From positions 24,417-88,416 of the IMG/VR virus record IMGVR_UViG_3300020442_002635: a stretch of 64,000 nt of DNA. The stretch is one strand, 5' to 3'. This DNA is from a virus. The notes under the pieces are model-generated. The model was not told where the DNA came from, did no database searches, and saw only the letters and a program-made list of their open reading frames with translations. The stretch's first letter is position 1. Each line of letters opens with the position of its first letter. Made by a program: the position numbers and the translations under genes. This document shows, piece by piece, positions 1-64,000 of this stretch.

Positions 1-192
1 TAAAACAAATTTATCTGATGTACTATCATAAGAAACAAGAAGACCATCTTTTGAATCATCTAAAGTTCCAAATGCAACATCACCCATCTCCCCTATTTGA
101 GAAGGTTGCCTTATAGATCTAACTGGAGGTTTTTCTGGTTGCTTCTTTTGAATTACTTTTGAAACAGACTGTATTTTTTTAACTACTGCCAT
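1..192 (-). CDS. Structural/tail protein, N-terminal fragment cut by window edge
   Basis: The minus strand is open from an ATG at 192-190 to the window edge, giving 64 codons that begin MAVVKKIQSVSKVIQ. A basic, Lys/Pro-rich leader is followed by a segment reading GDVAFGTLDDSKDGLLVSYD and then DSTSDKFVL. That style (a short 'D..SFG.L...G.VL.YDS.SDKFV' module) is what I know from repetitive neck or tail proteins of marine T4-like phages. Function is not assignable from the fragment. It lies only 5 bases downstream of the next gene's stop codon, so it is probably cotranscribed with it. Confidence 0.6.
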   Translation of the reverse strand, partial: MAVVKKIQSVSKVIQKKQPEKPPVRSIRQPSQIGEMGDVAFGTLDDSKDGLLVSYDSTSDKFVL

Positions 193-197
193 AATTC

Positions 198-533
198 TTA
201 AGTGGTAATTCCTGCTCTTACAAAGGCCATTCCCTCAACTAATCTTGATTTTGATCCAGAACCTGATGTCAAAACAACATCATAATAATATCTTCCTGGA
301 TCTAGATCAGTTGTTTGTGTATCTGTCAAAGAAATAGTAACTTCACCAATTGATGCTGTAATAGAAATTGAGAATGATGTAGAAGCAGAAGCACCTGAGT
401 GCTTCTTCATTTTCGCAGCAGCACTATATCCAGCAAGGTTGGATGCAGATCCATCTGATTCAGTTGAAACAAATGTTTCAGAAAAATCTGAACCCTGTGG
501 GATTGATATGTTAATGACTGGATTAACTGCCAT
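198..533 (-). CDS. Small phage structural protein, unknown function
   Basis: A 111-residue protein beginning MAVNPVINISIPQGSDF. It is Ser/Thr-rich and predicted all-beta, with 'GRYYYDVVLTSGSGSKSRLVEG' type strands near the C-terminus. That pattern resembles small beta-sandwich tail or neck accessory proteins common beside tail-fibre genes in T4-like marine phages. There are no catalytic motifs. A late promoter motif (GATAAATA) and the conserved A-rich leader lie directly upstream. I infer a virion component; the exact role is unknown. Confidence 0.6.
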   Translation of the reverse strand: MAVNPVINISIPQGSDFSETFVSTESDGSASNLAGYSAAAKMKKHSGASASTSFSISITASIGEVTISLTDTQTTDLDPGRYYYDVVLTSGSGSKSRLVEGMAFVRAGITT

Positions 534-547
534 GATGTCTTTTTAGT

Positions 548-554
548 TATTTAT
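548..554 (-). promoter_or_regulatory. T4-type late promoter motif for the 198-533 gene
   Basis: Minus-strand ATAAATA, preceded by G, followed by ACTAAAAAGACATC and the ATG at 533. The motif matches the T4/cyanophage late promoter core and overlaps the stop codon of the upstream RCC1 gene. No Shine-Dalgarno sequence is visible in the very short leader. Confidence 0.6.
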
Positions 555-3013
555 CACTCATCTTTAAGGTAAGCATTAAACTGCATATTACTATTTTGAT
601 ATGTACTTATACCAACACTTCCAAGTTTCCATTGTGTTCCTGGAATTTGGATTGGTGATGAATATGCAATCTCACTAGTATTATTACCAACTTCTCCACC
701 ATAAGCACCAAGACCCCACGCCCACAATGTTCCATCAGTCTTCTTAGCACGACTTCCATATCTAGTACATCTAAATTCATTAGTCCACTGAGTTCCTGAA
801 ATTTGAATTGGTGATGAATAATATGCATCATTATTAAGACCCAAAGAACCGTTGGAGTTTATTCCCCATGTCCATAGGTATCCATCTCCCTTACTAGCAA
901 GACAATGGTAATTACCTGATGACACATCAGTCCATGTTCCTGGAACTTGTGTTGGTGATGAACGATTTACTACATCATTGAGACCCAAACCACCATAAGT
1001 TTGATTAATTCCCCATCCCCAAAGAGTTCCATCAGTTTTAAGTGCCATAGCTCTAGAATACCCACCTACTGCATATTTCCATTCTGTTCCTGAAATTTGA
1101 TTTGGTGATGACCTAGGAACGCTGGCGCTGCTGTTGGTCCAACCCAGGGCTCCCATGTAATCATATCCCCATGACCACAATGTTCCATCAGTTTTTGTGC
1201 AATACATTGAATCTCTTCCAACAGCCGGTACACCCCATTCTGTTCCTGGAACTTGAGTTGGTGATGAACGACTTATACCTTGATCATTAACACCATGTTT
1301 ACCATTATTATCATTTCCCCATGTCCATAATGTTCCATCAGTCTTTTTGGCTATAGTAGTTCCGTATGTTTTTAATCCACCTTCCCATTGTGTCCCTGGA
1401 ACTTGAACTGGTGATGAACGATCTACTCTATCATTTGCACCATATTCTCCATTCTGATTAAGTCCCCATGCCCAAAGAGTTCCATCTGTTTTAACTGCTG
1501 TTATACATTCCTGCATTATATCAGTATGAATATTTTTCCATTGTGTCCCTGGAACTTGAACTGGTGATGAACGTTTTATTATATCACCTTGTCCCAGTTG
1601 TCCATATAGATTATCACCCGTCATATACAAACTATATGCTGGACTAGTTAAAGCAACAGTTCCAAAATAATAACTTGAAATACCAACACTATCGCTGGTT
1701 CTCATTGTATCTTGGAATGCATTTGCAGGGAACAGTACATAATAGTTTGTACCACCAATACCAAGATCGGTTGCAGGATTAATTGTTAAAGTTGCATTGT
1801 CAATAGAGATTGTTGAACTAGATCCAACAGTAGCAACATCAAATCTTTCTGATACATTATCTTGAACAACAATTTCCCCAATCATTGCAGGGTGAATACT
1901 GCACTGATAATAATATGTTCCTGGTGTAACTCCAAAAGTATCCCAGGTTGTGGTTGCTGTTCCTTCTCCTGTTAGTGTGCCTTCACTTACACTTGCACCA
2001 CCATCACTGACCCTAATATACAGTGGGTGATCTCCGTACACACTATTGCTGAATATGAGTGTATCACCAACATTTACTGTAATAGTTACATTATTTCCAC
2101 TTACAGCACCACTTCTATCATTTCCTGCTACACCATAGAGACCAGCTCCTGGAGATGTAATTGCCTGGGTGTATGATAATTCTTCTGTTTGAATCGTAAC
2201 AATACCAACATTTGCTGAGATTGGTTTTTGAAACGTTAAAACAATATTTGTATCTGCTGCAATTCCAGTTGCACCAATACCAGGACTATAGACAAGAGGT
2301 TCTAATGCACCACCAATGTTCGTCAGTCCTGATCCATCACCACTAAATGATGTAGCTGTAATGATTCCTGTTGTATTGATACTACCTGTGGTTCCAATAC
2401 CAGCAACGACACCTTCTAAACCCGATCCATCACCATAGAATACTGATGCTGTAACAATACCAGCAGTAATACCATCAGAACTTACTGTTGCACCTGATCC
2501 AATAGTGACTCTATTTGTAGATCCATTTACTACGATACTACTAGTTCCAATGGTTGCAATACCAGTGATAGTAATGTTACCTGCAGTATCCCAATTTGGG
2601 CCTCCAGATGTTAAGTTGTAACCATATATAGATCCATCATCTACAGATGACATCTGAACTTTACCACCAAATACAAGACCATAGAAGGTCAATGCTGCAT
2701 CAGGTGCTGTTGTAAATGTAATATTACTTCCTGATGTTGTATAATCTGTTCCTGCTTCTTGTACAACACCACCAAGACTGATAATGACTTGAGCATCACT
2801 TACTGGAGTAATAGGATAACTTCCAGAAGTTAATGCAAAGGTTGTATCAGATCCATTAAAGGACCCTGATATATTATCAAGTTCCTTTATATTTTTTGGA
2901 TTTTGAGTATTGAAGTTAATCCAAACGGTACCATTCCATTGATACACATTCCCTGATGCAGTATCAACATGAATTTGGTTTACACTTGGACTTCCAGGAA
3001 ATGATAGTGCCAT
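554..3013 (-). CDS. RCC1 seven-blade propeller tail protein with inserted cupredoxin domain
   Basis: 819 residues. Residues 1-117 form an N-terminal module shared with the next two genes, including YQWNGTVWI. Residues 190-235 carry phage-fibre motifs of the type GDGSGLTNIGG. Residues ~240-450 are a Big_5/SbsA-like Ig domain. This domain is interrupted at ~280-388 by a cupredoxin-like domain with candidate type-1 copper ligands H329, C371, H374 and M377. The C-terminal half (~460-815) contains seven RCC1 repeats of about 50 residues, each with KTDGTLWAWG and RSSPxQVPGTxW. Known RCC1 domains are seven-bladed propellers that bind ligands. I infer a tail adhesin or receptor-binding protein. The recurrence of the propeller in nine genes argues for virion display, not a chromatin role. 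Confidence 0.75.
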   Translation of the reverse strand: MALSFPGSPSVNQIHVDTASGNVYQWNGTVWINFNTQNPKNIKELDNISGSFNGSDTTFALTSGSYPITPVSDAQVIISLGGVVQEAGTDYTTSGSNITFTTAPDAALTFYGLVFGGKVQMSSVDDGSIYGYNLTSGGPNWDTAGNITITGIATIGTSSIVVNGSTNRVTIGSGATVSSDGITAGIVTASVFYGDGSGLEGVVAGIGTTGSINTTGIITATSFSGDGSGLTNIGGALEPLVYSPGIGATGIAADTNIVLTFQKPISANVGIVTIQTEELSYTQAITSPGAGLYGVAGNDRSGAVSGNNVTITVNVGDTLIFSNSVYGDHPLYIRVSDGGASVSEGTLTGEGTATTTWDTFGVTPGTYYYQCSIHPAMIGEIVVQDNVSERFDVATVGSSSTISIDNATLTINPATDLGIGGTNYYVLFPANAFQDTMRTSDSVGISSYYFGTVALTSPAYSLYMTGDNLYGQLGQGDIIKRSSPVQVPGTQWKNIHTDIMQECITAVKTDGTLWAWGLNQNGEYGANDRVDRSSPVQVPGTQWEGGLKTYGTTIAKKTDGTLWTWGNDNNGKHGVNDQGISRSSPTQVPGTEWGVPAVGRDSMYCTKTDGTLWSWGYDYMGALGWTNSSASVPRSSPNQISGTEWKYAVGGYSRAMALKTDGTLWGWGINQTYGGLGLNDVVNRSSPTQVPGTWTDVSSGNYHCLASKGDGYLWTWGINSNGSLGLNNDAYYSSPIQISGTQWTNEFRCTRYGSRAKKTDGTLWAWGLGAYGGEVGNNTSEIAYSSPIQIPGTQWKLGSVGISTYQNSNMQFNAYLKDE

Positions 3014-3034
3014 TATTGTCTACACTTTTTTAGT

Positions 3035-3041
3035 TATTTAT
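3035..3041 (-). promoter_or_regulatory. Late promoter motif for the 554-3013 RCC1 gene
   Basis: Minus-strand CATAAATAACTAAAAAA overlaps the TAA stop of the upstream gene (3040-3038). The distance to the ATG at 3013 is about 21 bases. The ATAAATA core is the T4-like late promoter, and the ACTAAAAA extension is shared with five other promoters in this cluster. Confidence 0.65.
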
Positions 3042-5197
3042 GGATAATCCTTCAAGTAGAATGTTGAACCTTCAGCAACTTGTCCATAAGCCCATTTGGT
3101 TCCTGGAACTTGTACTGGTGATGAATACTGCACAGAGCCACTATCATTAAGTCCAAATCTTCCAGGGCTTTGATTACCCCACATCCAGAATGTTCCATCA
3201 GTCTTAGTTGCACAATAGAAATAGTTACCACCACTAACCATTTCCCATTGATTTCCTGGAATTTGTACTGGTGATGAATAATAGTTAACTGTGGTGCTAT
3301 TTTGAGCAAATCCCCCACTTCCACCATTTCCACCTAGAGCCCATAGTGTTCCATCTGTTTTAATTGCAAAAGTAACTTGACCAGCACTAGTAAACTTCCA
3401 TTCACCTGGGATTTGGTGTGGTGATGAACGTCTTACTAGATCATTTATACCACATTCTCCATGATCATTATATCCCCATGCCCACAGACTGTTATCTTCT
3501 TTTATGGCCATCATTGGTCTTTGTTTATGAGATTGACCATTTTTACTTGACCATGTTCCTGGAATTTGAATTGGTGAGGAATAAGATATTGTAGTGTTTT
3601 GGCCAAGATTACCGTAACCATTATCTCCCCATACCCACATTGTTCCATCTGTTTTGAAAGCATATGACATTCGATCGCCTTCATTACATTCCTGAACTCC
3701 AGAAAGTTTCCATTGGGTTCCTTGAATTTGAACTGGTGATTGGTAATCAGTGGTGTTATTTAATCCAAGATTACCATATCCATTCTCACCCCAACCCCAT
3801 AGTGTTCCGTCAGTTTTGGTTGCCAATGCATACCTGCTTGTGGCACCACCCATGAAAATATCATTCCATTGGGTTCCTTGAATTTGAGTTGGTGATGAGC
3901 GATGTTCATTATTAGATAATCCTAATATACCACCATTAGCTTGCCCCCATGCCCACAGTGTTCCATCAGTCTTAGTTCCAAGTGCCGAATTCCTTTGATT
4001 AGTGACGTATCGCCATGAATTCCCTGAAATCTGGGCTGGTGATGAATAAGATATTCCTTGATTGTTTTGGCCAAGAACTCCACTACTACCAGAACCTGAT
4101 GCAAAAAGTTGGAAAGTTCCATCAAATGGATCAGTATAAGTTACCCCTTCAGTTTCAAAGGAATAAGTTGAAATTCCTGGAGATGATGAAGTATTCAGTA
4201 TATCTTTGTAAGAACCAGCAGGAACTGCAACATAAATTGATGTAGAGAAACTAAAATTAGAAGCTGGATTAATTGTAATTTGACCACCACTGATTGTAAT
4301 ATTATCACTAGTTGCTACATCAAAACTTTCTACTGTTGATCCATCAGCAGCACCTTCTTTGAGTGTGATGGTTCCAGTATTAGCCTTAACTGGTTTGTTG
4401 AAAGTAATAACGATATTTGACGTTGCACCTACTCCTGTTGCAGCAATGCCAGGACTGTATGAAATGGCGTGCATTTGTCCGCCAATATTTGTAAGTTCTG
4501 CTCCAGATCCACTAAATGATGATGCAGTAATGATACCAGATGTATTAACACTATCTGTGGTTCCAATTCCACTGGTAACACCATCTAAATTAGATCCATC
4601 ACCATAGAATGTTGTTGCAGTAACGATACCAGATCCACCAATTACAATACCACTTGCATTTATTGTGGCTCCTGTTCCTACTCTTATCTCATTTGATGGA
4701 CCATCAATAACAACACTACTTGATCCAACAGTAACAATACCAGCAACAGTTACATCTCCTCCAACGTTCCATATAGGACCACCAGTACTAAGTGAGGATG
4801 TAGTAATTGATCCTGCAGCAACACTATTCATGGATACTGATGATCCATAGAACATACCTTGGAAAGTCAGACCTGCATCTGGTGCAGTTGTAAATGTTAT
4901 CTGATCTCCAGAGATTGTAAAGTCATCACCAGCATTTTGTAAGATGCCACCAATAACAATAGTGATTTGATTAACACTTAAAGGATAAACCTTTGTTGAT
5001 CCATTTGCAAATGTTAGTGAAAATGTCGTGGTGGATCCATTAAAAGAACTCGATATATCATCAAATTCTTTTAATGATGTTGTTTGTGTGGATGCAACAG
5101 AAATCCATACAGTTCCATTCCACTGGTAGGTAAAACCTGACGTATTATCAGTGAAGTATTCATTTGTGGCTGGATTGTCTGGAAAATTAAGAGCCAT
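3038..5197 (-). CDS. RCC1 seven-blade propeller tail protein
   Basis: 719 residues with the same N-terminal module as its two neighbours (MALNFPDNPATNEYF, then WNGTVWIS). Fibre-type GDGSNLDGV repeats follow, then a complete, uninterrupted Big_5-like domain (KPVKANTGTITLKEG to STYSFETEG). Seven RCC1 blades lie at ~355-719, with SSPxQI(P/Q)GTxW closing each blade. The last blade ends close to the C-terminus, as expected for a free propeller at a fibre tip. It sits in a tandem of six paralogues, each with its own late promoter. The propeller fold is well supported; the role in host attachment is inferred. Confidence 0.75.
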   Translation of the reverse strand: MALNFPDNPATNEYFTDNTSGFTYQWNGTVWISVASTQTTSLKEFDDISSSFNGSTTTFSLTFANGSTKVYPLSVNQITIVIGGILQNAGDDFTISGDQITFTTAPDAGLTFQGMFYGSSVSMNSVAAGSITTSSLSTGGPIWNVGGDVTVAGIVTVGSSSVVIDGPSNEIRVGTGATINASGIVIGGSGIVTATTFYGDGSNLDGVTSGIGTTDSVNTSGIITASSFSGSGAELTNIGGQMHAISYSPGIAATGVGATSNIVITFNKPVKANTGTITLKEGAADGSTVESFDVATSDNITISGGQITINPASNFSFSTSIYVAVPAGSYKDILNTSSSPGISTYSFETEGVTYTDPFDGTFQLFASGSGSSGVLGQNNQGISYSSPAQISGNSWRYVTNQRNSALGTKTDGTLWAWGQANGGILGLSNNEHRSSPTQIQGTQWNDIFMGGATSRYALATKTDGTLWGWGENGYGNLGLNNTTDYQSPVQIQGTQWKLSGVQECNEGDRMSYAFKTDGTMWVWGDNGYGNLGQNTTISYSSPIQIPGTWSSKNGQSHKQRPMMAIKEDNSLWAWGYNDHGECGINDLVRRSSPHQIPGEWKFTSAGQVTFAIKTDGTLWALGGNGGSGGFAQNSTTVNYYSSPVQIPGNQWEMVSGGNYFYCATKTDGTFWMWGNQSPGRFGLNDSGSVQYSSPVQVPGTKWAYGQVAEGSTFYLKDYP

Positions 5198-5217
5198 TAT
5201 TCCTACACTTTTTTAGT

Positions 5218-5224
5218 TATTTAT
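5218..5224 (-). promoter_or_regulatory. Late promoter motif for the 3038-5197 RCC1 gene
   Basis: Minus-strand CATAAATAACTAAAAAA overlaps the stop of the upstream gene and lies about 20 bases from the ATG. It is the same cassette as at 3035-3041 (GTGTAGGAATA before ATG), which suggests promoter and gene duplicated as one unit. Confidence 0.65.
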
Positions 5225-7374
5225 GAGTAGTTCTTCATCAAAAATGTTGAACCTTCAGCAACGACCCCATAAGCCCATTGGGTTCCTGGAACTTGGATTG
5301 GTGATGAATATGAAGTGGTTAGACCATTATTGTTTCCAAATCTTCCGGGAGCACTATATCCCCACATCCAGAGTGATCCATCAGTCTTAGTTGCGACATA
5401 GAAATAGTTACCACCCTGAACTGTTTCCCATTGTGTTCCTGGAATTTGAATTGGAGAGGAACGAGGTACGTCAGCAATGTTTAAAGGTATACTTCCATTG
5501 CTGCCATTTCCACCTATGCACCATAGTGTCCCATCTGTTTTAATTCCAAAATTGGCTTGTCCAGAAGTAACCATATTCCATTCACCTGGAACTTGTTTTG
5601 GTGATGAACGTTGTGCCGTATCATTAAATCCCAAGTTTCCATTACCATTATATCCCCATGCCCACAGACTGTTATCTTCTTTTATTGCAAATACTCCCCT
5701 TGAGAAATAGAATCGACCATTTTCAGTTTCCCATGTTCCTGGAATTTGAACTGGTGATGAACAAGTTACTTCATTATTTTGACCAAGCGATCCACCACTA
5801 TTAGAACCCCATCCCCATAGGCTTCCATCAGTTTTGAAAGCAAATGCCGACGATGTACCTTCATTAGCTTCACCAAAAGCAACTTTCCATTGGGTTCCTT
5901 GAACTTGAACTGGTGATCCATTATCGTTAATGTTATTGTGTCCAAGTTGACCGTGGCCATTGGTTCCCCACGTCCATAATGTTCCATCAGTTTTGGTTGC
6001 CATTGCAGCCTTTGAAGTTTGAGCAGTCATAGCAATATCATTCCATTGGGTTCCTGGAATTTGTTTTGGCGATGAAAAAGGTGTAAGATTATTATGACCT
6101 AATACATAACCACTACCATCTCCCCAACTCCATAGTGATCCATCAGTTTTGGTTGCAATTGCCGAATTCCTTTGATTGACAGCATATCGCCATGAATCCC
6201 CTGAAATTTGTCTTGGTGATGAATAATTTATTCCGGAGTTATTGTGACCAAGAACTCCACTACTACCAGAACCTGTTGTATAAAGTTGGAAAGTTCCATC
6301 AAATGGATCACTATAAGGTAATGTTAAAGCAGTTACAAAGGTAAAGCTTGTAATGCCTAAGTTTCCACCAGTATCATAACTATCTCTGACTGTATTTGCA
6401 GGAACCTCAACAAAGTATGTTGTACCTGTACCAAGAGTTGAGTCTGGTGTAATGGAAAGTGTTGCTCCAGAAATTGCAATAGTAGAACTTGATCCTACAG
6501 TTGCGACATCAAAACTTTCTACAATCGTACCACTAATTGAATTCTCTCTTAAATTGATAACTCCAGTATTTTTTGTAATGGATTTGGTAAATGTAATACC
6601 AATACCAGTATCAGTTGCTGCTTGTGTTGCACCAATACCAGGGTTGTAGATTAATCCTGCAAGATATCCACCTACGTCAGTTAGATTTCTACCGTCTCCT
6701 GTAAATGATGTTGCAGTAATAATACCTGATGTATTAGCACTTCCATCAGTTCCAAGTCCACCAACAATACCATCTAAATTAGATCCATCACCAACATATG
6801 ATCCTGCAGTGATAATACCAACGATATCAATACCACTTTCATTAATCGTACCTGCAGTACCTACAGTAATCTGATTTGCATCTCCATCAAGAGTAACACT
6901 ACTCGTTCCAGATGTTAAAATGCCACTTACAATAAAATCACCAGAGGAATTCCATGAGAATCCACCAGTTGATAGTGCTTCTGGGCCTACACTTGCATTA
7001 GGTAATGTTGATTTTGATTGATCAGTTTGTAATACCTGAGCAAAGAATGTCAGACCATTAGTTGGTGGTGTTGAAAATGTAATCTGCGTACCAAATACAG
7101 AGTAATCATCACCTGGATTCTGTAAAACACCACCAAGACTAACAATTGTCTTATTAGTTTCTAATGGAGCAATTACTTCTCCATTACATAAGAAATCAAA
7201 AACCGCTTCACTTCCATCGAAAGAAGCAGAAATGTCATCAACCTGTTTTATATTGCCAATCTTTCTATCAACGGTACTTATCCAGACAGTCCCATTCCAG
7301 GTATATGTAAAACCAGAAGTACTATCTCTATATGTATCATTTAGACTGGGATTATCTGGAAAATTAAGTGCCAT
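5221..7374 (-). CDS. RCC1 seven-blade propeller tail protein
   Basis: 717 residues and closely similar in architecture to the 3038-5197 product. It has the N-terminal module (MALNFPDNPSLNDTY), fibre-type GDGSNLDGIVGG and GDGRNLTDVGGY motifs, a Big_5-like domain at ~236-345 that ends near SFTFVTALTLPYS, and then seven RCC1 blades. Final blades contain RSSPIQIPGTQW and YSSPIQVPGTQW. The 3' ends of this and the neighbouring paralogue encode nearly the same terminal residues (YGVVAEGSTF versus YGQVAEGSTF), indicating recent duplication or gene conversion. Inferred role: interchangeable receptor-binding tip. Confidence 0.75.
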   Translation of the reverse strand: MALNFPDNPSLNDTYRDSTSGFTYTWNGTVWISTVDRKIGNIKQVDDISASFDGSEAVFDFLCNGEVIAPLETNKTIVSLGGVLQNPGDDYSVFGTQITFSTPPTNGLTFFAQVLQTDQSKSTLPNASVGPEALSTGGFSWNSSGDFIVSGILTSGTSSVTLDGDANQITVGTAGTINESGIDIVGIITAGSYVGDGSNLDGIVGGLGTDGSANTSGIITATSFTGDGRNLTDVGGYLAGLIYNPGIGATQAATDTGIGITFTKSITKNTGVINLRENSISGTIVESFDVATVGSSSTIAISGATLSITPDSTLGTGTTYFVEVPANTVRDSYDTGGNLGITSFTFVTALTLPYSDPFDGTFQLYTTGSGSSGVLGHNNSGINYSSPRQISGDSWRYAVNQRNSAIATKTDGSLWSWGDGSGYVLGHNNLTPFSSPKQIPGTQWNDIAMTAQTSKAAMATKTDGTLWTWGTNGHGQLGHNNINDNGSPVQVQGTQWKVAFGEANEGTSSAFAFKTDGSLWGWGSNSGGSLGQNNEVTCSSPVQIPGTWETENGRFYFSRGVFAIKEDNSLWAWGYNGNGNLGFNDTAQRSSPKQVPGEWNMVTSGQANFGIKTDGTLWCIGGNGSNGSIPLNIADVPRSSPIQIPGTQWETVQGGNYFYVATKTDGSLWMWGYSAPGRFGNNNGLTTSYSSPIQVPGTQWAYGVVAEGSTFLMKNYS

Positions 7375-7391
7375 TATGCCTACTTTTTAGT

Positions 7392-7398
7392 TATTTAT
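7392..7398 (-). promoter_or_regulatory. Late promoter motif for the 5221-7374 RCC1 gene
   Basis: Minus-strand CATAAATAACTAAAAAGTAGG, followed by CATA and the ATG at 7374. ATAAATA core of T4-like late promoters, same extended cassette as its neighbours. Confidence 0.65.
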
Positions 7399-7406
7399 GA
7401 AGTGCC

Positions 7407-9017
7407 TTATGAGACTGTTCCTCTAAAGGCAAATGTAGTAGCTTCTGCAGACATTCCAACATACCAATTTGTTCCAGGAATTTGTACTGGTGATGAACGA
7501 GGTATTACATCATTCAAACCAAGTCTACCATTTTCATTATATCCAGACACCCAAAATGTACCATCAGTTTTGGTTGCTTGTAAAAAATAATTACCAGCTA
7601 TAGCTTCATTCCATTGGGTTCCTGAAACTTGTTTTGGTGATGAATAACTTACATGATCATTATGAGAAAGATAACCATAAGTACCTACTCCCCATGTCCA
7701 TAATGTACCATCAGTTTTAGTTGCAGCAGTTCCTTGGGATCCTGCAATAGTTTTCCATTGGGTTCCTGGAATTTGAATTGGTGATGAATAATTGCCATAT
7801 GTGACATTAGTACCCAATCTATCACCCATTCCCCACACCCATAATGATCCATCAGTTTTCATACCTGCCATACAATAAGCCGTGTTAGATTTAAAATTAT
7901 CACTATCCCATTGTGTTCCTGGAACTTGAACTGGTGAAGAAGTATAATAACTTACATTCTGTCCAGTGTATCTATCATTGCCACATGTCCATAATGTACC
8001 ATCAGTTTTGAATGCAAAAAATGCGTTTCCACCATCATTAGCACTGTTTCTTGCAAGAACCCAATTTGTTCCTGGAACTTGAACTGGTGATGAACGATGT
8101 ACTCTATCATTTATGCCCAATTGCCCACTATCATTATTACCCCACGCCCACAATGTTCCATCATCTTTAGATGCTAAACAAGCACTATAAGGATGAGTAG
8201 TTTTAACCCATTGGGTTCCAGGAATTTGGATCGGTGATGAAATATCATCGGATGGATCGTTTATACCCAAACGTCCCTCAGAATTGCGACCCCATACCCA
8301 TAATGTTCCATCACTTTTTATTCCATAAACTGCTTGCAAAGTTGTATTAATTTCCCTCCAATTTGTTCCTGGAATTTGAACTGGTGATGAGCGATGAGTA
8401 GTATAATTTTGACCTAACTGACCATAAGATCCTTGTCCCGCTACAAATAATTCTGCATTAAGACCTGGTGGAGGAGCATCATATTGCATTGCTTCATAAC
8501 CATACCAAGTAACACCTTGGTCTCTTGTGGTTAAATTGAAGATCTGCACATCATTAGCACTACTACTATCAATTAATGTAGGAGCAGATCCACCATTCCA
8601 GATGATAGATTCTGGCCAAGTAATAGTTCTTGCATCAGTTGTATCATCCTTTACTCTTATAAAGAAAAGTTCTTGTACTGATTCTGTACTTGCAAATGCA
8701 ACAGTAGTATCAGTATCTTGCGTAAAGTAAATTACATTACCAGCAGAAAGATCAATTGTTGTTGTACCTGATTGTGCTGCTGTTGTTTGTCCTACATATC
8801 CTGCTGCTGCAACCCCATCTAGGTTTGATCCATCACCATAAAATGATGTTGCAGTAACAACACCTGCAGTAACATTTGCTCCGGCAGCAAGACCAGTAAC
8901 AGTACCACCAGAACCAACAAAAGATGTTGCTGTTACAATACCAGCACCAGTCACATTAATTCCTGGCGGAGTAAACGTATCTATAGGTGAAATTAATTGT
9001 GCCTTTTGTTGACTCAT
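7407..9017 (-). CDS. RCC1 seven-blade propeller tail protein, second N-terminal class
   Basis: 536 residues with a different N-terminus from the three downstream paralogues: MSQQKAQLISPIDTF, fibre motifs (GIVTATSFYGDGSNLDG), then a ~100-residue beta domain (TTTIDLSAGNVIYFT to QGVTWYGYEAM). That beta domain resembles the C-terminal domain of the 1948-residue tail protein at 35907-41753. Seven RCC1 blades follow (~185-536). Shared N-termini imply attachment to the same virion partner, with the propeller as the exposed part. Late promoter upstream, no Shine-Dalgarno sequence. Adhesin role inferred. Confidence 0.75.
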   Translation of the reverse strand: MSQQKAQLISPIDTFTPPGINVTGAGIVTATSFVGSGGTVTGLAAGANVTAGVVTATSFYGDGSNLDGVAAAGYVGQTTAAQSGTTTIDLSAGNVIYFTQDTDTTVAFASTESVQELFFIRVKDDTTDARTITWPESIIWNGGSAPTLIDSSSANDVQIFNLTTRDQGVTWYGYEAMQYDAPPPGLNAELFVAGQGSYGQLGQNYTTHRSSPVQIPGTNWREINTTLQAVYGIKSDGTLWVWGRNSEGRLGINDPSDDISSPIQIPGTQWVKTTHPYSACLASKDDGTLWAWGNNDSGQLGINDRVHRSSPVQVPGTNWVLARNSANDGGNAFFAFKTDGTLWTCGNDRYTGQNVSYYTSSPVQVPGTQWDSDNFKSNTAYCMAGMKTDGSLWVWGMGDRLGTNVTYGNYSSPIQIPGTQWKTIAGSQGTAATKTDGTLWTWGVGTYGYLSHNDHVSYSSPKQVSGTQWNEAIAGNYFLQATKTDGTFWVSGYNENGRLGLNDVIPRSSPVQIPGTNWYVGMSAEATTFAFRGTVS

Positions 9018-9030
9018 GGTGTTTTTTAGT

Positions 9031-9037
9031 TATTTAT
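9031..9037 (-). promoter_or_regulatory. Late promoter motif for the 7407-9017 RCC1 gene
   Basis: Minus-strand AATAAATAACTAAAAAACACC then ATG. Only 13 bases separate the ATAAATA core from the start codon, so a transcript starting 5-7 bases after the motif would be nearly leaderless. Confidence 0.65.
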
Positions 9038-10659
9038 TGTTTAATTGCACCTGAAGATACTCCAGAACAAAGATTGTCTTTCCATCCTGTTCCTGGAAGT
9101 TGAATTGGTGATGAACGATTTATTGTATCATTAAGACCTAATCTACCAGCACTGTTGCTACCCCATGTCCACAATGTTCCATCAGTTTTGGTACAAAGAC
9201 CTCCAACATATGATTGATTGTGACTGGCACTAACGTTTACAGCTTTCCATGAGGTTCCTGGAATTTGAGTTGGTGATGAATAATGCACTACATTATTTTG
9301 ACCCAATTGCCCATTACCATTGAATCCCCAAGACCATAGTGTTCCATCGGTTTTAAGAGCTCTAAGTACATATCTATCACCCCCTAAAGCAAATTCTCCA
9401 GTATCCCATTGTGTTCCTGGAATTTGAGTTGGTGATGAACGTCTATGATTGGAAGAACTGTTAATACCAAGTCCTTGTAGGTTTCCCCATGACCATAATG
9501 TTCCATCAGTTTTGGTTGCTAAAGTGATACCATAAGTTGCTTTTACTGTTGCCCACTGAGTTCCTGGAATTTGAGCCGGTGATGAACGATGTGCTCTATC
9601 ATTAATACCTAGATCACCATAATAATTATATCCCCACGCCCACAGTGTTCCATCAGTTTTTTTACAGAATCCAGATCCATAATTTGCACTTAATGACTCA
9701 TTATTCCATGTTCCTGGAACTTGGATTGGTGATGAACGATACACTCTATCATTTTGGGCTAAGTGACCAATTGAATTATCTCCCCACGCCCATACTGTTC
9801 CATCAGTTTTGGTTGCGAAGGTAGCAGCATAACGATTCACCTGAATTCTTGACCACTCAGTTCCTGGAATTTGTACTGGCGATGAACGTGGAACATAGGG
9901 GTCAGACTGGGCAAGAATTCCCTGACCGTCCTCGCCCCACGCCAATAATGTTCCATCATTTCTGATTACACCTACACTACTTTGACTACCTCCACCAATA
10001 CTTAGATAACTCCATCCCGTTCCTGGAATTTGAGTTGGTGATGAAAGTTTTACTAAGTTATTTTGTCCCAATTCACCATAAGTGTTATCGCCCCATAAAA
10101 ACAAACTAATTGGTTCAGCAGGATCATTCTTCATTGTTTCATAACCATACCAAGTAACACCTTGGTCTCTAGTTATGAGTTTAAAGATTTGTACATCACC
10201 TGCTTGAGAACTATCGATCAATGTAGGTTCAGTTCCACCGTTCCAGATAATGGATGCTGGCCAAGTAATTGTTCTTGCATCAGTTGTTGCATCCTTATCT
10301 CTAATAAAATCAACAACCTGAACTGATTCAGTATTTGCAAATGCAACTGTTGTATTTGTATCTTGCGTAAAGTAAATTATATTTCCAAGCGACAAGTCAA
10401 TTGTTGTCGTTCCAGATTGTGCTGCAGTCACAACACCAATGAATGTAGATCCTGCAACACCTGTTAGATTTTCACCATTTCCATAAAAACTCACTGCAGT
10501 AACAATACCTGCATTAACATTTGGAGTTCCTATAATTGACCCTGCTGCACCAACAAGGTTTCCATCAAAAGTAGTAGCAGTCAAAGTACCAGAAACATTC
10601 ACCCCTGGTGCAGTCATTATTCCAACTGGTTGTATTAATTGTACCTTTGTCTGACTCAT
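9034..10659 (-). CDS. RCC1 seven-blade propeller tail protein, second N-terminal class
   Basis: 541 residues. N-terminus MSQTKVQLIQPVGIMTAPG matches the class of its two neighbours. The central domain contains ARTITWPASIIWNGG and DQGVTWYGYETM. Seven blades follow, beginning after LFLWGDNTYGELGQN and ending RSSPIQLPGTGW. Blade six carries an extra loop (VNVSASHNQSYVGG) that is absent from other blades and could be a ligand loop. Genes on both sides are paralogues with identical promoter cassettes. Virion adhesin inferred. Confidence 0.75.
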   Translation of the reverse strand: MSQTKVQLIQPVGIMTAPGVNVSGTLTATTFDGNLVGAAGSIIGTPNVNAGIVTAVSFYGNGENLTGVAGSTFIGVVTAAQSGTTTIDLSLGNIIYFTQDTNTTVAFANTESVQVVDFIRDKDATTDARTITWPASIIWNGGTEPTLIDSSQAGDVQIFKLITRDQGVTWYGYETMKNDPAEPISLFLWGDNTYGELGQNNLVKLSSPTQIPGTGWSYLSIGGGSQSSVGVIRNDGTLLAWGEDGQGILAQSDPYVPRSSPVQIPGTEWSRIQVNRYAATFATKTDGTVWAWGDNSIGHLAQNDRVYRSSPIQVPGTWNNESLSANYGSGFCKKTDGTLWAWGYNYYGDLGINDRAHRSSPAQIPGTQWATVKATYGITLATKTDGTLWSWGNLQGLGINSSSNHRRSSPTQIPGTQWDTGEFALGGDRYVLRALKTDGTLWSWGFNGNGQLGQNNVVHYSSPTQIPGTSWKAVNVSASHNQSYVGGLCTKTDGTLWTWGSNSAGRLGLNDTINRSSPIQLPGTGWKDNLCSGVSSGAIKQ

Positions 10660-10672
10660 GGTGTTTTTTAGT

Positions 10673-10679
10673 TATTTAT
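10673..10679 (-). promoter_or_regulatory. Late promoter motif for the 9034-10659 RCC1 gene
   Basis: Minus-strand CATAAATAACTAAAAAACACC then ATG, identical to the 9031-9037 cassette from the ATAAATA core through to the start codon. Confidence 0.65.
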
Positions 10680-13384
10680 GAACTTGGTTTGAATAGAACC
10701 TGTCCCGACGCGACACCATCATCAACTCCATACCAGTTTGTTCCTGGAATTTGATGTGGTGATGAACGAGGTGTTTTATCATTTAGGCCCAATTCAGCAT
10801 TACTATTATTTCCCCATACCCATGTTGTTCCATCATCTTTAGTTGCTATGAATCCATATCCACCCAAAGTTTTGACACGAGTCCATTGTGTTCCTGGAAG
10901 TTGAACTGGTGATGAACGGGGAGCTGATGAATTCCAACCACCGTAAATACTACCATAACCCCACGCCCATAATGTACCATCAGTTTTTACAATTGACATA
11001 TTCTGATAGTTTCCACTAGATACTGATTTTATATCAGACCATTGTATTCCTGGAACTTGAACTGGTGATGAACGCGATCCTATAAAATTGGCTCCAAAGT
11101 TTCCATGGTCATTCAGACCCCACGCCCACATTGTTCCATCAGTCTTGAATGCAAAACTAGCCCAATAAGCTGGATGTACAGAAGCCCATGTTCCAGGAAT
11201 TTGATGTGGTGATGAACGTTGTACATTACCATTAAGTCCGAGGATTCCAGCACCAACATCATTTCCCCATGCCCATAATGTTCCATCATCTTTTATAGCA
11301 AGAATACGAGCTCCACCTCCTATAGATCCATCTTGTGTGCTCCATGTTCCCGGAATTTGAGTTGGTGATGAACGATCTACTGTATCATTATGACCAAGGT
11401 GACCACCACCACCCAGTCCCCATGACCATAATGTTCCGTTAGTCTTGAATGCAAAATGCCCAGTATATGAATTGATGGGATAATCCCATTCTGTTCCTGG
11501 AACTTGTGTTGGTGATGAACGAGGTACTACATCATTAAGACCAAGATCTCCTGATACATTGTCTCCTATTGACCATAATGTATTATCAGTTTTTGTCAGT
11601 ATTATAGAATTGTTCTCTCCACCTTTACCTTTACCATCCCATTGGGTTCCCGGAATTTGAGTTGGTGATGAACGATGCATTGTATCATTAAGACCCAGAC
11701 TTCCATTAGTATTATTACCCCAGGCATATACTTCATAATCAGTACGTGCAACACTAACAACACTTTGCTTTGCTAATGTTTGATAACCATAGATAGCCAC
11801 GCTCGTCCAAGTTGTTCCTGGAAGTTGAATTGGTGATGAGTATCCAAGGCTTGTTCCTGCAGTTCCATTTAGACCAAAACCTCCCGCATAGCTACGACCC
11901 CACACCCAAAATGTTCCATCAGTTTTGGTCAATCCCATCATCGAGATTCCATGATCATATGAGTTTCTATCTGGCATCACCCAATTTCCTTGAAGTTGAA
12001 CAGGTGATGAATATTGCACCATGTCATTTTGCCCTAATTGACCATTAGCATTACCTCCCCAGATCCAGAATGTTCCATCAGTTTTGGATGCAAGTACTGG
12101 TCCACTTGTAGCGTTACTGATAAAATCACTCCATTGTGTTCCTGAAACTTGAACTGGTGATGAATATGTTACTCTACTATTTTGACCTAATTGACCGTCA
12201 TTATTTCCCCAAACCCACAATGTACCATCAGTTTTTTGTGCCATCTGATGGTATCTAGAATTATCAATTTTAGACCATGTTCCTGGAATTTGAACAGGTG
12301 ATGAATATGATACTATACTATTAAGACCTAACTGACCTTGCTGATTATATCCAAAAGTCCATAATGTTCCATCATCTTTTATGGCCGAAGCATAATACTC
12401 ACCTCCGGATACAAAAGTCCATTGTGTTCCTGGAATTTGTGTTGGTGATGAACGACTTATTCTATCACCTTGAGCTAATTCTCCAGCATCATCAGCACGT
12501 CCCCAACCCCATAATGTTTTATCACTTTTAATTGCATATGTTGAATGATATCCATTACTAATAACATTCCATGCTGTTCCTGAAACTTGAACTGGTGATG
12601 AGTAGTGGATTTCGTTATTTAATCCCAATCTACCTTGAGTGTTTTCACCCCACGCCCATAATGTGCTATCTGATTTAATACCAAAACCTCTGTTTCTTCC
12701 TCTTGAGATTTCTAACCATTGATTTCCTGGAATTTGAGCTGGTGATGAAAATCCATTAGGCCATGCCTGCCTAGTATTATTTCCAACCTGTCCATAATCA
12801 TTTCTACCCCAAGAGTATAAAACTCCTGATGTAGCAACATCTGCAGGATCATTCTGCAGTGATTCATAACCATACCAAGAAACACCCTGGTCTCTTGTGG
12901 TTAAATTAAAGACCTGAATAGCATCTGGACTATTACTGTCAATTAATGTGGGTTCAGTACCACCATTCCATATAATAGATGCAGGCCATGTAATAGATCG
13001 AGCAGTCGTAGTTTCGTCTTTTTTGCGAATAAATTGAACTTTTTGTACTGATTCAGTATTTGCAAATGCAACTGTTGTATCAGTATTGTGGGTAAAATAA
13101 ATTGCATTACCAGCAGAAAGATCAATTGTTGTTGTACCTGATATTGATGTAGTTGATTGTGCGGTCCATGCAGGTGATCCAACATTATCTAAATTACTTC
13201 CATCACCATACAATGTTGCTGTTACTATACCAAGAGTAATATTTGGTGTTCCTGAAAGTCCTGTTGCTGTTCCAGAAAAACTTCCAATAAAATTGCCAGC
13301 AGTTGTTATACCACTTACATCTAGTCCACCAGATAAGGTTACATTTTCAGTAGCATTGATCAGTTGTGCCTTCTGCTGACTCAT
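10676..13384 (-). CDS. Double RCC1 propeller tail protein (14 blades)
   Basis: 902 residues. The N-terminal class is the same as in the two preceding genes (MSQQKAQLINATENV, then SIIWNGGTEPTLIDS and QGVSWYGYESL). RCC1 repeats fill ~195-895. I count fourteen SSPxQ(I/V/L) blade-closing motifs, seven before and seven after a linker reading YQTLAKQSVVSVARTDYEV. This indicates two complete seven-bladed propellers in tandem, probably from an in-frame fusion of two paralogues. It follows the hydroxylase gene at 13402 by 17 bases and has a full TATAAATA late promoter inside that gene's 3' end. Two propellers would double valency or specificity. Confidence 0.75.
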   Translation of the reverse strand: MSQQKAQLINATENVTLSGGLDVSGITTAGNFIGSFSGTATGLSGTPNITLGIVTATLYGDGSNLDNVGSPAWTAQSTTSISGTTTIDLSAGNAIYFTHNTDTTVAFANTESVQKVQFIRKKDETTTARSITWPASIIWNGGTEPTLIDSNSPDAIQVFNLTTRDQGVSWYGYESLQNDPADVATSGVLYSWGRNDYGQVGNNTRQAWPNGFSSPAQIPGNQWLEISRGRNRGFGIKSDSTLWAWGENTQGRLGLNNEIHYSSPVQVSGTAWNVISNGYHSTYAIKSDKTLWGWGRADDAGELAQGDRISRSSPTQIPGTQWTFVSGGEYYASAIKDDGTLWTFGYNQQGQLGLNSIVSYSSPVQIPGTWSKIDNSRYHQMAQKTDGTLWVWGNNDGQLGQNSRVTYSSPVQVSGTQWSDFISNATSGPVLASKTDGTFWIWGGNANGQLGQNDMVQYSSPVQLQGNWVMPDRNSYDHGISMMGLTKTDGTFWVWGRSYAGGFGLNGTAGTSLGYSSPIQLPGTTWTSVAIYGYQTLAKQSVVSVARTDYEVYAWGNNTNGSLGLNDTMHRSSPTQIPGTQWDGKGKGGENNSIILTKTDNTLWSIGDNVSGDLGLNDVVPRSSPTQVPGTEWDYPINSYTGHFAFKTNGTLWSWGLGGGGHLGHNDTVDRSSPTQIPGTWSTQDGSIGGGARILAIKDDGTLWAWGNDVGAGILGLNGNVQRSSPHQIPGTWASVHPAYWASFAFKTDGTMWAWGLNDHGNFGANFIGSRSSPVQVPGIQWSDIKSVSSGNYQNMSIVKTDGTLWAWGYGSIYGGWNSSAPRSSPVQLPGTQWTRVKTLGGYGFIATKDDGTTWVWGNNSNAELGLNDKTPRSSPHQIPGTNWYGVDDGVASGQVLFKPSS
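10700..12815. repeat. Fourteen tandem RCC1-blade DNA repeats
   Basis: A unit of about 145-165 bases recurs fourteen times. Each unit holds a strongly conserved stretch around ccatgttcctggaatttg and ggtgatgaa (plus strand) and a second conserved stretch encoding TDGTLWAWG. Similar units occur in the eight other RCC1 genes of the window. They are coding repeats and plausible substrates for homologous recombination between genes. Confidence 0.75.
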
Positions 13385-13401
13385 TATGCTCTACGCTATT
13401 A

Positions 13402-14163
13402 CTATTTCTTTCTATATTTATAAACTTCCTCAGCGGTAATAATACTAGAACGTTTACGAATTAACTCTTTGACTGCAGGATCATTTTCTTGTTCTTTTGT
13501 TGGTAGATAAATTGCCTTTGAATGTGTTGCACAATTCTTTGGAGGATCAGTTAGATAATAAACTGCAATACTTTTACGATACTTATCTTCTGGACACTGA
13601 ATAGGATCTGGAAGCCCATGGTAAGAATTCTGAGTTGTGTCAAAAATAATTGCACGATTGAATAGTGTATCAATCTTTGTTGTATTAGTTTTTGATTGTA
13701 GATGTAACTGACCACCCCATGAAGGATCCCAGCCTTCACCAAGATAGATAATCAGATTTAGTTTTCTCTGTAATTTTAACTTTGGATGAATAGAATAATC
13801 CAAATGCATATTCAACTTATCACCCTGACCATGAAGATGCATACCACCTCCATGCAAACCTACATCAGGATATAACTTTTTAATGCCAGTAATTTTTTTG
13901 AGTTTAGAAATAAACTGTTGTGAGTTTAGATAGCAAAAAGTAGAATATGCATTTCGTGGAAAAAAGTTCCATGAATTACATGCTCTCTTCTTTTCTAATG
14001 GATTGTTATATATGTGCCAAACGTCTGAATTATAGTCAGGAAACTCATGACTAATTGCCAATGCAGTTTCCTCATCAAAGAAATTATCAATGACTACATG
14101 ATCATAAGGTTTTGCGTTCAAAAATTGTTCCTGAAGATTCAAGTAATCAAGTTTATTGATCAT
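13402..14163 (-). CDS. 2OG-Fe(II) dioxygenase, prolyl-hydroxylase-like
   Basis: 253 residues with a double-stranded beta-helix signature. The iron triad is H120-x-D122 (in NMHLDYS) and H182 (in NSYHGLPDP). The 2-oxoglutarate binder is R196 (in KYRKSIAVYYL), 14 residues after the distal His, as usual for the P4H/2OG-FeII_Oxy_3 group. WGGQLHL precedes the distal strand. Such enzymes hydroxylate amino-acid side chains (often Pro) or small molecules using O2 and 2-oxoglutarate. Last gene of a ten-gene operon, overlapping the glycosyltransferase-like gene upstream by ATGA and abutting the 14-blade RCC1 gene. I infer protein hydroxylation of tail propellers; the substrate is unproven. Confidence 0.8.
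   Translation of the reverse strand: MINKLDYLNLQEQFLNAKPYDHVVIDNFFDEETALAISHEFPDYNSDVWHIYNNPLEKKRACNSWNFFPRNAYSTFCYLNSQQFISKLKKITGIKKLYPDVGLHGGGMHLHGQGDKLNMHLDYSIHPKLKLQRKLNLIIYLGEGWDPSWGGQLHLQSKTNTTKIDTLFNRAIIFDTTQNSYHGLPDPIQCPEDKYRKSIAVYYLTDPPKNCATHSKAIYLPTKEQENDPAVKELIRKRSSIITAEEVYKYRKK
13415..13422 (-). promoter_or_regulatory. Full T4-type late promoter TATAAATA for the 14-blade RCC1 gene
   Basis: Minus-strand TATAAATA lies inside the 3' end of the 13402-14163 gene, 30 bases upstream of the ATG at 13384. It is an exact match to the T4 late consensus. Confidence 0.7.
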
Positions 14164-14792
14164 AGATAATAGTCTTCAGTATAGATTGTAGAATGCATAC
14201 TAACATCTTCTTCTACAATATGCAAGTCTTTGGGTTTGAAATCTTTTCCTGTTCCAATCCAAAGTTCTCTATCAACCTTACGTTCAAATCCTCTAGTGAA
14301 TAAGAAATTATGGTCAAGTGTTTGTAGATAATCTGCATTAGCCCACCAGAAGTTACCACTGAAATGTGGTAATGGTTTCTGTCTCACTTTGACACCAACG
14401 CAATTATATTCATCTAGATGATGGAGACACTGCTTCCATTTATCAATGACATAGTATTCCATGAACAATCTCCATGCCTGAAGTTGTGGATGGTATGAGT
14501 CATTCTTACTCGCACCTTTACCATGGAAGAATAGAACTTTATAGTCAGGATTCTTCATGATAAAATCCATCATCGAAACCATTGTACCACCTTCATCACC
14601 AGTAAAATCATTGTATTGAACAATTGCATTTCTTGGTTTGGAGAACATCTCATATTGGCCACTAACTCCAATATGAATAAACTCTGCAGCATCAACTAAT
14701 CCAGATGTATACAAACGATGCATCTGTTGTTGATAGATAAACCCTGCAGTATTAGTTTGATATAGATGATAGAAAATTGCGATTTTACTCAT
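14160..14792 (-). CDS. Putative glycosyltransferase
   Basis: 210 residues. Starts MSKIAIFYHLYQTN, contains FFHGKGASK at ~88-96 and a conserved-looking HFSGNFWWANADYL at 143-156, followed by a charged C-terminus with EEDVSMHS. The SGNFWWA segment is typical of a family of small polysaccharide glycosyltransferases seen in bacterial surface-glycan clusters and marine phages. There is no clear DxD motif. The start overlaps the stop of the upstream gene and its own stop overlaps the hydroxylase start. The glycosyltransferase call rests on the motif and context. Confidence 0.55.
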   Translation of the reverse strand: MSKIAIFYHLYQTNTAGFIYQQQMHRLYTSGLVDAAEFIHIGVSGQYEMFSKPRNAIVQYNDFTGDEGGTMVSMMDFIMKNPDYKVLFFHGKGASKNDSYHPQLQAWRLFMEYYVIDKWKQCLHHLDEYNCVGVKVRQKPLPHFSGNFWWANADYLQTLDHNFLFTRGFERKVDRELWIGTGKDFKPKDLHIVEEDVSMHSTIYTEDYYL

Positions 14793-15537
14793 AAACTTTA
14801 TCTTCTCCTAATGGAACTTCTGATGACAATCCAGGTGTAGCATTATGGTCTGCAAAATAACCACTTAGTCCAATAGGACTCAATTCTAAAACTTTTTCTT
14901 GATCTAAAACAGCATACATGACATGTTCAATATCAGTAAATTCTCCAGATTTATATTTGCTAATTATTAAGTCAAACATATCTTTATACTTAATTTTCAT
15001 GTACTCTATAAGAGTCCCATCAAAAGAGTATAGTCTGGTTCTATACTTAAATTTTGAAACAGGTTCAAATAAACCCGAATCTCCATAATATGGAGATGCA
15101 TTTAGTTTAGGTCCAAAAATTAATTTTCCTTTTGCTGACTCATGAATAAGGTAATTAAAATTATCATTTAGATAATATCTACCGGAAATTTTATATATTC
15201 TATCGTTTTCCTTTAAAAAATCTTGTTGATTCAAAAACAAATATAATAGATATAACTCGCATGGATGTTTGAAAACATTGGGTTTATGGTTAGCATGTGC
15301 AAATTTAATAAAGTCATCGCTATAACAGTCAAGAACTATATCACATGAAGATAAAAGAACTCTTTTTTGTTCTTCTGTTAAAGGTTTAGCTGCTCCGTCA
15401 ATAAGAACTATTTTAGAATCATTACATTTTTTTCTTATACTTGATATTGTTTCCAATGTCTGCTCAAATCTTTGATCTGAATTAAAAAATCCATAATCAA
15501 CATTAATACCAGATGTAATCAAAAACCAATTTGTCAT
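14785..15537 (-). CDS. Putative glycosyltransferase-like protein
   Basis: 250 residues. N-terminal Rossmann-like strand (NWFLITSGINVDYG), IVLIDGAAKPL, a helical middle, and KISGRYYLND at ~117-126. The last motif resembles the '(K/R)xxGRYxL' region of glycan-synthesis glycosyltransferases. The protein is otherwise unfamiliar. It is separated from the upstream oxygenase by 45 bases, the only noticeable gap in this operon, and overlaps the next gene by 8 bases. A role in surface-glycan or protein glycosylation is inferred. Confidence 0.45.
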   Translation of the reverse strand: MTNWFLITSGINVDYGFFNSDQRFEQTLETISSIRKKCNDSKIVLIDGAAKPLTEEQKRVLLSSCDIVLDCYSDDFIKFAHANHKPNVFKHPCELYLLYLFLNQQDFLKENDRIYKISGRYYLNDNFNYLIHESAKGKLIFGPKLNASPYYGDSGLFEPVSKFKYRTRLYSFDGTLIEYMKIKYKDMFDLIISKYKSGEFTDIEHVMYAVLDQEKVLELSPIGLSGYFADHNATPGLSSEVPLGEDKVYE

Positions 15538-15582
15538 TTTATTTTTACGTTGTGTACCTGAAGAATTACAAATAAGTGAGTT

Positions 15583-16200
15583 TTATTTTCCATGGAAAAA
15601 TAATAATTGAACTAATCTTGCTGATTGATCATCAGTACCAAACCACTCACCATTAGAGTGCCACATAAATGGATTGAACATTACAAGGCGATTATACTTG
15701 AATGCGATATTATCAGTCTCAATCCATTTACTACGATCTTTTCCTTCAGTATTAAAGAAGTCTACCATATCATTATGGGATTGTATACCATGTTCTTCAG
15801 CTTCTGCCATGCCTGGCGCAAACTCCCATCCAGTTCTTTTATGTTTCCAGAACTTTGTACCACCTGTTGGATGGAATGTTGGAGTGAGATAAATCACTCC
15901 CGCCCATACTAATCCTGGATTGGGATCAAAGTGAACATCTTGCGTTCCATGTTGACCTATCTTAGTTCTTCTAAAGTAAGAACACTTGTTATATGGCTTT
16001 GTTGTGAGTTCCATACCAACAATATCTGAACATACTTTAGTAAGTTCTTCTTTGCCATGCTCATGTTCACTATCACGACCAGGCCAGTTTCTTACCTTAT
16101 CTTCTTGATATTCTACACCTAATGCATAGTCACGAACTGAATCTGGATTTTGGTAGAAATTATCAACTACAATTAAATTCTTTCTGTAAGATTTTTCCAT
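15583..16200 (-). CDS. 2OG-Fe(II) dioxygenase-like protein (DUF6445-like)
   Basis: 205 residues. The triad can be read directly: H90-x-D92 (DVHFDPN), distal H181 (FMWHSNG) and R195 (SARLVQLLFFH), again 14 residues on. GGTKFWKH lies before the second half of the jelly roll, as in the DUF6445-type 2OG oxygenases found in proteobacteria and marine phages. The start lies inside the upstream glycosyltransferase-like gene. The protein substrate is not determinable; clustering suggests it prepares hydroxyl groups for glycosylation. Confidence 0.7.
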   Translation of the reverse strand: MEKSYRKNLIVVDNFYQNPDSVRDYALGVEYQEDKVRNWPGRDSEHEHGKEELTKVCSDIVGMELTTKPYNKCSYFRRTKIGQHGTQDVHFDPNPGLVWAGVIYLTPTFHPTGGTKFWKHKRTGWEFAPGMAEAEEHGIQSHNDMVDFFNTEGKDRSKWIETDNIAFKYNRLVMFNPFMWHSNGEWFGTDDQSARLVQLLFFHGK

Positions 16201-16811
16201 TTATTCAATGCTTCTCTTGCCATTTGTAATGCTAGTGGTTTATCACCTGTTCCTGTATGTATGAGGTATTCTCTCTGCCATGGTTCCCATGTAATTCCAG
16301 TATACCTGAGACCATACTTGGCCATGTTTTGAGAAATACAATACTCATCGATGTCACCCTCACGAACAAATGTGATGCGTCTACCCTGTTCAGGAGTAAT
16401 CGTCAAAGGTTCCCATACATCATGAGTAGAACGATATGATATAACAAAGTTTGATGCAATACCAACATCACGACCATCACGCATAAAGTAATGATTCAGA
16501 TGAAACTTTGTACTTGCATTATAGTTATCATTGAATCCAATGTGATGTGGAGGTACAATCGTTGCAGCATCAGGAAACTGTGGATGAATCAGAACATCTG
16601 CATCCACAAGAAGATTTACATCAGCATCTTTCCCTGCCTCCCATACCTGCATCTTTTCATAGTTGATATGAAACTCAGGAAACTTTCGTTCAGTAATTAG
16701 ATTAATGTCATAACCATATCTCTGTGCATATGCTTGCACAGTAGGAAAAGTCATTTCAAATAACTCAGGAAAAAAGTTATTGATATTAACAATGTGTAGA
16801 ATCTTTTTCAT
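16173..16811 (-). CDS. GT-A-type glycosyltransferase
   Basis: 212 residues. N-terminus MKKILHIVNINNFFPE and a canonical nucleotide-sugar site NLLVDADVLIHP, with D70-A-D72 as the DxD metal ligand. VWEAGKDAD just before it is the usual pre-DxD helix (compare GT8-like enzymes). A later segment IDEYCISQNMAKYGL resembles the acceptor region. Overlaps genes on both sides (28 bases and 4 bases). Predicted cytosolic sugar transfer from an NDP-sugar; acceptor unknown. Confidence 0.65.
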   Translation of the reverse strand: MKKILHIVNINNFFPELFEMTFPTVQAYAQRYGYDINLITERKFPEFHINYEKMQVWEAGKDADVNLLVDADVLIHPQFPDAATIVPPHHIGFNDNYNASTKFHLNHYFMRDGRDVGIASNFVISYRSTHDVWEPLTITPEQGRRITFVREGDIDEYCISQNMAKYGLRYTGITWEPWQREYLIHTGTGDKPLALQMAREALNKWKNLTERI

Positions 16812-17404
16812 GAAATATTACCTGCAACAGAGATACGATAGTTATCACTTGTAAAGAATGGATATACTGTATGAAGAAGTTTACTTGGGAACATAACGAT
16901 ACGACCTTCCCATCCATTTGTTACTTCTAATCTTTCATTAAGGATATTACCAAGAACACTAGAATAAACAAACTGAAATGCTGATGCTGTTTTTAAAGTA
17001 GAGTTCTGACTATGAGGTACTTGGTATTCATTTTCAATGTTATATGGAATCTGCATCCAGATAACAAAACTCAGTAAACCATCGTGGTTATGAATGGGGT
17101 TATACTCAGTTTTACTTTGATAATTTACCCATAAACTATCTACTTTGAAGTCATAATCTGGATAGTAATCAAAGTGTTTTCCATATTGACGTGCCATTTC
17201 TTCAAGAAATGGATTCATAAACTCTTGTGACTTTTTAAGTTGATACTCTTTTTTTATTTGCCCAGCAAGAGAGTTATTCATTTTTAAGTATCCAGCATCA
17301 CTTTTCTCTATTTCTTTAATTTCAGACATCAATCCTTCAAAAATATTACGAGGAAGAGTGCTTATTGTAAGGCCAGGATTTTTTAAGTGAACGTGATTAA
17401 ACAT
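16808..17404 (-). CDS. 2OG-Fe(II) dioxygenase-like protein (Oxy_5 type)
   Basis: 198 residues. The candidate iron site is H105-N-H107 (NPIHNHDGLLSFV), then distal H178 (SKLLHTVYPF) and R190 (NYRISVAGNIS) for 2-oxoglutarate. The layout (H-x-H, 'MFPS.LLH.V.PF', 'R.S.AGN') is that of the TIGR02466/2OG-FeII_Oxy_5 family, frequent in marine T4-like phages. Overlaps the GT2-like gene upstream and the GT-A gene downstream, so it is translated between two glycosyltransferases. Substrate unproven. Confidence 0.65.
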   Translation of the reverse strand: MFNHVHLKNPGLTISTLPRNIFEGLMSEIKEIEKSDAGYLKMNNSLAGQIKKEYQLKKSQEFMNPFLEEMARQYGKHFDYYPDYDFKVDSLWVNYQSKTEYNPIHNHDGLLSFVIWMQIPYNIENEYQVPHSQNSTLKTASAFQFVYSSVLGNILNERLEVTNGWEGRIVMFPSKLLHTVYPFFTSDNYRISVAGNIS

Positions 17405-18269
17405 TTAATTTAAGATAAGAGTTTTCAGGTAATGACCAAGGATTTTTATTTCTTTCCCAAAGATTAATTACGTCTTCATTTGACCAATAGAAAGGTTTAT
17501 CTCCAGCAACAGACATGTGCATAAGATCTGGTTGAAGAGGCATGAACATCATAAAGTCTGGTTTTTGCCATACTTCAGAGATTGTATTGCCTTCCCAGAT
17601 AGCAGGATCACTACCTGTTGTTTGGAGAGTATCAAAAATATCTTTATACTTTTTGAAAACCTCGGCCTTAAGCATGAACGTCTCTTGAGTATACCATGTT
17701 GTGCGATAAAAACCAACTGGTGTTGGTACTACATGACAAGGACGAACATATGCATGAGCAAAACGATTATCTGGATATGGAAATAACTGAACAAAACATT
17801 GAGGGAAAATCCCAATGTCATGCTCAGGTGTAAAATTATTTAAATATTCCCATGCAGATATCATTCTTGTGATTGCATTATCCTGATGCAATTGATCATC
17901 ATCCATGATATAGACATAATCTTCATCAGGTAATGTGTAGATATAGTCATAGGCCAATTTGACACTATACCTAGATTGTACATGAGGACTTTGCCCTTCA
18001 GTATTTCTTTCTCCAATAAATTGAATATTTACTTTCTTGCCAGACTTCTCTGACATCCCATGGATTCCATTCTTTAAATGTTGACTAGAACGATCATCAA
18101 ATATTGTTACATCAACATTCTCAAAGTCTTTGATATTTCTGAATACAGAATTAAGACAGCGCAATGTACACTCTGTCTTATTTACAATTCTTTTACTTTG
18201 AATAGAACCTCTATCGCAGGTTCTGACTACAATATGTAGATTATTGTTCAGTAACATATCGTTTATCAA
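17397..18269 (-). CDS. GT2-like glycosyltransferase
   Basis: 290 residues. Classic GT-A/GT2 layout: HIVVRTCDR at the first strand, VTIFDDRSS (D58-D59) for uridine, and YVYIMDDDQLHQD (residues 119-130) for the metal site. The C-terminal half holds acceptor-side features (FYRTTWYTQETFML). The gene overlaps its neighbours on both sides. It probably transfers a hexose from an NDP-sugar in the host cytoplasm; acceptor candidates are virion propellers or host glycans. Confidence 0.7.
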   Translation of the reverse strand: MINDMLLNNNLHIVVRTCDRGSIQSKRIVNKTECTLRCLNSVFRNIKDFENVDVTIFDDRSSQHLKNGIHGMSEKSGKKVNIQFIGERNTEGQSPHVQSRYSVKLAYDYIYTLPDEDYVYIMDDDQLHQDNAITRMISAWEYLNNFTPEHDIGIFPQCFVQLFPYPDNRFAHAYVRPCHVVPTPVGFYRTTWYTQETFMLKAEVFKKYKDIFDTLQTTGSDPAIWEGNTISEVWQKPDFMMFMPLQPDLMHMSVAGDKPFYWSNEDVINLWERNKNPWSLPENSYLKLNV

Positions 18270-18783
18270 TATTCATAGAGACTGCAATTCTTCGTGCATC
18301 AGTCTTAGGGACTTCATGATGCAACCATGCTGGGAAAACAACCAACATACCAGTTTCAGGTTGAACTTTTACTTCATCCTCAAAAATAATTGGAGCACAT
18401 CCAGGTTCAACATCAACATAATAGACAGCAGCAAAGTCACTTGGATAGTGTGAGTGTCTAATTGTATGATCACCCTTCTCATACATCATAGCCCAAAAGT
18501 TGAAGCAGATAAAATCAACTTCACAATTAAAAAAATCTTTTGATGCAAACTTACAGAAGTTCAGGACCACATCAATGATTGGTTTGAACTTTGGATTATC
18601 ATTATGTGTTCCATAATTTGAGTGCCATGCCTTAACATTACTCTCATTAGATTCTGGATTATTATTACGATGCTCAAAGATAACCTGCTTGAGATATGCA
18701 TTCATCTCATCCTTATTGCTAAGGATAGTTGTGAATATGGGTAGTGTCTTTTTAATCGTTTTGATTTCTACAGTGTTTATCAT
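18241..18783 (-). CDS. 2OG-Fe(II) dioxygenase-like protein
   Basis: 180 residues. H110-S-H112 (IRHSHYPSDFAAVYYV), a GCAPIIFED hairpin, VVFPAWLHHEV with H155/H156 as the distal ligand, and R165 (ARRIAVSMN). This is the Oxy_5 type with H-x-H instead of H-x-D. It overlaps the GT2-like gene downstream by 29 bases and the GT25-like gene upstream by 4. The N-terminal ~60 residues are helical and may recognise the substrate. Hydroxylase activity is inferred from the complete residue set. Confidence 0.65.
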   Translation of the reverse strand: MINTVEIKTIKKTLPIFTTILSNKDEMNAYLKQVIFEHRNNNPESNESNVKAWHSNYGTHNDNPKFKPIIDVVLNFCKFASKDFFNCEVDFICFNFWAMMYEKGDHTIRHSHYPSDFAAVYYVDVEPGCAPIIFEDEVKVQPETGMLVVFPAWLHHEVPKTDARRIAVSMNIDKRYVTEQ

Positions 18784-19436
18784 AACCAGGTTTTATGAAT
18801 AGTTGAAAGTCCATGATTCTTATCATATGCATAGATACCATCTTGGACAATAGGAAAGATATCTGCACGAAGAATAACATCAAGTGTTGTTGTGATTCCT
18901 TGTTGTAAAACATAAGAAATCATATTCTTTGCAATATGTGGATCAATAGCATATGCATGAGCACGACAGATGAAACGATAGAGACCATTATGATCTGTTC
19001 CATGTGGAGGAATTGAAATTACCTCTGCACCACGTTTCTGCTCTGATGATCCCAGATATACAATATTATTCAAATACTTATGGAACATATAAGGCCTTTC
19101 CATCACTGCATCGTGCTCAAGAATTACGATAGGTTTATCAATACTCAAACAATGACACCATAGTGCAAAGTGACTATAGAAAGTTGCAATCTGAGTTGGA
19201 GTAATCCATGATGTATGAACACGCAAGAAATTAATAAATGCCTGATCTTTTAATCCTTCAGGCACCTTGATTTCTCCTGACCTACCATTAAATGCCTCAA
19301 ACAGTTTGTATGGTTGTCCTACATTTTCACAAGACTGTATGCATTGCTGAGTAAGTTTCTCAGATATTTCATCTCCTGGAAGTGTAATAATATATGCACT
19401 CTCTACATTTGTGTCATATGATGCCAAATAATTCAT
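18780..19436 (-). CDS. GT25-like glycosyltransferase
   Basis: 218 residues. Begins with SAYIITLPGDEISEKLTQQC, matching the GT25 opening (short strand, then a helix over the donor site). It carries PIVILEHDAVM at 102-112, the family's 'ED/EHDA' donor-metal motif. GT25 enzymes are known both in LPS biosynthesis and as collagen beta-galactosyltransferases acting on hydroxylysine. That second precedent is notable here because hydroxylase-like genes flank it. Overlaps both neighbours. Confidence 0.7.
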   Translation of the reverse strand: MNYLASYDTNVESAYIITLPGDEISEKLTQQCIQSCENVGQPYKLFEAFNGRSGEIKVPEGLKDQAFINFLRVHTSWITPTQIATFYSHFALWCHCLSIDKPIVILEHDAVMERPYMFHKYLNNIVYLGSSEQKRGAEVISIPPHGTDHNGLYRFICRAHAYAIDPHIAKNMISYVLQQGITTTLDVILRADIFPIVQDGIYAYDKNHGLSTIHKTWL

Positions 19437-20266
19437 ACAAATTCAGGATAAAAAGTCTTGTAGTATTCTATATTATTTTGAATCACCAGTTGTGATTGCT
19501 CTGGTGTCATTACCTTTGGCCAACGTGGTTCTAACTTATGAAGTTTAGTTCCAGTCTTGTGTGTGACCATTGAACGATACACAGTATCATGTTCATAATA
19601 ATCGGAAGGTGGGATATTGTCAAAATCGTGTTCAAAGTATTCCTCACCAAGGAACTGATAGAGACTTTGGAATGTTCCTCTTGGATTTTCGTTGAAGTCT
19701 TCGTGTCTTAGGATAAAGAAATTATCTGGATGCTTCTGTGCTACTTCCATGACATGTGGAAGCATATTTAATGGACGACCAAGATTGGCCATACCATCAG
19801 TACAATACAACTCCATTCTTTTTTCAAATGGTTCGTGTTGGAAATGATGAGTTTCATCACCAACAATAATATTCGGATACTTATTAAGAAGAGATTCAAA
19901 TGAACAAATAATATCTCTTAGATCTCTAATAATATAAATGTATTTTGAATTTGGATTGAGTGCAAGAGTATGATTCAAATATTCAGACCATACCCTTGAC
20001 TTTGATACAACAACTGGTTTATCTGTCATACTCTCAAACCATCCACGAAATCCTTGTCGCAGAAAGTTTAGATATGCATCATTGAGTACATCTTTATCAA
20101 GTGCAATAAATTCACTAACCTGACTTGAAATATTCCTACAGGATTCTACAAAATAAGGAAGTGGACATGTGCCAGTCGTAAAAAATCTTGGATTCTCATT
20201 CAGGATATTCATGATCACTGATGAGCAAGTTCTAGGAAGGCCTAGACAATAATGAAGTTGTTGCAT
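19433..20266 (-). CDS. Sulfotransferase
   Basis: 277 residues. The 5'-phosphosulfate loop is visible as HYCLGLPRTCSSVIMNIL (residues 5-22). The 3'-phosphate site is YIIRDLRDIICSFESL, with R114 and S122. Together these are the PAPS signature of cytosolic sulfotransferases. KPVVVSKSRVWSEYL (83-97) matches the 'xxKxxxW' acceptor-side strand. First gene of a ten-gene operon with its own late promoter. Predicted to transfer sulfate from host PAPS to a hydroxyl on a sugar or side chain. Confidence 0.75.
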   Translation of the reverse strand: MQQLHYCLGLPRTCSSVIMNILNENPRFFTTGTCPLPYFVESCRNISSQVSEFIALDKDVLNDAYLNFLRQGFRGWFESMTDKPVVVSKSRVWSEYLNHTLALNPNSKYIYIIRDLRDIICSFESLLNKYPNIIVGDETHHFQHEPFEKRMELYCTDGMANLGRPLNMLPHVMEVAQKHPDNFFILRHEDFNENPRGTFQSLYQFLGEEYFEHDFDNIPPSDYYEHDTVYRSMVTHKTGTKLHKLEPRWPKVMTPEQSQLVIQNNIEYYKTFYPEFV

Positions 20267-20283
20267 AATTTAGAAATTTTGAG

Positions 20284-20290
20284 TATTTAT
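20284..20290 (-). promoter_or_regulatory. Late promoter motif for the ten-gene modification operon
   Basis: Minus-strand GATAAATACTC, 18 bases upstream of the sulfotransferase ATG at 20266. The operon would run to the gene ending at 13402. Confidence 0.6.
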
Positions 20291-20317
20291 CAGTTTAGTT
20301 AACCATACTAAGATTTA

Positions 20318-21457
20318 TCAAGGTTCCTTTAGGAAGGCAATAGCACTACTATTGGCATATCCATGTGCTTGCTTCCATTGTGTTCCTGGAAGTTGAACTG
20401 GCGATGAACGTAGTACTCGGCCATTAAGACCTAACTGACCAGACTGATTAACACCCCATACCCAGAATGTGTCATCAGTTTTAAGTCCTTGTATATATCC
20501 GTTACCTGCTCCTATAAAACTCCATGTTCCTGGAACTTGAACTGGTGATGAACGATTCGCTTTATCACTTTGAGCCAGCTGTCCATATCCATCATAACCC
20601 CACATCCATAATGTTCCATCAGTCTTGGTTGCAGCACCAGCAGCCCAACCACCTTCAACTATATCCCAATATGTTCCTGGAATTTGAACCGGTGATGAAT
20701 ATTGTACTCTATCATTTTGAGCATAGTTTCCATATCCATTATTTCCCCACCCCCATAATGTTCCATCAGTTTTAGATGCCATCATAAAAGGTCCACCAGC
20801 ATGTATTTTATTCCATTGAGTTCCTGAAATTTGTTTTGGTGATGAATATGTTACTCGATTATTTTGACCTAATCTACCGTCACCATTTTCTCCCATTACC
20901 CACAGTGTTCCATCAGTTTTAGATGCCATTAGATCACCATTGCCCCCTCTAACCAGATCCCACTGTGTTCCTGGAACTTGAGTTGGTGAAGAACGATCTA
21001 CTGTATCACTATGACCAGCTCGTCCATTACCATTATGTCCCCATGTCCATAGTGTTCCATCAGTCTTGGTTGCAACTTGAGTTCCACTATTTTCTGATGC
21101 AATATATTTCCATGTCGTTCCTGGAATTTGAATTGGTGATGAACGTGATACTACATCATTCTGACCTAATTGACCATTGGTGCCGGCACCCCATATCCAA
21201 AGTGTTCCATCAGTTTTGGTTGCCATCAAATTACCATAAACATCACTGGTAATCCTCGACCATGTTGTTCCTGGAATTTGTGTTGGTGATGAACGTTGTA
21301 CTGTATCATTCTGTCCAAGTCTTGCACCTGCATTATCTCCTGAGACATATAATAAAAATGGTCCAGGTATCGCTGATGGATCAGAATAACTATTTTTCCC
21401 ATCTTTAGTTAGATCATAGAGGCCATCCAGGTCCCAGGTGTTCTTTCTTATACTCAT
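20318..21457 (-). CDS. RCC1 seven-blade propeller protein, short N-terminus, coupled to an oxygenase
   Basis: 379 residues, almost entirely one seven-bladed RCC1 propeller (RSSPTQIPGTTW at first blade, RSSPVQLPGTQW at last). A third N-terminal class is present: MSIRKNTWDLDGLYDL then GPFLLYVSG, a short W-x-L/GPF motif. The ATG (21457-21455) overlaps the TGA of the 2OG-oxygenase gene (21456-21454), so translation is coupled. It is the terminal gene of the second modification operon. This is the most direct genetic link between propellers and modification enzymes in the window. Role as modified receptor-binding protein is inferred. Confidence 0.75.
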   Translation of the reverse strand: MSIRKNTWDLDGLYDLTKDGKNSYSDPSAIPGPFLLYVSGDNAGARLGQNDTVQRSSPTQIPGTTWSRITSDVYGNLMATKTDGTLWIWGAGTNGQLGQNDVVSRSSPIQIPGTTWKYIASENSGTQVATKTDGTLWTWGHNGNGRAGHSDTVDRSSPTQVPGTQWDLVRGGNGDLMASKTDGTLWVMGENGDGRLGQNNRVTYSSPKQISGTQWNKIHAGGPFMMASKTDGTLWGWGNNGYGNYAQNDRVQYSSPVQIPGTYWDIVEGGWAAGAATKTDGTLWMWGYDGYGQLAQSDKANRSSPVQVPGTWSFIGAGNGYIQGLKTDDTFWVWGVNQSGQLGLNGRVLRSSPVQLPGTQWKQAHGYANSSAIAFLKEP

Positions 21458-22056
21458 TGTACCTCAGAGTAATTGATTCCGCTATCTGACTTATTTAGTT
21501 TAGTCCAACTCACAAAAGAATATTTAGTTCCACTTTGGAGTTCTGAACTATAATGAACATGAGTAATTGCTGATGGAGCAAGAATCATTGTACCAATAGG
21601 AGTATCTTTATTGGTAAACTGTTGACGAGGATAGATCAGTTCCCCTCCACTATAACCATGATTGAGTTTAATTGTACCAGTATACAAACTATCATCAGCA
21701 TGTGGACGCAGGCCTCTCTGACCTTCCATTGTATACTTAATGATAAAAGGTACTTTCCAACCAACAAACCATTGATCACTTGGTAAACCAATTTTTTGTT
21801 CCAAGAAAGGAGAGATGACACGTTTCCAGTGCTGACAATAGTTTAAGTAGAACAAATCACTAATTCTACTGATACGTATCTCTTGACCATACACAGGGTC
21901 TCCTGGTTGGCTCTGAAACCCACCTTCAATGTTCTCTGCAATATTGATCAGTGCTTCACAGAATTCTGGTTTCCAGAACTCAACAGCATACATATCATTT
22001 CCAAGATCCCATGTCTTGGGATTTTCTACTACAGCATCTAAGTAAGTATTATTCAT
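21454..22056 (-). CDS. 2OG-Fe(II) dioxygenase-like protein (P4H type)
   Basis: 200 residues. H119-A-D121 (LRPHADDSLYTG), GGELIYP, distal H166 or H168 (AITHVHYSS), and K178 in TKYSFVSW at the 2-oxoglutarate position. Lys instead of Arg at this site is also found in collagen prolyl 4-hydroxylases. Stop codon overlaps the start of the RCC1 gene, and its start overlaps the upstream glycosyltransferase-like gene. Predicted side-chain hydroxylase; the adjacent propeller is the obvious candidate substrate. Confidence 0.7.
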   Translation of the reverse strand: MNNTYLDAVVENPKTWDLGNDMYAVEFWKPEFCEALINIAENIEGGFQSQPGDPVYGQEIRISRISDLFYLNYCQHWKRVISPFLEQKIGLPSDQWFVGWKVPFIIKYTMEGQRGLRPHADDSLYTGTIKLNHGYSGGELIYPRQQFTNKDTPIGTMILAPSAITHVHYSSELQSGTKYSFVSWTKLNKSDSGINYSEVQ

Positions 22057-22718
22057 TTCAGTAACTCATCACACTTGTCATAGAAAAGACTGTTGTATAT
22101 ATTCAATCGAGTCTCAAATAGATGATAGAACATATTCACACCAAGATGATTTGAGTATGTTGTTCCAATACCATACTCACCACGTCCTTGACCAAGATCC
22201 CATACTGCATTTCTTGGACGACGTTGGAAATGAGTTGGCATATAGAATTCTACTTCTTTACCACGTTTCTCTGCTTCTAATGTATAGAAACCACAGGTAT
22301 CAGCATTACGATGATCTGGCATGAATGTTAACCTGTTGAATTCCTCAAACATTTGACGACTCAGACAAAATGTTGATGGAGCAGCATACATGTGCTCTGG
22401 ATTTTCTAGGTGAGCTCCAATTTGTGCATTACCCACTAGTTTACCATTCTCTACTTGATCAAATGTATACTCAAGCGCATATTGATTCAATGGAATGCAA
22501 TCAACGTCAAGGAGCATGACAGTATCATATCCTTTATTGAATAGTTCATTGAATCCATACTCAACTCCTTGAGGATGAATAACTTCCTCTCCATGTGTTT
22601 GTGAACACAAAGGAAGAAAGTCTGCTGTCTTATTAAACTTTTTGATTACTTCACTTTGAAGACGTACAATCTCTTCATCAATAGAAAGATTATAGAATGT
22701 AAATATTGCTCTCTTCAT
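22053..22718 (-). CDS. GT-A-type glycosyltransferase
   Basis: 221 residues. Donor site TVMLLDVDCIPLNQ with D71-V-D73. LVGNAQIGAHL and MYAAPSTFCLSR follow, then a His/Arg-rich region with HFQRRPRNAVWDLG and a C-terminal YSNHLGVNMFYHLFETR. Shares the 'FVGNAQ..GH', 'YAAP', 'YHxF' framework with the paralogue at 23332-24033, so the two arose by duplication. Overlaps the oxygenases on either side. Family number uncertain. Confidence 0.65.
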   Translation of the reverse strand: MKRAIFTFYNLSIDEEIVRLQSEVIKKFNKTADFLPLCSQTHGEEVIHPQGVEYGFNELFNKGYDTVMLLDVDCIPLNQYALEYTFDQVENGKLVGNAQIGAHLENPEHMYAAPSTFCLSRQMFEEFNRLTFMPDHRNADTCGFYTLEAEKRGKEVEFYMPTHFQRRPRNAVWDLGQGRGEYGIGTTYSNHLGVNMFYHLFETRLNIYNSLFYDKCDELLK

Positions 22719-23329
22719 GATGCTCCATTCACCCTTGCGTACATATTTGCTGCGACAACATATCTAGGTTCTTCAGAATCTGGTAGAACACTCTTATGAG
22801 ATAACCATCCAGGGAAAATAATCCAACTGTATTCATACCCTGCAATTGATTGAAACTGACTGCCAAGTGCAGGGGCTGTTCGTGGATCATGAAATTCTGT
22901 TCCACCTACTGCAGGATCACCAGGAACTTTAATGTAATAAACTCCAGAAAGAAATGCGGGATTATGATGATGCCATGGGTTTTGTTGTCCTTGCTCCATA
23001 GATTTCCATGACTTATATACCCATGCACTACATCCTGTAAATTCGATATTCTGTTGTTGCGAACAGAACTGTGGTGTTGCTTCAAGATAGTTTTCACATG
23101 CTCTCACAAAAGTTCTCTTCAACTTCTGCCATACTGCAGGAGCATCATTCTGAAAAATAACCAATGATGTCTGATACTTTGGCGTCAACTCATTATCAGT
23201 ATAAACACCATTTTCAATCAACATATCAGTGCTATCCATCATATCCTGATGATCTTGGGGATTGATGAAGTCACTGCAATCTGTTCTTACAGCATTTGTT
23301 GGAAATAGATTATAAGTTTCTACTTTCAT
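22715..23329 (-). CDS. 2OG-Fe(II) dioxygenase-like protein (Oxy_5 type)
   Basis: 204 residues. NPWHHHNPAFLSGVYYI carries H120-H121-H122, then GGTEFHDPR, distal H178 (WLSHKSVLP) and R189 (EPRYVVAANM). This is a textbook 2OG-FeII_Oxy_5 pattern (NPHxHxxxxxSGVYY...GWLxHxVxP...R.SxAxN). Sits between two paralogous GT-A genes, 3 bases from one and overlapping the other. Complete active-site set predicts activity; substrate unknown. Confidence 0.75.
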   Translation of the reverse strand: MKVETYNLFPTNAVRTDCSDFINPQDHQDMMDSTDMLIENGVYTDNELTPKYQTSLVIFQNDAPAVWQKLKRTFVRACENYLEATPQFCSQQQNIEFTGCSAWVYKSWKSMEQGQQNPWHHHNPAFLSGVYYIKVPGDPAVGGTEFHDPRTAPALGSQFQSIAGYEYSWIIFPGWLSHKSVLPDSEEPRYVVAANMYARVNGAS

Positions 23330-23331
23330 GT

Positions 23332-24033
23332 TTAATAAAATTTAGATGAATAGTTTGGTTTAATCTCTCTACCTGAAATTATATCATTGACTCTCCTGTT
23401 CCACAACTCAGGTAGTTCTTCTTTATCAATAAAATCACTAATCCTAAAATAGTGCCATGATCCAGGATATAGTGTTCCTTTACCCATATAACCATAGTGT
23501 GCAAGTGTTGAACGATGGCTATCAAATCCAGTGGGATAAATTAAACGATAGTCCATACCAATTTGATTTGCACGATTTGTAATCTCCTGTGCAGTATCAA
23601 TCAACAACTCACCACCATTCTCAAGTGGAATATGATATGCCTTGAAACTAGGTTTTCCTAATTTCTCCCATCCTTTCTTTGAGACAAGAATTAGTCCAGG
23701 TGCTGCATACAAATAGTTTTTGTGTGGCATGTGCCCAATATTCTGAGCATTACCTACGAAAGAATCATTTGCCTTAGCCCATGAATATGCAGAATATAAT
23801 ACATCTTCACTAGTAGGAAGACAATCAATGTCAATAAAACATACAACATCATCATCTTCCTGCTCCATCATCTTGGTTTCAAATTCACCATGAGCAAAGA
23901 ATGCCTCATCAAAAGTATCAAATGCAGGGTATTCGTGATAGTGAACTTCAAGTCCTACTCTTTCAGAACATTTTTTATGATCTTCAACTATTTGTTTGGG
24001 AAGATTGTGAGTATAGAAACTATGAAATCTCAC
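23332..24033 (-). CDS. GT-A-type glycosyltransferase
   Basis: 233 residues. DDVVCFIDIDCLP gives the D68-I-D70 donor-metal motif. SFVGNAQNIGHMPHK and YLYAAPGLILVS match the paralogue at 22053-22718. The C-terminal STLAHYGYMGKGTLYPG and SWHYFRI segments keep the family's final His-containing strand. Overlaps the TPR-glycosyltransferase gene upstream by 14 bases. Predicted cytosolic sugar transferase. Confidence 0.65.
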   Translation of the reverse strand: MRFHSFYTHNLPKQIVEDHKKCSERVGLEVHYHEYPAFDTFDEAFFAHGEFETKMMEQEDDDVVCFIDIDCLPTSEDVLYSAYSWAKANDSFVGNAQNIGHMPHKNYLYAAPGLILVSKKGWEKLGKPSFKAYHIPLENGGELLIDTAQEITNRANQIGMDYRLIYPTGFDSHRSTLAHYGYMGKGTLYPGSWHYFRISDFIDKEELPELWNRRVNDIISGREIKPNYSSKFY

Positions 24034-25315
24034 GTTCTAAAACCTCATGTAGAACTTTAATTGCATCATCCCACTTATTGTATTGAGATTGTTTGATGAC
24101 TGTTACATTATCACCATACCATTCATACTTATCTGAAGCCCAGGTGATATAAGCAACAAGTGGTGGCATCACAATAACTCGTTTACCCATTGCACCTGCA
24201 AGGTGTGCAGTTGCAGTACATGATGTGATGATTAGATCACTCTCTTCAAAAATATTGTAGGTATCAGTCCAATCATTGATGAGATGAGTTATATCCCATA
24301 CTGGAGCATTCTTTGGAAGATCACATTCTTCCATTTGAAGAGAGAACAATTGTCCATACTTATCCAGTTTGAGAATTTCTTCAACTGGAATACTACGAAA
24401 CTGATCATGTTCAAACTCTGGATTACCTTTCCATCGAACACAAATCTTCTTTCGACCTTTTGCAACTTCATTCATCTCAGGAACTGGTTTTGCTTCCATC
24501 TTGAGATAAGGAAACTCTACACCTTCACAAGGATGATCTAGTTTCAAAAGATATGGAGCTGACATTGCAGGAACAAACTTATTCCACTTGGTTCTTACAA
24601 TATCTTCAGTTAGATATACATTCTCATAACCACATGCTTCAAACAAAGATTTTGTTTTTGGTGTTGCAAAGATCTTAAGTGTATTGCAATACTTCTTGAA
24701 ATGGTTTGCATATCGAATGAAGATCATTTCATCACCCATACCACCTTCAAGATAGTATGCAATAGTATCTACTGTTTCACCATTCCAACGACTTTCTTCA
24801 CCAATATTGTACTTCAGTTTCAACAACCATTCATGACCCCACACACGAAGATTGGCACCTGTACGAACATATTCATATCCTTTATAAAAATCTTCTTCCA
24901 TAAGAAACCACCCATAGTTAAATGAGGCTTGGGGAATCTTATCTGCAAGTGGTTTCAGGATACGAACACTCTCATCAAACTTTCCTTGTGCAGTCGTATA
25001 CAAAGAAAGATCGATCTGAGTCATAGGATCTTCACGAACTTGTTTTGGAAGTGATTTGATTATTTTTTCTGCTTCAGGAGCACGACGTAGATAATATAGA
25101 CACTTTGCTCTGTTTACCTTAATTTGTGGAGATGGATTCTTAATGTTGTTAAGAACTACAAGTGCCTTGTCAAATTCTTTATCATCATGATGAATCTTTG
25201 CAAGACTATTTGCAACCTCAGGATCATCTTCATGTTTCAGATATGCAATTGCAAGTCCTTTTGCTGCTTGAGGTTCTCCTTTCTCAATCAATTCAAGAAT
25301 AAGTTGTCTAATCAT
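24020..25315 (-). CDS. TPR-fused GT-B glycosyltransferase (GT9/OGT-like)
   Basis: About 431 residues from the ATG at 25315; a TTG two codons upstream is possible but less likely. Residues ~1-155 are TPR-like helical pairs (EVANSLAKIHHDDKEFDKAL and similar). Residues ~185-430 form a GT-B domain with the Gly motif LEGGMGDEMIFIRY, KKICVRWKGNPEF and SCTATAHLAGAMGKRVIV, as in GT9 heptosyltransferase-like enzymes. TPR plus GT-B is the architecture of O-GlcNAc transferase and of bacterial protein O-glycosyltransferases, where the TPR part binds the polypeptide acceptor. This is the strongest single hint that proteins are the acceptors here. Confidence 0.75.
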   Translation of the reverse strand: MIRQLILELIEKGEPQAAKGLAIAYLKHEDDPEVANSLAKIHHDDKEFDKALVVLNNIKNPSPQIKVNRAKCLYYLRRAPEAEKIIKSLPKQVREDPMTQIDLSLYTTAQGKFDESVRILKPLADKIPQASFNYGWFLMEEDFYKGYEYVRTGANLRVWGHEWLLKLKYNIGEESRWNGETVDTIAYYLEGGMGDEMIFIRYANHFKKYCNTLKIFATPKTKSLFEACGYENVYLTEDIVRTKWNKFVPAMSAPYLLKLDHPCEGVEFPYLKMEAKPVPEMNEVAKGRKKICVRWKGNPEFEHDQFRSIPVEEILKLDKYGQLFSLQMEECDLPKNAPVWDITHLINDWTDTYNIFEESDLIITSCTATAHLAGAMGKRVIVMPPLVAYITWASDKYEWYGDNVTVIKQSQYNKWDDAIKVLHEVLEREIS

Positions 25316-25317
25316 AA

Positions 25318-25896
25318 TCAATAAACTCTCTTTGTTCCTGCTTCCAATCCAATGTTTGGTCTCGTATCATATAACTTATCTTGATACGGTCCATTTGCTT
25401 CCACATAATGCATGAAGATCTGATACTGTGTTGTTCCTTGGAATGGTTCTCTCCAATGAACAACTTTATCTCCTCTATAAACTACAGCATCACCTTCACT
25501 TAGATTTGCATGGACTGCACGATTTTCATCTTGAAATGAAAGTGGCCATAGTGCATCATACTCTCCACCTAATGAGACAGAGACAGAATGCTGACACTCT
25601 GGACGATCCTTATGAGGAAGTAGATCTGCTCCATTGAAGTAGATCCTTGCATATGTGTATGTTGGTAGCAATTTCTTTCCAACACTCTCTTCTACCATAG
25701 GTAGACACATTAGCATCAACATATCAAATGCAGGATCTCCATAGATGCCAAGAGATTTTTCTACCTGATCATCACCTTTGTTTGGAACTTGATCATTCCT
25801 TCTCAAAAGTTCAAAGTAGTTTCTTAGATATTGAGCAAGATACTGTGGAATAAAACCTTGTCTTATATCAAATCCTTTCTGTTCGTATTGTGTCAT
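25318..25896 (-). CDS. 2OG-Fe(II) dioxygenase-like protein
   Basis: 192 residues. H95-K-D97 (LLPHKDRPECQHSVSVSLGG), then GDAVVYRGDKVVHWREPF with distal H147. No Arg/Lys appears at the expected distance; instead Q157 and Q159 lie in TTQYQIFMHYV. R149, right after the distal His, may take the 2-oxoglutarate role. That variant is seen in a subgroup of phage oxygenases as far as I recall. Start overlaps the upstream oxygenase gene. Activity is likely but the 2OG-binding arrangement is non-standard. Confidence 0.65.
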   Translation of the reverse strand: MTQYEQKGFDIRQGFIPQYLAQYLRNYFELLRRNDQVPNKGDDQVEKSLGIYGDPAFDMLMLMCLPMVEESVGKKLLPTYTYARIYFNGADLLPHKDRPECQHSVSVSLGGEYDALWPLSFQDENRAVHANLSEGDAVVYRGDKVVHWREPFQGTTQYQIFMHYVEANGPYQDKLYDTRPNIGLEAGTKRVY

Positions 25897-26458
25897 AAAG
25901 TCGCTGCTCTGTCTCTAACCATGAAACCAATGTATATCTGAATCCATACTTAACTGGATGCACTTTATGTGCAAATTCATGAGAAGAAGGGAATGCTATC
26001 ATCATACCTTTCTTTGGTCTGATAGTCAATCCTAAGTGAGTAAACTCAAGTTCTCCACCCATATAGTCATCATTGAGATAGTAAAGAATAGAAATATCTC
26101 TAGGAGCAATTCTCTTCCACTTACCATCCTCAAACTGTTCAGAATCATTGTGTTCTATATAGTGACCTCCAACAGGATAACCTAGAAACTGAACTGGTTC
26201 TATATTTTTAACTTTTGAATTATATTTCTTGTGCATGTATTGATCATAACAAGACATCACTGCTGAATTAAGATTCAACAGCATTTCATGTGGGATAGGA
26301 TACCACAAGGTTTTTCTTGTGGTATGTTCCACATCTTGGTCATCACTCGACCCAACAGTCGCATATGATGTTTCTTGATTTGTCAATTTCATCAATTCAT
26401 GAATGTGATAATCAGGCACCACATTCGGTTGAATAATAATTTGATCAAAAGGATTCAT
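25868..26458 (-). CDS. 2OG-Fe(II) dioxygenase-like protein (P4H type)
   Basis: 196 residues. H103-N-D105 (YIEHNDSEQF), ILYYLNDDYMGGELEF, distal H164 or H167 (EFAHKVHPV) and R174 (FRYTLVSW). This is the 2OG-FeII_Oxy_3/P4Hc pattern. First gene of the second modification operon, with a TATAAATA late promoter, and 20 bases downstream of an RCC1 gene. Predicted side-chain hydroxylase. Confidence 0.75.
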   Translation of the reverse strand: MNPFDQIIIQPNVVPDYHIHELMKLTNQETSYATVGSSDDQDVEHTTRKTLWYPIPHEMLLNLNSAVMSCYDQYMHKKYNSKVKNIEPVQFLGYPVGGHYIEHNDSEQFEDGKWKRIAPRDISILYYLNDDYMGGELEFTHLGLTIRPKKGMMIAFPSSHEFAHKVHPVKYGFRYTLVSWLETEQRLYDTIRTERI

Positions 26459-26475
26459 AATTTAGAAATTTTGAT

Positions 26476-26483
26476 TATTTATA
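26476..26483 (-). promoter_or_regulatory. Late promoter TATAAATA for the second modification operon
   Basis: Minus-strand TATAAATAATC overlaps the end of the upstream RCC1 gene and lies 17 bases from the ATG at 26458. Exact T4 late consensus. The predicted transcript covers seven modification genes and the RCC1 gene at 20318. Confidence 0.7.
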
Positions 26484-27642
26484 CTGGGACTTTAAAAATC
26501 ATGTTTTGGTATGATAGAGACCCTCCACCCCTTGATATTTCTTTGCCAAAGGGACTAATAGTGCTCCATTGAGTTCCTGGAATTTGAACTGGTGATGACC
26601 TAGCAGGGAAAGCTGAATCAAGAGCAGTCCCCCATTTCCAAAGTGTCCCATCAGTTTTAACTCCAAAAGTGTGGTATCTACCATTACCACCTACCTGAGC
26701 CCAACTTGTTCCTGGAATTTGTTTTGGTGATGAATAATTTATTCCGTGGTTATTGTGACCCAACTCGCCATTATCATTATTACCCCATGACCATAATGTT
26801 CCATCAGTTTGAGTAGCATAACCTCTGAGATAAGAACCACCCAGTTTATCCCATGATCCTGGAAGTTGAACGGGACTGCCGTTTGATCCAGTAGCACTAT
26901 TAAGACCTAATCTTCCACCTACTCTATTTCCCCATACCCATAGGGTTCCATCAGTTTTCTTTGCCATTGCAGCTTCGCCAACGGTTTCTACTTGAGTGGT
27001 CCAATATGTTCCTGGTATTTGAATTGGTGATGAATGTTGAACACCCCCACCATTTCCACCTAGCTGATTGGAGCCGCCGGCACCCCATGCCCACAATGTT
27101 CCATCAGTCTTGGTTGCTAACATTGCATTCAAATTGCCATGTACTGATCTCCAATCTGTTCCTGGAATTTGTTTTGGCGATGAATAATTTACTCTATCAT
27201 TAACACCACACTCACCATTAGAATTATATCCCCACGTCCATAATGTTCCATCAGTTTTAAGGGCAGCTCCTCCATATTGGTGGGCAGTTACAGCTGTCCA
27301 ATTTGTTCCTGGAACTTGAGTTGGTGATGAACGAGGTATTACATCATTTATGGGTATTTCTCCAGAGGAGGCTGAAGTATATCCCCATGACCATAATGTT
27401 CCATCACTTTTTACACCATGAGTATTAAGATAACCTGTAGAAATATCTACCCAAGTTCCTGGCATTTGTACTGGTGATGAACGAGGTGCTCTATCATTTA
27501 TACCCAAATCGCCATAGGCATTATACCCCCATACCCACATTTGATAAGGACCATTCTGGTCAACATATGTCCAATACCCAGCATTATCTTTATGGTAGGC
27601 GTCGTTTAAAAGCCAAACACCACTTGTTTCAGAGGAAATCAT
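26479..27642 (-). CDS. RCC1 seven-blade propeller protein, short N-terminus
   Basis: 387 residues. N-terminus MISSETSGVWLLNDAY then GPYQMWVWG belongs to the short class shared with the 20318 and 28396 products. Seven blades are present, with blade-closing motifs from RSSPVQMPGTWV to RSSPVQIPGTQW; one blade reads NGSPVQLPGSW, a variant of the usual Ser-Ser-Pro. The leader has a clear Shine-Dalgarno (GAGGG, 7 bases before ATG), unlike the six tandem RCC1 genes. Borders the second modification operon directly. Confidence 0.75.
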   Translation of the reverse strand: MISSETSGVWLLNDAYHKDNAGYWTYVDQNGPYQMWVWGYNAYGDLGINDRAPRSSPVQMPGTWVDISTGYLNTHGVKSDGTLWSWGYTSASSGEIPINDVIPRSSPTQVPGTNWTAVTAHQYGGAALKTDGTLWTWGYNSNGECGVNDRVNYSSPKQIPGTDWRSVHGNLNAMLATKTDGTLWAWGAGGSNQLGGNGGGVQHSSPIQIPGTYWTTQVETVGEAAMAKKTDGTLWVWGNRVGGRLGLNSATGSNGSPVQLPGSWDKLGGSYLRGYATQTDGTLWSWGNNDNGELGHNNHGINYSSPKQIPGTSWAQVGGNGRYHTFGVKTDGTLWKWGTALDSAFPARSSPVQIPGTQWSTISPFGKEISRGGGSLSYQNMIFKVPV

Positions 27643-27652
27643 TTATTTACCC

Positions 27653-28354
27653 TCAGTCTAGATGTTCCCAGCGAATAGAAAGTGAAGGATCATAGTGTCC
27701 TACGATAACATCTCTATCATCAACACCAACACCAACACCACTTTCTTCTGTACCAATCTTTTCTGGTTTGGTGATTTCTGTCCAACTAGCTAATGCATTG
27801 GCAAGACTAGAATCATCGAATGACAGACCTTCAAGTCTATCAGTGATTTTACCACGCAAACCAGCAATCTTTGCTTCAGTTGTTCTGAATGCTTCGTGAT
27901 TGGTTACAATCTTGGTTGCCATTGCAAGTGTTGTCAACCCTCTTGCAGTTGCTTCTGTTGCAACAATACCAGCATCAGCACTATTATCTGCAACATATGC
28001 CTTTGCTAGGTCATACTTATAAACGCCGGCAATAGTAGCAGTATCTCCATACTTACTAAATTGAGAACTACGAATTCCTTTCTCTTGCTCATATGCAAGA
28101 TTGGTTCTACCCAATTTTAATGCATTAAATCCATCTTTAATAACTGCAATATATGCTGCCTCGGTGATTTCAAAGATGTAATTATCATCATCAGCTGCTG
28201 CAGAATCATCAGCAGTTGCATATGTCAAACCATCAAATTCAAAGATGTTAGCAAGACCAGCTAGATTTGGATTAGTTGGACCTTCTACTGGTTTTTCAAT
28301 TTCGACGGATTTTCCAGTCGAAGCATCGACCTTGTAAAACTTAAAGAACTTCAT
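27653..28354 (-). CDS. Conserved-type phage protein, unknown function
   Basis: 233 residues. N-terminus MKFFKFYKVDASTGKSVEIE, an acidic Ala/Asp patch (DDSAAADDDNYIF), then a largely helical Ala-rich centre and an acidic C-terminus ending SLSIRWEHLD. No enzyme motif is visible. It lies between two RCC1 genes and has two late promoter motifs upstream, so it is probably a virion protein or a fibre assembly factor made late. I do not recognise a family. Confidence 0.55.
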   Translation of the reverse strand: MKFFKFYKVDASTGKSVEIEKPVEGPTNPNLAGLANIFEFDGLTYATADDSAAADDDNYIFEITEAAYIAVIKDGFNALKLGRTNLAYEQEKGIRSSQFSKYGDTATIAGVYKYDLAKAYVADNSADAGIVATEATARGLTTLAMATKIVTNHEAFRTTEAKIAGLRGKITDRLEGLSFDDSSLANALASWTEITKPEKIGTEESGVGVGVDDRDVIVGHYDPSLSIRWEHLD

Positions 28355-28375
28355 TGTTATTCCCGTGTTTATGAG

Positions 28376-28399
28376 TATTTATAAGTTATTAGTATTTAT
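28376..28399 (-). promoter_or_regulatory. Paired late promoter motifs for the 27653-28354 gene
   Basis: Two minus-strand motifs 17 bases apart: TATAAATACTC at 28383-28376 (exact consensus) and CATAAATAC at 28399-28393, the latter overlapping the end of the RCC1 gene. Confidence 0.65.
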
Positions 28400-29535
28400 G
28401 AAGATTTTAAATAAATGTAATTACTTTGTCTTCCCATAGGTTTCGCGACCCATCCTGCTCCCGTAACTTGAATTGGTGCAGAACGTTGCACTTCATCACC
28501 ATTAAGCAGCTGCCCATCAGAATTAGCACCCCACGCCCACAGTGTTCCATCAGTTTTTGTACAAAAACTGCTATATATACTCATTTCTACATCAGAACTC
28601 CATTGTGTTCCTGGAAGTTGAGTTGGTGATGACCTGTTTTGATTATGACCAAGACCCAATTGACCTTGACCACCCTCTCCCCATGCATAAAGGGTTCCAT
28701 CAGTTTTGGTTGCCAAGAGTCCAGAGTAACTTCCACTAGAAACATGACTCCATTGTGTTCCTGGAAGTTGTGTTGGTGATGAACGAGCAGTATTTATAAT
28801 ATTGTGACCTAAGCCTCCATCTCTATCAAATCCCCATGTCCATAATGTTCCATCAGTTTTTATACCTGCTCTATGCCAATAACTTGATGAAATCAAACTC
28901 CATGTTCCTGGAATTTGAACTGGTGATGAACGATTTACTCTATCATTTTGACCCAAATATCCATCAGTATTTTTGCCCCATGCCCATGCTGTTCCGTCAG
29001 TTTTTATTGCCATTACAGTATTAGCACCACCTGCTACACCATAAGACCACTGTGTTCCTGGAATTTGAGTTGGTGATGAACGATCTACTTTATCATTTTG
29101 ACCTAATGCACCTTGACTATTACCTCCCCACATCCATAATGTTCCATCACTTTTGACTGCACCATTTGTTGAATAACCAGCATGAATAAAATTACTCCAC
29201 TGAGTTCCTGGAACTTGTTTTGGTGATGAATAAGGCACTGTATCATTATGACCAAGGTAAGTTGGTTCAGTATTAAAACCCCATGTCCACAAGGTTCCAT
29301 CAGTCTTTATACCTTTATTTGCCGTCGAACCCCCAGCAGCATTTAACCACTGTGTTCCTGGAACTTGAATTGGTGATGAACGATCTACTTTATCATTTTG
29401 ACCTAATTGGCCATTAGTATTTGCTCCAAGGAGATATAATTGAAAAGGACCTCCAGCCCCTCCACTATATGACCAATTACCTGCTAGATATTCGTCCCTT
29501 ACGTCTTGTAAGTCCCATACACCTTTTTGTGTCAT
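28396..29535 (-). CDS. RCC1 seven-blade propeller protein, short N-terminus
   Basis: 379 residues. MTQKGVWDLQDVRDEYL then GPFQLYLLG is the same short N-terminal class as 20318 and 26479. Seven blades; the last closes with RSAPIQVTGAGW, a degenerate form of the usual motif. A strong Shine-Dalgarno (AGGAGGAT) precedes the ATG, and it lies 16 bases after the tail-fibre gene at 29552-30472, so it is probably the end of the tail-fibre transcript. Inferred adhesin. Confidence 0.75.
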   Translation of the reverse strand: MTQKGVWDLQDVRDEYLAGNWSYSGGAGGPFQLYLLGANTNGQLGQNDKVDRSSPIQVPGTQWLNAAGGSTANKGIKTDGTLWTWGFNTEPTYLGHNDTVPYSSPKQVPGTQWSNFIHAGYSTNGAVKSDGTLWMWGGNSQGALGQNDKVDRSSPTQIPGTQWSYGVAGGANTVMAIKTDGTAWAWGKNTDGYLGQNDRVNRSSPVQIPGTWSLISSSYWHRAGIKTDGTLWTWGFDRDGGLGHNIINTARSSPTQLPGTQWSHVSSGSYSGLLATKTDGTLYAWGEGGQGQLGLGHNQNRSSPTQLPGTQWSSDVEMSIYSSFCTKTDGTLWAWGANSDGQLLNGDEVQRSAPIQVTGAGWVAKPMGRQSNYIYLKSS

Positions 29536-29551
29536 GATTCTATCCTCCTAA

Positions 29552-30472
29552 TCAGGCAGTTTTTGCAGATAGAATTGCTTCTAATCTATCAGCTGCGTTT
29601 GCTTGTACCCTAACTTTATATCCACTTGGCAAGAACTTAGGTTGCTCAAGAATTTCAACAGTTGCATCAGCAGGAATTACCATCTCATATACAAAATATC
29701 CAACGATGGTATCACTTGAATCAGTCCATACAACAGTTGCTTTTACATCATTAGTTCCATCATCATTGGCAAGAAGAATACCTTGAAGAACAGTATCAGC
29801 AGCTGCTGTATACAAGTCAGTGTAAGTTGTTGCAGCAGTAATATCAGTACCAACACCAATGAATGCAGAACTTCCAGTTTGTGGTTCTAGTGAGATTGTT
29901 GCATGAAGATCACCAGTTGCACTTGCCTGAAGTTGTAGCGTTTCTCCAGTATTCAGAACCTTTGGTTGCTTCAGCATTTCAACTGAAGATCCTGCAGGAA
30001 CTGGTACTGTATGTGCAATGGAATATGCTCCTGCATACATTTGACCACTAATATCTGCACTAGATGATCCATCAATATTAGTAATATGAACTGAATGCAC
30101 AACAACAGCATCAGTTGCAGTATATGCAGTAGCCATGGAAGTGGTTACAGGATATCCAATAGCACTTGAAATGCCAGTATTGAACTGTCCTGATCCTCCA
30201 CCACCTCCACCACCTCCTCCAGAGATGCTGATATCAACAGTAGTTCCAGTTACTGCAAAGGTATGTCCTGAACCAACAAAGTTGAGTGTTGTTAAAGGAC
30301 CTGATGTAATTGAAGTTCCTGCAGAACTGATACCAAGATTAAATCCACCAGTTGCTGTAATGATACCAGCACTAGTAATATTACATCCAGTCAAATCCAA
30401 ATTGTCGGATGCTGCTAGCTCCTGAATCTGGTTTGCAGAACTATTAAAGATTAAAGGGAAGCGGTTTGCCAT
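29552..30472 (-). CDS. Tail-fibre-like structural protein with poly-Gly linker
   Basis: 306 residues. N-terminal fibre motifs (NLDLTGCNITSAGIITATGG) are followed by a beta segment and a run of nine or more glycines (about 30192-30220). The C-terminal two thirds contain two related beta domains ('VLNTGETLQLQASATGDL' versus 'PSGYKVRVQANAADRLEA'), so an internal duplication. Poly-Gly probably acts as a flexible hinge. Likely part of the tail or fibre; no enzymatic motif. Confidence 0.6.
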   Translation of the reverse strand: MANRFPLIFNSSANQIQELAASDNLDLTGCNITSAGIITATGGFNLGISSAGTSITSGPLTTLNFVGSGHTFAVTGTTVDISISGGGGGGGGGSGQFNTGISSAIGYPVTTSMATAYTATDAVVVHSVHITNIDGSSSADISGQMYAGAYSIAHTVPVPAGSSVEMLKQPKVLNTGETLQLQASATGDLHATISLEPQTGSSAFIGVGTDITAATTYTDLYTAAADTVLQGILLANDDGTNDVKATVVWTDSSDTIVGYFVYEMVIPADATVEILEQPKFLPSGYKVRVQANAADRLEAILSAKTA

Positions 30473-30495
30473 TGTTTTTTACCTTATGAATTTAT

Positions 30496-31854
30496 TTAGA
30501 AACTAGCGGTTCCAACACCGGAACGAAGAGATATTGTAAGACCTGTACCAACGATACTCAATACCACAGCACCTGTATCTCTAGTTGCAATTGTAAGAGA
30601 TTTATTTGCTGGTTGGTTTGGTGCAGCATCGACCCATACTGATGTCGATCCTACTCCTACTGTTGGTTCATCATAATAGATGAATGTTCTTCCTAGATCT
30701 ACACTGAACCAAAGGTCTCCATTGTTAGGAGAAGTGGGAGAATCAGTACTGATGCTAACTCTTGCACCACCACCTGAGCCAGATCCACCATTACTTGGTG
30801 AGGCATCGACCCATTGTGCATCTGTTCCATATCCAACGGTGTTTTCATCATAATAGATGAACGTTCTTGCATAATCAGGACTATACCAAAGATCACCAGA
30901 ACTTGGTGAAGAGGGTGCTGCTGTGCTAATGCTGATAGAACCACTTCCACCACCACCAGTTATATGAAGAGTTCCAATTCCAGAGGAAATAGTGACAGTT
31001 GAAATTCCTGCTCCTCTAAAGTCAAGAATTGTTGCTCCTGCACCAATAAATCCACCTGCAGTTTGAAGTCCTACACCTGCTGCTGGCAATCCCTCAAGTG
31101 CAGATCCATCTCCAACAAATGCTGCTGCTGTTACAACTCCTGCAACATAGACATCATTACCAAATGTAGAGAATCCTGCAAGTGTAGAAAGACCAGTTAC
31201 ATTTAAACTGGTAAGATTATCTGCAGATAAATTAGTTACTTCAAGTGTGGTAATCGTTCCACTTGTACCAGTAATATTGGTGATTGTACCACTTGTAGAT
31301 TCAAGTGTGGTAATAGTTCCACTTGTACCAGTAATATTAGTGATTGTACCACTAGTACCAGTAATATTATCAGATGTTAGATTATTAATAGTACCATCAG
31401 TCGATTGCAATGTGGCAATCGTACCAATACCACTAACGTCTAAATCTAAGGCTACAATATCGTCAAAGAAAAGATCATCTGCGTTAATGTCGCCGCTAAT
31501 CCTTACGTCACCATAAACATAAAGTGCTGTTTGTCCTGTGCTTACAGGAGAACGAACTTCCAGTAAATATCCTGGCAAATTCGTTCCAACACCAACAGAA
31601 CCACCTACACCTAGAGCGGTGAAAGTGGTTCCACTTAATCCAACTTTTAAATCTTTTGTTACTTCTACATCATCAGCAAAAGTAGAGATTCCAGAAGAAT
31701 AGACGTATGTTACGCCAATTCCACCAGAAACATCAAGAGTTCTTGAAGGTATTGTAGATCCAATACCAACATTTTTTGTAGAGGCATCTGCTAGGATGAG
31801 GTTTTCATTAACCTCAAACCCATTCTTTACTATAAAATTTTTATTTACCCCCAT
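30496..31854 (-). CDS. Tail fibre protein with TSGTIT repeats
   Basis: 452 residues. N-terminus MGVNKNFIVKNGFEVNENL is a typical cyanophage fibre start. GIG-type repeats (TKNVGIGSTIPSRTLDVSGG) follow. Around 165-215 there are tandem TGTSGTITNI/TTLEST repeats, probably a triple beta-helix. The C-terminus has two copies of a module reading SGDLWYSPDYARTFIYYDE and NGDLWFSVDLGRTFIYYDE. A double late promoter lies upstream. Structural role is well supported; the attachment site is not known. Confidence 0.7.
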   Translation of the reverse strand: MGVNKNFIVKNGFEVNENLILADASTKNVGIGSTIPSRTLDVSGGIGVTYVYSSGISTFADDVEVTKDLKVGLSGTTFTALGVGGSVGVGTNLPGYLLEVRSPVSTGQTALYVYGDVRISGDINADDLFFDDIVALDLDVSGIGTIATLQSTDGTINNLTSDNITGTSGTITNITGTSGTITTLESTSGTITNITGTSGTITTLEVTNLSADNLTSLNVTGLSTLAGFSTFGNDVYVAGVVTAAAFVGDGSALEGLPAAGVGLQTAGGFIGAGATILDFRGAGISTVTISSGIGTLHITGGGGSGSISISTAAPSSPSSGDLWYSPDYARTFIYYDENTVGYGTDAQWVDASPSNGGSGSGGGARVSISTDSPTSPNNGDLWFSVDLGRTFIYYDEPTVGVGSTSVWVDAAPNQPANKSLTIATRDTGAVVLSIVGTGLTISLRSGVGTASF

Positions 31855-31882
31855 GGGTTCACTATCCCCCGTGTGTTTCTTC

Positions 31883-31898
31883 TATTTATCTATTTATA
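31883..31898 (-). promoter_or_regulatory. Paired late promoter motifs for the 30496-31854 fibre gene
   Basis: Minus-strand TATAAATAGATAAATAG contains an exact TATAAATA (31898-31891) and a second ATAAATA (31889-31883), 29 bases upstream of the ATG. Confidence 0.65.
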
Positions 31899-34563
31899 GA
31901 ATCCCTTCGACACTAAAATTCCTAACATAAGTATTAAATCCACTACCTCTATTAAACCAAATTCTCCATTGAGAGGAATTAATTTTTTGAATCGCCCCAA
32001 CACTCATATTAGAATCAAATTGACCACCACCAGCTGTCCATCCAGCAAAATTAGTAATATTCAATGAACTATAATTATTATTCACTCTAATTAAATAATG
32101 CTTTGCATTTAAATTTCCTGCTGCACCAGACCATCCATTAGGAGCTCCTGGACTTTGTGGATCAACATCTAGAAGAGCATCACCAAAAGTTATTGATGTA
32201 GTTCTTCCTCCACCAAAGAAATGAGTGGCAGATCCAGTTCTAATTGGATTGAATGTCTTAAATACAAGTCTTGCTGTATCTAATTCGCTACCACCAACAA
32301 CAGATGTTAAAACAGTTACATCATCTGAATGATATCCCGATCCACCTCCTCCAGCACCTTGAGGTCCGATACCACCTTGCCCACCAGTTGCTCCAAATCC
32401 ACCATCTGCAGTACTAGTTAATGTAAGTCCACTAAATGAAAGATCAAATCTTCTAGCATATGTTGCTTGTTGTCCTGGCCCTTGACTATTCGTCATGCTA
32501 TAAGCAATCCTAAATCTTCTAGAATCTATGCTTTCTGGATAACCCGCTGCAGCTGTGATTGAATTATCTGCTGCAGCATTTCCACTTCCCCTAATCCTTG
32601 AATTCACCGACGTTTGTCTCAATTGTACATTATTGGCCTCGACCTCAACAACATATCCAATAAGACCTACTGCATTTCCTTCAGCACTAGTCGCTCCATC
32701 ATTATATCTTTGAACACTAATCGGTATTCCAGTATCATTAACAATATCTATTGTTCCTTTAGTATCCGTAACCTCAATTGTTCCAGATACTTGTGTGGGA
32801 CTTCCGCTAGATCTTGATCCAGCACCTGCATTAGCACGATATCCACCTGTTCCTGTTTTATATCCTCTGTCAACATGAGTATTACTATTATTCACTATTG
32901 TTCCATCAGCATGACGGAACTGAACTTGTCCCATATTTTCAGATGGAGAAAATCCTTGTTGAGCCCAATAACTGCCAATAGGATATTCATTTACTCTTCC
33001 CCCATCTGGAGCAGAAGCTCTTGGTTCAATGTCCTGAGGTTGATTGGTACTTGATCCTGAAATACCATTTTGACCTAATTGCCCTGGAGGAATATATTGT
33101 CCACCCAGACCTCTAGCACTTGAAATTGCATTAAATCCAGATGCATCAGATCCAGCATCAGACACACCACCACCATGTCCCCCATTACCAAGGTTTCCAT
33201 CAAAAGTTCCAGCAGAACCGTTGCCACCAGATCCAACTACTGCAATAAGTTTGTTTTGTTTATATAGAAAGAACTGACCAATAGATTTTCCTGAAATTGC
33301 ATATTCTACAAATTGTTCTGCAGTAAATCTAATTACAGAATACCCTCCTTTTCCTGGAGTCCCTCCATTAGGTTGTCCACGAGGACCAAACATCTCAAGT
33401 TCTACATTTAAATCCTTGTCTGGAGAATAGAATACAATATTTTGAAAGTCTATATTTCTATCAATTGTATAAAATGGTCCTGAACCTGATGTATCTTCCA
33501 AATCAACAGTTTCAAGTGTGGCCTGAGTTCCATTGTTTCTTGGATAATATTCAAAGTTTAAGAAATTTTTATCTGCAGAATCAACAACCTCAAGTTCTAC
33601 AGCATTAGTTGTAATAGGAGAATTATGTGCTCTTGGGTGGGTTATCTGACATCGCAAATCATATGTATTAATTTGTCCAGAAGTAATAGTTAAATTTCTT
33701 GTCTTTGCCCCACTAACAGTAACAGTTTGACCACTTAAACCTATACTAGGATCTTGCTGTAGTCCTTCTGATGGAAAATAATAATTAGTTGCGTATGTAG
33801 ATGCCGTTGTGAGTGCAGTGCATTCGAGATTGATTAGAGAAGAAGAAGATTGATTTTGAAGAAAAACATGTAAATATTTTCCTATTGCATTTCTATTTCT
33901 AAAAGTTCCTAAGAAACTACCATTTTTATAAAAATTAACTGCACCAGAGTCAGTATTAACAACAACTCCTATAATATCACCTACAAAATATTCAAAAGAA
34001 GCCAATGACTGTCCTGCACCAGGAAAACTTTTAGTGTCTGTACGTTCACCAAAACCATAAGGTTGAGCAAACCAAGGAGCCATTCTCACTCCTATATCAC
34101 CATTCCATTTTTGATATGCTCCATTGGTAGTAATATTACTAGTTCCACCGTCCCAATGTTCTGGATCCAAAACACCAAACCATCCAACACCCCCTGCTAG
34201 AGATTGGGAACCACTTACTTCAAATTCTGCAAAGTAGTTTTCAATCTGATCAGGAACACTAAATCTAACAGAATTTCCAAGTCCGCCACCCAATACAGAG
34301 GTTCCTGAAGCAATTGCAGTTTTTGTTCCTACTGTACCTGCACCACAATTATTATTACATGACCTATATCCAGCTCCCAGTGAATCAACAACAGGTGAAA
34401 AGAAAAAACTACCAATATCAGATTTAGTAGGTATTGAAGCTCCATCTACTAAGTCAACACCAGAAACCTGCCATTGATATCCAATTTGTTTATCTGATCC
34501 ATCTGAAATCGCTGCTTCTGTTGTAAATATCGCAGCATTGCCTTGGGTTACGATTCTTGCCAT
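31894..34563 (-). CDS. Tail-fibre protein with SPRY-like and glycine-rich domains
   Basis: 889 residues. An Ig-like domain starts near residue 10 (KQIGYQWQVSGVDLVDGAS) and resumes near 285 (SGAKTRNLTITSGQ to NAVELEVVDS). Between the halves lies a SPRY/concanavalin-like domain (YFAEFEVSG, GVGWFGVLDPEHW, GDIIGVVVNTDSGAVNFYKN, GKYLHVFLQ). Residues ~370-780 are glycine-rich with a VELEMFGPRG start, as in phage Gly-rich adhesin domains. ATG overlaps the upstream gene's stop (TAATG). SPRY domains bind proteins or peptides, and Gly-rich domains are known host-range determinants. Inferred as receptor binding. Confidence 0.65.
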   Translation of the reverse strand: MARIVTQGNAAIFTTEAAISDGSDKQIGYQWQVSGVDLVDGASIPTKSDIGSFFFSPVVDSLGAGYRSCNNNCGAGTVGTKTAIASGTSVLGGGLGNSVRFSVPDQIENYFAEFEVSGSQSLAGGVGWFGVLDPEHWDGGTSNITTNGAYQKWNGDIGVRMAPWFAQPYGFGERTDTKSFPGAGQSLASFEYFVGDIIGVVVNTDSGAVNFYKNGSFLGTFRNRNAIGKYLHVFLQNQSSSSLINLECTALTTASTYATNYYFPSEGLQQDPSIGLSGQTVTVSGAKTRNLTITSGQINTYDLRCQITHPRAHNSPITTNAVELEVVDSADKNFLNFEYYPRNNGTQATLETVDLEDTSGSGPFYTIDRNIDFQNIVFYSPDKDLNVELEMFGPRGQPNGGTPGKGGYSVIRFTAEQFVEYAISGKSIGQFFLYKQNKLIAVVGSGGNGSAGTFDGNLGNGGHGGGVSDAGSDASGFNAISSARGLGGQYIPPGQLGQNGISGSSTNQPQDIEPRASAPDGGRVNEYPIGSYWAQQGFSPSENMGQVQFRHADGTIVNNSNTHVDRGYKTGTGGYRANAGAGSRSSGSPTQVSGTIEVTDTKGTIDIVNDTGIPISVQRYNDGATSAEGNAVGLIGYVVEVEANNVQLRQTSVNSRIRGSGNAAADNSITAAAGYPESIDSRRFRIAYSMTNSQGPGQQATYARRFDLSFSGLTLTSTADGGFGATGGQGGIGPQGAGGGGSGYHSDDVTVLTSVVGGSELDTARLVFKTFNPIRTGSATHFFGGGRTTSITFGDALLDVDPQSPGAPNGWSGAAGNLNAKHYLIRVNNNYSSLNITNFAGWTAGGGQFDSNMSVGAIQKINSSQWRIWFNRGSGFNTYVRNFSVEGIL

Positions 34564-35897
34564 TATTCCTGAGGTTGCAGAGTGACTGAGAGTGTTGGAC
34601 GAACTGTTAGAATTGCAGAGTTTGATTGAAGGCCATCATTCACAGCATTAGGTGTTGATCTTGCTGTTCCTGCAGTTACAGATACTCCAATTGGTTGAAC
34701 ATATGCAGAAGGAACATAATCAACAGTCAAATAAAATCCAGTTTGATCAATCTGATCTGAAGTTGCATCTTCAAGAGTTAATATTGTGGTTCCTGCTCCA
34801 GTAACTTGAGTATTATCAATCCACTGACCATCAGTTATTAATCCATGATCAGAGTTATACCATTGATATGATAAAGATCCTGTATTTGATGCTGGATTTC
34901 CTTGAGCTCCTACAAAATCACGAATATCATTTTGTACAGCATAATTAATTGCAAAAGCATCATGTCCCCCACTACCATAATAATTAAAAGTCATTGAGGC
35001 ACAATTGCTACAAGTGCTTAATCCAGGTTCAAGCGTATTTTGCATTAAATTCACTTGATATGATTCATCATCAAGTGCTTGAGTAAACAATGCGGGAGAT
35101 TTAGTTCCTGTTATAAAACTCTTAAGAGATCTGGACAGGTATGCATCAGGATCTGCTGTTGTTGAACCAATACCAACATTGATCTTATTACAAGTAATAT
35201 TCTCAGTATTCTGATCTCCAGAACATCTGTCCAACAAATCAATGGGCCCTGGAGCATTTGCAATGACACCATCAACAGTATGCATAGTATTCAATCTATG
35301 AACCAGGTATGCACCTTGGGAATGGCCAAAAGTGTATACCTTGTCGATGGTCTTAGGTATATTATTCGCTGTTAGATAAGAAGGTAAAGTATTTTTCACC
35401 CACAGAAGTGCTGCTTCTGCATATACGATATTGTCACCAATATAGAATGTAGAAAGATCTAATCCAGGAAATTGTTGTGTTGCTAATGCTGAATTCGCTA
35501 CATAAGCAGGAATAGCATCTTGAGGATATGCTACAGAAAAGATAATTTTATCCTTAAGATCAACTTTATTCAGAGCAATCTGCATAAAAGTTGATGCAGC
35601 ATCAGCAGGTGTTACTCCTTGAGATGTAATAGTTCCATGATAAAGAACAACTACATCTAGAGCAGAACCTACATTTGCTGATGTTGGATAATAGAGATAT
35701 CCTCTAACTGGATAACCATTATATGTTGCTGTAATAAGAGAAGTTGTTGTTCCTGTAGTTGCTGATGGAAATACTGCAGTAGCAAAACCAGTAAACTGAG
35801 CTGAGTTAATACCAGTTGCAGTTACTGATTGAGGATGTACTTGGAATTCTAAAACTGGACCATTAAGGTCCAGTGTTGTATTTTTATTAATACTCAT
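34563..35897 (-). CDS. Tail protein with inserted alpha/beta-hydrolase (esterase-like) domain
   Basis: 444 residues. An Ig-like module begins (HPQSVTATGINSAQFTGFAT) and is interrupted at ~52-335 by an alpha/beta-hydrolase. Candidate catalytic residues are S193 in GHSQG, an Asp at 276/277 (FTQALDDESY) and H312 (GSGGHDAF), with oxyanion HG at 87-88. The Ig-like module resumes with GSLSYQWYNSD and ends with LTVRPTLSVTL. Likely deacetylates or cleaves esters in host surface polysaccharide during adsorption. The stop overlaps the next gene; Shine-Dalgarno GAGGT upstream. Substrate unknown. Confidence 0.7.
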   Translation of the reverse strand: MSINKNTTLDLNGPVLEFQVHPQSVTATGINSAQFTGFATAVFPSATTGTTTSLITATYNGYPVRGYLYYPTSANVGSALDVVVLYHGTITSQGVTPADAASTFMQIALNKVDLKDKIIFSVAYPQDAIPAYVANSALATQQFPGLDLSTFYIGDNIVYAEAALLWVKNTLPSYLTANNIPKTIDKVYTFGHSQGAYLVHRLNTMHTVDGVIANAPGPIDLLDRCSGDQNTENITCNKINVGIGSTTADPDAYLSRSLKSFITGTKSPALFTQALDDESYQVNLMQNTLEPGLSTCSNCASMTFNYYGSGGHDAFAINYAVQNDIRDFVGAQGNPASNTGSLSYQWYNSDHGLITDGQWIDNTQVTGAGTTILTLEDATSDQIDQTGFYLTVDYVPSAYVQPIGVSVTAGTARSTPNAVNDGLQSNSAILTVRPTLSVTLQPQE

Positions 35898-35906
35898 TTA
35901 GTTACC

Positions 35907-38900
35907 TCAAGCAAAGTTTTGTCCAACAACGAACGCATACCACGTAGTTCCACCATCAAAAGTCTTATAGGTGTATATATCAACACCATTTGTAGATGGA
36001 GTTAGTGCTGGAACTAATCCACCACCAGGCCAGTTGACTGTGAGAGCACTGCCCCCATCATCTCTAACATCATCAAAGTCAACAGTATGGAATGGAGAAC
36101 CTGATGCACCTTGAGTGACCTTCAGAGTGAAGGAACTACAATCAGAAGGAATGTTTTGTGCAGTAAACTGCGTTACATCTTCACTTGTAGTTAAGTTAAA
36201 CACCTGAGATGATGCAAGATCAAGAGTAACAACTCCAGAAGAACTTGTTACATTTACTTGATTAGAACTCGTTGTCTTTAATCTAGATAGACCTTCAACA
36301 TCAAATTTCGCTCTAGGAGTTACAGTTCCAACACCAATATTGGCACTACTAGTAGTTATAACTGTTCCTGCTGTACCAACTACAAGATCACTTGTTGTAA
36401 CAATACCAGCAATGATTTGACCTGATGTATTCTGAATCGCGTAATTACCAATAACAGTACTGAATCCAGTGACTGTTGCGTCATTAGCAGTAATGATACC
36501 AACAAATCTTGCTTCAGAATAAACGTGCATTGTAGTTCCAGAAGAACCAACTGCACCAACTGTTAGATCAACATCATCGTTTGGTCTTGTAGTTCCAATA
36601 CCAACTCTTAAAACATCTACTGGATATAACCCTGTTCCAAGGCCAGCAGCAACACCATCCCATCTACTGTCATTTGCAAGATTCGTTAATCCAGAACCAT
36701 CTCCAGTAAATGCTGCTGCAACAACAGATCCAGAAATATCTGCATTGCCGATAATACGAAGTTTCTCACCATTTGCAGTGGTTCCAATACCAACTCCATC
36801 ACCATCAACAGCAAATAGAGTAGATCCACTGCCAACTTGTAATGTTGGTTCGCCAATGGTAGTTGTACCAATGCCAACCTTGTCGAAGATAGCAATGTTT
36901 TCGTTTGTAGAAAGACTTACGCTACCAAAACGACGCCAGTTGTTAGTTACACTGTAAATCCAACCAACATATCCACCATCATCTGGGTTTGCATTGTATA
37001 CAACGTCACCAGGGTTACCAGCAAGAGCAGGAGTTGCAATTCCTACTGTATACTTTCTTGAAACTGTAGTATCGCCCTGGAGGAATAGGGAGTTAGCCTC
37101 AATTCCTCTTGATGATGTAGAAGTTAACTTATTACTAAAGATAACTGGTCCACTGAACTCAGAAGTTGCATTGCCATCATCACCACCCTCAACCTTAATT
37201 GAGCGATTGAATAGTGCTTCAATTGGGTTGATAACATCAATACCTTGCTTGTTACTAATATCTTCACCAGTAACGGTCTGAATTGGAGTATCGAAGATTT
37301 CTTCCTGACCAGTAATGGTACTCATCTTCTTATTTCCATTATAGGAAATACCCTTATCATTCATTCCAGTATAGAAGTTAATACCACCATCTCTCTTAGT
37401 AGATTGTGCTAATAACTCTTCTGGATCTGAAATTTGACGGTCTTGTCTGTCAGGTAAAGCAGTTGAGTAGTTACCAGGACCAAAACCAACATATTCAAAT
37501 GTATGTCCAGATGCACGAGCAATAGAGTGTCTTCTAAGTTCAACTGGATTTACATCAATCTTTCTGATAATAGAGTTTGTAGAGTGCGTTCCAATGCCAG
37601 ACCCAAGAACACCACGGAAGACATCAACAGAAACATCTGTTGAGGCAACTGTTCCTTTAATTCTAAAGATCTCTTCGTCAATAGTGAAGTAATCGCCAAT
37701 ATTAAAGTCAAGCGATTGAAGTCCAGTGATTGCAACAGTATCACCGGTAATATCAGTAATTGGGCTTCCTAATGTAGTGGTGATACCAGCATACATTGAA
37801 GTCATTCTACCATTTAAGTTTTCATCAGTACCAGTTACATTTCCATTGTTAGAACCACCAGTTCGATAACCAAATATTGTTCCAGTCGCTGTAGGTGCAT
37901 ATGTGCCTACACCCAGATTAACTGCAAAGAATGTTCCACTAGTGCCAACAATATTGCTTACTACAAAGTTTCCATTGTAAATTTCTTCATTTGCTCCTGT
38001 GAGACGAATTACATTATCAACTGACAATCCATGGAAGTTATCTGTGCCAACAGTGGCAATTCCACTAAATCTATCATAGTCGATAGAATTAACACGAATT
38101 GCTTCACCAGTTGAATATAAAAATGCATTCGATACTTCAGAGTTAACTAATCCAGAGGCTCCACCAGAACTTACACTATTTGCAGAAACTGCATTGAATG
38201 AGTTCGCAACTCCAACGGGAACTTCAGTAATTCTGTAGAGATCATTGAATGGTTGATAGGTTTCAGAAGTAATTCCTCCAACTCTTACAACATCACCAAC
38301 ATTATCATAAATGCTAGTAACTTGAACAACTGCATCTGTAGGAGATCCAAAGGTTGGAAGTCCTTTGACTGCTAACGTATTACCAATTCCATATCCACTT
38401 CCACCATTCATTACAACTACGTCTTGAACTTCGCCACTTGCATTGACACTTACTTTTGCAGTTGCTCCTTCGCCAGTTGTTGATGCACCAATAGAAACTA
38501 ACTCTGCGTTGTAGAGATCTGCAGATGATCCACTACCATATCCAAGTCCAGCAGAAACAACACTTAAACGAGTAACTCTGTTTAATCCATGATTAATGTC
38601 AGTGAAGATAATATGATCAGTAGAAGAAGATGATGTAATATCAGTTACTCCAACAGCAACTCTTCCATCATCACGATATTTCTTATCAATAGTCTCCCTA
38701 GTGAGACTCTTACGAACATCATCAAGTTTAGTTTCTCCAATTAAAGCAGAAGATGCATGAGTTATTGAAGGTGCAGGATCAGAGTCAGGATTGTCTCTGT
38801 TTGTCTGAGGATATAATTCTTTAACTGGTTGAGAGAACTTTTCTCCTGTAAATGGAGCTACATTTGGAGCATTTGAAGCATTTACTGTAGTTAAGTAATA

Positions 38901-41753
38901 AACACCATCTTGTTCTCCTGCAATATATGGTTGAATCTCTGCTTCTCTATAAACGTAATAAGTATTCTCATATCTCTTTCTCTGGAAATTTGGTAGAGAT
39001 GTAGTTCTGGTGTGAACATTATTAGTAAAGTCACCAGGATCTGTTGCAATACCAACGGTAAAGGTTCTAGTGCTTGTAATACCAGAGACAATAAACGATC
39101 CATTAAATCCAGAGTTATCTTCACCAGTTGTATTATTTGTACTAGTGATCTGATTAAGTTGAACTTCAGATCCAGTAGATAGATTATGTGGCAATTCCGT
39201 AGTTACATTTGCCGTTCCACCTGTCCAATTTGCACTAGAAACAAATCTAAAGTTTCTTTGTTGATTTTCATTCGATAGTGATCCAGATCCAAAGTATGAC
39301 TGTACTTCAGCATCAGTATTTGCAATAGTATGATTAGATTCCTGGAGAATAAATCCTTCTGTTGGTGGTCTTGCTACCTCTCCTCCATTGTTCTTAGGAA
39401 TGACGTATCTATATCTGTAAATCGTATCTACTGCATTTCTATTATCCAGTCTACGATTAAAGAATGTTCTTGCAGTTGCATCTCCTAAAGATCCTGTTCC
39501 TAGTGCATTTACTGCAGAATAAATTGTATTTTCTGTAGATGCAGTAGCAACCTGTACATACCATTGATTTTCAATAGAGTCAAACTGAATTGGGTGGCCG
39601 ATATCACCAGATGATTTATCACTAACTCTACTTACAACACGTAAACCTTCTCCAACTGTATTGAATGCAAGGTTGCTAGGAGTTGTTGAAGTATGAGATA
39701 ATGCATCTGCCAAACTCTTTGCAATCTTAACTTGGGTATTTCCAAGTCCAACGTCATTTGTGTCAGTAATAGCAAAATAAACTCTATTATTATCAAGTCC
39801 ATCTGGCAGTTGTCCAGTTTTGCCAAATACACGAATTGATTCTCCATTTTCCAAATTATGAGATGAATCAAAACTTAGAATATTAGAGACATTGTAATTT
39901 ACTGCATATGCCTTCTCAGAACTATCATTAGATCTAGGCATTACAATGCGTGATGCATATTCAGTAACTGTTCCTGCAACAGCGACGAGAACTTTGAGTT
40001 CATCAGCACTTCTAGCACCAAATCTATATCCTTGGATTACGTTCTGAGGAGGAACATCTTCATTACTCTGCTCATACAAATAAAGTGCTCCAGCAGAAGA
40101 TACTCCAACTGTTTTAGCAACGTCAATTGCATTGAATTCAATAGCATTCTCAACGATTGAAACTTGTTTTGGTGGAATAATGTGAGAAATATACCCTAAA
40201 TCATCTTGAGTGAATGCTGTCTTCTTAAATCCATTAGCTACAAGTGCTCTAGCACCAAAGTTGGAGTTAGAGTTGGTGATTGACATGTCAGAACCACCTT
40301 CTGTAACAAAGTGCTCTGCATATCCAATTGCGAAGATAGAAACATTCTGGAGAAGTGCTTCATTTGTAGCTTTAATATGGAAATTTCGATATGAAGGTTT
40401 GAAAACTGCTCTGGAATTAGTATGTAAGTTTTCGTTTCCAGAAACTGTGCTGTCATCATAAGCACCACTGGATTCATTGAATTTTACAAATGCATTATCG
40501 TCTTTCTGAAGTCCAATACCAGTAAACTGAGCAAGAACTACAGATTTAAATCCGGTTGCCTTATTGCCATCTGCCAATAGACCACACATACCAAATACAG
40601 ATCTCAAGGAGAGATTAAAGATGTATGGAGATGCACCAGTTACAGTATCTGAAGATAATACTAAGTTAGAACCAGTTACTGTTGGAAGTGCATTTGATGG
40701 TGGGTTTTGTACTTGATATGTAATTTGTGTTGCGTTTAATTTCTCGTTTACAACAAATTGACCACTATACCCAGATGCAGTGATTCCTTCCACTCTAAAT
40801 GGTGTATCGACATCCAATCCAGCAACAGCAGATGATGTTGTTACTGTAATAATATTTGTTGACGTAACACCATCTCCAGCCTTGATGCTAGAGATACCTA
40901 CAGATTGTCCAGTAGAACCAACAATACGATATTCATCAATTTTTGGTTGGATATCTAGTGCTGCAGATGGATAATCTGGTTCAATTGCTCTACCAGATGC
41001 AGTTCCATATGCTAAACCTACTTTCTCATAGTACATGTCCAGATCAGTTCTGGTGCTTGAGTATGTTTGGAAAGTATCACTAATATTAACACCATTTACA
41101 CCGTCAGCATACTCAAAACAAGCAAGCTTATGATGTGAGAAATTTGGAACGAACGTGTTAGTAGTGTAATCAAGATAGCACTGACCATTTGGATCAGCAT
41201 CAAACATTGAGAACTGCCAGAAATAGCATCCACCAGTCAATCTGAATAATGCTGATCTTTCAATGTTGTCATTTTCTGGATTTGGGACATATTTTGGTCT
41301 AATTTTTGTTTTACGAAGATCAAGACCAATAATTGAAGTTCCTCTTGGGACAATTACTCCACCATGAACTGAATTTAACTTGTATAGATCATTTTCAGGT
41401 ACAGTCAGATCAAATACAGAGGTTAAATCGAATGGTGGAAAATCATTCGATGTGGTTCCATTTCGTAATCGATAATTATTTGCTCCATCAGGTATCCAAC
41501 CTGGTCTATTATCAACAACATGGTCTCCAGGGTACAATAGAATGGTAGTTTTACCAAATCTATCATTATTAAGACCCCTTTGATAAGAAAATCTTGCAGA
41601 CTCAATTAGAGCCCTTTGAATTGTCTTAAAAGGTCTTGTAAGGGAATTACCCTGATTTTCAATACTATCTGTTGCATCTAAATCGTTGGGGTTAACGTAG
41701 AGAATCGTACCCCTTGCCGACTTTAGAAAATTATCTAATCTGGAGAGACCCAT
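35907..41753 (-). CDS. Very large tail protein, beta-helix and fibre domains
   Basis: 1948 residues. The N-terminal ~550 residues (RGTILYVNPNDLDATDS, RPFKTIQRALIESARF, TTILLYPGDHVVDN) look like a right-handed beta-helix of the pectate-lyase fold, as found in a conserved giant tail protein of T4-like cyanophages. The middle contains repeated Ig/SH3-like segments (HNLSTGSEVQLNQI, NHGLNRVTRLSVVS). Residues ~1550-1850 are fibre repeats (GIGTT, FTGDGSGLTNL). The C-terminal ~100 residues (VFNLTTSEDVTQFTA to DGGTTWYAFVVGQNFA) resemble the second domain of three RCC1 proteins, hinting at a shared docking module. Its late promoter follows the tRNA-operon terminator. Confidence 0.7.
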   Translation of the reverse strand: MGLSRLDNFLKSARGTILYVNPNDLDATDSIENQGNSLTRPFKTIQRALIESARFSYQRGLNNDRFGKTTILLYPGDHVVDNRPGWIPDGANNYRLRNGTTSNDFPPFDLTSVFDLTVPENDLYKLNSVHGGVIVPRGTSIIGLDLRKTKIRPKYVPNPENDNIERSALFRLTGGCYFWQFSMFDADPNGQCYLDYTTNTFVPNFSHHKLACFEYADGVNGVNISDTFQTYSSTRTDLDMYYEKVGLAYGTASGRAIEPDYPSAALDIQPKIDEYRIVGSTGQSVGISSIKAGDGVTSTNIITVTTSSAVAGLDVDTPFRVEGITASGYSGQFVVNEKLNATQITYQVQNPPSNALPTVTGSNLVLSSDTVTGASPYIFNLSLRSVFGMCGLLADGNKATGFKSVVLAQFTGIGLQKDDNAFVKFNESSGAYDDSTVSGNENLHTNSRAVFKPSYRNFHIKATNEALLQNVSIFAIGYAEHFVTEGGSDMSITNSNSNFGARALVANGFKKTAFTQDDLGYISHIIPPKQVSIVENAIEFNAIDVAKTVGVSSAGALYLYEQSNEDVPPQNVIQGYRFGARSADELKVLVAVAGTVTEYASRIVMPRSNDSSEKAYAVNYNVSNILSFDSSHNLENGESIRVFGKTGQLPDGLDNNRVYFAITDTNDVGLGNTQVKIAKSLADALSHTSTTPSNLAFNTVGEGLRVVSRVSDKSSGDIGHPIQFDSIENQWYVQVATASTENTIYSAVNALGTGSLGDATARTFFNRRLDNRNAVDTIYRYRYVIPKNNGGEVARPPTEGFILQESNHTIANTDAEVQSYFGSGSLSNENQQRNFRFVSSANWTGGTANVTTELPHNLSTGSEVQLNQITSTNNTTGEDNSGFNGSFIVSGITSTRTFTVGIATDPGDFTNNVHTRTTSLPNFQRKRYENTYYVYREAEIQPYIAGEQDGVYYLTTVNASNAPNVAPFTGEKFSQPVKELYPQTNRDNPDSDPAPSITHASSALIGETKLDDVRKSLTRETIDKKYRDDGRVAVGVTDITSSSSTDHIIFTDINHGLNRVTRLSVVSAGLGYGSGSSADLYNAELVSIGASTTGEGATAKVSVNASGEVQDVVVMNGGSGYGIGNTLAVKGLPTFGSPTDAVVQVTSIYDNVGDVVRVGGITSETYQPFNDLYRITEVPVGVANSFNAVSANSVSSGGASGLVNSEVSNAFLYSTGEAIRVNSIDYDRFSGIATVGTDNFHGLSVDNVIRLTGANEEIYNGNFVVSNIVGTSGTFFAVNLGVGTYAPTATGTIFGYRTGGSNNGNVTGTDENLNGRMTSMYAGITTTLGSPITDITGDTVAITGLQSLDFNIGDYFTIDEEIFRIKGTVASTDVSVDVFRGVLGSGIGTHSTNSIIRKIDVNPVELRRHSIARASGHTFEYVGFGPGNYSTALPDRQDRQISDPEELLAQSTKRDGGINFYTGMNDKGISYNGNKKMSTITGQEEIFDTPIQTVTGEDISNKQGIDVINPIEALFNRSIKVEGGDDGNATSEFSGPVIFSNKLTSTSSRGIEANSLFLQGDTTVSRKYTVGIATPALAGNPGDVVYNANPDDGGYVGWIYSVTNNWRRFGSVSLSTNENIAIFDKVGIGTTTIGEPTLQVGSGSTLFAVDGDGVGIGTTANGEKLRIIGNADISGSVVAAAFTGDGSGLTNLANDSRWDGVAAGLGTGLYPVDVLRVGIGTTRPNDDVDLTVGAVGSSGTTMHVYSEARFVGIITANDATVTGFSTVIGNYAIQNTSGQIIAGIVTTSDLVVGTAGTVITTSSANIGVGTVTPRAKFDVEGLSRLKTTSSNQVNVTSSSGVVTLDLASSQVFNLTTSEDVTQFTAQNIPSDCSSFTLKVTQGASGSPFHTVDFDDVRDDGGSALTVNWPGGGLVPALTPSTNGVDIYTYKTFDGGTTWYAFVVGQNFA

Positions 41754-41781
41754 CTTATTATGCTTATAGTCCGTTACAGAT

Positions 41782-41788
41782 TATTTAT
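41782..41788 (-). promoter_or_regulatory. Late promoter motif for the 1948-residue tail gene
   Basis: Minus-strand GATAAATAATC, 28 bases from the ATG at 41753 and just downstream of the terminator at 41799-41822, so late tail transcription restarts here. Confidence 0.6.
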
Positions 41789-41798
41789 CATACAACAA

Positions 41799-41822
41799 AA
41801 CCTCCCTATTACTAGAGAGGTT
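41799..41822 (-). terminator. Rho-independent terminator of the tRNA operon
   Basis: On the minus strand AACCTCT pairs with GGAGGTT around a 10-base loop (CTAGTAATAG), followed by TTGTTG. It sits about 50 bases after the last small gene of the tRNA operon and directly before a late promoter. Confidence 0.6.
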
Positions 41823-41870
41823 CTGAAGCACACGGAAGGGACTGGTTAAGTATCACCAAAATACAATATA

Positions 41871-42059
41871 CTACTCTTTTTTGTTTTTGTCAACACCTAA
41901 TATGTATTCAACTGTATCTGCAACGTCATTCATAGCATCACGAAGGAAAATTCTTTCTCCTGAGTGCTGTTCAATCTTTGTAGTGCCATTTGTATGCTCT
42001 TCACAAAGAGTCCAACGCCACTGCTTCATACTTTTAGAATACCAAAGATTAATCTTCAT
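41871..42059 (-). CDS. Small hypothetical protein
   Basis: 62 residues starting MKINLWYSKSMKQWRWTLCE, with a charged C-terminus (GVDKNKKE). The start is supported by Shine-Dalgarno AGAGG about 5 bases upstream. Small proteins of this style (short beta hairpin plus amphipathic helix) are common beside tRNAs in marine T4-like phages. Function unknown. It is the last gene of the tRNA operon. Confidence 0.6.
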   Translation of the reverse strand: MKINLWYSKSMKQWRWTLCEEHTNGTTKIEQHSGERIFLRDAMNDVADTVEYILGVDKNKKE

Positions 42060-42073
42060 AATACCTCTTAATA

Positions 42074-42147
42074 AGCCAACTAACGGACTTGAACCGTTGA
42101 CCTGAGCTTTACAAAAACCCTGCTCTATCCAGCTGAGCTAAGTTGGC
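42074..42147 (-). tRNA. tRNA-Thr (anticodon UGU)
   Basis: Cloverleaf read on the minus strand. Acceptor GCCAACT pairs with AGTTGGC, D arm GCTC/GAGC, anticodon stem GGGTT/AGCTC with loop TTTGTAA (anticodon TGT), T arm AACGG-TTCAAGT-CCGTT. Discriminator T; CCA is not encoded. It reads ACA, an AT-rich codon favoured by this phage. Confidence 0.9.
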
Positions 42148-42149
42148 AG

Positions 42150-42419
42150 TCAATCTACAGGCAATAGTTCTGGATTTTCTAGTTCTAGATCATGCAATAA
42201 AGGATTACATTCCTCCAACAACAAATATACAGCAGATCTATACAAATCTTCCTCTTCATAACATTTTGATGCATTTGCCAATTCAATCACTTCTGCATCA
42301 TGCATTGCAAACTCTGGCAAGTCATCAAAAGTAAAAGGAACGTTTTGTATGAAATACATTAATACGATTTTGGTTTTTTTAAAATACCAACAGTATTTTG
42401 TGTCTATCCTGTATTTCAT
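42150..42419 (-). CDS. Small hypothetical protein between tRNA genes
   Basis: Up to 89 residues from ATG 42419, or 69 from ATG 42359 (MYFIQNVPFTFDDLPEF). The second half is acidic (ELENPELLPVD). The longer form has a possible GGGG Shine-Dalgarno 7 bases upstream; the shorter form has none. The gene fills the space between tRNA-Thr and tRNA-Leu with only 2 bases to the former. No family recognised. Confidence 0.5.
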   Translation of the reverse strand: MKYRIDTKYCWYFKKTKIVLMYFIQNVPFTFDDLPEFAMHDAEVIELANASKCYEEEDLYRSAVYLLLEECNPLLHDLELENPELLPVD

Positions 42420-42453
42420 GGGATTACCCCATATTCCGCAAATATTTAGCGGA

Positions 42454-42538
42454 TGCGAGTGGGGGGACTTGAACCCCCACGACCTTAACAGTCAACAGAT
42501 TTTAAGTCTGGTGCGTCTACCGATTCCGCCACACTCGC
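42454..42538 (-). tRNA. tRNA-Leu (anticodon UAA)
   Basis: 85-nt class II tRNA on the minus strand. Acceptor GCGAGTG/CACTCGC, D loop with GG, anticodon stem CCAGA/TCTGT with loop CTTAAAA (anticodon TAA), long variable arm (TGACTGTTAAGGTCGT), T arm GGGGG-TTCAAGT-CCCCC, discriminator A. CCA not encoded. A small TCCGC/GCGGA hairpin begins at the discriminator-adjacent base downstream. Confidence 0.9.
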
Positions 42539-42541
42539 AAA

Positions 42542-42613
42542 TAGGACTGCTGGGACTTGAACCCAGATCACTCCGTTATAAGCAGAGGGCCTTCACCTTT
42601 AGGCGACAGTCCC
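42542..42613 (-). tRNA. tRNA-Ile (anticodon UAU)
   Basis: 72-nt cloverleaf on the minus strand. Acceptor GGGACTG pairs with CAGTCCT (one G-U), D stem GCC/GGC, anticodon stem CTCTG/CGGAG with loop CTTATAA, variable TGAT, T arm CTGGG-TTCAAGT-CCCAG, discriminator A. The anticodon reads TAT, decoding AUA directly without lysidine modification. CCA not encoded. Identity as Ile follows from the anticodon. Confidence 0.8.
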
Positions 42614-42618
42614 TCAAA

Positions 42619-42789
42619 TCAATCTATTCGATTACCAGATTGATCGTATATAGGGGGATGAAATGCACAATACTCATTAAATGTGATTTTCATCTCCTTA
42701 TGAGTCAGGTTAGCATTCTTTGCTGCTTTTGGCAAATTCCACTTCGCTGAGAATAACATTTCCATAGACTGTCGCGTTTCTGGTCTCAT
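42619..42789 (-). CDS. Small conserved-type hypothetical protein (56 aa)
   Basis: 56 residues beginning MRPETRQSMEMLFSAKWN, with LPKAAKNANLTHKEMKITF and NEYCAFHPPIYDQ. The central segment looks like a helix-turn-helix-sized fold ('LPKAAKNANLT..EMK..FNEYC'). I recall similar tiny proteins near tRNAs in cyanophages. The start lies inside the 47-residue ORF upstream, in another frame. Ends 6 bases before the tRNA-Ile 5' end. Confidence 0.6.
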   Translation of the reverse strand: MRPETRQSMEMLFSAKWNLPKAAKNANLTHKEMKITFNEYCAFHPPIYDQSGNRID

Positions 42790-42853
42790 ACTCGTAGCAC
42801 TCTAAGATTTCTTCGTAAAAATTTGGATTATGGGAATACCAATAGTGAGTCAT
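42710..42853 (-). CDS. Tiny hypothetical protein (47 aa)
   Basis: Reads MTHYWYSHNPNFYEEI through ECYEYETRNATVYG to KSSKEC. The aromatic-rich, acidic composition and a GGAGG 13 bases upstream of the ATG argue for translation. It overlaps the 56-residue gene by 80 bases in a different frame. Function unknown. Confidence 0.5.
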   Translation of the reverse strand: MTHYWYSHNPNFYEEILECYEYETRNATVYGNVILSEVEFAKSSKEC

Positions 42854-42860
42854 TTTTTCT

Positions 42861-42877
42861 AAAAAACCTCCGAAGGT
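42861..42877 (-). terminator. Possible weak terminator/attenuator overlapping a ribosome-binding site
   Basis: Minus-strand ACCT-TCGG-AGGT followed by TTTTTT. The stem is only 4 bp, but the layout (short GC stem plus U run) recalls T4 UUCG-type terminators. The 3' arm contains the GGAGG that would serve the 47-residue ORF, so folding would both pause RNA polymerase and hide the ribosome site. Confidence 0.3.
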
Positions 42878-42932
42878 CAAAAATTTGCCGGGTTTTTTTT
42901 CGCCCCAAAATGGAATTAAAAGCTAATTTTGG

Positions 42933-43115
42933 TTAGAGGGGGTCTGCATACGCAAGTGTATCTTCATCAAGTAAACCACGACAAAGTTCAAGAACAGTCA
43001 TGAATTGATCCACTGTTTCACATTCAATCTCACGTTCATCGCCTTGTTCGGAATAGATGTAAAACTTACGCTTCACTGGATCTACAACGCATCGACTTAG
43101 AAAATCTTCTTCCAT
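42933..43115 (-). CDS. Small hypothetical protein, first gene of the tRNA operon
   Basis: 60 residues: MEEDFLSRCVVDPVKRKFYI, then SEQGDEREIECETVDQF and a helical end. The protein looks like a compact beta-beta-alpha fold. It follows a consensus sigma70 promoter with a 5' leader of about 17 bases. Similar small proteins are frequent in cyanophage early regions. Early expression predicted; function unknown. Confidence 0.65.
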   Translation of the reverse strand: MEEDFLSRCVVDPVKRKFYIYSEQGDEREIECETVDQFMTVLELCRGLLDEDTLAYADPL

Positions 43116-43138
43116 GTGGTTCGTTTGTTTACCTGCTT

Positions 43139-43167
43139 ATTATACGACGACTAGGGGTCCCTGTCAA
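43139..43167 (-). promoter_or_regulatory. Consensus sigma70 promoter for the tRNA operon
   Basis: Minus-strand TTGACA (43167-43162), a 17-base spacer, and TATAAT (43144-43139): a perfect match to the bacterial housekeeping consensus. It drives the 60-residue gene and plausibly the tRNAs, ending at the terminator at 41799-41822. This marks host-polymerase (early) expression in the midst of late genes. Confidence 0.85.
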
Positions 43168-43817
43168 CCCCTTGCATCATAGTCATACCCAGAGATCGAG
43201 AACTGTCTTGACCCACCTGGATAATCTGCAGGAGTCTCTCCTTCATACTCAACAATCAATGGCTCTCCATCAATTCTAGATGCATGAATGGTATAGAAAC
43301 AGTTGATTGCTGTTGCATTTCCAGATTTAATATACACCTTACCAGATTCAATCTTATCAATAATCAAATCCTGAGAAGATCCAATCTGAGTAAGAGAAAC
43401 TGTAATCGATTCTGGATCAATCAATCCACTCCAATAGTCAGGAAGATTGATTACACTATTACCAGTAAGTTTTCCTCGTACATATACTCCAGCCTCTGGA
43501 CCCTCTAAGCAAATATGACGAAGACGTTGACCCTCCTTGTTTGGGTGCTTGATATCAAAACCTTTCCAGGATTGAACATTGATATTTCCTTGAAAAGTTG
43601 GAAAAGTACACGTTCCTGAACCATCAATGTCTTGATTTACCTGCAAGTTGTCAATCTGACCATTGCCATGATACCAAGGTAAGCAAGCTTCATCTGGATA
43701 ATTATCTTCATCTGCCTGACCTTTGTAAATATAGTCAAAACGAGTAGACTTTTGCCCCCAAGTTTCAAAATCTCTACAATCTTTACCACCTGAACCTGGT
43801 ACGTATTCGCCTGCCAT
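43164..43817 (-). CDS. Tail structural protein, paralogue of 43820-44608
   Basis: 217 residues. A short variable N-terminus (MAGEYVPGSGGKDCRDFE), then a ~120-residue C-terminal domain: FDIKHPNKEGQRLRHICLEG, LPDYWSGLIDPESITVSLTQ, NCFYTIHASRIDGEPL and EYEGETPADYPGGS. The same domain closes the next gene. It resembles the '(D/K)HP...LxHxxxEGPE...LPxYF...LTPIG' terminal module found in many phage fibres and spikes. Ends in the -35 region of the tRNA promoter. Confidence 0.65.
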   Translation of the reverse strand: MAGEYVPGSGGKDCRDFETWGQKSTRFDYIYKGQADEDNYPDEACLPWYHGNGQIDNLQVNQDIDGSGTCTFPTFQGNINVQSWKGFDIKHPNKEGQRLRHICLEGPEAGVYVRGKLTGNSVINLPDYWSGLIDPESITVSLTQIGSSQDLIIDKIESGKVYIKSGNATAINCFYTIHASRIDGEPLIVEYEGETPADYPGGSRQFSISGYDYDARG

Positions 43818-43819
43818 TT

Positions 43820-44608
43820 TTAAACCTCTCTTTTGTCGTAGTGATAACCTGAAACAGAATATTCATCATTGTTTCCTGGATAATCTGCAGGAGATTCTCC
43901 CTCATACTCAGGAATAAGTCTTTCCCCATCTGCACGAGTTCCATAGATGTGGAAGAAACAATCAATAGGCATACCTCCATGAGATTGAAGATATACTTTA
44001 CTCTCATCAATACGTTTTACAATTACGTTTTGATGAGCACCTACTGGTGTTAAATTTACTGTGATTGTAGTCCAATCAACCAACTCTTTCCAGTATTCTG
44101 GAAGAGTAATTTCTTTTCTATTTGTAATCCTGCCTCTAAAGTAAACATCGTTTGATGGACCTTCAGGACAGGTATGTCTTAATCGATATCCTTCTTTTGT
44201 TGGGTGCGGAATATCAAAATTTTTCTTTGCAGCAAGAACATGTCCACCACAATTGGAGATAACATTGCCCTGAACAAGACAATTACCACCAACAATCACA
44301 TTTGCTGCGGTTTCAACAGGGCCCATAAATCCTGCAGCACCATTAACCGCAAGTGAAAATGGATTACTTGGTGCTCCATAACAAAATCCACCAGGAATCA
44401 CTGGTGTTGGCGCATCATCATTAGTTAATGGAGCAATATTTACTGTTGCATATGGAAATGGAAATGTTGTAGGATTTCCCATCACAACAGGTCCTTCCAT
44501 CATTGCAGATCCATTTACTTTCGTAGGACCCTCACCAGTAGCTATACAAAGACCTGTTCCAACTTTTAGTTGTCCACCGATGTTAGCGTCGTCTAAATTA
44601 AAAGACAT
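43820..44608 (-). CDS. Tail structural protein with the same C-terminal domain
   Basis: 262 residues. Residues ~1-130 are a distinct beta region (NIGGQLKVGTGLCIATGEG, ANVIVGGNCLVQGNVISNCG) suggestive of a small beta-helix. Residues ~138-262 are homologous to the neighbouring product (FDIPHPTKEGYRLRHTCPEG, LPEYWKELVDWTTITVNLTP, EYEGESPADYPGNN). Shine-Dalgarno AGGAGG precedes the ATG. Likely a spike-tip or baseplate decoration; paralogy suggests a hetero-oligomer. Confidence 0.65.
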   Translation of the reverse strand: MSFNLDDANIGGQLKVGTGLCIATGEGPTKVNGSAMMEGPVVMGNPTTFPFPYATVNIAPLTNDDAPTPVIPGGFCYGAPSNPFSLAVNGAAGFMGPVETAANVIVGGNCLVQGNVISNCGGHVLAAKKNFDIPHPTKEGYRLRHTCPEGPSNDVYFRGRITNRKEITLPEYWKELVDWTTITVNLTPVGAHQNVIVKRIDESKVYLQSHGGMPIDCFFHIYGTRADGERLIPEYEGESPADYPGNNDEYSVSGYHYDKREV

Positions 44609-44620
44609 TTTTACCTCCTA

Positions 44621-45259
44621 TTAGTTGCCTTGCTGTTCTTGCTGATATTTTTGCCCTGCAACTTTAGAGTCTTTAAGAGCACACCCATCACTTACTCCTC
44701 TAATAATAGATCCATACATTTTCAAAACACCATTTGCAATCACTTCACCTGTTCCTGGAGTTACTATTTTATATTTACTTTTAGCAGTAACCAGAAACTT
44801 TTTACAATCTAGTTTGATTGATTCTGTGGCAGTCATTTGAATATTGCCTTGGGTATTATCACCTCTAGCAACTAGTTCAATATCATCTGCTTCCATTCTA
44901 ATCTTGCCATTGGAAGCCTTGATAATAATATTACCATTTTTTGCTTCTATAATCAAGCTGTCTTGGGCAACTTCATTATCACTACCACATTCAAGTTGAA
45001 AATTCCCTGGAGATGTTGATGATGTCCATCCTTTTCTAGGACCATCCTTATCTAATGAAAATTGATGACGACCATCAGGAGTATTCAAAAGGACAGCAGC
45101 TGTCACATCACCAGGTTTATGAATATGCCCAAAACTAATTGACCCATGGTCATTTCCATAGGTTATAGCAGTATAATTTTGTTTTACAGTATCTGTAGGA
45201 TTCTGACTTGAATCGCTACCAGATAACCTATCAGTTTTTGTATTTCTAGCAGTTGCCAT
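44621..45259 (-). CDS. Baseplate spike beta-helix protein (gp5C-like)
   Basis: 212 residues. Residues ~95-180 are short repeating beta strands (SLIIEAKNGNIIIKASNGKI, RMEADDIELVARG, IQMTATESIKLDCKKFLV), the pattern of the gp5 C-terminal needle and of VgrG spikes. N-terminal ~90 residues contain GHIHKPGDVTAAVLLNTPDG, which may cap the helix. In T4 this helix is fused to gp5. Here it is a separate gene about 4.4 kb from the OB-fold protein. Spike function inferred. Confidence 0.6.
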   Translation of the reverse strand: MATARNTKTDRLSGSDSSQNPTDTVKQNYTAITYGNDHGSISFGHIHKPGDVTAAVLLNTPDGRHQFSLDKDGPRKGWTSSTSPGNFQLECGSDNEVAQDSLIIEAKNGNIIIKASNGKIRMEADDIELVARGDNTQGNIQMTATESIKLDCKKFLVTAKSKYKIVTPGTGEVIANGVLKMYGSIIRGVSDGCALKDSKVAGQKYQQEQQGN

Positions 45260-45283
45260 CGAGTTTTAATACCTCTAGTCTAT

Positions 45284-48200
45284 TTAATCAGTGTCAATCA
45301 AATTATCTGGTGTGTTTGGAATGTCAAGTCTAGGATCATTACTTGTAACATCTGTACCCTGTCTCTGGATTGCAGATGGAGGTGTAGTAACCTCAGCATC
45401 GATGCTCTCCTGAAGAGTATCATAGACTTGAACAAGATCACCAGCAGTCTCATAGAATCCAGCATAACGAATATTGTTTTTGTAAAATACTGCGCCATAA
45501 TATGCACGTCCATCTACATATCCAGTTTGCTTGAGTCCAACTAAGTCAGTGACCTGAATTAGTTTAGCCTCATCAACAACAATGGGATCTCTTACAACTT
45601 CAAATTGTGGTCTAAATGTTGCATTGACACCTGGAGTTACACCATCCGGACCAACCATCCTAATGTCAGGATACCTAGTAAATCCCAATCCAGGCTTGAT
45701 AATGTCTACTTTAGTGATTCTACCAAAAGTATCACAACTATAAGAAAGTTCTGCACCATTACTTGGTTCAATTATAATTTGATCCTCACCACAATTATAA
45801 TTGATACCAGGATCCTCAACTTCAACAGACTTCAATCTCAAAGAAACAGGATAGGTAGATGTTTGAGTTGTATCAACAAGATTTGTAGGAGATTCAAATC
45901 CATTTCCAGGATCATCAACTAAAACATCAACAATTGTCCCTTTACCACTAATCAATCGTGGACAAGGAGGAGGAATTAGTATTGCAGAAATAGCAACAGG
46001 ATTTTCTACCCATGATAAACTTCCATTGGATATTTTAACTTTCTTCAAGATTACCAGTGCAAATCCAACAGGATTACTGGTAAAAATATCTGTAAAGTCA
46101 GGAGTATTTTCCATCCTTACAACAATATCATACTTTCCTTTTGAGATATTTGCTTTCTGAACAATTGGCGTTCCTCTAAAACTCTTAGATTCTGCAACAC
46201 TAACACCATTTACAAATAGTTCAGCTTGATTATCTGCTTGCAAATAAATTTCATACTGTCCACTTTCTGGGAAATCTACACCAGAGAAAGTGTAATCCTT
46301 AACTCCATTAATTTGACTATTTGGTTCGCCAAGTGGAGGAAGATAAGGAGATATACTATGATTGTTCATAAATCTACTCCACCTATCATCCTTATAATGG
46401 AATATTGGAGGACCACTATAAGTTACACCAGAACTACTAGGAGGAACAGTTCCTGCTGATACAGATTCTGATGTTCTATTTGGTGATAATTGTGTTGCAT
46501 TTAATGCAGTGAATTGTGCGTTAACATCAAATCCATTTTTTGCGTTGTCATCAAATTCAATTCTTTGTTGGAATTGGTCTGGGTTTGGACCTGTATCTAC
46601 AATCCTAAATCCAGCTGTGCTACTGTCATGTTCAAACTTAACTCTATATTTGTTACCGGTTTTGAATTTTCCTTTCTTTTTTACATTTCCTTTCTCATCA
46701 TCATCTTTTCTTTTGAAAGATAAATCTCCATCTTCTGTGTCTATAGTAACTTTCTCAAGATATCCACTATCTTTTGCATCATCATCCCAGTTGAACTGAA
46801 ATTCAATTTCAACTTCATCATTTCCACCAGCAAGAAGATAATATTTGCTACCTTCCTCTAAGAACATTCCACCAGGAGGTACTTCATCTTGTGTAGTTGT
46901 AGTTGTTTCAAGAGGTGTTTGGAAATCTTTTGATCTAAAGATTTTTTGATCGACATATGTAAATGTTTCCGAAGAAAAATTAGTCAACTCAAGAGAGATT
47001 GTGTGCATCCCTTTGGTGATGAATACACTTTGGAACTTTGGTATGCCTCTAAAGTTTTTCCACTTAATGTCACCAGAACCTTTTACATCAAATGCAACTC
47101 TTCCATCAACAAATATTTTTGCAATGTTATCTCGCTGAACGGCAAACTTATAGAATCCATCATATGGAATATCTATAGGCCAAGAATTAGTAAATGGAAT
47201 TCCTCCAGCATCTGTATTGGGTAGACTCAAAGGAGGAACAGGAGAGATAGCATATCTGTCAAAAAAATCAGTCCAGTATCCTGGTCTTGGTGCATCGTTA
47301 GAATCACTCCATGAAACTGGCCACCATCTTTCTGCTGCAGTTGGATATCTAGTTGTCCATATGGGATTGTTGGGACATCTACCAGTCTGTTGGGGAATTG
47401 GTTCTTGTGGTATGGGAGGGAGAGGAGCGTCAATGGCAAGAGATACTCCCATTGGATTATCAAGCCATGCTCTCTTTTCTAATTCATATGCATCAGCAAT
47501 AGACGATAAAATTGTCATTGCAATTCCCATTGGATTTGAATCATAATTATTCGCTGCATTTTTTATTGGTCCAGCAGCATCAGATTGCTCAAGCACCGCA
47601 GTGATGTCATATCTGCCTGCTTCCATTGATTTAGCAACAGTCAATTTATCACTATTACCTCCACCAGCTTTCTCTATTACAATTGGTTCTTGGTTGTTTC
47701 CACTAATCGTAACAGTAACAAAGTCATCACACATTAATTCAAATGTGTAAACTGTTTTATCTGGAAAGTTAACACCTCTCCATACAATTTCATATGAACC
47801 TGCAAAACTTTCAGTTCTAGCATCAGGTTGATTGGGATTTACTGGAGTAACTCCAAAAGTATTAAAGAAATTATTATCTCGATATGCACTAGATGGATTA
47901 GTTCTATATAATTGCCTATTTGCTCTACCAATAAAGTCAGTAGTTGTAAAAAGTTCTTTTGATGGTTGAGTCACAAATCTTGCAGACTGTGCTGCTGTTG
48001 CTTCTTTTACAACTCTACCACCAGAAAGATTCTCAGCAGTTAATGCAGTGAATTGTGCATTAACATCAAATCCATTTTTTGCGTTGTCATCAAATTCAAT
48101 TCTTTGCTTCTCCTGATCTGGGTTTGGACCCGTATCTACAATCCTAAATCCAGCTGTGCTACTGTCATGATCAAAGCTAACTTTATATTTTTTACCGTTT

Positions 48201-49585
48201 CGGAATGTTCCTTTCTTTCTTATGTTTCCTTTCTCATCATTAGGTCCTTTTCTTTTAAACGATAGAGGTCCATCTTCTGTATCTATGGTAACTTCAAGAA
48301 GATATCCACTATCTTTTGCATCATCATCCCAGTTGAATTGAAATTCAATTTTTACTAAATCATTTCCACCAATAAGATAATAATATTGACTACCCTCTTG
48401 TAAGAAAATTCCACCAGGTTTTTGATCTTCTGTAACTGCTGCTGTTGCTGCTACAGCATCTGCAACTTTCTCCTTATAAAATCCACCATTTTTTAGATCA
48501 ATTCTAATGATATGAACACCTGCTTTAATAAACTTACTCTTCTTTGCTGGTGCTTCATTATAACTAGCACATGACATCACCTTTTGATTATCAATATAGA
48601 CATCTTTTATAGCACTATCAGCAGTTCCTCTGAACTTATAGATTCCATCATATGGGAAATCTTCTTCCCATTCCATCTGGAATAACTCAGTTGCAAAGTC
48701 AGATCCTGGTGCAGCAGATGGAGGAACAGGAGAAACTGCAAATTTATTCATAAATTTATTCCAAACATTCCCTGCCTGTATTGTAGCCTGAAGATTTCCA
48801 GGTGCTTTTTGATCTTGGAATGCACGATATGGTTTATCAGTAACTTGATGAATAACTGTGGTTACTTTATCTGTAGCAGTAATTCTTAATGGTTGTTCTT
48901 TTCTAGTATTCCACCAAGGTTTCTTTAATGTCTGAAGGAAGTCTTGATACTCATTGATTTCCCTACGAATAGGATTGTCAGAAAAACTAGCATACAATGT
49001 TGGATCCCATTGGCCAACATCCTTTCCACTTGGATCAAATCTTCTTCCAAATCCAGCAGTAGAGGTATCCTTAATAATGTAATCTTCAAAATCTGATTCT
49101 TGATCAAATATTTCTAATTGTTCTGTAACATCACCCAGAACAGATCTTACAACAGCACCTGCACCAATACCACAACCATCTTTAACTTCTGTCAAAGGTG
49201 CATATTGATATCCATGGCCACCATGAATTAAGTCAACAGCAAGAACTGCACCGTCTTCACCAATAATAGGATTTCCTTGAACTCCTACTCCACCTCCGCC
49301 ATAGAAGAATGCCCTTGGAGGTCCACACTCACTATCTAATTGAATACCTTCACATGTGTCATATTGATTTCCACCAAGATCTTCAATTGTCAGAGCATTG
49401 ACTTCGTTGATATTTAAATATCGAATTCTTTCTCTAGTTTTTAATATAAATGTTGCACCGGGATTACTCTTCGCGTAAATATTAGCGTCGTTTTTAGAAA
49501 CTCCGTCAATAAATCCTCTTGTAGTTGAAATGTATCCAACCTTAATATCATCTGGTGTTGGTTGTCCGAAGATATTGAACGACAT
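45284..49585 (-). CDS. Large baseplate/tail protein with repeated PA14-like and beta modules
   Basis: 1433 residues. Several PA14/GLEYA-like segments are visible (PYDGIYKFRGTADSAIKDVY, FPDKTVYTFELMCDDFVTVT, PYDGFYKFAVQRDNIAKIFV, ESGQYEIYLQADNQAELFVN), each preceded by a 'NxF...SPVPP' linker. Two almost identical ~115-residue modules run from EFQFNWDDDAKDSGYL to IEFDDNAKNGFDVNAQFTAL. The C-terminus has YGAVFYKNNIRYAGFYET. PA14 domains bind carbohydrates in other proteins. Conserved type of very large tail protein in marine T4-like phages; exact location unknown. Confidence 0.65.
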   Translation of the reverse strand: MSFNIFGQPTPDDIKVGYISTTRGFIDGVSKNDANIYAKSNPGATFILKTRERIRYLNINEVNALTIEDLGGNQYDTCEGIQLDSECGPPRAFFYGGGGVGVQGNPIIGEDGAVLAVDLIHGGHGYQYAPLTEVKDGCGIGAGAVVRSVLGDVTEQLEIFDQESDFEDYIIKDTSTAGFGRRFDPSGKDVGQWDPTLYASFSDNPIRREINEYQDFLQTLKKPWWNTRKEQPLRITATDKVTTVIHQVTDKPYRAFQDQKAPGNLQATIQAGNVWNKFMNKFAVSPVPPSAAPGSDFATELFQMEWEEDFPYDGIYKFRGTADSAIKDVYIDNQKVMSCASYNEAPAKKSKFIKAGVHIIRIDLKNGGFYKEKVADAVAATAAVTEDQKPGGIFLQEGSQYYYLIGGNDLVKIEFQFNWDDDAKDSGYLLEVTIDTEDGPLSFKRKGPNDEKGNIRKKGTFRNGKKYKVSFDHDSSTAGFRIVDTGPNPDQEKQRIEFDDNAKNGFDVNAQFTALTAENLSGGRVVKEATAAQSARFVTQPSKELFTTTDFIGRANRQLYRTNPSSAYRDNNFFNTFGVTPVNPNQPDARTESFAGSYEIVWRGVNFPDKTVYTFELMCDDFVTVTISGNNQEPIVIEKAGGGNSDKLTVAKSMEAGRYDITAVLEQSDAAGPIKNAANNYDSNPMGIAMTILSSIADAYELEKRAWLDNPMGVSLAIDAPLPPIPQEPIPQQTGRCPNNPIWTTRYPTAAERWWPVSWSDSNDAPRPGYWTDFFDRYAISPVPPLSLPNTDAGGIPFTNSWPIDIPYDGFYKFAVQRDNIAKIFVDGRVAFDVKGSGDIKWKNFRGIPKFQSVFITKGMHTISLELTNFSSETFTYVDQKIFRSKDFQTPLETTTTTQDEVPPGGMFLEEGSKYYLLAGGNDEVEIEFQFNWDDDAKDSGYLEKVTIDTEDGDLSFKRKDDDEKGNVKKKGKFKTGNKYRVKFEHDSSTAGFRIVDTGPNPDQFQQRIEFDDNAKNGFDVNAQFTALNATQLSPNRTSESVSAGTVPPSSSGVTYSGPPIFHYKDDRWSRFMNNHSISPYLPPLGEPNSQINGVKDYTFSGVDFPESGQYEIYLQADNQAELFVNGVSVAESKSFRGTPIVQKANISKGKYDIVVRMENTPDFTDIFTSNPVGFALVILKKVKISNGSLSWVENPVAISAILIPPPCPRLISGKGTIVDVLVDDPGNGFESPTNLVDTTQTSTYPVSLRLKSVEVEDPGINYNCGEDQIIIEPSNGAELSYSCDTFGRITKVDIIKPGLGFTRYPDIRMVGPDGVTPGVNATFRPQFEVVRDPIVVDEAKLIQVTDLVGLKQTGYVDGRAYYGAVFYKNNIRYAGFYETAGDLVQVYDTLQESIDAEVTTPPSAIQRQGTDVTSNDPRLDIPNTPDNLIDTD
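46497..46860. repeat. Intragenic repeat copy A
   Basis: Encodes the EFQFNWDDDAKDSGYL...AQFTAL module. A core of about 160 bases (from taatgcagtgaattgtgc onward) is nearly identical to copy B at 48036-48425, which suggests recent duplication or gene conversion in the same gene. Confidence 0.75.
48036..48425. repeat. Intragenic repeat copy B
   Basis: Second copy of the repeat at 46497-46860, same orientation, about 1.5 kb apart. Recombination between the copies would remove one PA14-like segment in frame. Confidence 0.75.
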
Positions 49586-49634
49586 AAGTTTCTATATATG
49601 CTTTTTACCAAGCGTAAAGATATTTAGGCACGAG

Positions 49635-51197
49635 TTAGTAAAGTGTCAAATCAACGTCTTCTTGATTTGAAGGAGGTTCTGCAAAAGGTTTCTCTTCAGA
49701 GGTAGTAACATTACCTGATGAATTAGCAACATTATCTCCAATTGATTTTGTACTAGGAGTTTGAGAGTCTGGTTGTCCTGCTCCTCCGCCACCAAATGTA
49801 TAAAAATCAGAGACTGCTGAAGTAGGATCAAGTTCACATCCAAAGATATTCATTTTTACATTTTGGAACTGTAGTGCTGATGTCATACTTCCACCAATGT
49901 CTCCAATCAATCCATTAATATCACCCAAGGCATTACTGACACCTGCCATTTGACTTTGAATATCATCAATAAATGCATTAACATTATCTAATAAATTGTT
50001 ATTTGCATCGTCAATTTCAGATTTTTTGCTAGCCATAACATCACCAACTAAACTTTCCGCATAGCACATTGGAACATTTGGTTTTGTTGGTTCTCCATCT
50101 GCTTCACCTTTGCTAGCTTGATCTCGAACTTGCTGCTCTATGTCATCAGGTTTGATCGCACCATTCAATAGCGATTCAATCATTCCACATAGATTAGATG
50201 TCATCTTATTGTAAAGACATAAGATTAACTCAGTAGTTTGATCTTTGATATCAGCAAACTGAAATCTCATGCTAGATGGCAATGCTGCAACTGCTTTTGT
50301 CAAAGCAGTATTGAGTAACTTTAAAGCATACTCCATGACTTTGTCAAAGATGATCTTCATATATTTTGCAATTTCACAAGATGCATTGTGAATTACTGAT
50401 TGCAAACTATCTACAGTATTAGAAACTGCATCAATGTAACTTGAAATTGCATTCAAATACTTATCAATTTTTGAAAGCATGTTATCAAGAGCAGTTTGAA
50501 TTGCTTTGATTGCTGAACCAACAACATCATCAGGTTTCATCAAGACAATCTTTTCTTGATATTTTTCATCTCTCTTTACATCTGATGAACTCAGTCTGTG
50601 AGGATTGGCAATGCTCTCCATAGCTGCACCAGGTTGAGATGCAGTTATAGAAGAACCTGAATTAGAGTTTGGTTGAGTAGTTCCTGTTGGTTTTGAAGTT
50701 GTAAGATCCTCATCAGGTACTTTCTCTCTGGCAGCAGGTTCTTTTGGTACTGTTCCTTCAGCATATCCACTGGTAGGTCCAAAGTTGGTATCAGTTTTAC
50801 CAATTGTGGTTTTTAATGATGTCTGATCATTGTTACCAAGTATTCCCATGATAACAGGAACTTGTTGATCCTGTCCATCAAGAAAGAATCCAAAGACAAA
50901 GTTGCCCTGTCTTATGTTAGGAGTTTGTTTTGCATTTGTTTGACCACCACCAGCAGTGATGGGATACATCACCTGAGCCCATGGCAGTTGATCTGATGGA
51001 ATGGTCTCTTCTTCTTTATCGTGAAGACCTATGATGCGAACTTTATATCTTCTTCCCCATCCAGGAACTGTATTGGATCCTTCAAATTTTCCAGCTAAAT
51101 GATTATCTCTCCAGGTGGAATCGTCAGCAACCTGACCAACCCACCATAGAAAGTTGCCACCTAAAAAACCAGGATTGAATAAAGATCCGCCTTCCAT
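49635..51197 (-). CDS. gp5: Baseplate hub OB-fold protein, gp5-like without lysozyme domain
   Basis: 520 residues. The N-terminal ~125 residues are the gp5/VgrG OB-fold: FLWWVGQVADD, GWGRRYKVRIIGLHDKEEET, SDQLPWAQVMYPITAGG and VFGFFLDGQDQQVPVIMGIL, aligning by eye with T4 gp5. The lysozyme domain expected next is absent. Instead there is a Ser/Thr-rich linker and ~200 residues of long helices (MLSKIDKYLNAISSYIDAVS and on). The C-terminus contains CELDPTSAVSDFYTFGGGG. It should form the trimeric base of the central spike. The symbol reflects N-terminal homology only. Confidence 0.7.
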   Translation of the reverse strand: MEGGSLFNPGFLGGNFLWWVGQVADDSTWRDNHLAGKFEGSNTVPGWGRRYKVRIIGLHDKEEETIPSDQLPWAQVMYPITAGGGQTNAKQTPNIRQGNFVFGFFLDGQDQQVPVIMGILGNNDQTSLKTTIGKTDTNFGPTSGYAEGTVPKEPAAREKVPDEDLTTSKPTGTTQPNSNSGSSITASQPGAAMESIANPHRLSSSDVKRDEKYQEKIVLMKPDDVVGSAIKAIQTALDNMLSKIDKYLNAISSYIDAVSNTVDSLQSVIHNASCEIAKYMKIIFDKVMEYALKLLNTALTKAVAALPSSMRFQFADIKDQTTELILCLYNKMTSNLCGMIESLLNGAIKPDDIEQQVRDQASKGEADGEPTKPNVPMCYAESLVGDVMASKKSEIDDANNNLLDNVNAFIDDIQSQMAGVSNALGDINGLIGDIGGSMTSALQFQNVKMNIFGCELDPTSAVSDFYTFGGGGAGQPDSQTPSTKSIGDNVANSSGNVTTSEEKPFAEPPSNQEDVDLTLY

Positions 51198-51203
51198 TAG
51201 TTA

Positions 51204-51440
51204 TCAGTCTTCGTAAATTCTACATTCGTCTGCTTCTGGATTCTCATCGCAGTACATTTCAAACATTGTGGGATCATGATGATCTCCAGCTTCAATATCT
51301 TTCTTGTGCTCTTGAGCATAACGTTCTAGATGCTCTAGTTCATCTGCTGTATGACGACGCATCTGAGGTGAAATCGTTGGGTCATGAAGGATTTCCTTAT
51401 CCTCTTCAATGTGCTGTTCGATTGTTCTTTTTTCTGCCAT
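51204..51440 (-). CDS. Small acidic hypothetical protein
   Basis: 78 residues, strongly charged and helical (KRTIEQHIEEDKEILHDP, DELEHLERYAQEHKK), ending DENPEADECRIYED. Located between hub genes, 6 bases after one and overlapping no gene. Probably an assembly factor or a hub-associated helix hairpin; no family recognised. Confidence 0.55.
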   Translation of the reverse strand: MAEKRTIEQHIEEDKEILHDPTISPQMRRHTADELEHLERYAQEHKKDIEAGDHHDPTMFEMYCDENPEADECRIYED

Positions 51441-51448
51441 TTTTGTTA

Positions 51449-52804
51449 CTATGAATGGTTACCTGTTCTACCAAAGGAATCTCTCACAAGATTTAATTTA
51501 GTGTACGTCTCTTTTGGTGTTATGTAATGACATAAATCAGCTATAATATATAGTCCACCATTTTGCTTGTTAATCTCATCGTTCTTGGTATCTGTTTGCA
51601 ATTCAGGTGCATCCAAGAATATGACATCACCAGCATGTAATGAGAAATCTCCTGGTATTGTGATGTTCGACTTTTGAGAGTACATCTGATTATACCTCAT
51701 GATCGATTGATTTAGTGTAGATTGAGGCTCAAAGTTTTGTTCTCCTGACTTTTTAATTTGCTCACTATTTTTTCCTTTACCTGATCCGGTAGGTAATGTT
51801 CCTTTATCTAAAAGCATATAAGTTGTTCTGGAAAACTCTTTATTATTTCCAGGTCTATTAAATTCATCGTTTAGTTTTGGCAAATCTTTACCTGCAGTTT
51901 TGTATGAATCTTTCTTTTGATCTGCACTAGGAGTGATGACTTGATAAAAGCAACTAAATGGATCAAACAAAATTGTTCTTGTAGAGAATGCTCCCATCTG
52001 CAATTTCTTTTGCACATCAATTGCATTGTCTTTACTATATTCAAGGGCTTTCATATCATATCCCTCAGGTATATTCTGTCCTCTGCTATCTGGAGACTGG
52101 TTAAAGATTATTGATTTCTTTTTCTCCTGAGATAAAAGTCCATCTATAGATTTGAATTTAAATCCTTCAAATGTTTCAAAGAAAAAATATCCAGAACTAC
52201 TACCTTTCTTCTGATTTTGAGCAGATACTGCATTCTTTGATAACCAGTTCAATGCATAATATGGTTTTCTATTGTTTCCTATGAAATTATAATTGTTTGA
52301 TGTCGTTTCTATATCTAATTTTTTCTCAGTAGCAAGATAATTCTTATCAGTTAATATCCTTTTAATATGCTCAGAAACTTTACCGTCAAACCTATTATTC
52401 AATCTGACCTTTTCATTGAGAATATATTCTTTCGATGCCAATTCAAGTCTAACTGAGGATTTTGTAGTGTCATCAGAAAGAGGTGTTACCTTATTAACAT
52501 AAAAGTGATTCTGTAATTTATCACCAAAGTCTAATGTTACATCATTGTGATCAGTAAATTTTAGAAATACTTTTTCTTCTCCAACGATTGGAAGACCATC
52601 TAAAGCAGTTTTTCCATTAATGGTATTACCTGCATCTACAAAAGTTACTGTTGCACGAACACTATCTTTCATGATGCTTTCATAGTACATCAAGTTAACC
52701 AATCCACCAGTGATGCTGGTAGACTGTCCATCTTTATTTGAAATAACATCAATCCTTTCAACAAAAGATGGATCAGAACCTTTAGATGTCTGCTGATTTG
52801 CCAT
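51449..52804 (-). CDS. Baseplate hub protein, possibly gp27-type
   Basis: 451 residues. N-terminal SFVERIDVISNKDGQS and LMYYESIMKDSVRATVTFVD fit the first beta-barrel of hub proteins. The late segment NITIPGDFSLHAGDVIFLDA and GLYIIADLCHYITPKETYTK fits the gp27/gpD-type barrel. Length is similar to T4 gp27 (391). It lies next to the gp5-like gene, as expected because gp27 and gp5 form one complex. Direct sequence similarity to T4 gp27 is not apparent by eye. Confidence 0.5.
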   Translation of the reverse strand: MANQQTSKGSDPSFVERIDVISNKDGQSTSITGGLVNLMYYESIMKDSVRATVTFVDAGNTINGKTALDGLPIVGEEKVFLKFTDHNDVTLDFGDKLQNHFYVNKVTPLSDDTTKSSVRLELASKEYILNEKVRLNNRFDGKVSEHIKRILTDKNYLATEKKLDIETTSNNYNFIGNNRKPYYALNWLSKNAVSAQNQKKGSSSGYFFFETFEGFKFKSIDGLLSQEKKKSIIFNQSPDSRGQNIPEGYDMKALEYSKDNAIDVQKKLQMGAFSTRTILFDPFSCFYQVITPSADQKKDSYKTAGKDLPKLNDEFNRPGNNKEFSRTTYMLLDKGTLPTGSGKGKNSEQIKKSGEQNFEPQSTLNQSIMRYNQMYSQKSNITIPGDFSLHAGDVIFLDAPELQTDTKNDEINKQNGGLYIIADLCHYITPKETYTKLNLVRDSFGRTGNHS

Positions 52805-52827
52805 TTAACATTACCTCTTACTACTAT

Positions 52828-55131
52828 TTAACCACCAACGTAAAGACTCTCATTCCATTCATCCTCTCCACCTGATGCCGAAACAGATGCAAGTTGTTTC
52901 TGTGCTGGACTGACAATCTGACTTTGTTTCATTGGAATAGGTACTGGGACAAATTGCTGCATACCACCCTCATAAGATGCATAGTTTCTCAACACACCTA
53001 AAGCACTGTTGTAATCTGCTTTGTTTAGTGCTGATAAGAATCCAGGAACATTATCTTCAAGAGCTCTAGTTGTGTCTGCATCAAGAACAAATTCTGGTCC
53101 TCCAAGGTTTGCAAAGACTCCTTTACCAATTTTACCACCCTTATCTCTTACCTCAATATGCATGTGTGTTGGGTGTGCATGATTTCCAGGACCATCTTTA
53201 CCACTAGCATCTGCGATACCCCAACTATCATGGATAAGAAGTTTATTACCCATATTACCATCATTATAAATTGAATCCAGAACACTACGATATCTTGCCT
53301 TAGAATCTTCTAATGTTCCTCTCCAATCAGTAACATCAATAGCTCTGCCATCATAATGTCCCTGACCACTATGAACAGGACTGACAGTTCCTTCTCCGGG
53401 GGTGTATGCTCCACCAGATGATGTTGGTGTTTTAGTGAAGTCTGGATGTTCTGCTACAGAGAATCCTTTAGAGATAAGATCCTTACCAATATTAACGATA
53501 TCATTGCTCTTCTTAACATCAAAATTACCCATTCTAGAACCACTCTGATTTCCACCAGATCCTAATCCAGAACCTGTGTATCCAGATTCTTGTTGCGATT
53601 CTGGTTTGATATTATATTGATCAAGATCAGGAGCCTGTTTATTGTTAGGTGGGAAGAATGATTTAATCAATAATGGAATCATTCCAAATGGATTATAAAG
53701 TTGCAATAGATTTGGGAACTTATCAATTTGTCCATTCTTTCCTCCTGCATATCCAACTCCCTTAAGGAAATCATAGATACCAACTGCTTTTGCAAATGCA
53801 GTCACACCAGATCGTACACCACCACCATCAAATAAATCTAAAGGATGCTTCTCAAAGAATTCAGGAATGAATCTACTAAATCCATCACCAACAAACTTAC
53901 CTATTGCTTCACCAGCACTAAAGATTCCTTTCAGCGATTGTTGGAGAAGTTCAAATGCTTTCTTGGGATTTTGTTTTACAAGAGCATAATAGAGAAGATC
54001 TCCAACGAATGCACCAACTACCTCACCAAGTAGCGTTCCAATAACTGGAATTGGAATAAATGTGCCAAGTGCTCCACCAATAGCTGCACCACCTGCTTTG
54101 AATAATGCTTGACCTACAGGTTCTCCTGATAACAAGGAGAATATAGCAACCATGATAGGTCCAAGAATAGGAACCCTACCAAAGAATCCTTTGACTGCTG
54201 GCATTGCACCTTTGATAGCAGGAGCAATTACCTTAGCTGCTGGTCCAAATAGTTTTACAACGAATGAACCAACTTTTGTTGCTGCTAGTCTACTACCAGC
54301 GGCAGATAATCCTCTACCAATAGCACCACTGGCAGCAGATAGTCCTTTACCAAATGCTTGCGTTGCACCCTTACCAAAAAGTTTTAAACTTACTCGCTTT
54401 ATTGCTCGCAGTAAACCTCTCTTAAAAATACTTTTGAAAGTTCCTACAAGACCACTAATACCTGCTCTTAACCATCCAAATTTAAGGATGGCAAGTCCAC
54501 CAATAATAGCAGCATTGAGAAATGTATTTAAGTTTTTAGATAAGGTATCAAACTTTTCTAAACCTTCTTCGCCAAATGTATCACCAACCCAGCCTCTAAA
54601 ATTATCATAGAGTTGATAACTCCAATCAATAAAAGTCACTAATCCATTGAAGATTGTTCCACCAACGTTTTCAATGAATTCTGCTATTGCTGCAACACCA
54701 TCAAAAAATGCTTTACCATCTTCGCCTTGGAAAAATTCTAAGAGTTTAATTAAACCATATCCCAATAAAGTATTAAGAATGAAATCTTTTACTCTATCAA
54801 GGAATGATATTTTAGGTAGTTTTAATTTTGATTTTGGTTTATCTTTTTTCTTTTCCTTTTTTTCTAGATCTTCTTCACGTTTAGATCTCTTTTCACGTTC
54901 TTCTTCTTGTTTCTCTTTATCAAGTTTTTTCTTTTCATTGACAACAGATCCCTTTAGAAGTTTATCAACCTCTATCACCTTTGTCTTTATATCTGCGGTA
55001 GTTTTAGGTAAAGATTTTGAATTAGATTGTCCTACGTTTGGTTTTAATGAATCAACAGATATTGATTTTTTTCTTATGGCGAGAGCAGAACCTTTAGATG
55101 AAGGTAATAACTTTGCAGAATTTATAGCCAT
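52828..55131 (-). CDS. Tape-measure-like tail protein with M15-type peptidase domain
   Basis: 767 residues. Lys/Glu-rich coiled-coil at ~55-105, then hydrophobic helices (FILNTLLGYGLIKLLEF; several Gly/Ala-rich spans at ~210-380). At ~580-670 there is a metallopeptidase signature: H-Y-D-G-R-A-I-D-V and HPTHMHIEV, the H/D/H zinc set of M15 D,D- or L,D-peptidases. Immediately after comes GGPEFVLDADTTRALED, a tape-measure C-terminal motif. Predicted to sit in the tube lumen, help genome passage through the inner membrane, and cut peptide cross-links. Pairs with the lysozyme-bearing neighbour. Confidence 0.65.
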   Translation of the reverse strand: MAINSAKLLPSSKGSALAIRKKSISVDSLKPNVGQSNSKSLPKTTADIKTKVIEVDKLLKGSVVNEKKKLDKEKQEEEREKRSKREEDLEKKEKKKDKPKSKLKLPKISFLDRVKDFILNTLLGYGLIKLLEFFQGEDGKAFFDGVAAIAEFIENVGGTIFNGLVTFIDWSYQLYDNFRGWVGDTFGEEGLEKFDTLSKNLNTFLNAAIIGGLAILKFGWLRAGISGLVGTFKSIFKRGLLRAIKRVSLKLFGKGATQAFGKGLSAASGAIGRGLSAAGSRLAATKVGSFVVKLFGPAAKVIAPAIKGAMPAVKGFFGRVPILGPIMVAIFSLLSGEPVGQALFKAGGAAIGGALGTFIPIPVIGTLLGEVVGAFVGDLLYYALVKQNPKKAFELLQQSLKGIFSAGEAIGKFVGDGFSRFIPEFFEKHPLDLFDGGGVRSGVTAFAKAVGIYDFLKGVGYAGGKNGQIDKFPNLLQLYNPFGMIPLLIKSFFPPNNKQAPDLDQYNIKPESQQESGYTGSGLGSGGNQSGSRMGNFDVKKSNDIVNIGKDLISKGFSVAEHPDFTKTPTSSGGAYTPGEGTVSPVHSGQGHYDGRAIDVTDWRGTLEDSKARYRSVLDSIYNDGNMGNKLLIHDSWGIADASGKDGPGNHAHPTHMHIEVRDKGGKIGKGVFANLGGPEFVLDADTTRALEDNVPGFLSALNKADYNSALGVLRNYASYEGGMQQFVPVPIPMKQSQIVSPAQKQLASVSASGGEDEWNESLYVGG

Positions 55132-55134
55132 CTA

Positions 55135-57252
55135 TCAAAGTACCCCCAATGTTTTGATCTTGCTGAGAGAATTTTGGAAGTCTGCAGCAAACTGAGGAAG
55201 TTGTTGACTAGTTTGTGATTGAGGACTTTCAGAGAAATCAGAATTAATTAGATCTGCAATCTCACCTAACATAGCAGTCGGTGATTGCATTGGTGGAGGT
55301 GAAACACTTGGAGGAGTTGTTGCAGGTCTAAATTTAGCAGCAGTTGCAACTGTGCTACTTGGAGAAGAAGATCCTCCAGAAGATGGAGATACTGAGGAAG
55401 CAATTGAACTGCTTGCAGGAGAACTGGTAGGAACATCCTTCAAATATGATGCGCCACCAGTTCCTTTTCCTTTTATCAAACTCACAATAGTTGGTGCTCT
55501 TCTACCAACTTGCCCATACCATGCACTATCCATCAATTCATTTCCAGCAGTCTCATAATCACCAGCAGCAAATGCTTTCTTGAATGATGGGAATCCACTT
55601 GCCCATGCAGGGCCCATGTTAAAAGTTAAATCTATAAGTGCTGCCTTTTGTTGTCCACTTGCTTTTTCATAACCTGGAATTTTTTCTGCTGCTTTTTTAT
55701 GATGTTCGTAATCATCATCAAACAATTGATTTGCTTTTTCGTCAGTGATCGTATCGCCTACATTTAAACCTTTAACTGGAGAACCTGAGTCAATTAAGTG
55801 ACCATATCCAACTGTAGGGAATCCCAGACTATCCTGATACACCTCTAATCTTTTTCCTTCATGGACTTTAATCATTGACTTAGCAAAGGAATCATAATTC
55901 CCTGCATCTCCACCACTAGATGCAGTATCAGTAGTTTTTGGTTTCCCTGTTCCAGCCCATCCTAAAACATCCCACCATGCTCTTCCTCCTCCACCAGTGG
56001 TATCCGTTTCTTGTTTTTCTTTAGTTCTTCCTCCAGGTTCTCCTCCCATATGACCACCACCTTGAGCATATGTAACACCACCTCTAATCATAGGGCGATT
56101 AGTTCCGCCACCCATAGCATTCATACCTGCTAAAGTATCTGTACCATACTTATTAACAGCACCTCTACTCATTACAAACTCACCAGGTGCCAGCATTGCA
56201 GGAATAGTATCCTCATTAGGACCACTGCCAGGAACCTTACCACCACCTTTCATTTGTACTGGTTCTTTAAGATTCTCAGTTTCTTCTTTCTTGCTCTGAG
56301 CCTCTTGTAATTCTGGCGGAAGCAGAGAATCAACTTCCACTCCTTCTTCTGCTGCCTTTAAATCTTGTTCTGCTTTCTTTGCATCCTTTTCTGTTTTTTC
56401 CCCAAATCCAAGTAATTGTTTTGTAGCATCAAATAGTTTAGGAACAAATGCTATGGCAAGTCCAGTTATTGCTGCAATCAATCCAACAGGACCAAGTAGT
56501 GCTCCACCAAATAATATCAACCCACCAAGCATGGCAGGCCACCAATCTTTGACAAATCTGAATATCGTTTTTATTTTATCTGTATTTTCTTTATCACTAA
56601 ACCACTCAAAGATACTCATTGCAACTCGACCTAAAAATACAGTGGTCAAGTAATTCATAATTTTATCAAAGATACTCTTTACAGGAGAAAGAACTTTTCC
56701 TACTGTCTTTGCAATTCCTTTAAAAATATTTGATTCTAATCTCTTCTCTTTCTTTGCTCTCCTTTCTTTTTCATCATCTCTTCTATCTTTCTTGCTTTTC
56801 TTTTCTTCTAACTTTTTCTCCTCAGCAAGAGTTTCTCTTATAGAATCAATACCCTTTAGGATATCTTCTAAATTTTCTTCAGTCTCCTCTGATATAGGAG
56901 GTGGAATTATACTTGATATATTTGATAATGATCCTCCAGGAGATTTTACAATAGCACTTCCTTTACCAAGACTTCTATTATTTTTTCCTGCTCCTACAGA
57001 TTCAGTCTGTGCTTTTTTCTTTGCTAAGACTTTTTCTACAAAGGTTTCAAATCCAATCTTATCATTTCTCTTTTTAAATCCTTCTTTCCTTTCTTCAGAA
57101 GTTAATGCTTCACCACCAATTGTCCCTGAAGTTGTTATCTCTTCAAGGTAAGCTTGATATCTATCTTCTCCAAAAAACTTTGCAGGAGCAATGGCTCCAC
57201 CCTTACTGGGCCCCTCTTCTCTTATTGATTTAAGGAGGTCATCCAGATCCAT
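55135..57252 (-). CDS. Tape-measure-like tail protein with T4-type lysozyme domain
   Basis: 705 residues. Coiled-coil at ~145-175, hydrophobic helices at ~200-275 (MLGGLILFGGALLGPVGLIA), a tape-measure motif PGSGPNEDTIPAMLAPGEFV at ~341-360, then a complete GH24 lysozyme at ~452-600. Catalytic E465, D474 and T480 have exactly the T4 lysozyme spacing (HEG...YQD..GFPT.GYGH). It should hydrolyse the glycan strands of peptidoglycan during DNA ejection. Paralogous layout to 52828-55131. Start overlaps the 60-residue ORF by 14 bases. In T4 this domain belongs to gp5. Confidence 0.75.
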   Translation of the reverse strand: MDLDDLLKSIREEGPSKGGAIAPAKFFGEDRYQAYLEEITTSGTIGGEALTSEERKEGFKKRNDKIGFETFVEKVLAKKKAQTESVGAGKNNRSLGKGSAIVKSPGGSLSNISSIIPPPISEETEENLEDILKGIDSIRETLAEEKKLEEKKSKKDRRDDEKERRAKKEKRLESNIFKGIAKTVGKVLSPVKSIFDKIMNYLTTVFLGRVAMSIFEWFSDKENTDKIKTIFRFVKDWWPAMLGGLILFGGALLGPVGLIAAITGLAIAFVPKLFDATKQLLGFGEKTEKDAKKAEQDLKAAEEGVEVDSLLPPELQEAQSKKEETENLKEPVQMKGGGKVPGSGPNEDTIPAMLAPGEFVMSRGAVNKYGTDTLAGMNAMGGGTNRPMIRGGVTYAQGGGHMGGEPGGRTKEKQETDTTGGGGRAWWDVLGWAGTGKPKTTDTASSGGDAGNYDSFAKSMIKVHEGKRLEVYQDSLGFPTVGYGHLIDSGSPVKGLNVGDTITDEKANQLFDDDYEHHKKAAEKIPGYEKASGQQKAALIDLTFNMGPAWASGFPSFKKAFAAGDYETAGNELMDSAWYGQVGRRAPTIVSLIKGKGTGGASYLKDVPTSSPASSSIASSVSPSSGGSSSPSSTVATAAKFRPATTPPSVSPPPMQSPTAMLGEIADLINSDFSESPQSQTSQQLPQFAADFQNSLSKIKTLGVL

Positions 57253-57421
57253 TTGCTTGTTGCTGCTTTAATTTTTCTTCCTCAAGATGCTGCTGCAATA
57301 ATGCAACATAGATGTCTCGTTCCCAAGGCATCATGTTTTCAATCTCTGTCAATGAGTATTTATGGTACTGCATCAAGGCAAAATTGAGACGGAAGTAGTT
57401 CTCAAGATCCATATGGATCAT
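57239..57421 (-). CDS. Small tail-assembly chaperone-like ORF, likely expressed as a gp26 fusion
   Basis: 60 residues (ENYFRLNFALMQYHKYSLTE, IENMMPWERDIYVALLQQHL, then a Gln/Lys tail). The 'MPWERDIYxxLL' element is reminiscent of the T part of lambda G-T tail chaperones. Its ATG is 2 bases after the gp26 stop, and the frame is entered by a -1 slip at 57436-57430. Independent initiation from ATG 57421 or 57412 remains possible since AGG lies just upstream. Confidence 0.6.
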   Translation of the reverse strand: MIHMDLENYFRLNFALMQYHKYSLTEIENMMPWERDIYVALLQQHLEEEKLKQQQANGSG

Positions 57422-57423
57422 GC

Positions 57424-58143
57424 CTATGCGAAAAAAGATGCTAGTCCCTCAAGTACAACTTCACTTTCAACTTTTGTTTTTGGATTAGTAACTGTAAGAG
57501 TATGAGAAAGTTTTGGCATTGTTTGGAAGAACTTCTCAATCTCTTTGAACTGAGAAGAGTTCATCGATTCAAGGAAATCTCTTACCTCTTTCTTAGTACA
57601 GTCTGCTGCAGCCCAAACCTCATCTTCACTAAAGATCTTATCAATACATGATGCAATCAAATCAAACGATTGCTCCATTCCACTCTTATCATTAAAATCA
57701 AAATTATTTTTAATGAACTGATCAAGAGATGGATACTTAAGTTCCATCATCAAAGATTCATCAAGTTTAATCTTATTAGTGTGCTCATCAGTTCTCTGAA
57801 CTTCAATATCATCAAGATTGATATTAACAGTTACTTGAGTTTCTTCATCATCAGGACATATGATATTTACATCCAACTCTTCACCAACAGACTTACCACG
57901 AATATTTAAAAACAAATATTCAATATCAAAAGTAGGAAGAGTTTCTACTTTGATACCTTTAGTCAATACACAGTTAGAGATAACAGACTTAATTGCTGTA
58001 CTGATTTGTTTAGTATCCTCACTCTCCAGTGCAATGACAAGAACCTTCTCCTCTTTAACCAGGAAAGGTCTGTACTTTATTGATTTTCCTGTGGATGGCA
58101 ACTCAAGTTCATAAGTTGGCGTAGCAATTTTAGGTAAAGGCAT
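57424..58143 (-). CDS. gp26: Baseplate hub/tail assembly protein gp26
   Basis: 239 residues in the zero frame. MPLPKIATPTYELELPSTGK, YRPFLVKEEKVLVIALESED, FDIEYLFLNIRGKSVGEELD match the T4_baseplate (gp26) family, including the early 'Y.PFL.KEEK.L..A' stretch. A slippery T-TTT-TTC lies directly before the last codon and stop. The late promoter motif AATAAATAATC is 28 bases upstream of the ATG. T4 gp26 is needed for hub assembly. The predicted frameshifted product (~301 residues) would add the 60-residue ORF. Confidence 0.75.
   Translation of the reverse strand: MPLPKIATPTYELELPSTGKSIKYRPFLVKEEKVLVIALESEDTKQISTAIKSVISNCVLTKGIKVETLPTFDIEYLFLNIRGKSVGEELDVNIICPDDEETQVTVNINLDDIEVQRTDEHTNKIKLDESLMMELKYPSLDQFIKNNFDFNDKSGMEQSFDLIASCIDKIFSEDEVWAAADCTKKEVRDFLESMNSSQFKEIEKFFQTMPKLSHTLTVTNPKTKVESEVVLEGLASFFA
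57430..57436 (-). other. Probable programmed -1 frameshift site (T TTT TTC)
   Basis: Minus-strand codons are TCT TTT TTC GCA TAG. The heptamer T-TTT-TTC fits X-XXY-YYZ in the zero frame. After a -1 slip the reading is TTT TTT CGC ATA GGC ATG, which enters the 60-residue ORF with no stop. Location at the extreme 3' end of a tail-assembly gene parallels the G/G-T frameshift of lambda-like tails. Confidence 0.6.
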
Positions 58144-58170
58144 AATATCCTATAGAAGTTTCAGTATGAT

Positions 58171-58177
58171 TATTTAT
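58171..58177 (-). promoter_or_regulatory. Late promoter motif for gp26 and downstream tail genes
   Basis: Minus-strand AATAAATAATC overlaps the region before the stop of the 58183 gene and is 27 bases from the gp26 ATG. ATAAATA core. Confidence 0.6.
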
Positions 58178-58182
58178 TGTGA

Positions 58183-58932
58183 TTAGAATAAGTTACTAAT
58201 AGATTCTCCAAAATCACTAATTGCATTTCCAGCTGCATTAGCAATTGCTCTAGGAATACCACCTATGGTAGTAAGTAAATCATTTGCTTGAGCAAAACCT
58301 GCAGGTGTTAGTGAACTTGGATTGGAATTACTTGGGTTTCCAGGTCTAGTTACGTACCTAATGTACGTCATAGAAACAGTACATTTCAAAAGAGAAGAAG
58401 ACTCATATGAAACGGGCATAGATGAAATGCTTAGAGGATAACTCTTTACAAATTCATATTCTAAAGAAGAACTATAATCCCTCTCAAACTTAATGACCTT
58501 GAGTCCAGCAGCAGCATACTCATTAGAGTATCTCATTCTATAAGAGTATGTTGGATCAAGAGGATTTTTTCCATCATCTTTCATTTCATTATCTTCATCA
58601 GTAATGAAACGAATCCATGCTTCAAAGAATCTAATAGGTAGATAATTCTGAGCATCAACATAAAATGTTAAATCAATTCTATCATCAAACTGTCTTCTGT
58701 ATGCATGTTTCTCAGAGACACCTGTGAAATCATCCTTAATATCTAATGTTGTCAATTGGGATCCAGGAAGACTGGCTTCAGAACACATCAGATTTAATTG
58801 ATCCTGATTTGCTCCCAGCAACCTCTGCACAAATCCTGCATTAGGAAGTCCAATCTCAACTTCAAAGTGAGACGATAATGAAGGTCTGAGTAAGTTTGAT
58901 TTAATGTCTGAAATTGACCTTTTCTTAGGCAT
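58183..58932 (-). CDS. Tail tube-type protein (gp54/gp19-like)
   Basis: 249 residues. The first ~180 residues follow the T4 gp19-type tube fold: HFEVEIGLPN, MCSEASLPGSQLTTLDIKDD, YRRQFDDRIDLTFYVDAQNY, RFFEAWIRFITDE, YPLSISSMPVSYESSSLLKC and YIRYVTRP. The extra ~60-residue C-terminus and location beside gp26 and opposite gp48 favour gp54 (tube initiator), but a gp19 paralogue is equally compatible. Divergent to gp4 with a 32-base intergenic region that carries the plus-strand late promoter. Confidence 0.65.
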   Translation of the reverse strand: MPKKRSISDIKSNLLRPSLSSHFEVEIGLPNAGFVQRLLGANQDQLNLMCSEASLPGSQLTTLDIKDDFTGVSEKHAYRRQFDDRIDLTFYVDAQNYLPIRFFEAWIRFITDEDNEMKDDGKNPLDPTYSYRMRYSNEYAAAGLKVIKFERDYSSSLEYEFVKSYPLSISSMPVSYESSSLLKCTVSMTYIRYVTRPGNPSNSNPSSLTPAGFAQANDLLTTIGGIPRAIANAAGNAISDFGESISNLF

Positions 58933-58933
58933 T

Positions 58934-58941
58934 TATAAATA
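58934..58941 (+). promoter_or_regulatory. Late promoter TATAAATA for gp4
   Basis: Plus-strand TATAAATA, exact consensus, 23 bases upstream of the gp4 ATG at 58965. The near-palindromic ATTTATAAAT also offers a weaker motif on the minus strand. Confidence 0.75.
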
Positions 58942-58964
58942 ATTTTTAACCTTATATATTATGT

Positions 58965-59408
58965 ATGGGAGAAAGTATTAAAAGTAAATACAAACCTTCT
59001 TTTCCAAAGAAGTATAAAGGTGATCCTAATAATATTATATGTCGTAGTAGTTGGGAAAGAAAGTTCTGTAGATATTGTGACCTAAATGAAAATGTACTTG
59101 AATGGGGTAGTGAGGAATTTTACATTCCTTATATCTCACCTGTAGATAATAGGGTTCATAAGTACTTTCCTGATTTTATCATGAAAGTCAAAGAGAGTAC
59201 AGGTAAGACAAAGACTTATGTTGTCGAAGTAAAACCAAAGAAGCAAACAGCACCACCAAAGAAACCAAAAAGACAGACAAAGTCATATTTGTACGAGTGC
59301 AAAACATATGCTGTCAACCAAGCAAAATGGAAAGCTGCGGTTGAATTTTGTGAAGATAGAAGAATTGAATTCAAAATCATCACAGAACAAGAGTTAGGTA
59401 TTAAATGA
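58965..59408 (+). CDS. gp4: Head completion protein gp4 (nuclease fold)
   Basis: 147 residues. CRSSWERKFCRYCDLNENVL, YFPDFIMKVKE, VVEVKPKKQ and NQAKWKAAVEFCEDRR form the gp4 signature. The E (SSWE), D (YFPDF) and E-x-K (EVK) residues are those of a PD-(D/E)xK nuclease fold, which fits the view of gp4-type completion proteins as nuclease-like. Acts at the portal after DNA packaging. The stop overlaps the next gene's start (ATGAGC). First gene of the plus-strand late operon. Confidence 0.85.
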   Translation: MGESIKSKYKPSFPKKYKGDPNNIICRSSWERKFCRYCDLNENVLEWGSEEFYIPYISPVDNRVHKYFPDFIMKVKESTGKTKTYVVEVKPKKQTAPPKKPKRQTKSYLYECKTYAVNQAKWKAAVEFCEDRRIEFKIITEQELGIK

Positions 59409-59752
59409 GCAGGATAGAACCTTATAGAGATGAATTAGATAATCTCTCATCTCAAGATGACATAATGGAAAGACTCATTGAAATCTTGAGTGACGAAGTT
59501 CTGTATCCTGAACCTGGAAAGTTTTACACTTTTATCTACAATGCAAAGACTCCAAACATTCAATACGATGAGTATCCACTTATTGCTTGTACAGAATTAG
59601 AGCGATGGGGATTTAAAGGTTTCAACTTTCACCTAAGAAAACCAAGACAATATACCTGGGAAGAGGTCATAGGAAAACTTCACGTCGTAAACTACGATGA
59701 AGTTGATGATCTTAACGCATTACAATATGGAAAACTGCGTCTAAATAAATAA
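59405..59752 (+). CDS. Conserved-type hypothetical protein between gp4 and gp48
   Basis: 115 residues. PEPGKFYTFIYNAKTPNIQY, YPLIACTELERWGFKGFNFH and KLHVVNYDEVDDL. The 'P.Gk.Y.F.Y.AKTP...YD.yPLI' pattern recurs in T4-like phages as far as I know, without assigned function. Overlaps gp4 by 4 bases. Because it is packed with head-completion and baseplate genes, a virion-assembly role is reasonable. Confidence 0.65.
   Translation: MSRIEPYRDELDNLSSQDDIMERLIEILSDEVLYPEPGKFYTFIYNAKTPNIQYDEYPLIACTELERWGFKGFNFHLRKPRQYTWEEVIGKLHVVNYDEVDDLNALQYGKLRLNK
59744..59751 (+). promoter_or_regulatory. Possible late promoter for gp48
   Basis: Plus-strand AATAAATA within CTAAATAAATAAAAACC, overlapping the preceding stop codon, 15 bases from the gp48 ATG. 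Weaker than TATAAATA. Confidence 0.45.
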
Positions 59753-59766
59753 AAACCATCTGTTAG

Positions 59767-61056
59767 ATGACTGTTGTAACGAGTAAACCTAGTCCGGTAA
59801 CTATAGGACAGGGGAGAAACAAAGAAACAATCTACACTGCAACTAGAACTACAAAGTTGGCAGATGGTACATATGATGTTGACATCCTACAGTATAGTGA
59901 TGCACAAGGAGCAGGTGGGAAAGTTATAGGATCTAGAGATCCAGGAAATCCAAACAAAATAAATTTTAACAGTAACGCCAGCGGTAAAATCAAACAAAAT
60001 AGCAATAGGATCTCAAGCGCATCAAAGAATCAGATGGAATCGATGCGAGGTGAGTTTGTCACAAAGTCTCAAGAAGCAGAAGCATATAATAGCGCAAACG
60101 GAAATAGAAATACAGCACCAGCTCCCCCAGATAATTCAGACAACTCTCAAGGAAATCCAGACCAAACATCAACACCAGCAAGTATAGCAGAAACAAAAAC
60201 AAGTAAACCTGCTAGAAAAGATTTTGGAAGTGCAACATACCCTCTTGGTTTAGGTAATTCAAAGCAAGATGTGGTTATGTTTACTATGATGGAATATCAA
60301 CCAAGAAAACTTAGTTCATCTAGAGGTCAATTTGGATTCAGTGATAGAGACTCGAATAGAAATTCTATAGGATCTGTTACTCTTCCAGTCCCTTCTGGTA
60401 TTCAAGATAGTAATGGTTGTGATTGGGGTAGTGGCAATATGAATGCTCTAGAAATTGCAGCAGGAATAGCAGCACTACAAGGAATCAAAGGTGATTTTAA
60501 AGGTGCAGCAAATACTGCTGCAAATGCTGTTGGTACTGCAACTGGAGCAGGAGCAGGAGATATGAAAGATGCTATTGCAGGTCTAATGGCAGGAGCAGCT
60601 ACTGGAACTGGAGGACAGTTGCTTGCAAGAACTGTAGGTGCAGTCATCAACCCTAACATGGAATTGTTATTTAAAGGTCCTACGCTAAGAGATTTTTCAT
60701 TCACGTATAAATTATCTCCTAGAAGTAAAGAAGAAGCAGAAAGTATAATTCGTATTATTCGTTTCTTTAAACAAGGAATGTCTCCAATCAAATCAGATTC
60801 TAATCTGTTCCTGAAGGCTCCACATACATTCAAAATTCAATATAAATTGAGAGGAGAAGAAGATCATCCATACATAGGTAAAATAAAAGAGTGTGCTCTG
60901 AAGACTGTAGGAGTTCAATATACTCCTGAAGGTTCATATGCAACATATCATGATGGCACGATGGCCTCATATCAAATGACACTTTCATTCTCTGAACTTG
61001 AACCAATCTTTAATAATGATTACGAAGATGATAACGATCAATCATTAGGTTTCTAA
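59767..61056 (+). CDS. gp48: Baseplate tail-tube cap protein gp48
   Basis: 429 residues. N-terminal ~150 residues are low-complexity (Asn/Ser/Lys). The conserved part starts SATYPLGLGNSKQDVVMFTM and includes RTVGAVINPNMELLFKGPTL, LRDFSFTYKLSPRSKEEAES, IIRIIRFFKQGMSP, TFKIQYKLRGEEDHPYIGKI and a C-terminal YQMTLSFSELEPIF. This 'NPxMELLFxGPxLRxFxFxxxxxPRSxxEA' block is the gp48/gp54 tube-initiation signature in T4-like cyanophages. Caps the hub and primes tube polymerisation. Confidence 0.85.
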   Translation: MTVVTSKPSPVTIGQGRNKETIYTATRTTKLADGTYDVDILQYSDAQGAGGKVIGSRDPGNPNKINFNSNASGKIKQNSNRISSASKNQMESMRGEFVTKSQEAEAYNSANGNRNTAPAPPDNSDNSQGNPDQTSTPASIAETKTSKPARKDFGSATYPLGLGNSKQDVVMFTMMEYQPRKLSSSRGQFGFSDRDSNRNSIGSVTLPVPSGIQDSNGCDWGSGNMNALEIAAGIAALQGIKGDFKGAANTAANAVGTATGAGAGDMKDAIAGLMAGAATGTGGQLLARTVGAVINPNMELLFKGPTLRDFSFTYKLSPRSKEEAESIIRIIRFFKQGMSPIKSDSNLFLKAPHTFKIQYKLRGEEDHPYIGKIKECALKTVGVQYTPEGSYATYHDGTMASYQMTLSFSELEPIFNNDYEDDNDQSLGF

Positions 61057-61057
61057 A

Positions 61058-61729
61058 ATGTCAAATTACTTTAGTCAAGTTCCAGATTTTGAATACACTA
61101 GTATACTTCCAGATGCCAAACTGGGAGATTTCTTTGCAGTAAAGAACTTCTTCAAGAGAGGAAAACTTCGCGACGATATTATACAAAATGTAGCAGTATT
61201 TGAAAAATATCAAATCAAAGGTAATGATAGACCAGACAATGTTGCCTTTGATTTCTATGGAGACTCATCTTTAGATTGGGTTGTGCTTCTTTCAAATAAT
61301 ATTCTCAATATTCAAACTGAATGGCCACTTCTTCAAAATGATTTTGATAGTTACTTGCTAGAAAAATACGGCGACTATCAGACTTTGTATAGTGGGATTC
61401 ATCATCATGAATCAATGGAAATTAAAAATGCTGCAGGTGTTGTTGTCTTTCCTGAAGGAGTGCATATAGATTCACCATATAACTTCTCTTACTATGATGC
61501 AGGTTTGGAAGGAGGTCTTGTAGTAACTCAAGATATTTCAACTCCAGTCACAAACTATCAATATGAAGAAAAAATAGAAGACGAAAAAAGAAATATATTC
61601 TTACTCAAACCAAGATACTTGAATGTAGTTAAGGATGATCTTGAAGAACTCATGCTATACAAAAAGGGTTCCACCCAGTATGTGAGTGAAACCCTTAAGA
61701 AAGCAGATAATATTAGACTATATCAATAA
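61058..61729 (+). CDS. gp53: Baseplate wedge protein gp53
   Basis: 223 residues. IKGNDRPDNVAFDFYGDSSL and DWVVLLSNNILNIQTEWPL match T4 gp53 (IKGSPRPEELANAIYGNPQL YWVLLMCN) directly. The C-terminal helical part has RYLNVVKDDLEELMLYKKGS. gp53 closes the wedge-to-hub junction of the baseplate. It ends base-to-base against the convergent gp32 gene, and its last ~70 bases contain the gp32 terminator on the other strand. Confidence 0.85.
   Translation: MSNYFSQVPDFEYTSILPDAKLGDFFAVKNFFKRGKLRDDIIQNVAVFEKYQIKGNDRPDNVAFDFYGDSSLDWVVLLSNNILNIQTEWPLLQNDFDSYLLEKYGDYQTLYSGIHHHESMEIKNAAGVVVFPEGVHIDSPYNFSYYDAGLEGGLVVTQDISTPVTNYQYEEKIEDEKRNIFLLKPRYLNVVKDDLEELMLYKKGSTQYVSETLKKADNIRLYQ
61660..61696 (-). terminator. 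Rho-independent terminator of gp32, inside the gp53 coding region
   Basis: On the minus strand AAGGGTTTCAC pairs with GTGGAACCCTT (11 bp with one U-G) around an 11-base loop, followed by TTTTTG. It begins 33 bases after the gp32 stop codon. The plus strand lacks a U run, so it acts only on the gp32 transcript. Confidence 0.75.
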
Positions 61730-62701
61730 TCATTCCTCAGCAAGACGCTGGAAGTAAGACAAAGCATCATCTTCATCTGAGTCAGCAGACTTGGTAGGAG
61801 TGATGTCTTGACTATTGAAGTCACGGCCTTCACTCAGAGAATCAAGTTCGTTCTTCATGCTTTGAGGCATGGGATTAGATTCTCGTGAAGAGAAGTTAGG
61901 AGTGTAACTACCACGATCATTGTCCTCATCATTGGTCTCTTCATCAAAACGACGAGAGGCAGGTTTCTGACCCAGAACCATCTTCAGACGCTTCTCAAGA
62001 TCTTCATAGGACTTGAACTGGTCTGCAGCAGTCAGAGCAGAGAGAGAATACTGCTTCTTCCAGATTGCTTCGAGAGCGTCATCATCATCAAGTAGAGCAC
62101 TAGTTGGTGCAAACTCAGAAGCATCATAGTTCCAGTAACCATCTTTCTTCTTGAGCTTCAGTTTGAAGTTTGCACCCTGCCAGAAGTCAAAGGGATTGAT
62201 TGCTTCCTCATCCTCAAACTCAGGTTGCATTGCTTCCATGATCTTATCGAAGATCTTCTTACCAAACTTGTAGAGGAAGACACGACCTTCGTTCTGAGGA
62301 TTTGCTTTGTCCTGCACAACATAGATGTTGGCATAATAGGACAGTTTACGCTTCTGCTTACGAACAGTGTCCTTATCAGCATCGCTGCCACTGTTCCACA
62401 GTTCACGATTATACTCACCAAGAGGATCTTTCTGACCAATCGTAGTCAGAGAATTCTCAATGTACCATCCACCAGGGCCTTGGAATGCATGGGAATACAT
62501 CTTCGCCCAAGGGAGTTCCTCTCCATCAGGAGCAGGAAGAAAACGGATAACGGCATAACCATTACCAGTCTTGTCCATCTCAGGTTTCCAGAGGCGATCA
62601 TCACCTCCACCACCAGTGTTGTTCATCTTCTCAACTTCCTTAACAAGTTTGGAAGTCAGAGAACCAAGAGAGGACTGCTTTTTAAGATTAGAAAAAGACA
62701 T
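61730..62701 (-). CDS. gp32: Single-stranded DNA-binding protein gp32, without zinc cysteines
   Basis: 323 residues. GYAVIRFLPAPDGEELPWAK, KLSYYANIYVVQDKANPQNE, GRVFLYKFGKKIFDKI and NPFDFWQGANFKLKLKKK are the gp32 core OB-fold. Basic N-terminus MSFSNLKKQSSLGSLTSKLV corresponds to the cooperative-binding LAST-type region, and the C-terminus is acidic. The T4 zinc ligands (three Cys and one His) are replaced by a segment reading SLTTIGQKDPLGEYNREL, and I find no cysteine anywhere in the protein. Own sigma70 promoter and terminator. Coats ssDNA in replication and recruits gp59. Confidence 0.9.
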   Translation of the reverse strand: MSFSNLKKQSSLGSLTSKLVKEVEKMNNTGGGGDDRLWKPEMDKTGNGYAVIRFLPAPDGEELPWAKMYSHAFQGPGGWYIENSLTTIGQKDPLGEYNRELWNSGSDADKDTVRKQKRKLSYYANIYVVQDKANPQNEGRVFLYKFGKKIFDKIMEAMQPEFEDEEAINPFDFWQGANFKLKLKKKDGYWNYDASEFAPTSALLDDDDALEAIWKKQYSLSALTAADQFKSYEDLEKRLKMVLGQKPASRRFDEETNDEDNDRGSYTPNFSSRESNPMPQSMKNELDSLSEGRDFNSQDITPTKSADSDEDDALSYFQRLAEE

Positions 62702-62745
62702 AGGATTAATTGGATTCGTTGGATTTGGCTTGTGTGTACTTCGTT

Positions 62746-62774
62746 ATTCTACAGGTCTGTGTCTGTGCTGTCAA
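62746..62774 (-). promoter_or_regulatory. Sigma70-type promoter for gp32 inside the DUF1825-like gene
   Basis: Minus-strand TTGACA (62774-62769), 17-base spacer, TAGAAT (62751-62746). The -35 box encodes part of the last residues of the upstream gene and the -10 box uses its TAG stop. The gp32 leader would be about 38 bases. Confidence 0.7.
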
Positions 62775-63093
62775 TCTGCTGCTTCATGATGCCTAGCATG
62801 TCAGACATATTGTTAAAGACAACTGACATATCAACATTTGATGGTAGACCCATCATCTTAGCAGAATCCAGGATGCGTTCTTTCATTTCAATTGCTTCTG
62901 GATCATCAGACAAACTCAGTCTCGTATAGAGAATCTTTTGCTTATCTAAGAGTTTCTCCAAAAGATTTACATGCTTAACCTTTTCCTTCTGAGACATGGA
63001 AGGAAACTTAAACACACTGGTATAAACTTCATCTTGAAGTTCACCAATCTCAGTCATTTCTGCACGAACAACTTCTGAATCAAAGAAACTCAT
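62749..63093 (-). CDS. DUF1825-like protein
   Basis: 114 residues, MSFFDSEVVRAEMTEIGELQ, then HVNLLEKLLDKQKILYTRLS, LSDDPEAIEMKERIL and a helical end with MSDMLGIMKQQID. The FFDSxxVxxE start and the 'LLEKLLDKQKILYxRxxLSxDP' helix match what I know of DUF1825, a family of cyanobacteria and their T4-like phages. Placement between gp32 and gp59 suggests a replication accessory role. ATG overlaps the gp59 stop, Shine-Dalgarno GGAGG. Its cyanobacterial affinity is a hint to the host. Confidence 0.7.
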   Translation of the reverse strand: MSFFDSEVVRAEMTEIGELQDEVYTSVFKFPSMSQKEKVKHVNLLEKLLDKQKILYTRLSLSDDPEAIEMKERILDSAKMMGLPSNVDMSVVFNNMSDMLGIMKQQIDSTDTDL

Positions 63094-63689
63094 TTTCCCT
63101 CCAGGACAACACTCTTAAGAACCTTTTTGTAACGGAATACATCTATATGTAGGAAGGGAGAATACTTGGCCATACGTCTCGATACTTGATCCCACACTGG
63201 ATCAGACATTTTTTTGTCAAACTTAGACTTGTAACCAAGTATTCTATCAAGAATAACAAGTGTTTCGATAGAAACTTTATTTTTTAAATACTGTTTGATT
63301 AACTCTGGATGCTGTCCACCTTTGACAGCAAACATCTCATCAAAATTTTTATCTGAGAAAAGAGAATCAACTTCATTTTTGAAAAGATAAGACATGGATT
63401 GAGTTCGCTTTTGCCAGTCCTTAAAATTCTTTTCTCCATACTTAATAATATCAGCCATGTATAGAGACTGGGGATTCTGGCAACTCACAAAATTAGCAAC
63501 AAAGAATTGTTCAATCTCTTTGTTATCATGCTGTCTTGACATCTTTTCAAAGAAAAATCGATCTCTCCTTTTATAAAATGCGTCTAATGATGCTTTACAT
63601 CTTCCATTAAAACGAACATAGTCATATGAGTCCTTGGTGAAGTGAGACTTCATCGCAAGGTACGTCTTATAGCATTCAAAGGGCATCAT
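63090..63689 (-). CDS. gp59: Helicase loader gp59
   Basis: 199 residues from ATG 63689 (MMPFECYKTYLAMK); a TTG one codon upstream is less likely. YDYVRFNGRCKASLDAFYKR, RRDRFFFEKMSRQ, FFVANFVSCQNPQSLYMADI and VSIETLVILDRILGYKSKFD align by eye with T4 gp59 (YQKRRDKYFFQKL, FISNLVANQDAWIGDI, ISFETFILLDSFLN). Loads the gp41 helicase on gp32-coated forks. Mostly helical, 217 residues in T4. Confidence 0.9.
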   Translation of the reverse strand: MMPFECYKTYLAMKSHFTKDSYDYVRFNGRCKASLDAFYKRRDRFFFEKMSRQHDNKEIEQFFVANFVSCQNPQSLYMADIIKYGEKNFKDWQKRTQSMSYLFKNEVDSLFSDKNFDEMFAVKGGQHPELIKQYLKNKVSIETLVILDRILGYKSKFDKKMSDPVWDQVSRRMAKYSPFLHIDVFRYKKVLKSVVLEGK

Positions 63690-63702
63690 CAAAAAAATTA
63701 AT

Positions 63703-63960
63703 TTACAGTGGAAGTTTAGCTCTTGAACTTCTCTTCAAAAAGTTGAGTTCCATTGCCTCATACTTGATCTTTTCTTTCAAGGGCTTTGAAATCAACTTGG
63801 GTACTGACTCTACATCGATCTTATTCAAATCACAGAAGTGAATGATTGCATCGATATAACTCATGTCATCATTATTATGCACAAGAGATTCGATTTCTTG
63901 TGCGAAGCGAGATGGGCAAAAGAATTTACTTTCTAATACTTTTTCTAGTTCATTCTCCAT
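63703..63960 (-). CDS. gp33: Late-transcription coactivator gp33
   Basis: 85 residues from ATG 63960, supported by Shine-Dalgarno AGGA 6 bases upstream; the reading frame continues to a TTG at 63987 that is a poorer start. NDDMSYIDAIIHFCDLNKID and ISKPLKEKIKYEAMELNFLK are the gp33 signature. gp33 links the gp45 sliding clamp to RNA polymerase and gp55 at ATAAATA late promoters. Its presence explains the promoter motifs across the window. Confidence 0.85.
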   Translation of the reverse strand: MENELEKVLESKFFCPSRFAQEIESLVHNNDDMSYIDAIIHFCDLNKIDVESVPKLISKPLKEKIKYEAMELNFLKRSSRAKLPL

Positions 63961-64000
63961 TCTCTGTCCTAAGATTGTGAGATACAAATTCTTTAATATA

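Follow-up and report, generated by a model that had tools for sequence, protein, structure and literature searches.

The locus studied here lies on the minus strand of the window, a 64,000-nt stretch of viral DNA that, as judged by its sequence, belongs to a cyanomyovirus; among named phages, Synechococcus phage SynMITS9220M01 (Kyanoviridae) has the most similar gp26 protein, at 82%. The genes follow the order tail tube, gp26, gp51 and a large ORF, and the features of the gp26-gp51 junction and its surroundings are presented in Table 1. The family of gp26 (PF12322/phrog_150) is labeled 'baseplate hub', and that of the small ORF (phrog_634) is labeled 'baseplate hub assembly catalyst'. The small ORF has a second match, to positions 241-281 of phrog_150, indicating that some phrog_150 members carry both parts.

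Table 1 Features of the gp26-gp51 junction and of the adjacent genes in the window
Feature	Position	Strand	Evidence
gp26 (TAC-N-like, lambda gpG analogue), 239 aa	57424..58143	(-)	PF12322 T4_baseplate E 3e-76; phrog_150 E 1e-81; AlphaFold2 pLDDT 90
Shine-Dalgarno-like GAGGGA, 8-9 nt 5' of heptamer	57445..57450	(-)	anti-SD pairing peak, GAG bias
Slippery heptamer T_TTT_TTC	57430..57436	(-)	in-phase TTTTTT[C/T/A] at 269/272 unique junctions
Zero-frame stop TAG of gp26	57424..57426	(-)	
Stimulator-like hairpin CA-T-GATCC-ATAT-GGATC-T-TG, 7 nt 3' of heptamer	57403..57422	(-)	covariation; better folding than synonymous randomisations
-1 frame extension, gp51-type C-domain (TAC-C)	57239..57436	(-)	open frame; phrog_634 E 2e-30; phrog_150 positions 231-281; T4 gp51 200-244, E 2.8e-6
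gp51 ORF from its own ATG (57421), 60 aa	57239..57421	(-)	phrog_634 E 5e-29
705-aa ORF after gp51, probable tape-measure or tail-lysozyme protein	55135..57252	(-)	Phage_lysozyme PF00959; weak tape-measure PHROG matches
Tail tube protein gene, upstream	58183..58932	(-)	phrog_45 tail tube E 1e-33; Phage_TTP_2

The gp26 gene ends with TCT TTT TTC GCA TAG, in which the heptamer is in phase and lies 9 nt before the stop; the ending and its coordinates are as described in the first-pass annotation, which had proposed a programmed -1 frameshift at this point. After the heptamer, the -1 frame reads FFRIGMIHMDLENYF...NGSG (FF-RIG-MIHMDLEN...) and is stop-free to 57239. Thus, as had been claimed, a -1 slip enters the 60-residue ORF without meeting a stop, and a single slip would yield a fusion of ~ 301 aa. 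Among the 57 non-overlapping ORFs of the window, an in-phase X_XXY_YYZ motif occurs within 30 nt of the stop in three, and a poly-T motif occurs only at gp26. The minus-strand gene ending at 63090 has an in-phase G_GGA_AAA (63090-63100) 6 nt before its stop, and the ORF 63093-62749 in its -1 frame is open for 113 codons, which could be due to chance (overlapping start-stop).

The two parts of the junction can be compared with T4 genes 26 and 51, which are adjacent, divergent and detectably paralogous (E 2e-6). T4 gp51 (249 aa) is covered by PF12322 over residues 1-201 and by phrog_634 over residues 147-246, and T4 gp26 (208 aa) matches the gp26 part only. Profile comparison aligned gp26 with the N-terminal part of T4 gp51 (E 5.5e-6) and the frameshift-encoded domain with T4 gp51 residues 200-244 (E 2.8e-6); by the same approach, the C-domain was not found in T4 gp26 (E 0.55). 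Judging from these alignments, each of the two forms, short and long, has a gene of its own in the T4 branch, with no frameshift here, which agrees with the earlier remark that T4 is not known to use this device: T4 carries the gp26-like and C-terminal domains fused in one gene, gp51. The slippery site is present in Aeromonas 65 and the KVP40-like R10Z, which belong to Straboviridae, the family of T4, as well as in Stenotrophomonas, Sinorhizobium, Xanthomonas and marine phages.

What such a pair of proteins does is a separate question. By analogy, the reading of the locus as a tail assembly chaperone (TAC) of the lambda G/GT type, put forward in the first-pass annotation as a likeness to lambda G-T-H, is well supported by architecture and weakly by fold. 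Its position agrees with this reading, with the phrog_45 tail tube gene upstream and the 705-aa ORF with weak tape-measure matches downstream; the latter does follow directly, as had been noted, although the 'tape-measure-like' description fits it weakly and it carries a lysozyme domain. A Foldseek search of the gp26 model (pLDDT 90) against the PDB gave the highest probability, 0.66, to the HK97 tail assembly chaperone 2ob9, but with a weak E of 1.3, followed by 3fgx (probability 0.47, weak E 3.2), so that the fold match to the HK97 chaperone is only suggestive. The C-domain model is predicted to be helical, with a pLDDT of only 74, and had no Foldseek match in the PDB; profiles of gp26 and the C-domain found nothing meaningful among PDB sequences, and nothing significant was found for the C-domain in NCBIfam and Pfam. 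One member of the C-domain family has a marginal Pfam match to DUF6760 (E 0.11), a possible lead only.

Alternatively, the pair could act in baseplate-hub assembly only, with no role as a tape-measure chaperone, which would be compatible with a frameshift. T4 genetics places genes 26 and 51 in hub assembly, with both products classed as chaperones of hub assembly and gp51 being essential but no part of the finished particle (PMC3004832), and the similarity to the folds of solved TACs is weak. However, the two-product architecture, the gene order ahead of the large ORF and the published TAC assignment, as described in citing papers, point to a tape-measure chaperone. The two roles are not necessarily mutually exclusive, given that gp29, the tape-measure protein of T4, belongs to the hub itself. 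We consider an exclusive hub function rather unlikely.

The main test of the frameshift lies in the conservation of the heptamer and of the frame that follows it, the comparison that had been suggested for this locus. A set of 272 distinct gp26 junctions was assembled from viral-contig scans and named phages; the queries after the first scan were gp26 of S-PM2, Mosig, Aeromonas 65, R10Z and phiM12, and the sample is biased toward relatives of six query proteins. Viral-contig scans with gp26 of Aeromonas 65, R10Z and phiA8-29 found few loci. In the first scan, all 78 complete relatives had TTTTTTC exactly 9 nt before the stop and gp51 in the -1 frame. An in-phase TTTTTT near the end of gp26 was identified in 269 of the 272 unique junctions, followed by C (243), T (25) or A (1), and the -1 frame was open for 44-75 codons in every heptamer-bearing junction. 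The site was also kept in all 49 representatives sharing <60% aa identity in gp26, and NNT TTT TTC persists in such distant phages as Aeromonas 65, Vibrio R10Z, Stenotrophomonas Moby, S-CREM2 and Xanthomonas X1. With heptamer and frame retained in both close and distant relatives, the comparative support for a programmed -1 frameshift is very strong.

The heptamer is missing from three junctions, two of the Ackermannviridae type and one in a T4-type Enterobacter phage. In the Ackermannviridae-type junctions (L088, L089, L339 and L340), the gp51-type domain is in the -1 frame and the heptamer is absent; close to the gp26 stop they have ATT TTC or CTT TTC, which may permit a weaker slip similar to that of T7 gene 10. 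Two of these four junctions have an overlapping TAATG, and Kuttervirus L339 is without an evident start. Variants of the site were also seen. In the Mosig type (L003; 22/269 junctions), the gp26 stop comes 30 nt after the heptamer, which makes the overlapping gp26 tail longer, and Pseudoalteromonas phage XG4 (L092) has T_TTT_TTA, with zero-frame Leu in place of Phe, the sole such case seen.

Could the run of T simply encode a conserved Phe-Phe ending, with gp51 made as a separate small protein by termination-reinitiation or from its own start? The window offers a plausible ATG at 57421, which would allow additional independent translation, a nearby ATG exists in about half of the relatives, and gp51 is annotated separately in GenBank records. 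However, the codon preceding TTT is always NNT, whatever the amino acid (AGT, TCT, GAT, AAT, GCT, ACT, GGT, CAT and CGT; nine codons, eight amino acids), and Phe-Phe pairs elsewhere in the same genes are written as T_TTT_TTY in only 10/268 cases, against which retention in 269/272 junctions goes well beyond chance. This combination indicates that the nucleotide heptamer, and not just the peptide, is conserved. The 13 -1-frame codons after the heptamer lack ATG in 131/269 junctions and lack any of ATG, GTG and TTG in 101/269; in the latter, frameshifting is the only evident route to a complete C-domain. Moreover, the domain is covalently fused in T4. Taken together, a separately made gp51 is very improbable. 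In several cyanophage records, e.g. Syn10 and ACG-2014b/d/e/j, the region of the gp51 match carries no annotated gene. The small ORF, described earlier as chaperone-like, is the frameshift-encoded C-domain and not an independent chaperone; in many of these phages, annotating 'gp51' as a gene with its own start and stop is probably an artefact.

Additional evidence was provided by the sequences flanking the heptamer. On the 5' side, anti-Shine-Dalgarno pairing among 138 representatives reaches its maximum in an 8-nt segment that ends 7 nt before the heptamer, with a mean of -6.4 kcal/mol vs +0.13 for the background (z -6.9). The GAG:GAA ratio for Glu-Gly at this site is 144:44, compared with 51:104 at other Glu-Gly pairs. 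On the 3' side, the first 36 nt past the heptamer were compared with synonymous randomisations encoding an unchanged -1-frame protein; across the 138 representatives, the natural sequences are the better folded (mean z -1.7, p 8e-21), and the effect fades to ~ zero by codon 12. In such randomisations, the folding z of the window clade is -3.0, with 75% individually significant, and only 39% of the far group are individually significant.

The hairpin of the window clade shows double changes at 6/7 pairs among close relatives, and 0/500 shuffles reach its pairing or covariation score, values that should be read as counts and not probabilities since the sequences are related. The spacers of predicted hairpins peak at 5-7 nt. 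Covariation, synonymous randomisation and this spacer peak indicate that a selected structure is present 5-9 nt downstream of the heptamer, for which stimulation of the slip is putative. The structure claim is based on comparative data because the shuffle z-score of the window junction alone was not significant. An Rfam scan of the junction returned no relevant family. A sister clade (L150, L140, L167 and relatives; heptamer +7 to +36) has a different, longer 10-bp stem, GTATGGCTCA/TGAGTCATAC, and Mosig-like phages have the stem GCCTC/GAGGC; the hairpin thus seems to hold its place while its base pairs are replaced from clade to clade. A strong predicted hairpin is missing in roughly half of the lineages. 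The idea that all clades share a single conserved hairpin was considered and rejected, as the sister clade uses another register with little covariation. Overall, the Shine-Dalgarno-like GAGGG and the downstream hairpin appear to be two stimulator-like elements under selection.

These flanking elements also bear on transcriptional slippage along the T-run as the source of the fusion: the site is homopolymeric and reaches 7-8 T in some relatives, but six T is short for RNA polymerase slippage, just six T followed by C are found in 243/269 junctions, and the Shine-Dalgarno-like and hairpin elements are selected at the spacing of ribosomal frameshifting, which makes slippage at six T plus C unlikely, though less so at a run of 7-8 T, and this origin of the fusion scarcely credible.

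Ribosomal frameshifting is therefore the reading that we retain: gp26 and the downstream ORF very probably constitute one two-product tail-assembly-chaperone gene, a view that rests on comparison of sequences. According to the proposed mechanism, most ribosomes would end at TAG and release gp26 (TAC-N). A minority, we infer, would be stalled by the downstream hairpin and, probably aided by 16S rRNA pairing with the upstream GAGGG, would slip by -1 on U_UUU_UUC to produce the ~ 301-aa gp26-gp51 fusion (TAC-NC). If lambda gpG/gpGT is a guide, the N-part common to both products may coat the tape-measure protein, and the C-domain may recruit tail-tube subunits. In T4 and its close kin, a gene duplication would have taken the place of the frameshift, giving the pair 26 (short) and 51 (long). 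We regard it as somewhat probable that marine T4-like phages share a three-part signal, consisting of the Shine-Dalgarno-like GAGGG, T_TTT_TTC and a hairpin fixed in position and re-paired by lineage, and that free-standing gp51 is absent in most of them.

The TAC genes of T4-like phages were reportedly identified by Vladimirov, Gautam and Davidson in 2022, the genes concerned being 26 and 51, an identity that agrees with the T4 profile tests made here. The principle of a two-form TAC in T4-like phages, as far as papers citing that work describe it, is already known (published in 2022); the link of T4 gp26 to the tail-assembly chaperone family drawn in the first-pass annotation therefore holds but is not new. 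According to one such citing paper, some T4-like phages carry one short gene and one fused long gene (PMC10274946), and another reports poly-T slippery sequences in TAC-N genes of T4-like phages (PMC12846349). A 2016 review described G-T frameshifting as conserved in long-tailed phages 'except T4' (PMC5009743). In the literature, with Vladimirov et al. 2022 represented by the papers that cite it, we found no description of a three-part signal with a covarying lineage-specific hairpin or of how widely gp51 has lost its start codon; the signal with its three parts may be a new detail. The comparison of several hundred marine sequences confirms that the tail chaperone of the T4 superfamily occurs in two forms, which most lineages make by frameshifting and the T4 branch by means of a gene duplication. 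T4 gp26 and gp51, which have long carried the labels hub subunit and hub 'catalyst', thereby gain a testable mechanism, many cyanophage gp51 annotations, whether as a separate gene or missing, are probably wrong, and a compact signal becomes available for the study of frameshifting with cyanobacterial ribosomes.

Several known systems resemble the gp26-gp51 junction. In T4 26/51, as in the window, the gp26-like domain occurs both alone and joined to a gp51-type C-terminal domain, but T4 uses two adjacent, oppositely oriented genes and the window one gene with a -1 frameshift. Phage 0305phi8-36 (orf143/144; PMC2147016) has a two-gene G/GT without a frameshift, as does T4, although it belongs to a separate phage lineage and is likened by the two-gene form alone. 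In lambda, the tape-measure protein is bound by gpG and by the minor product gpGT, whose T part brings in tail tube subunits (PMC5009743). The lambda G/GT pair shares with our locus a -1 slip shortly before the short gene ends, a minor fusion product and a position after the tail tube and before the tape-measure gene (V/G/T/H), whereas the heptamer and domains differ and no sequence relationship was established here. The TAC frameshift of Vandenendeviridae/Andersonviridae (GTTTTT, phage Adele; PMC12846349) likewise has a conserved poly-T -1 site at the TAC-N end, but in other phage families and with another motif. Escherichia coli dnaX combines an upstream Shine-Dalgarno-like element, a homopolymeric heptamer and a downstream stem-loop, as does the junction described here; the dnaX shift, however, shortens the product, while the gp26 shift lengthens it.
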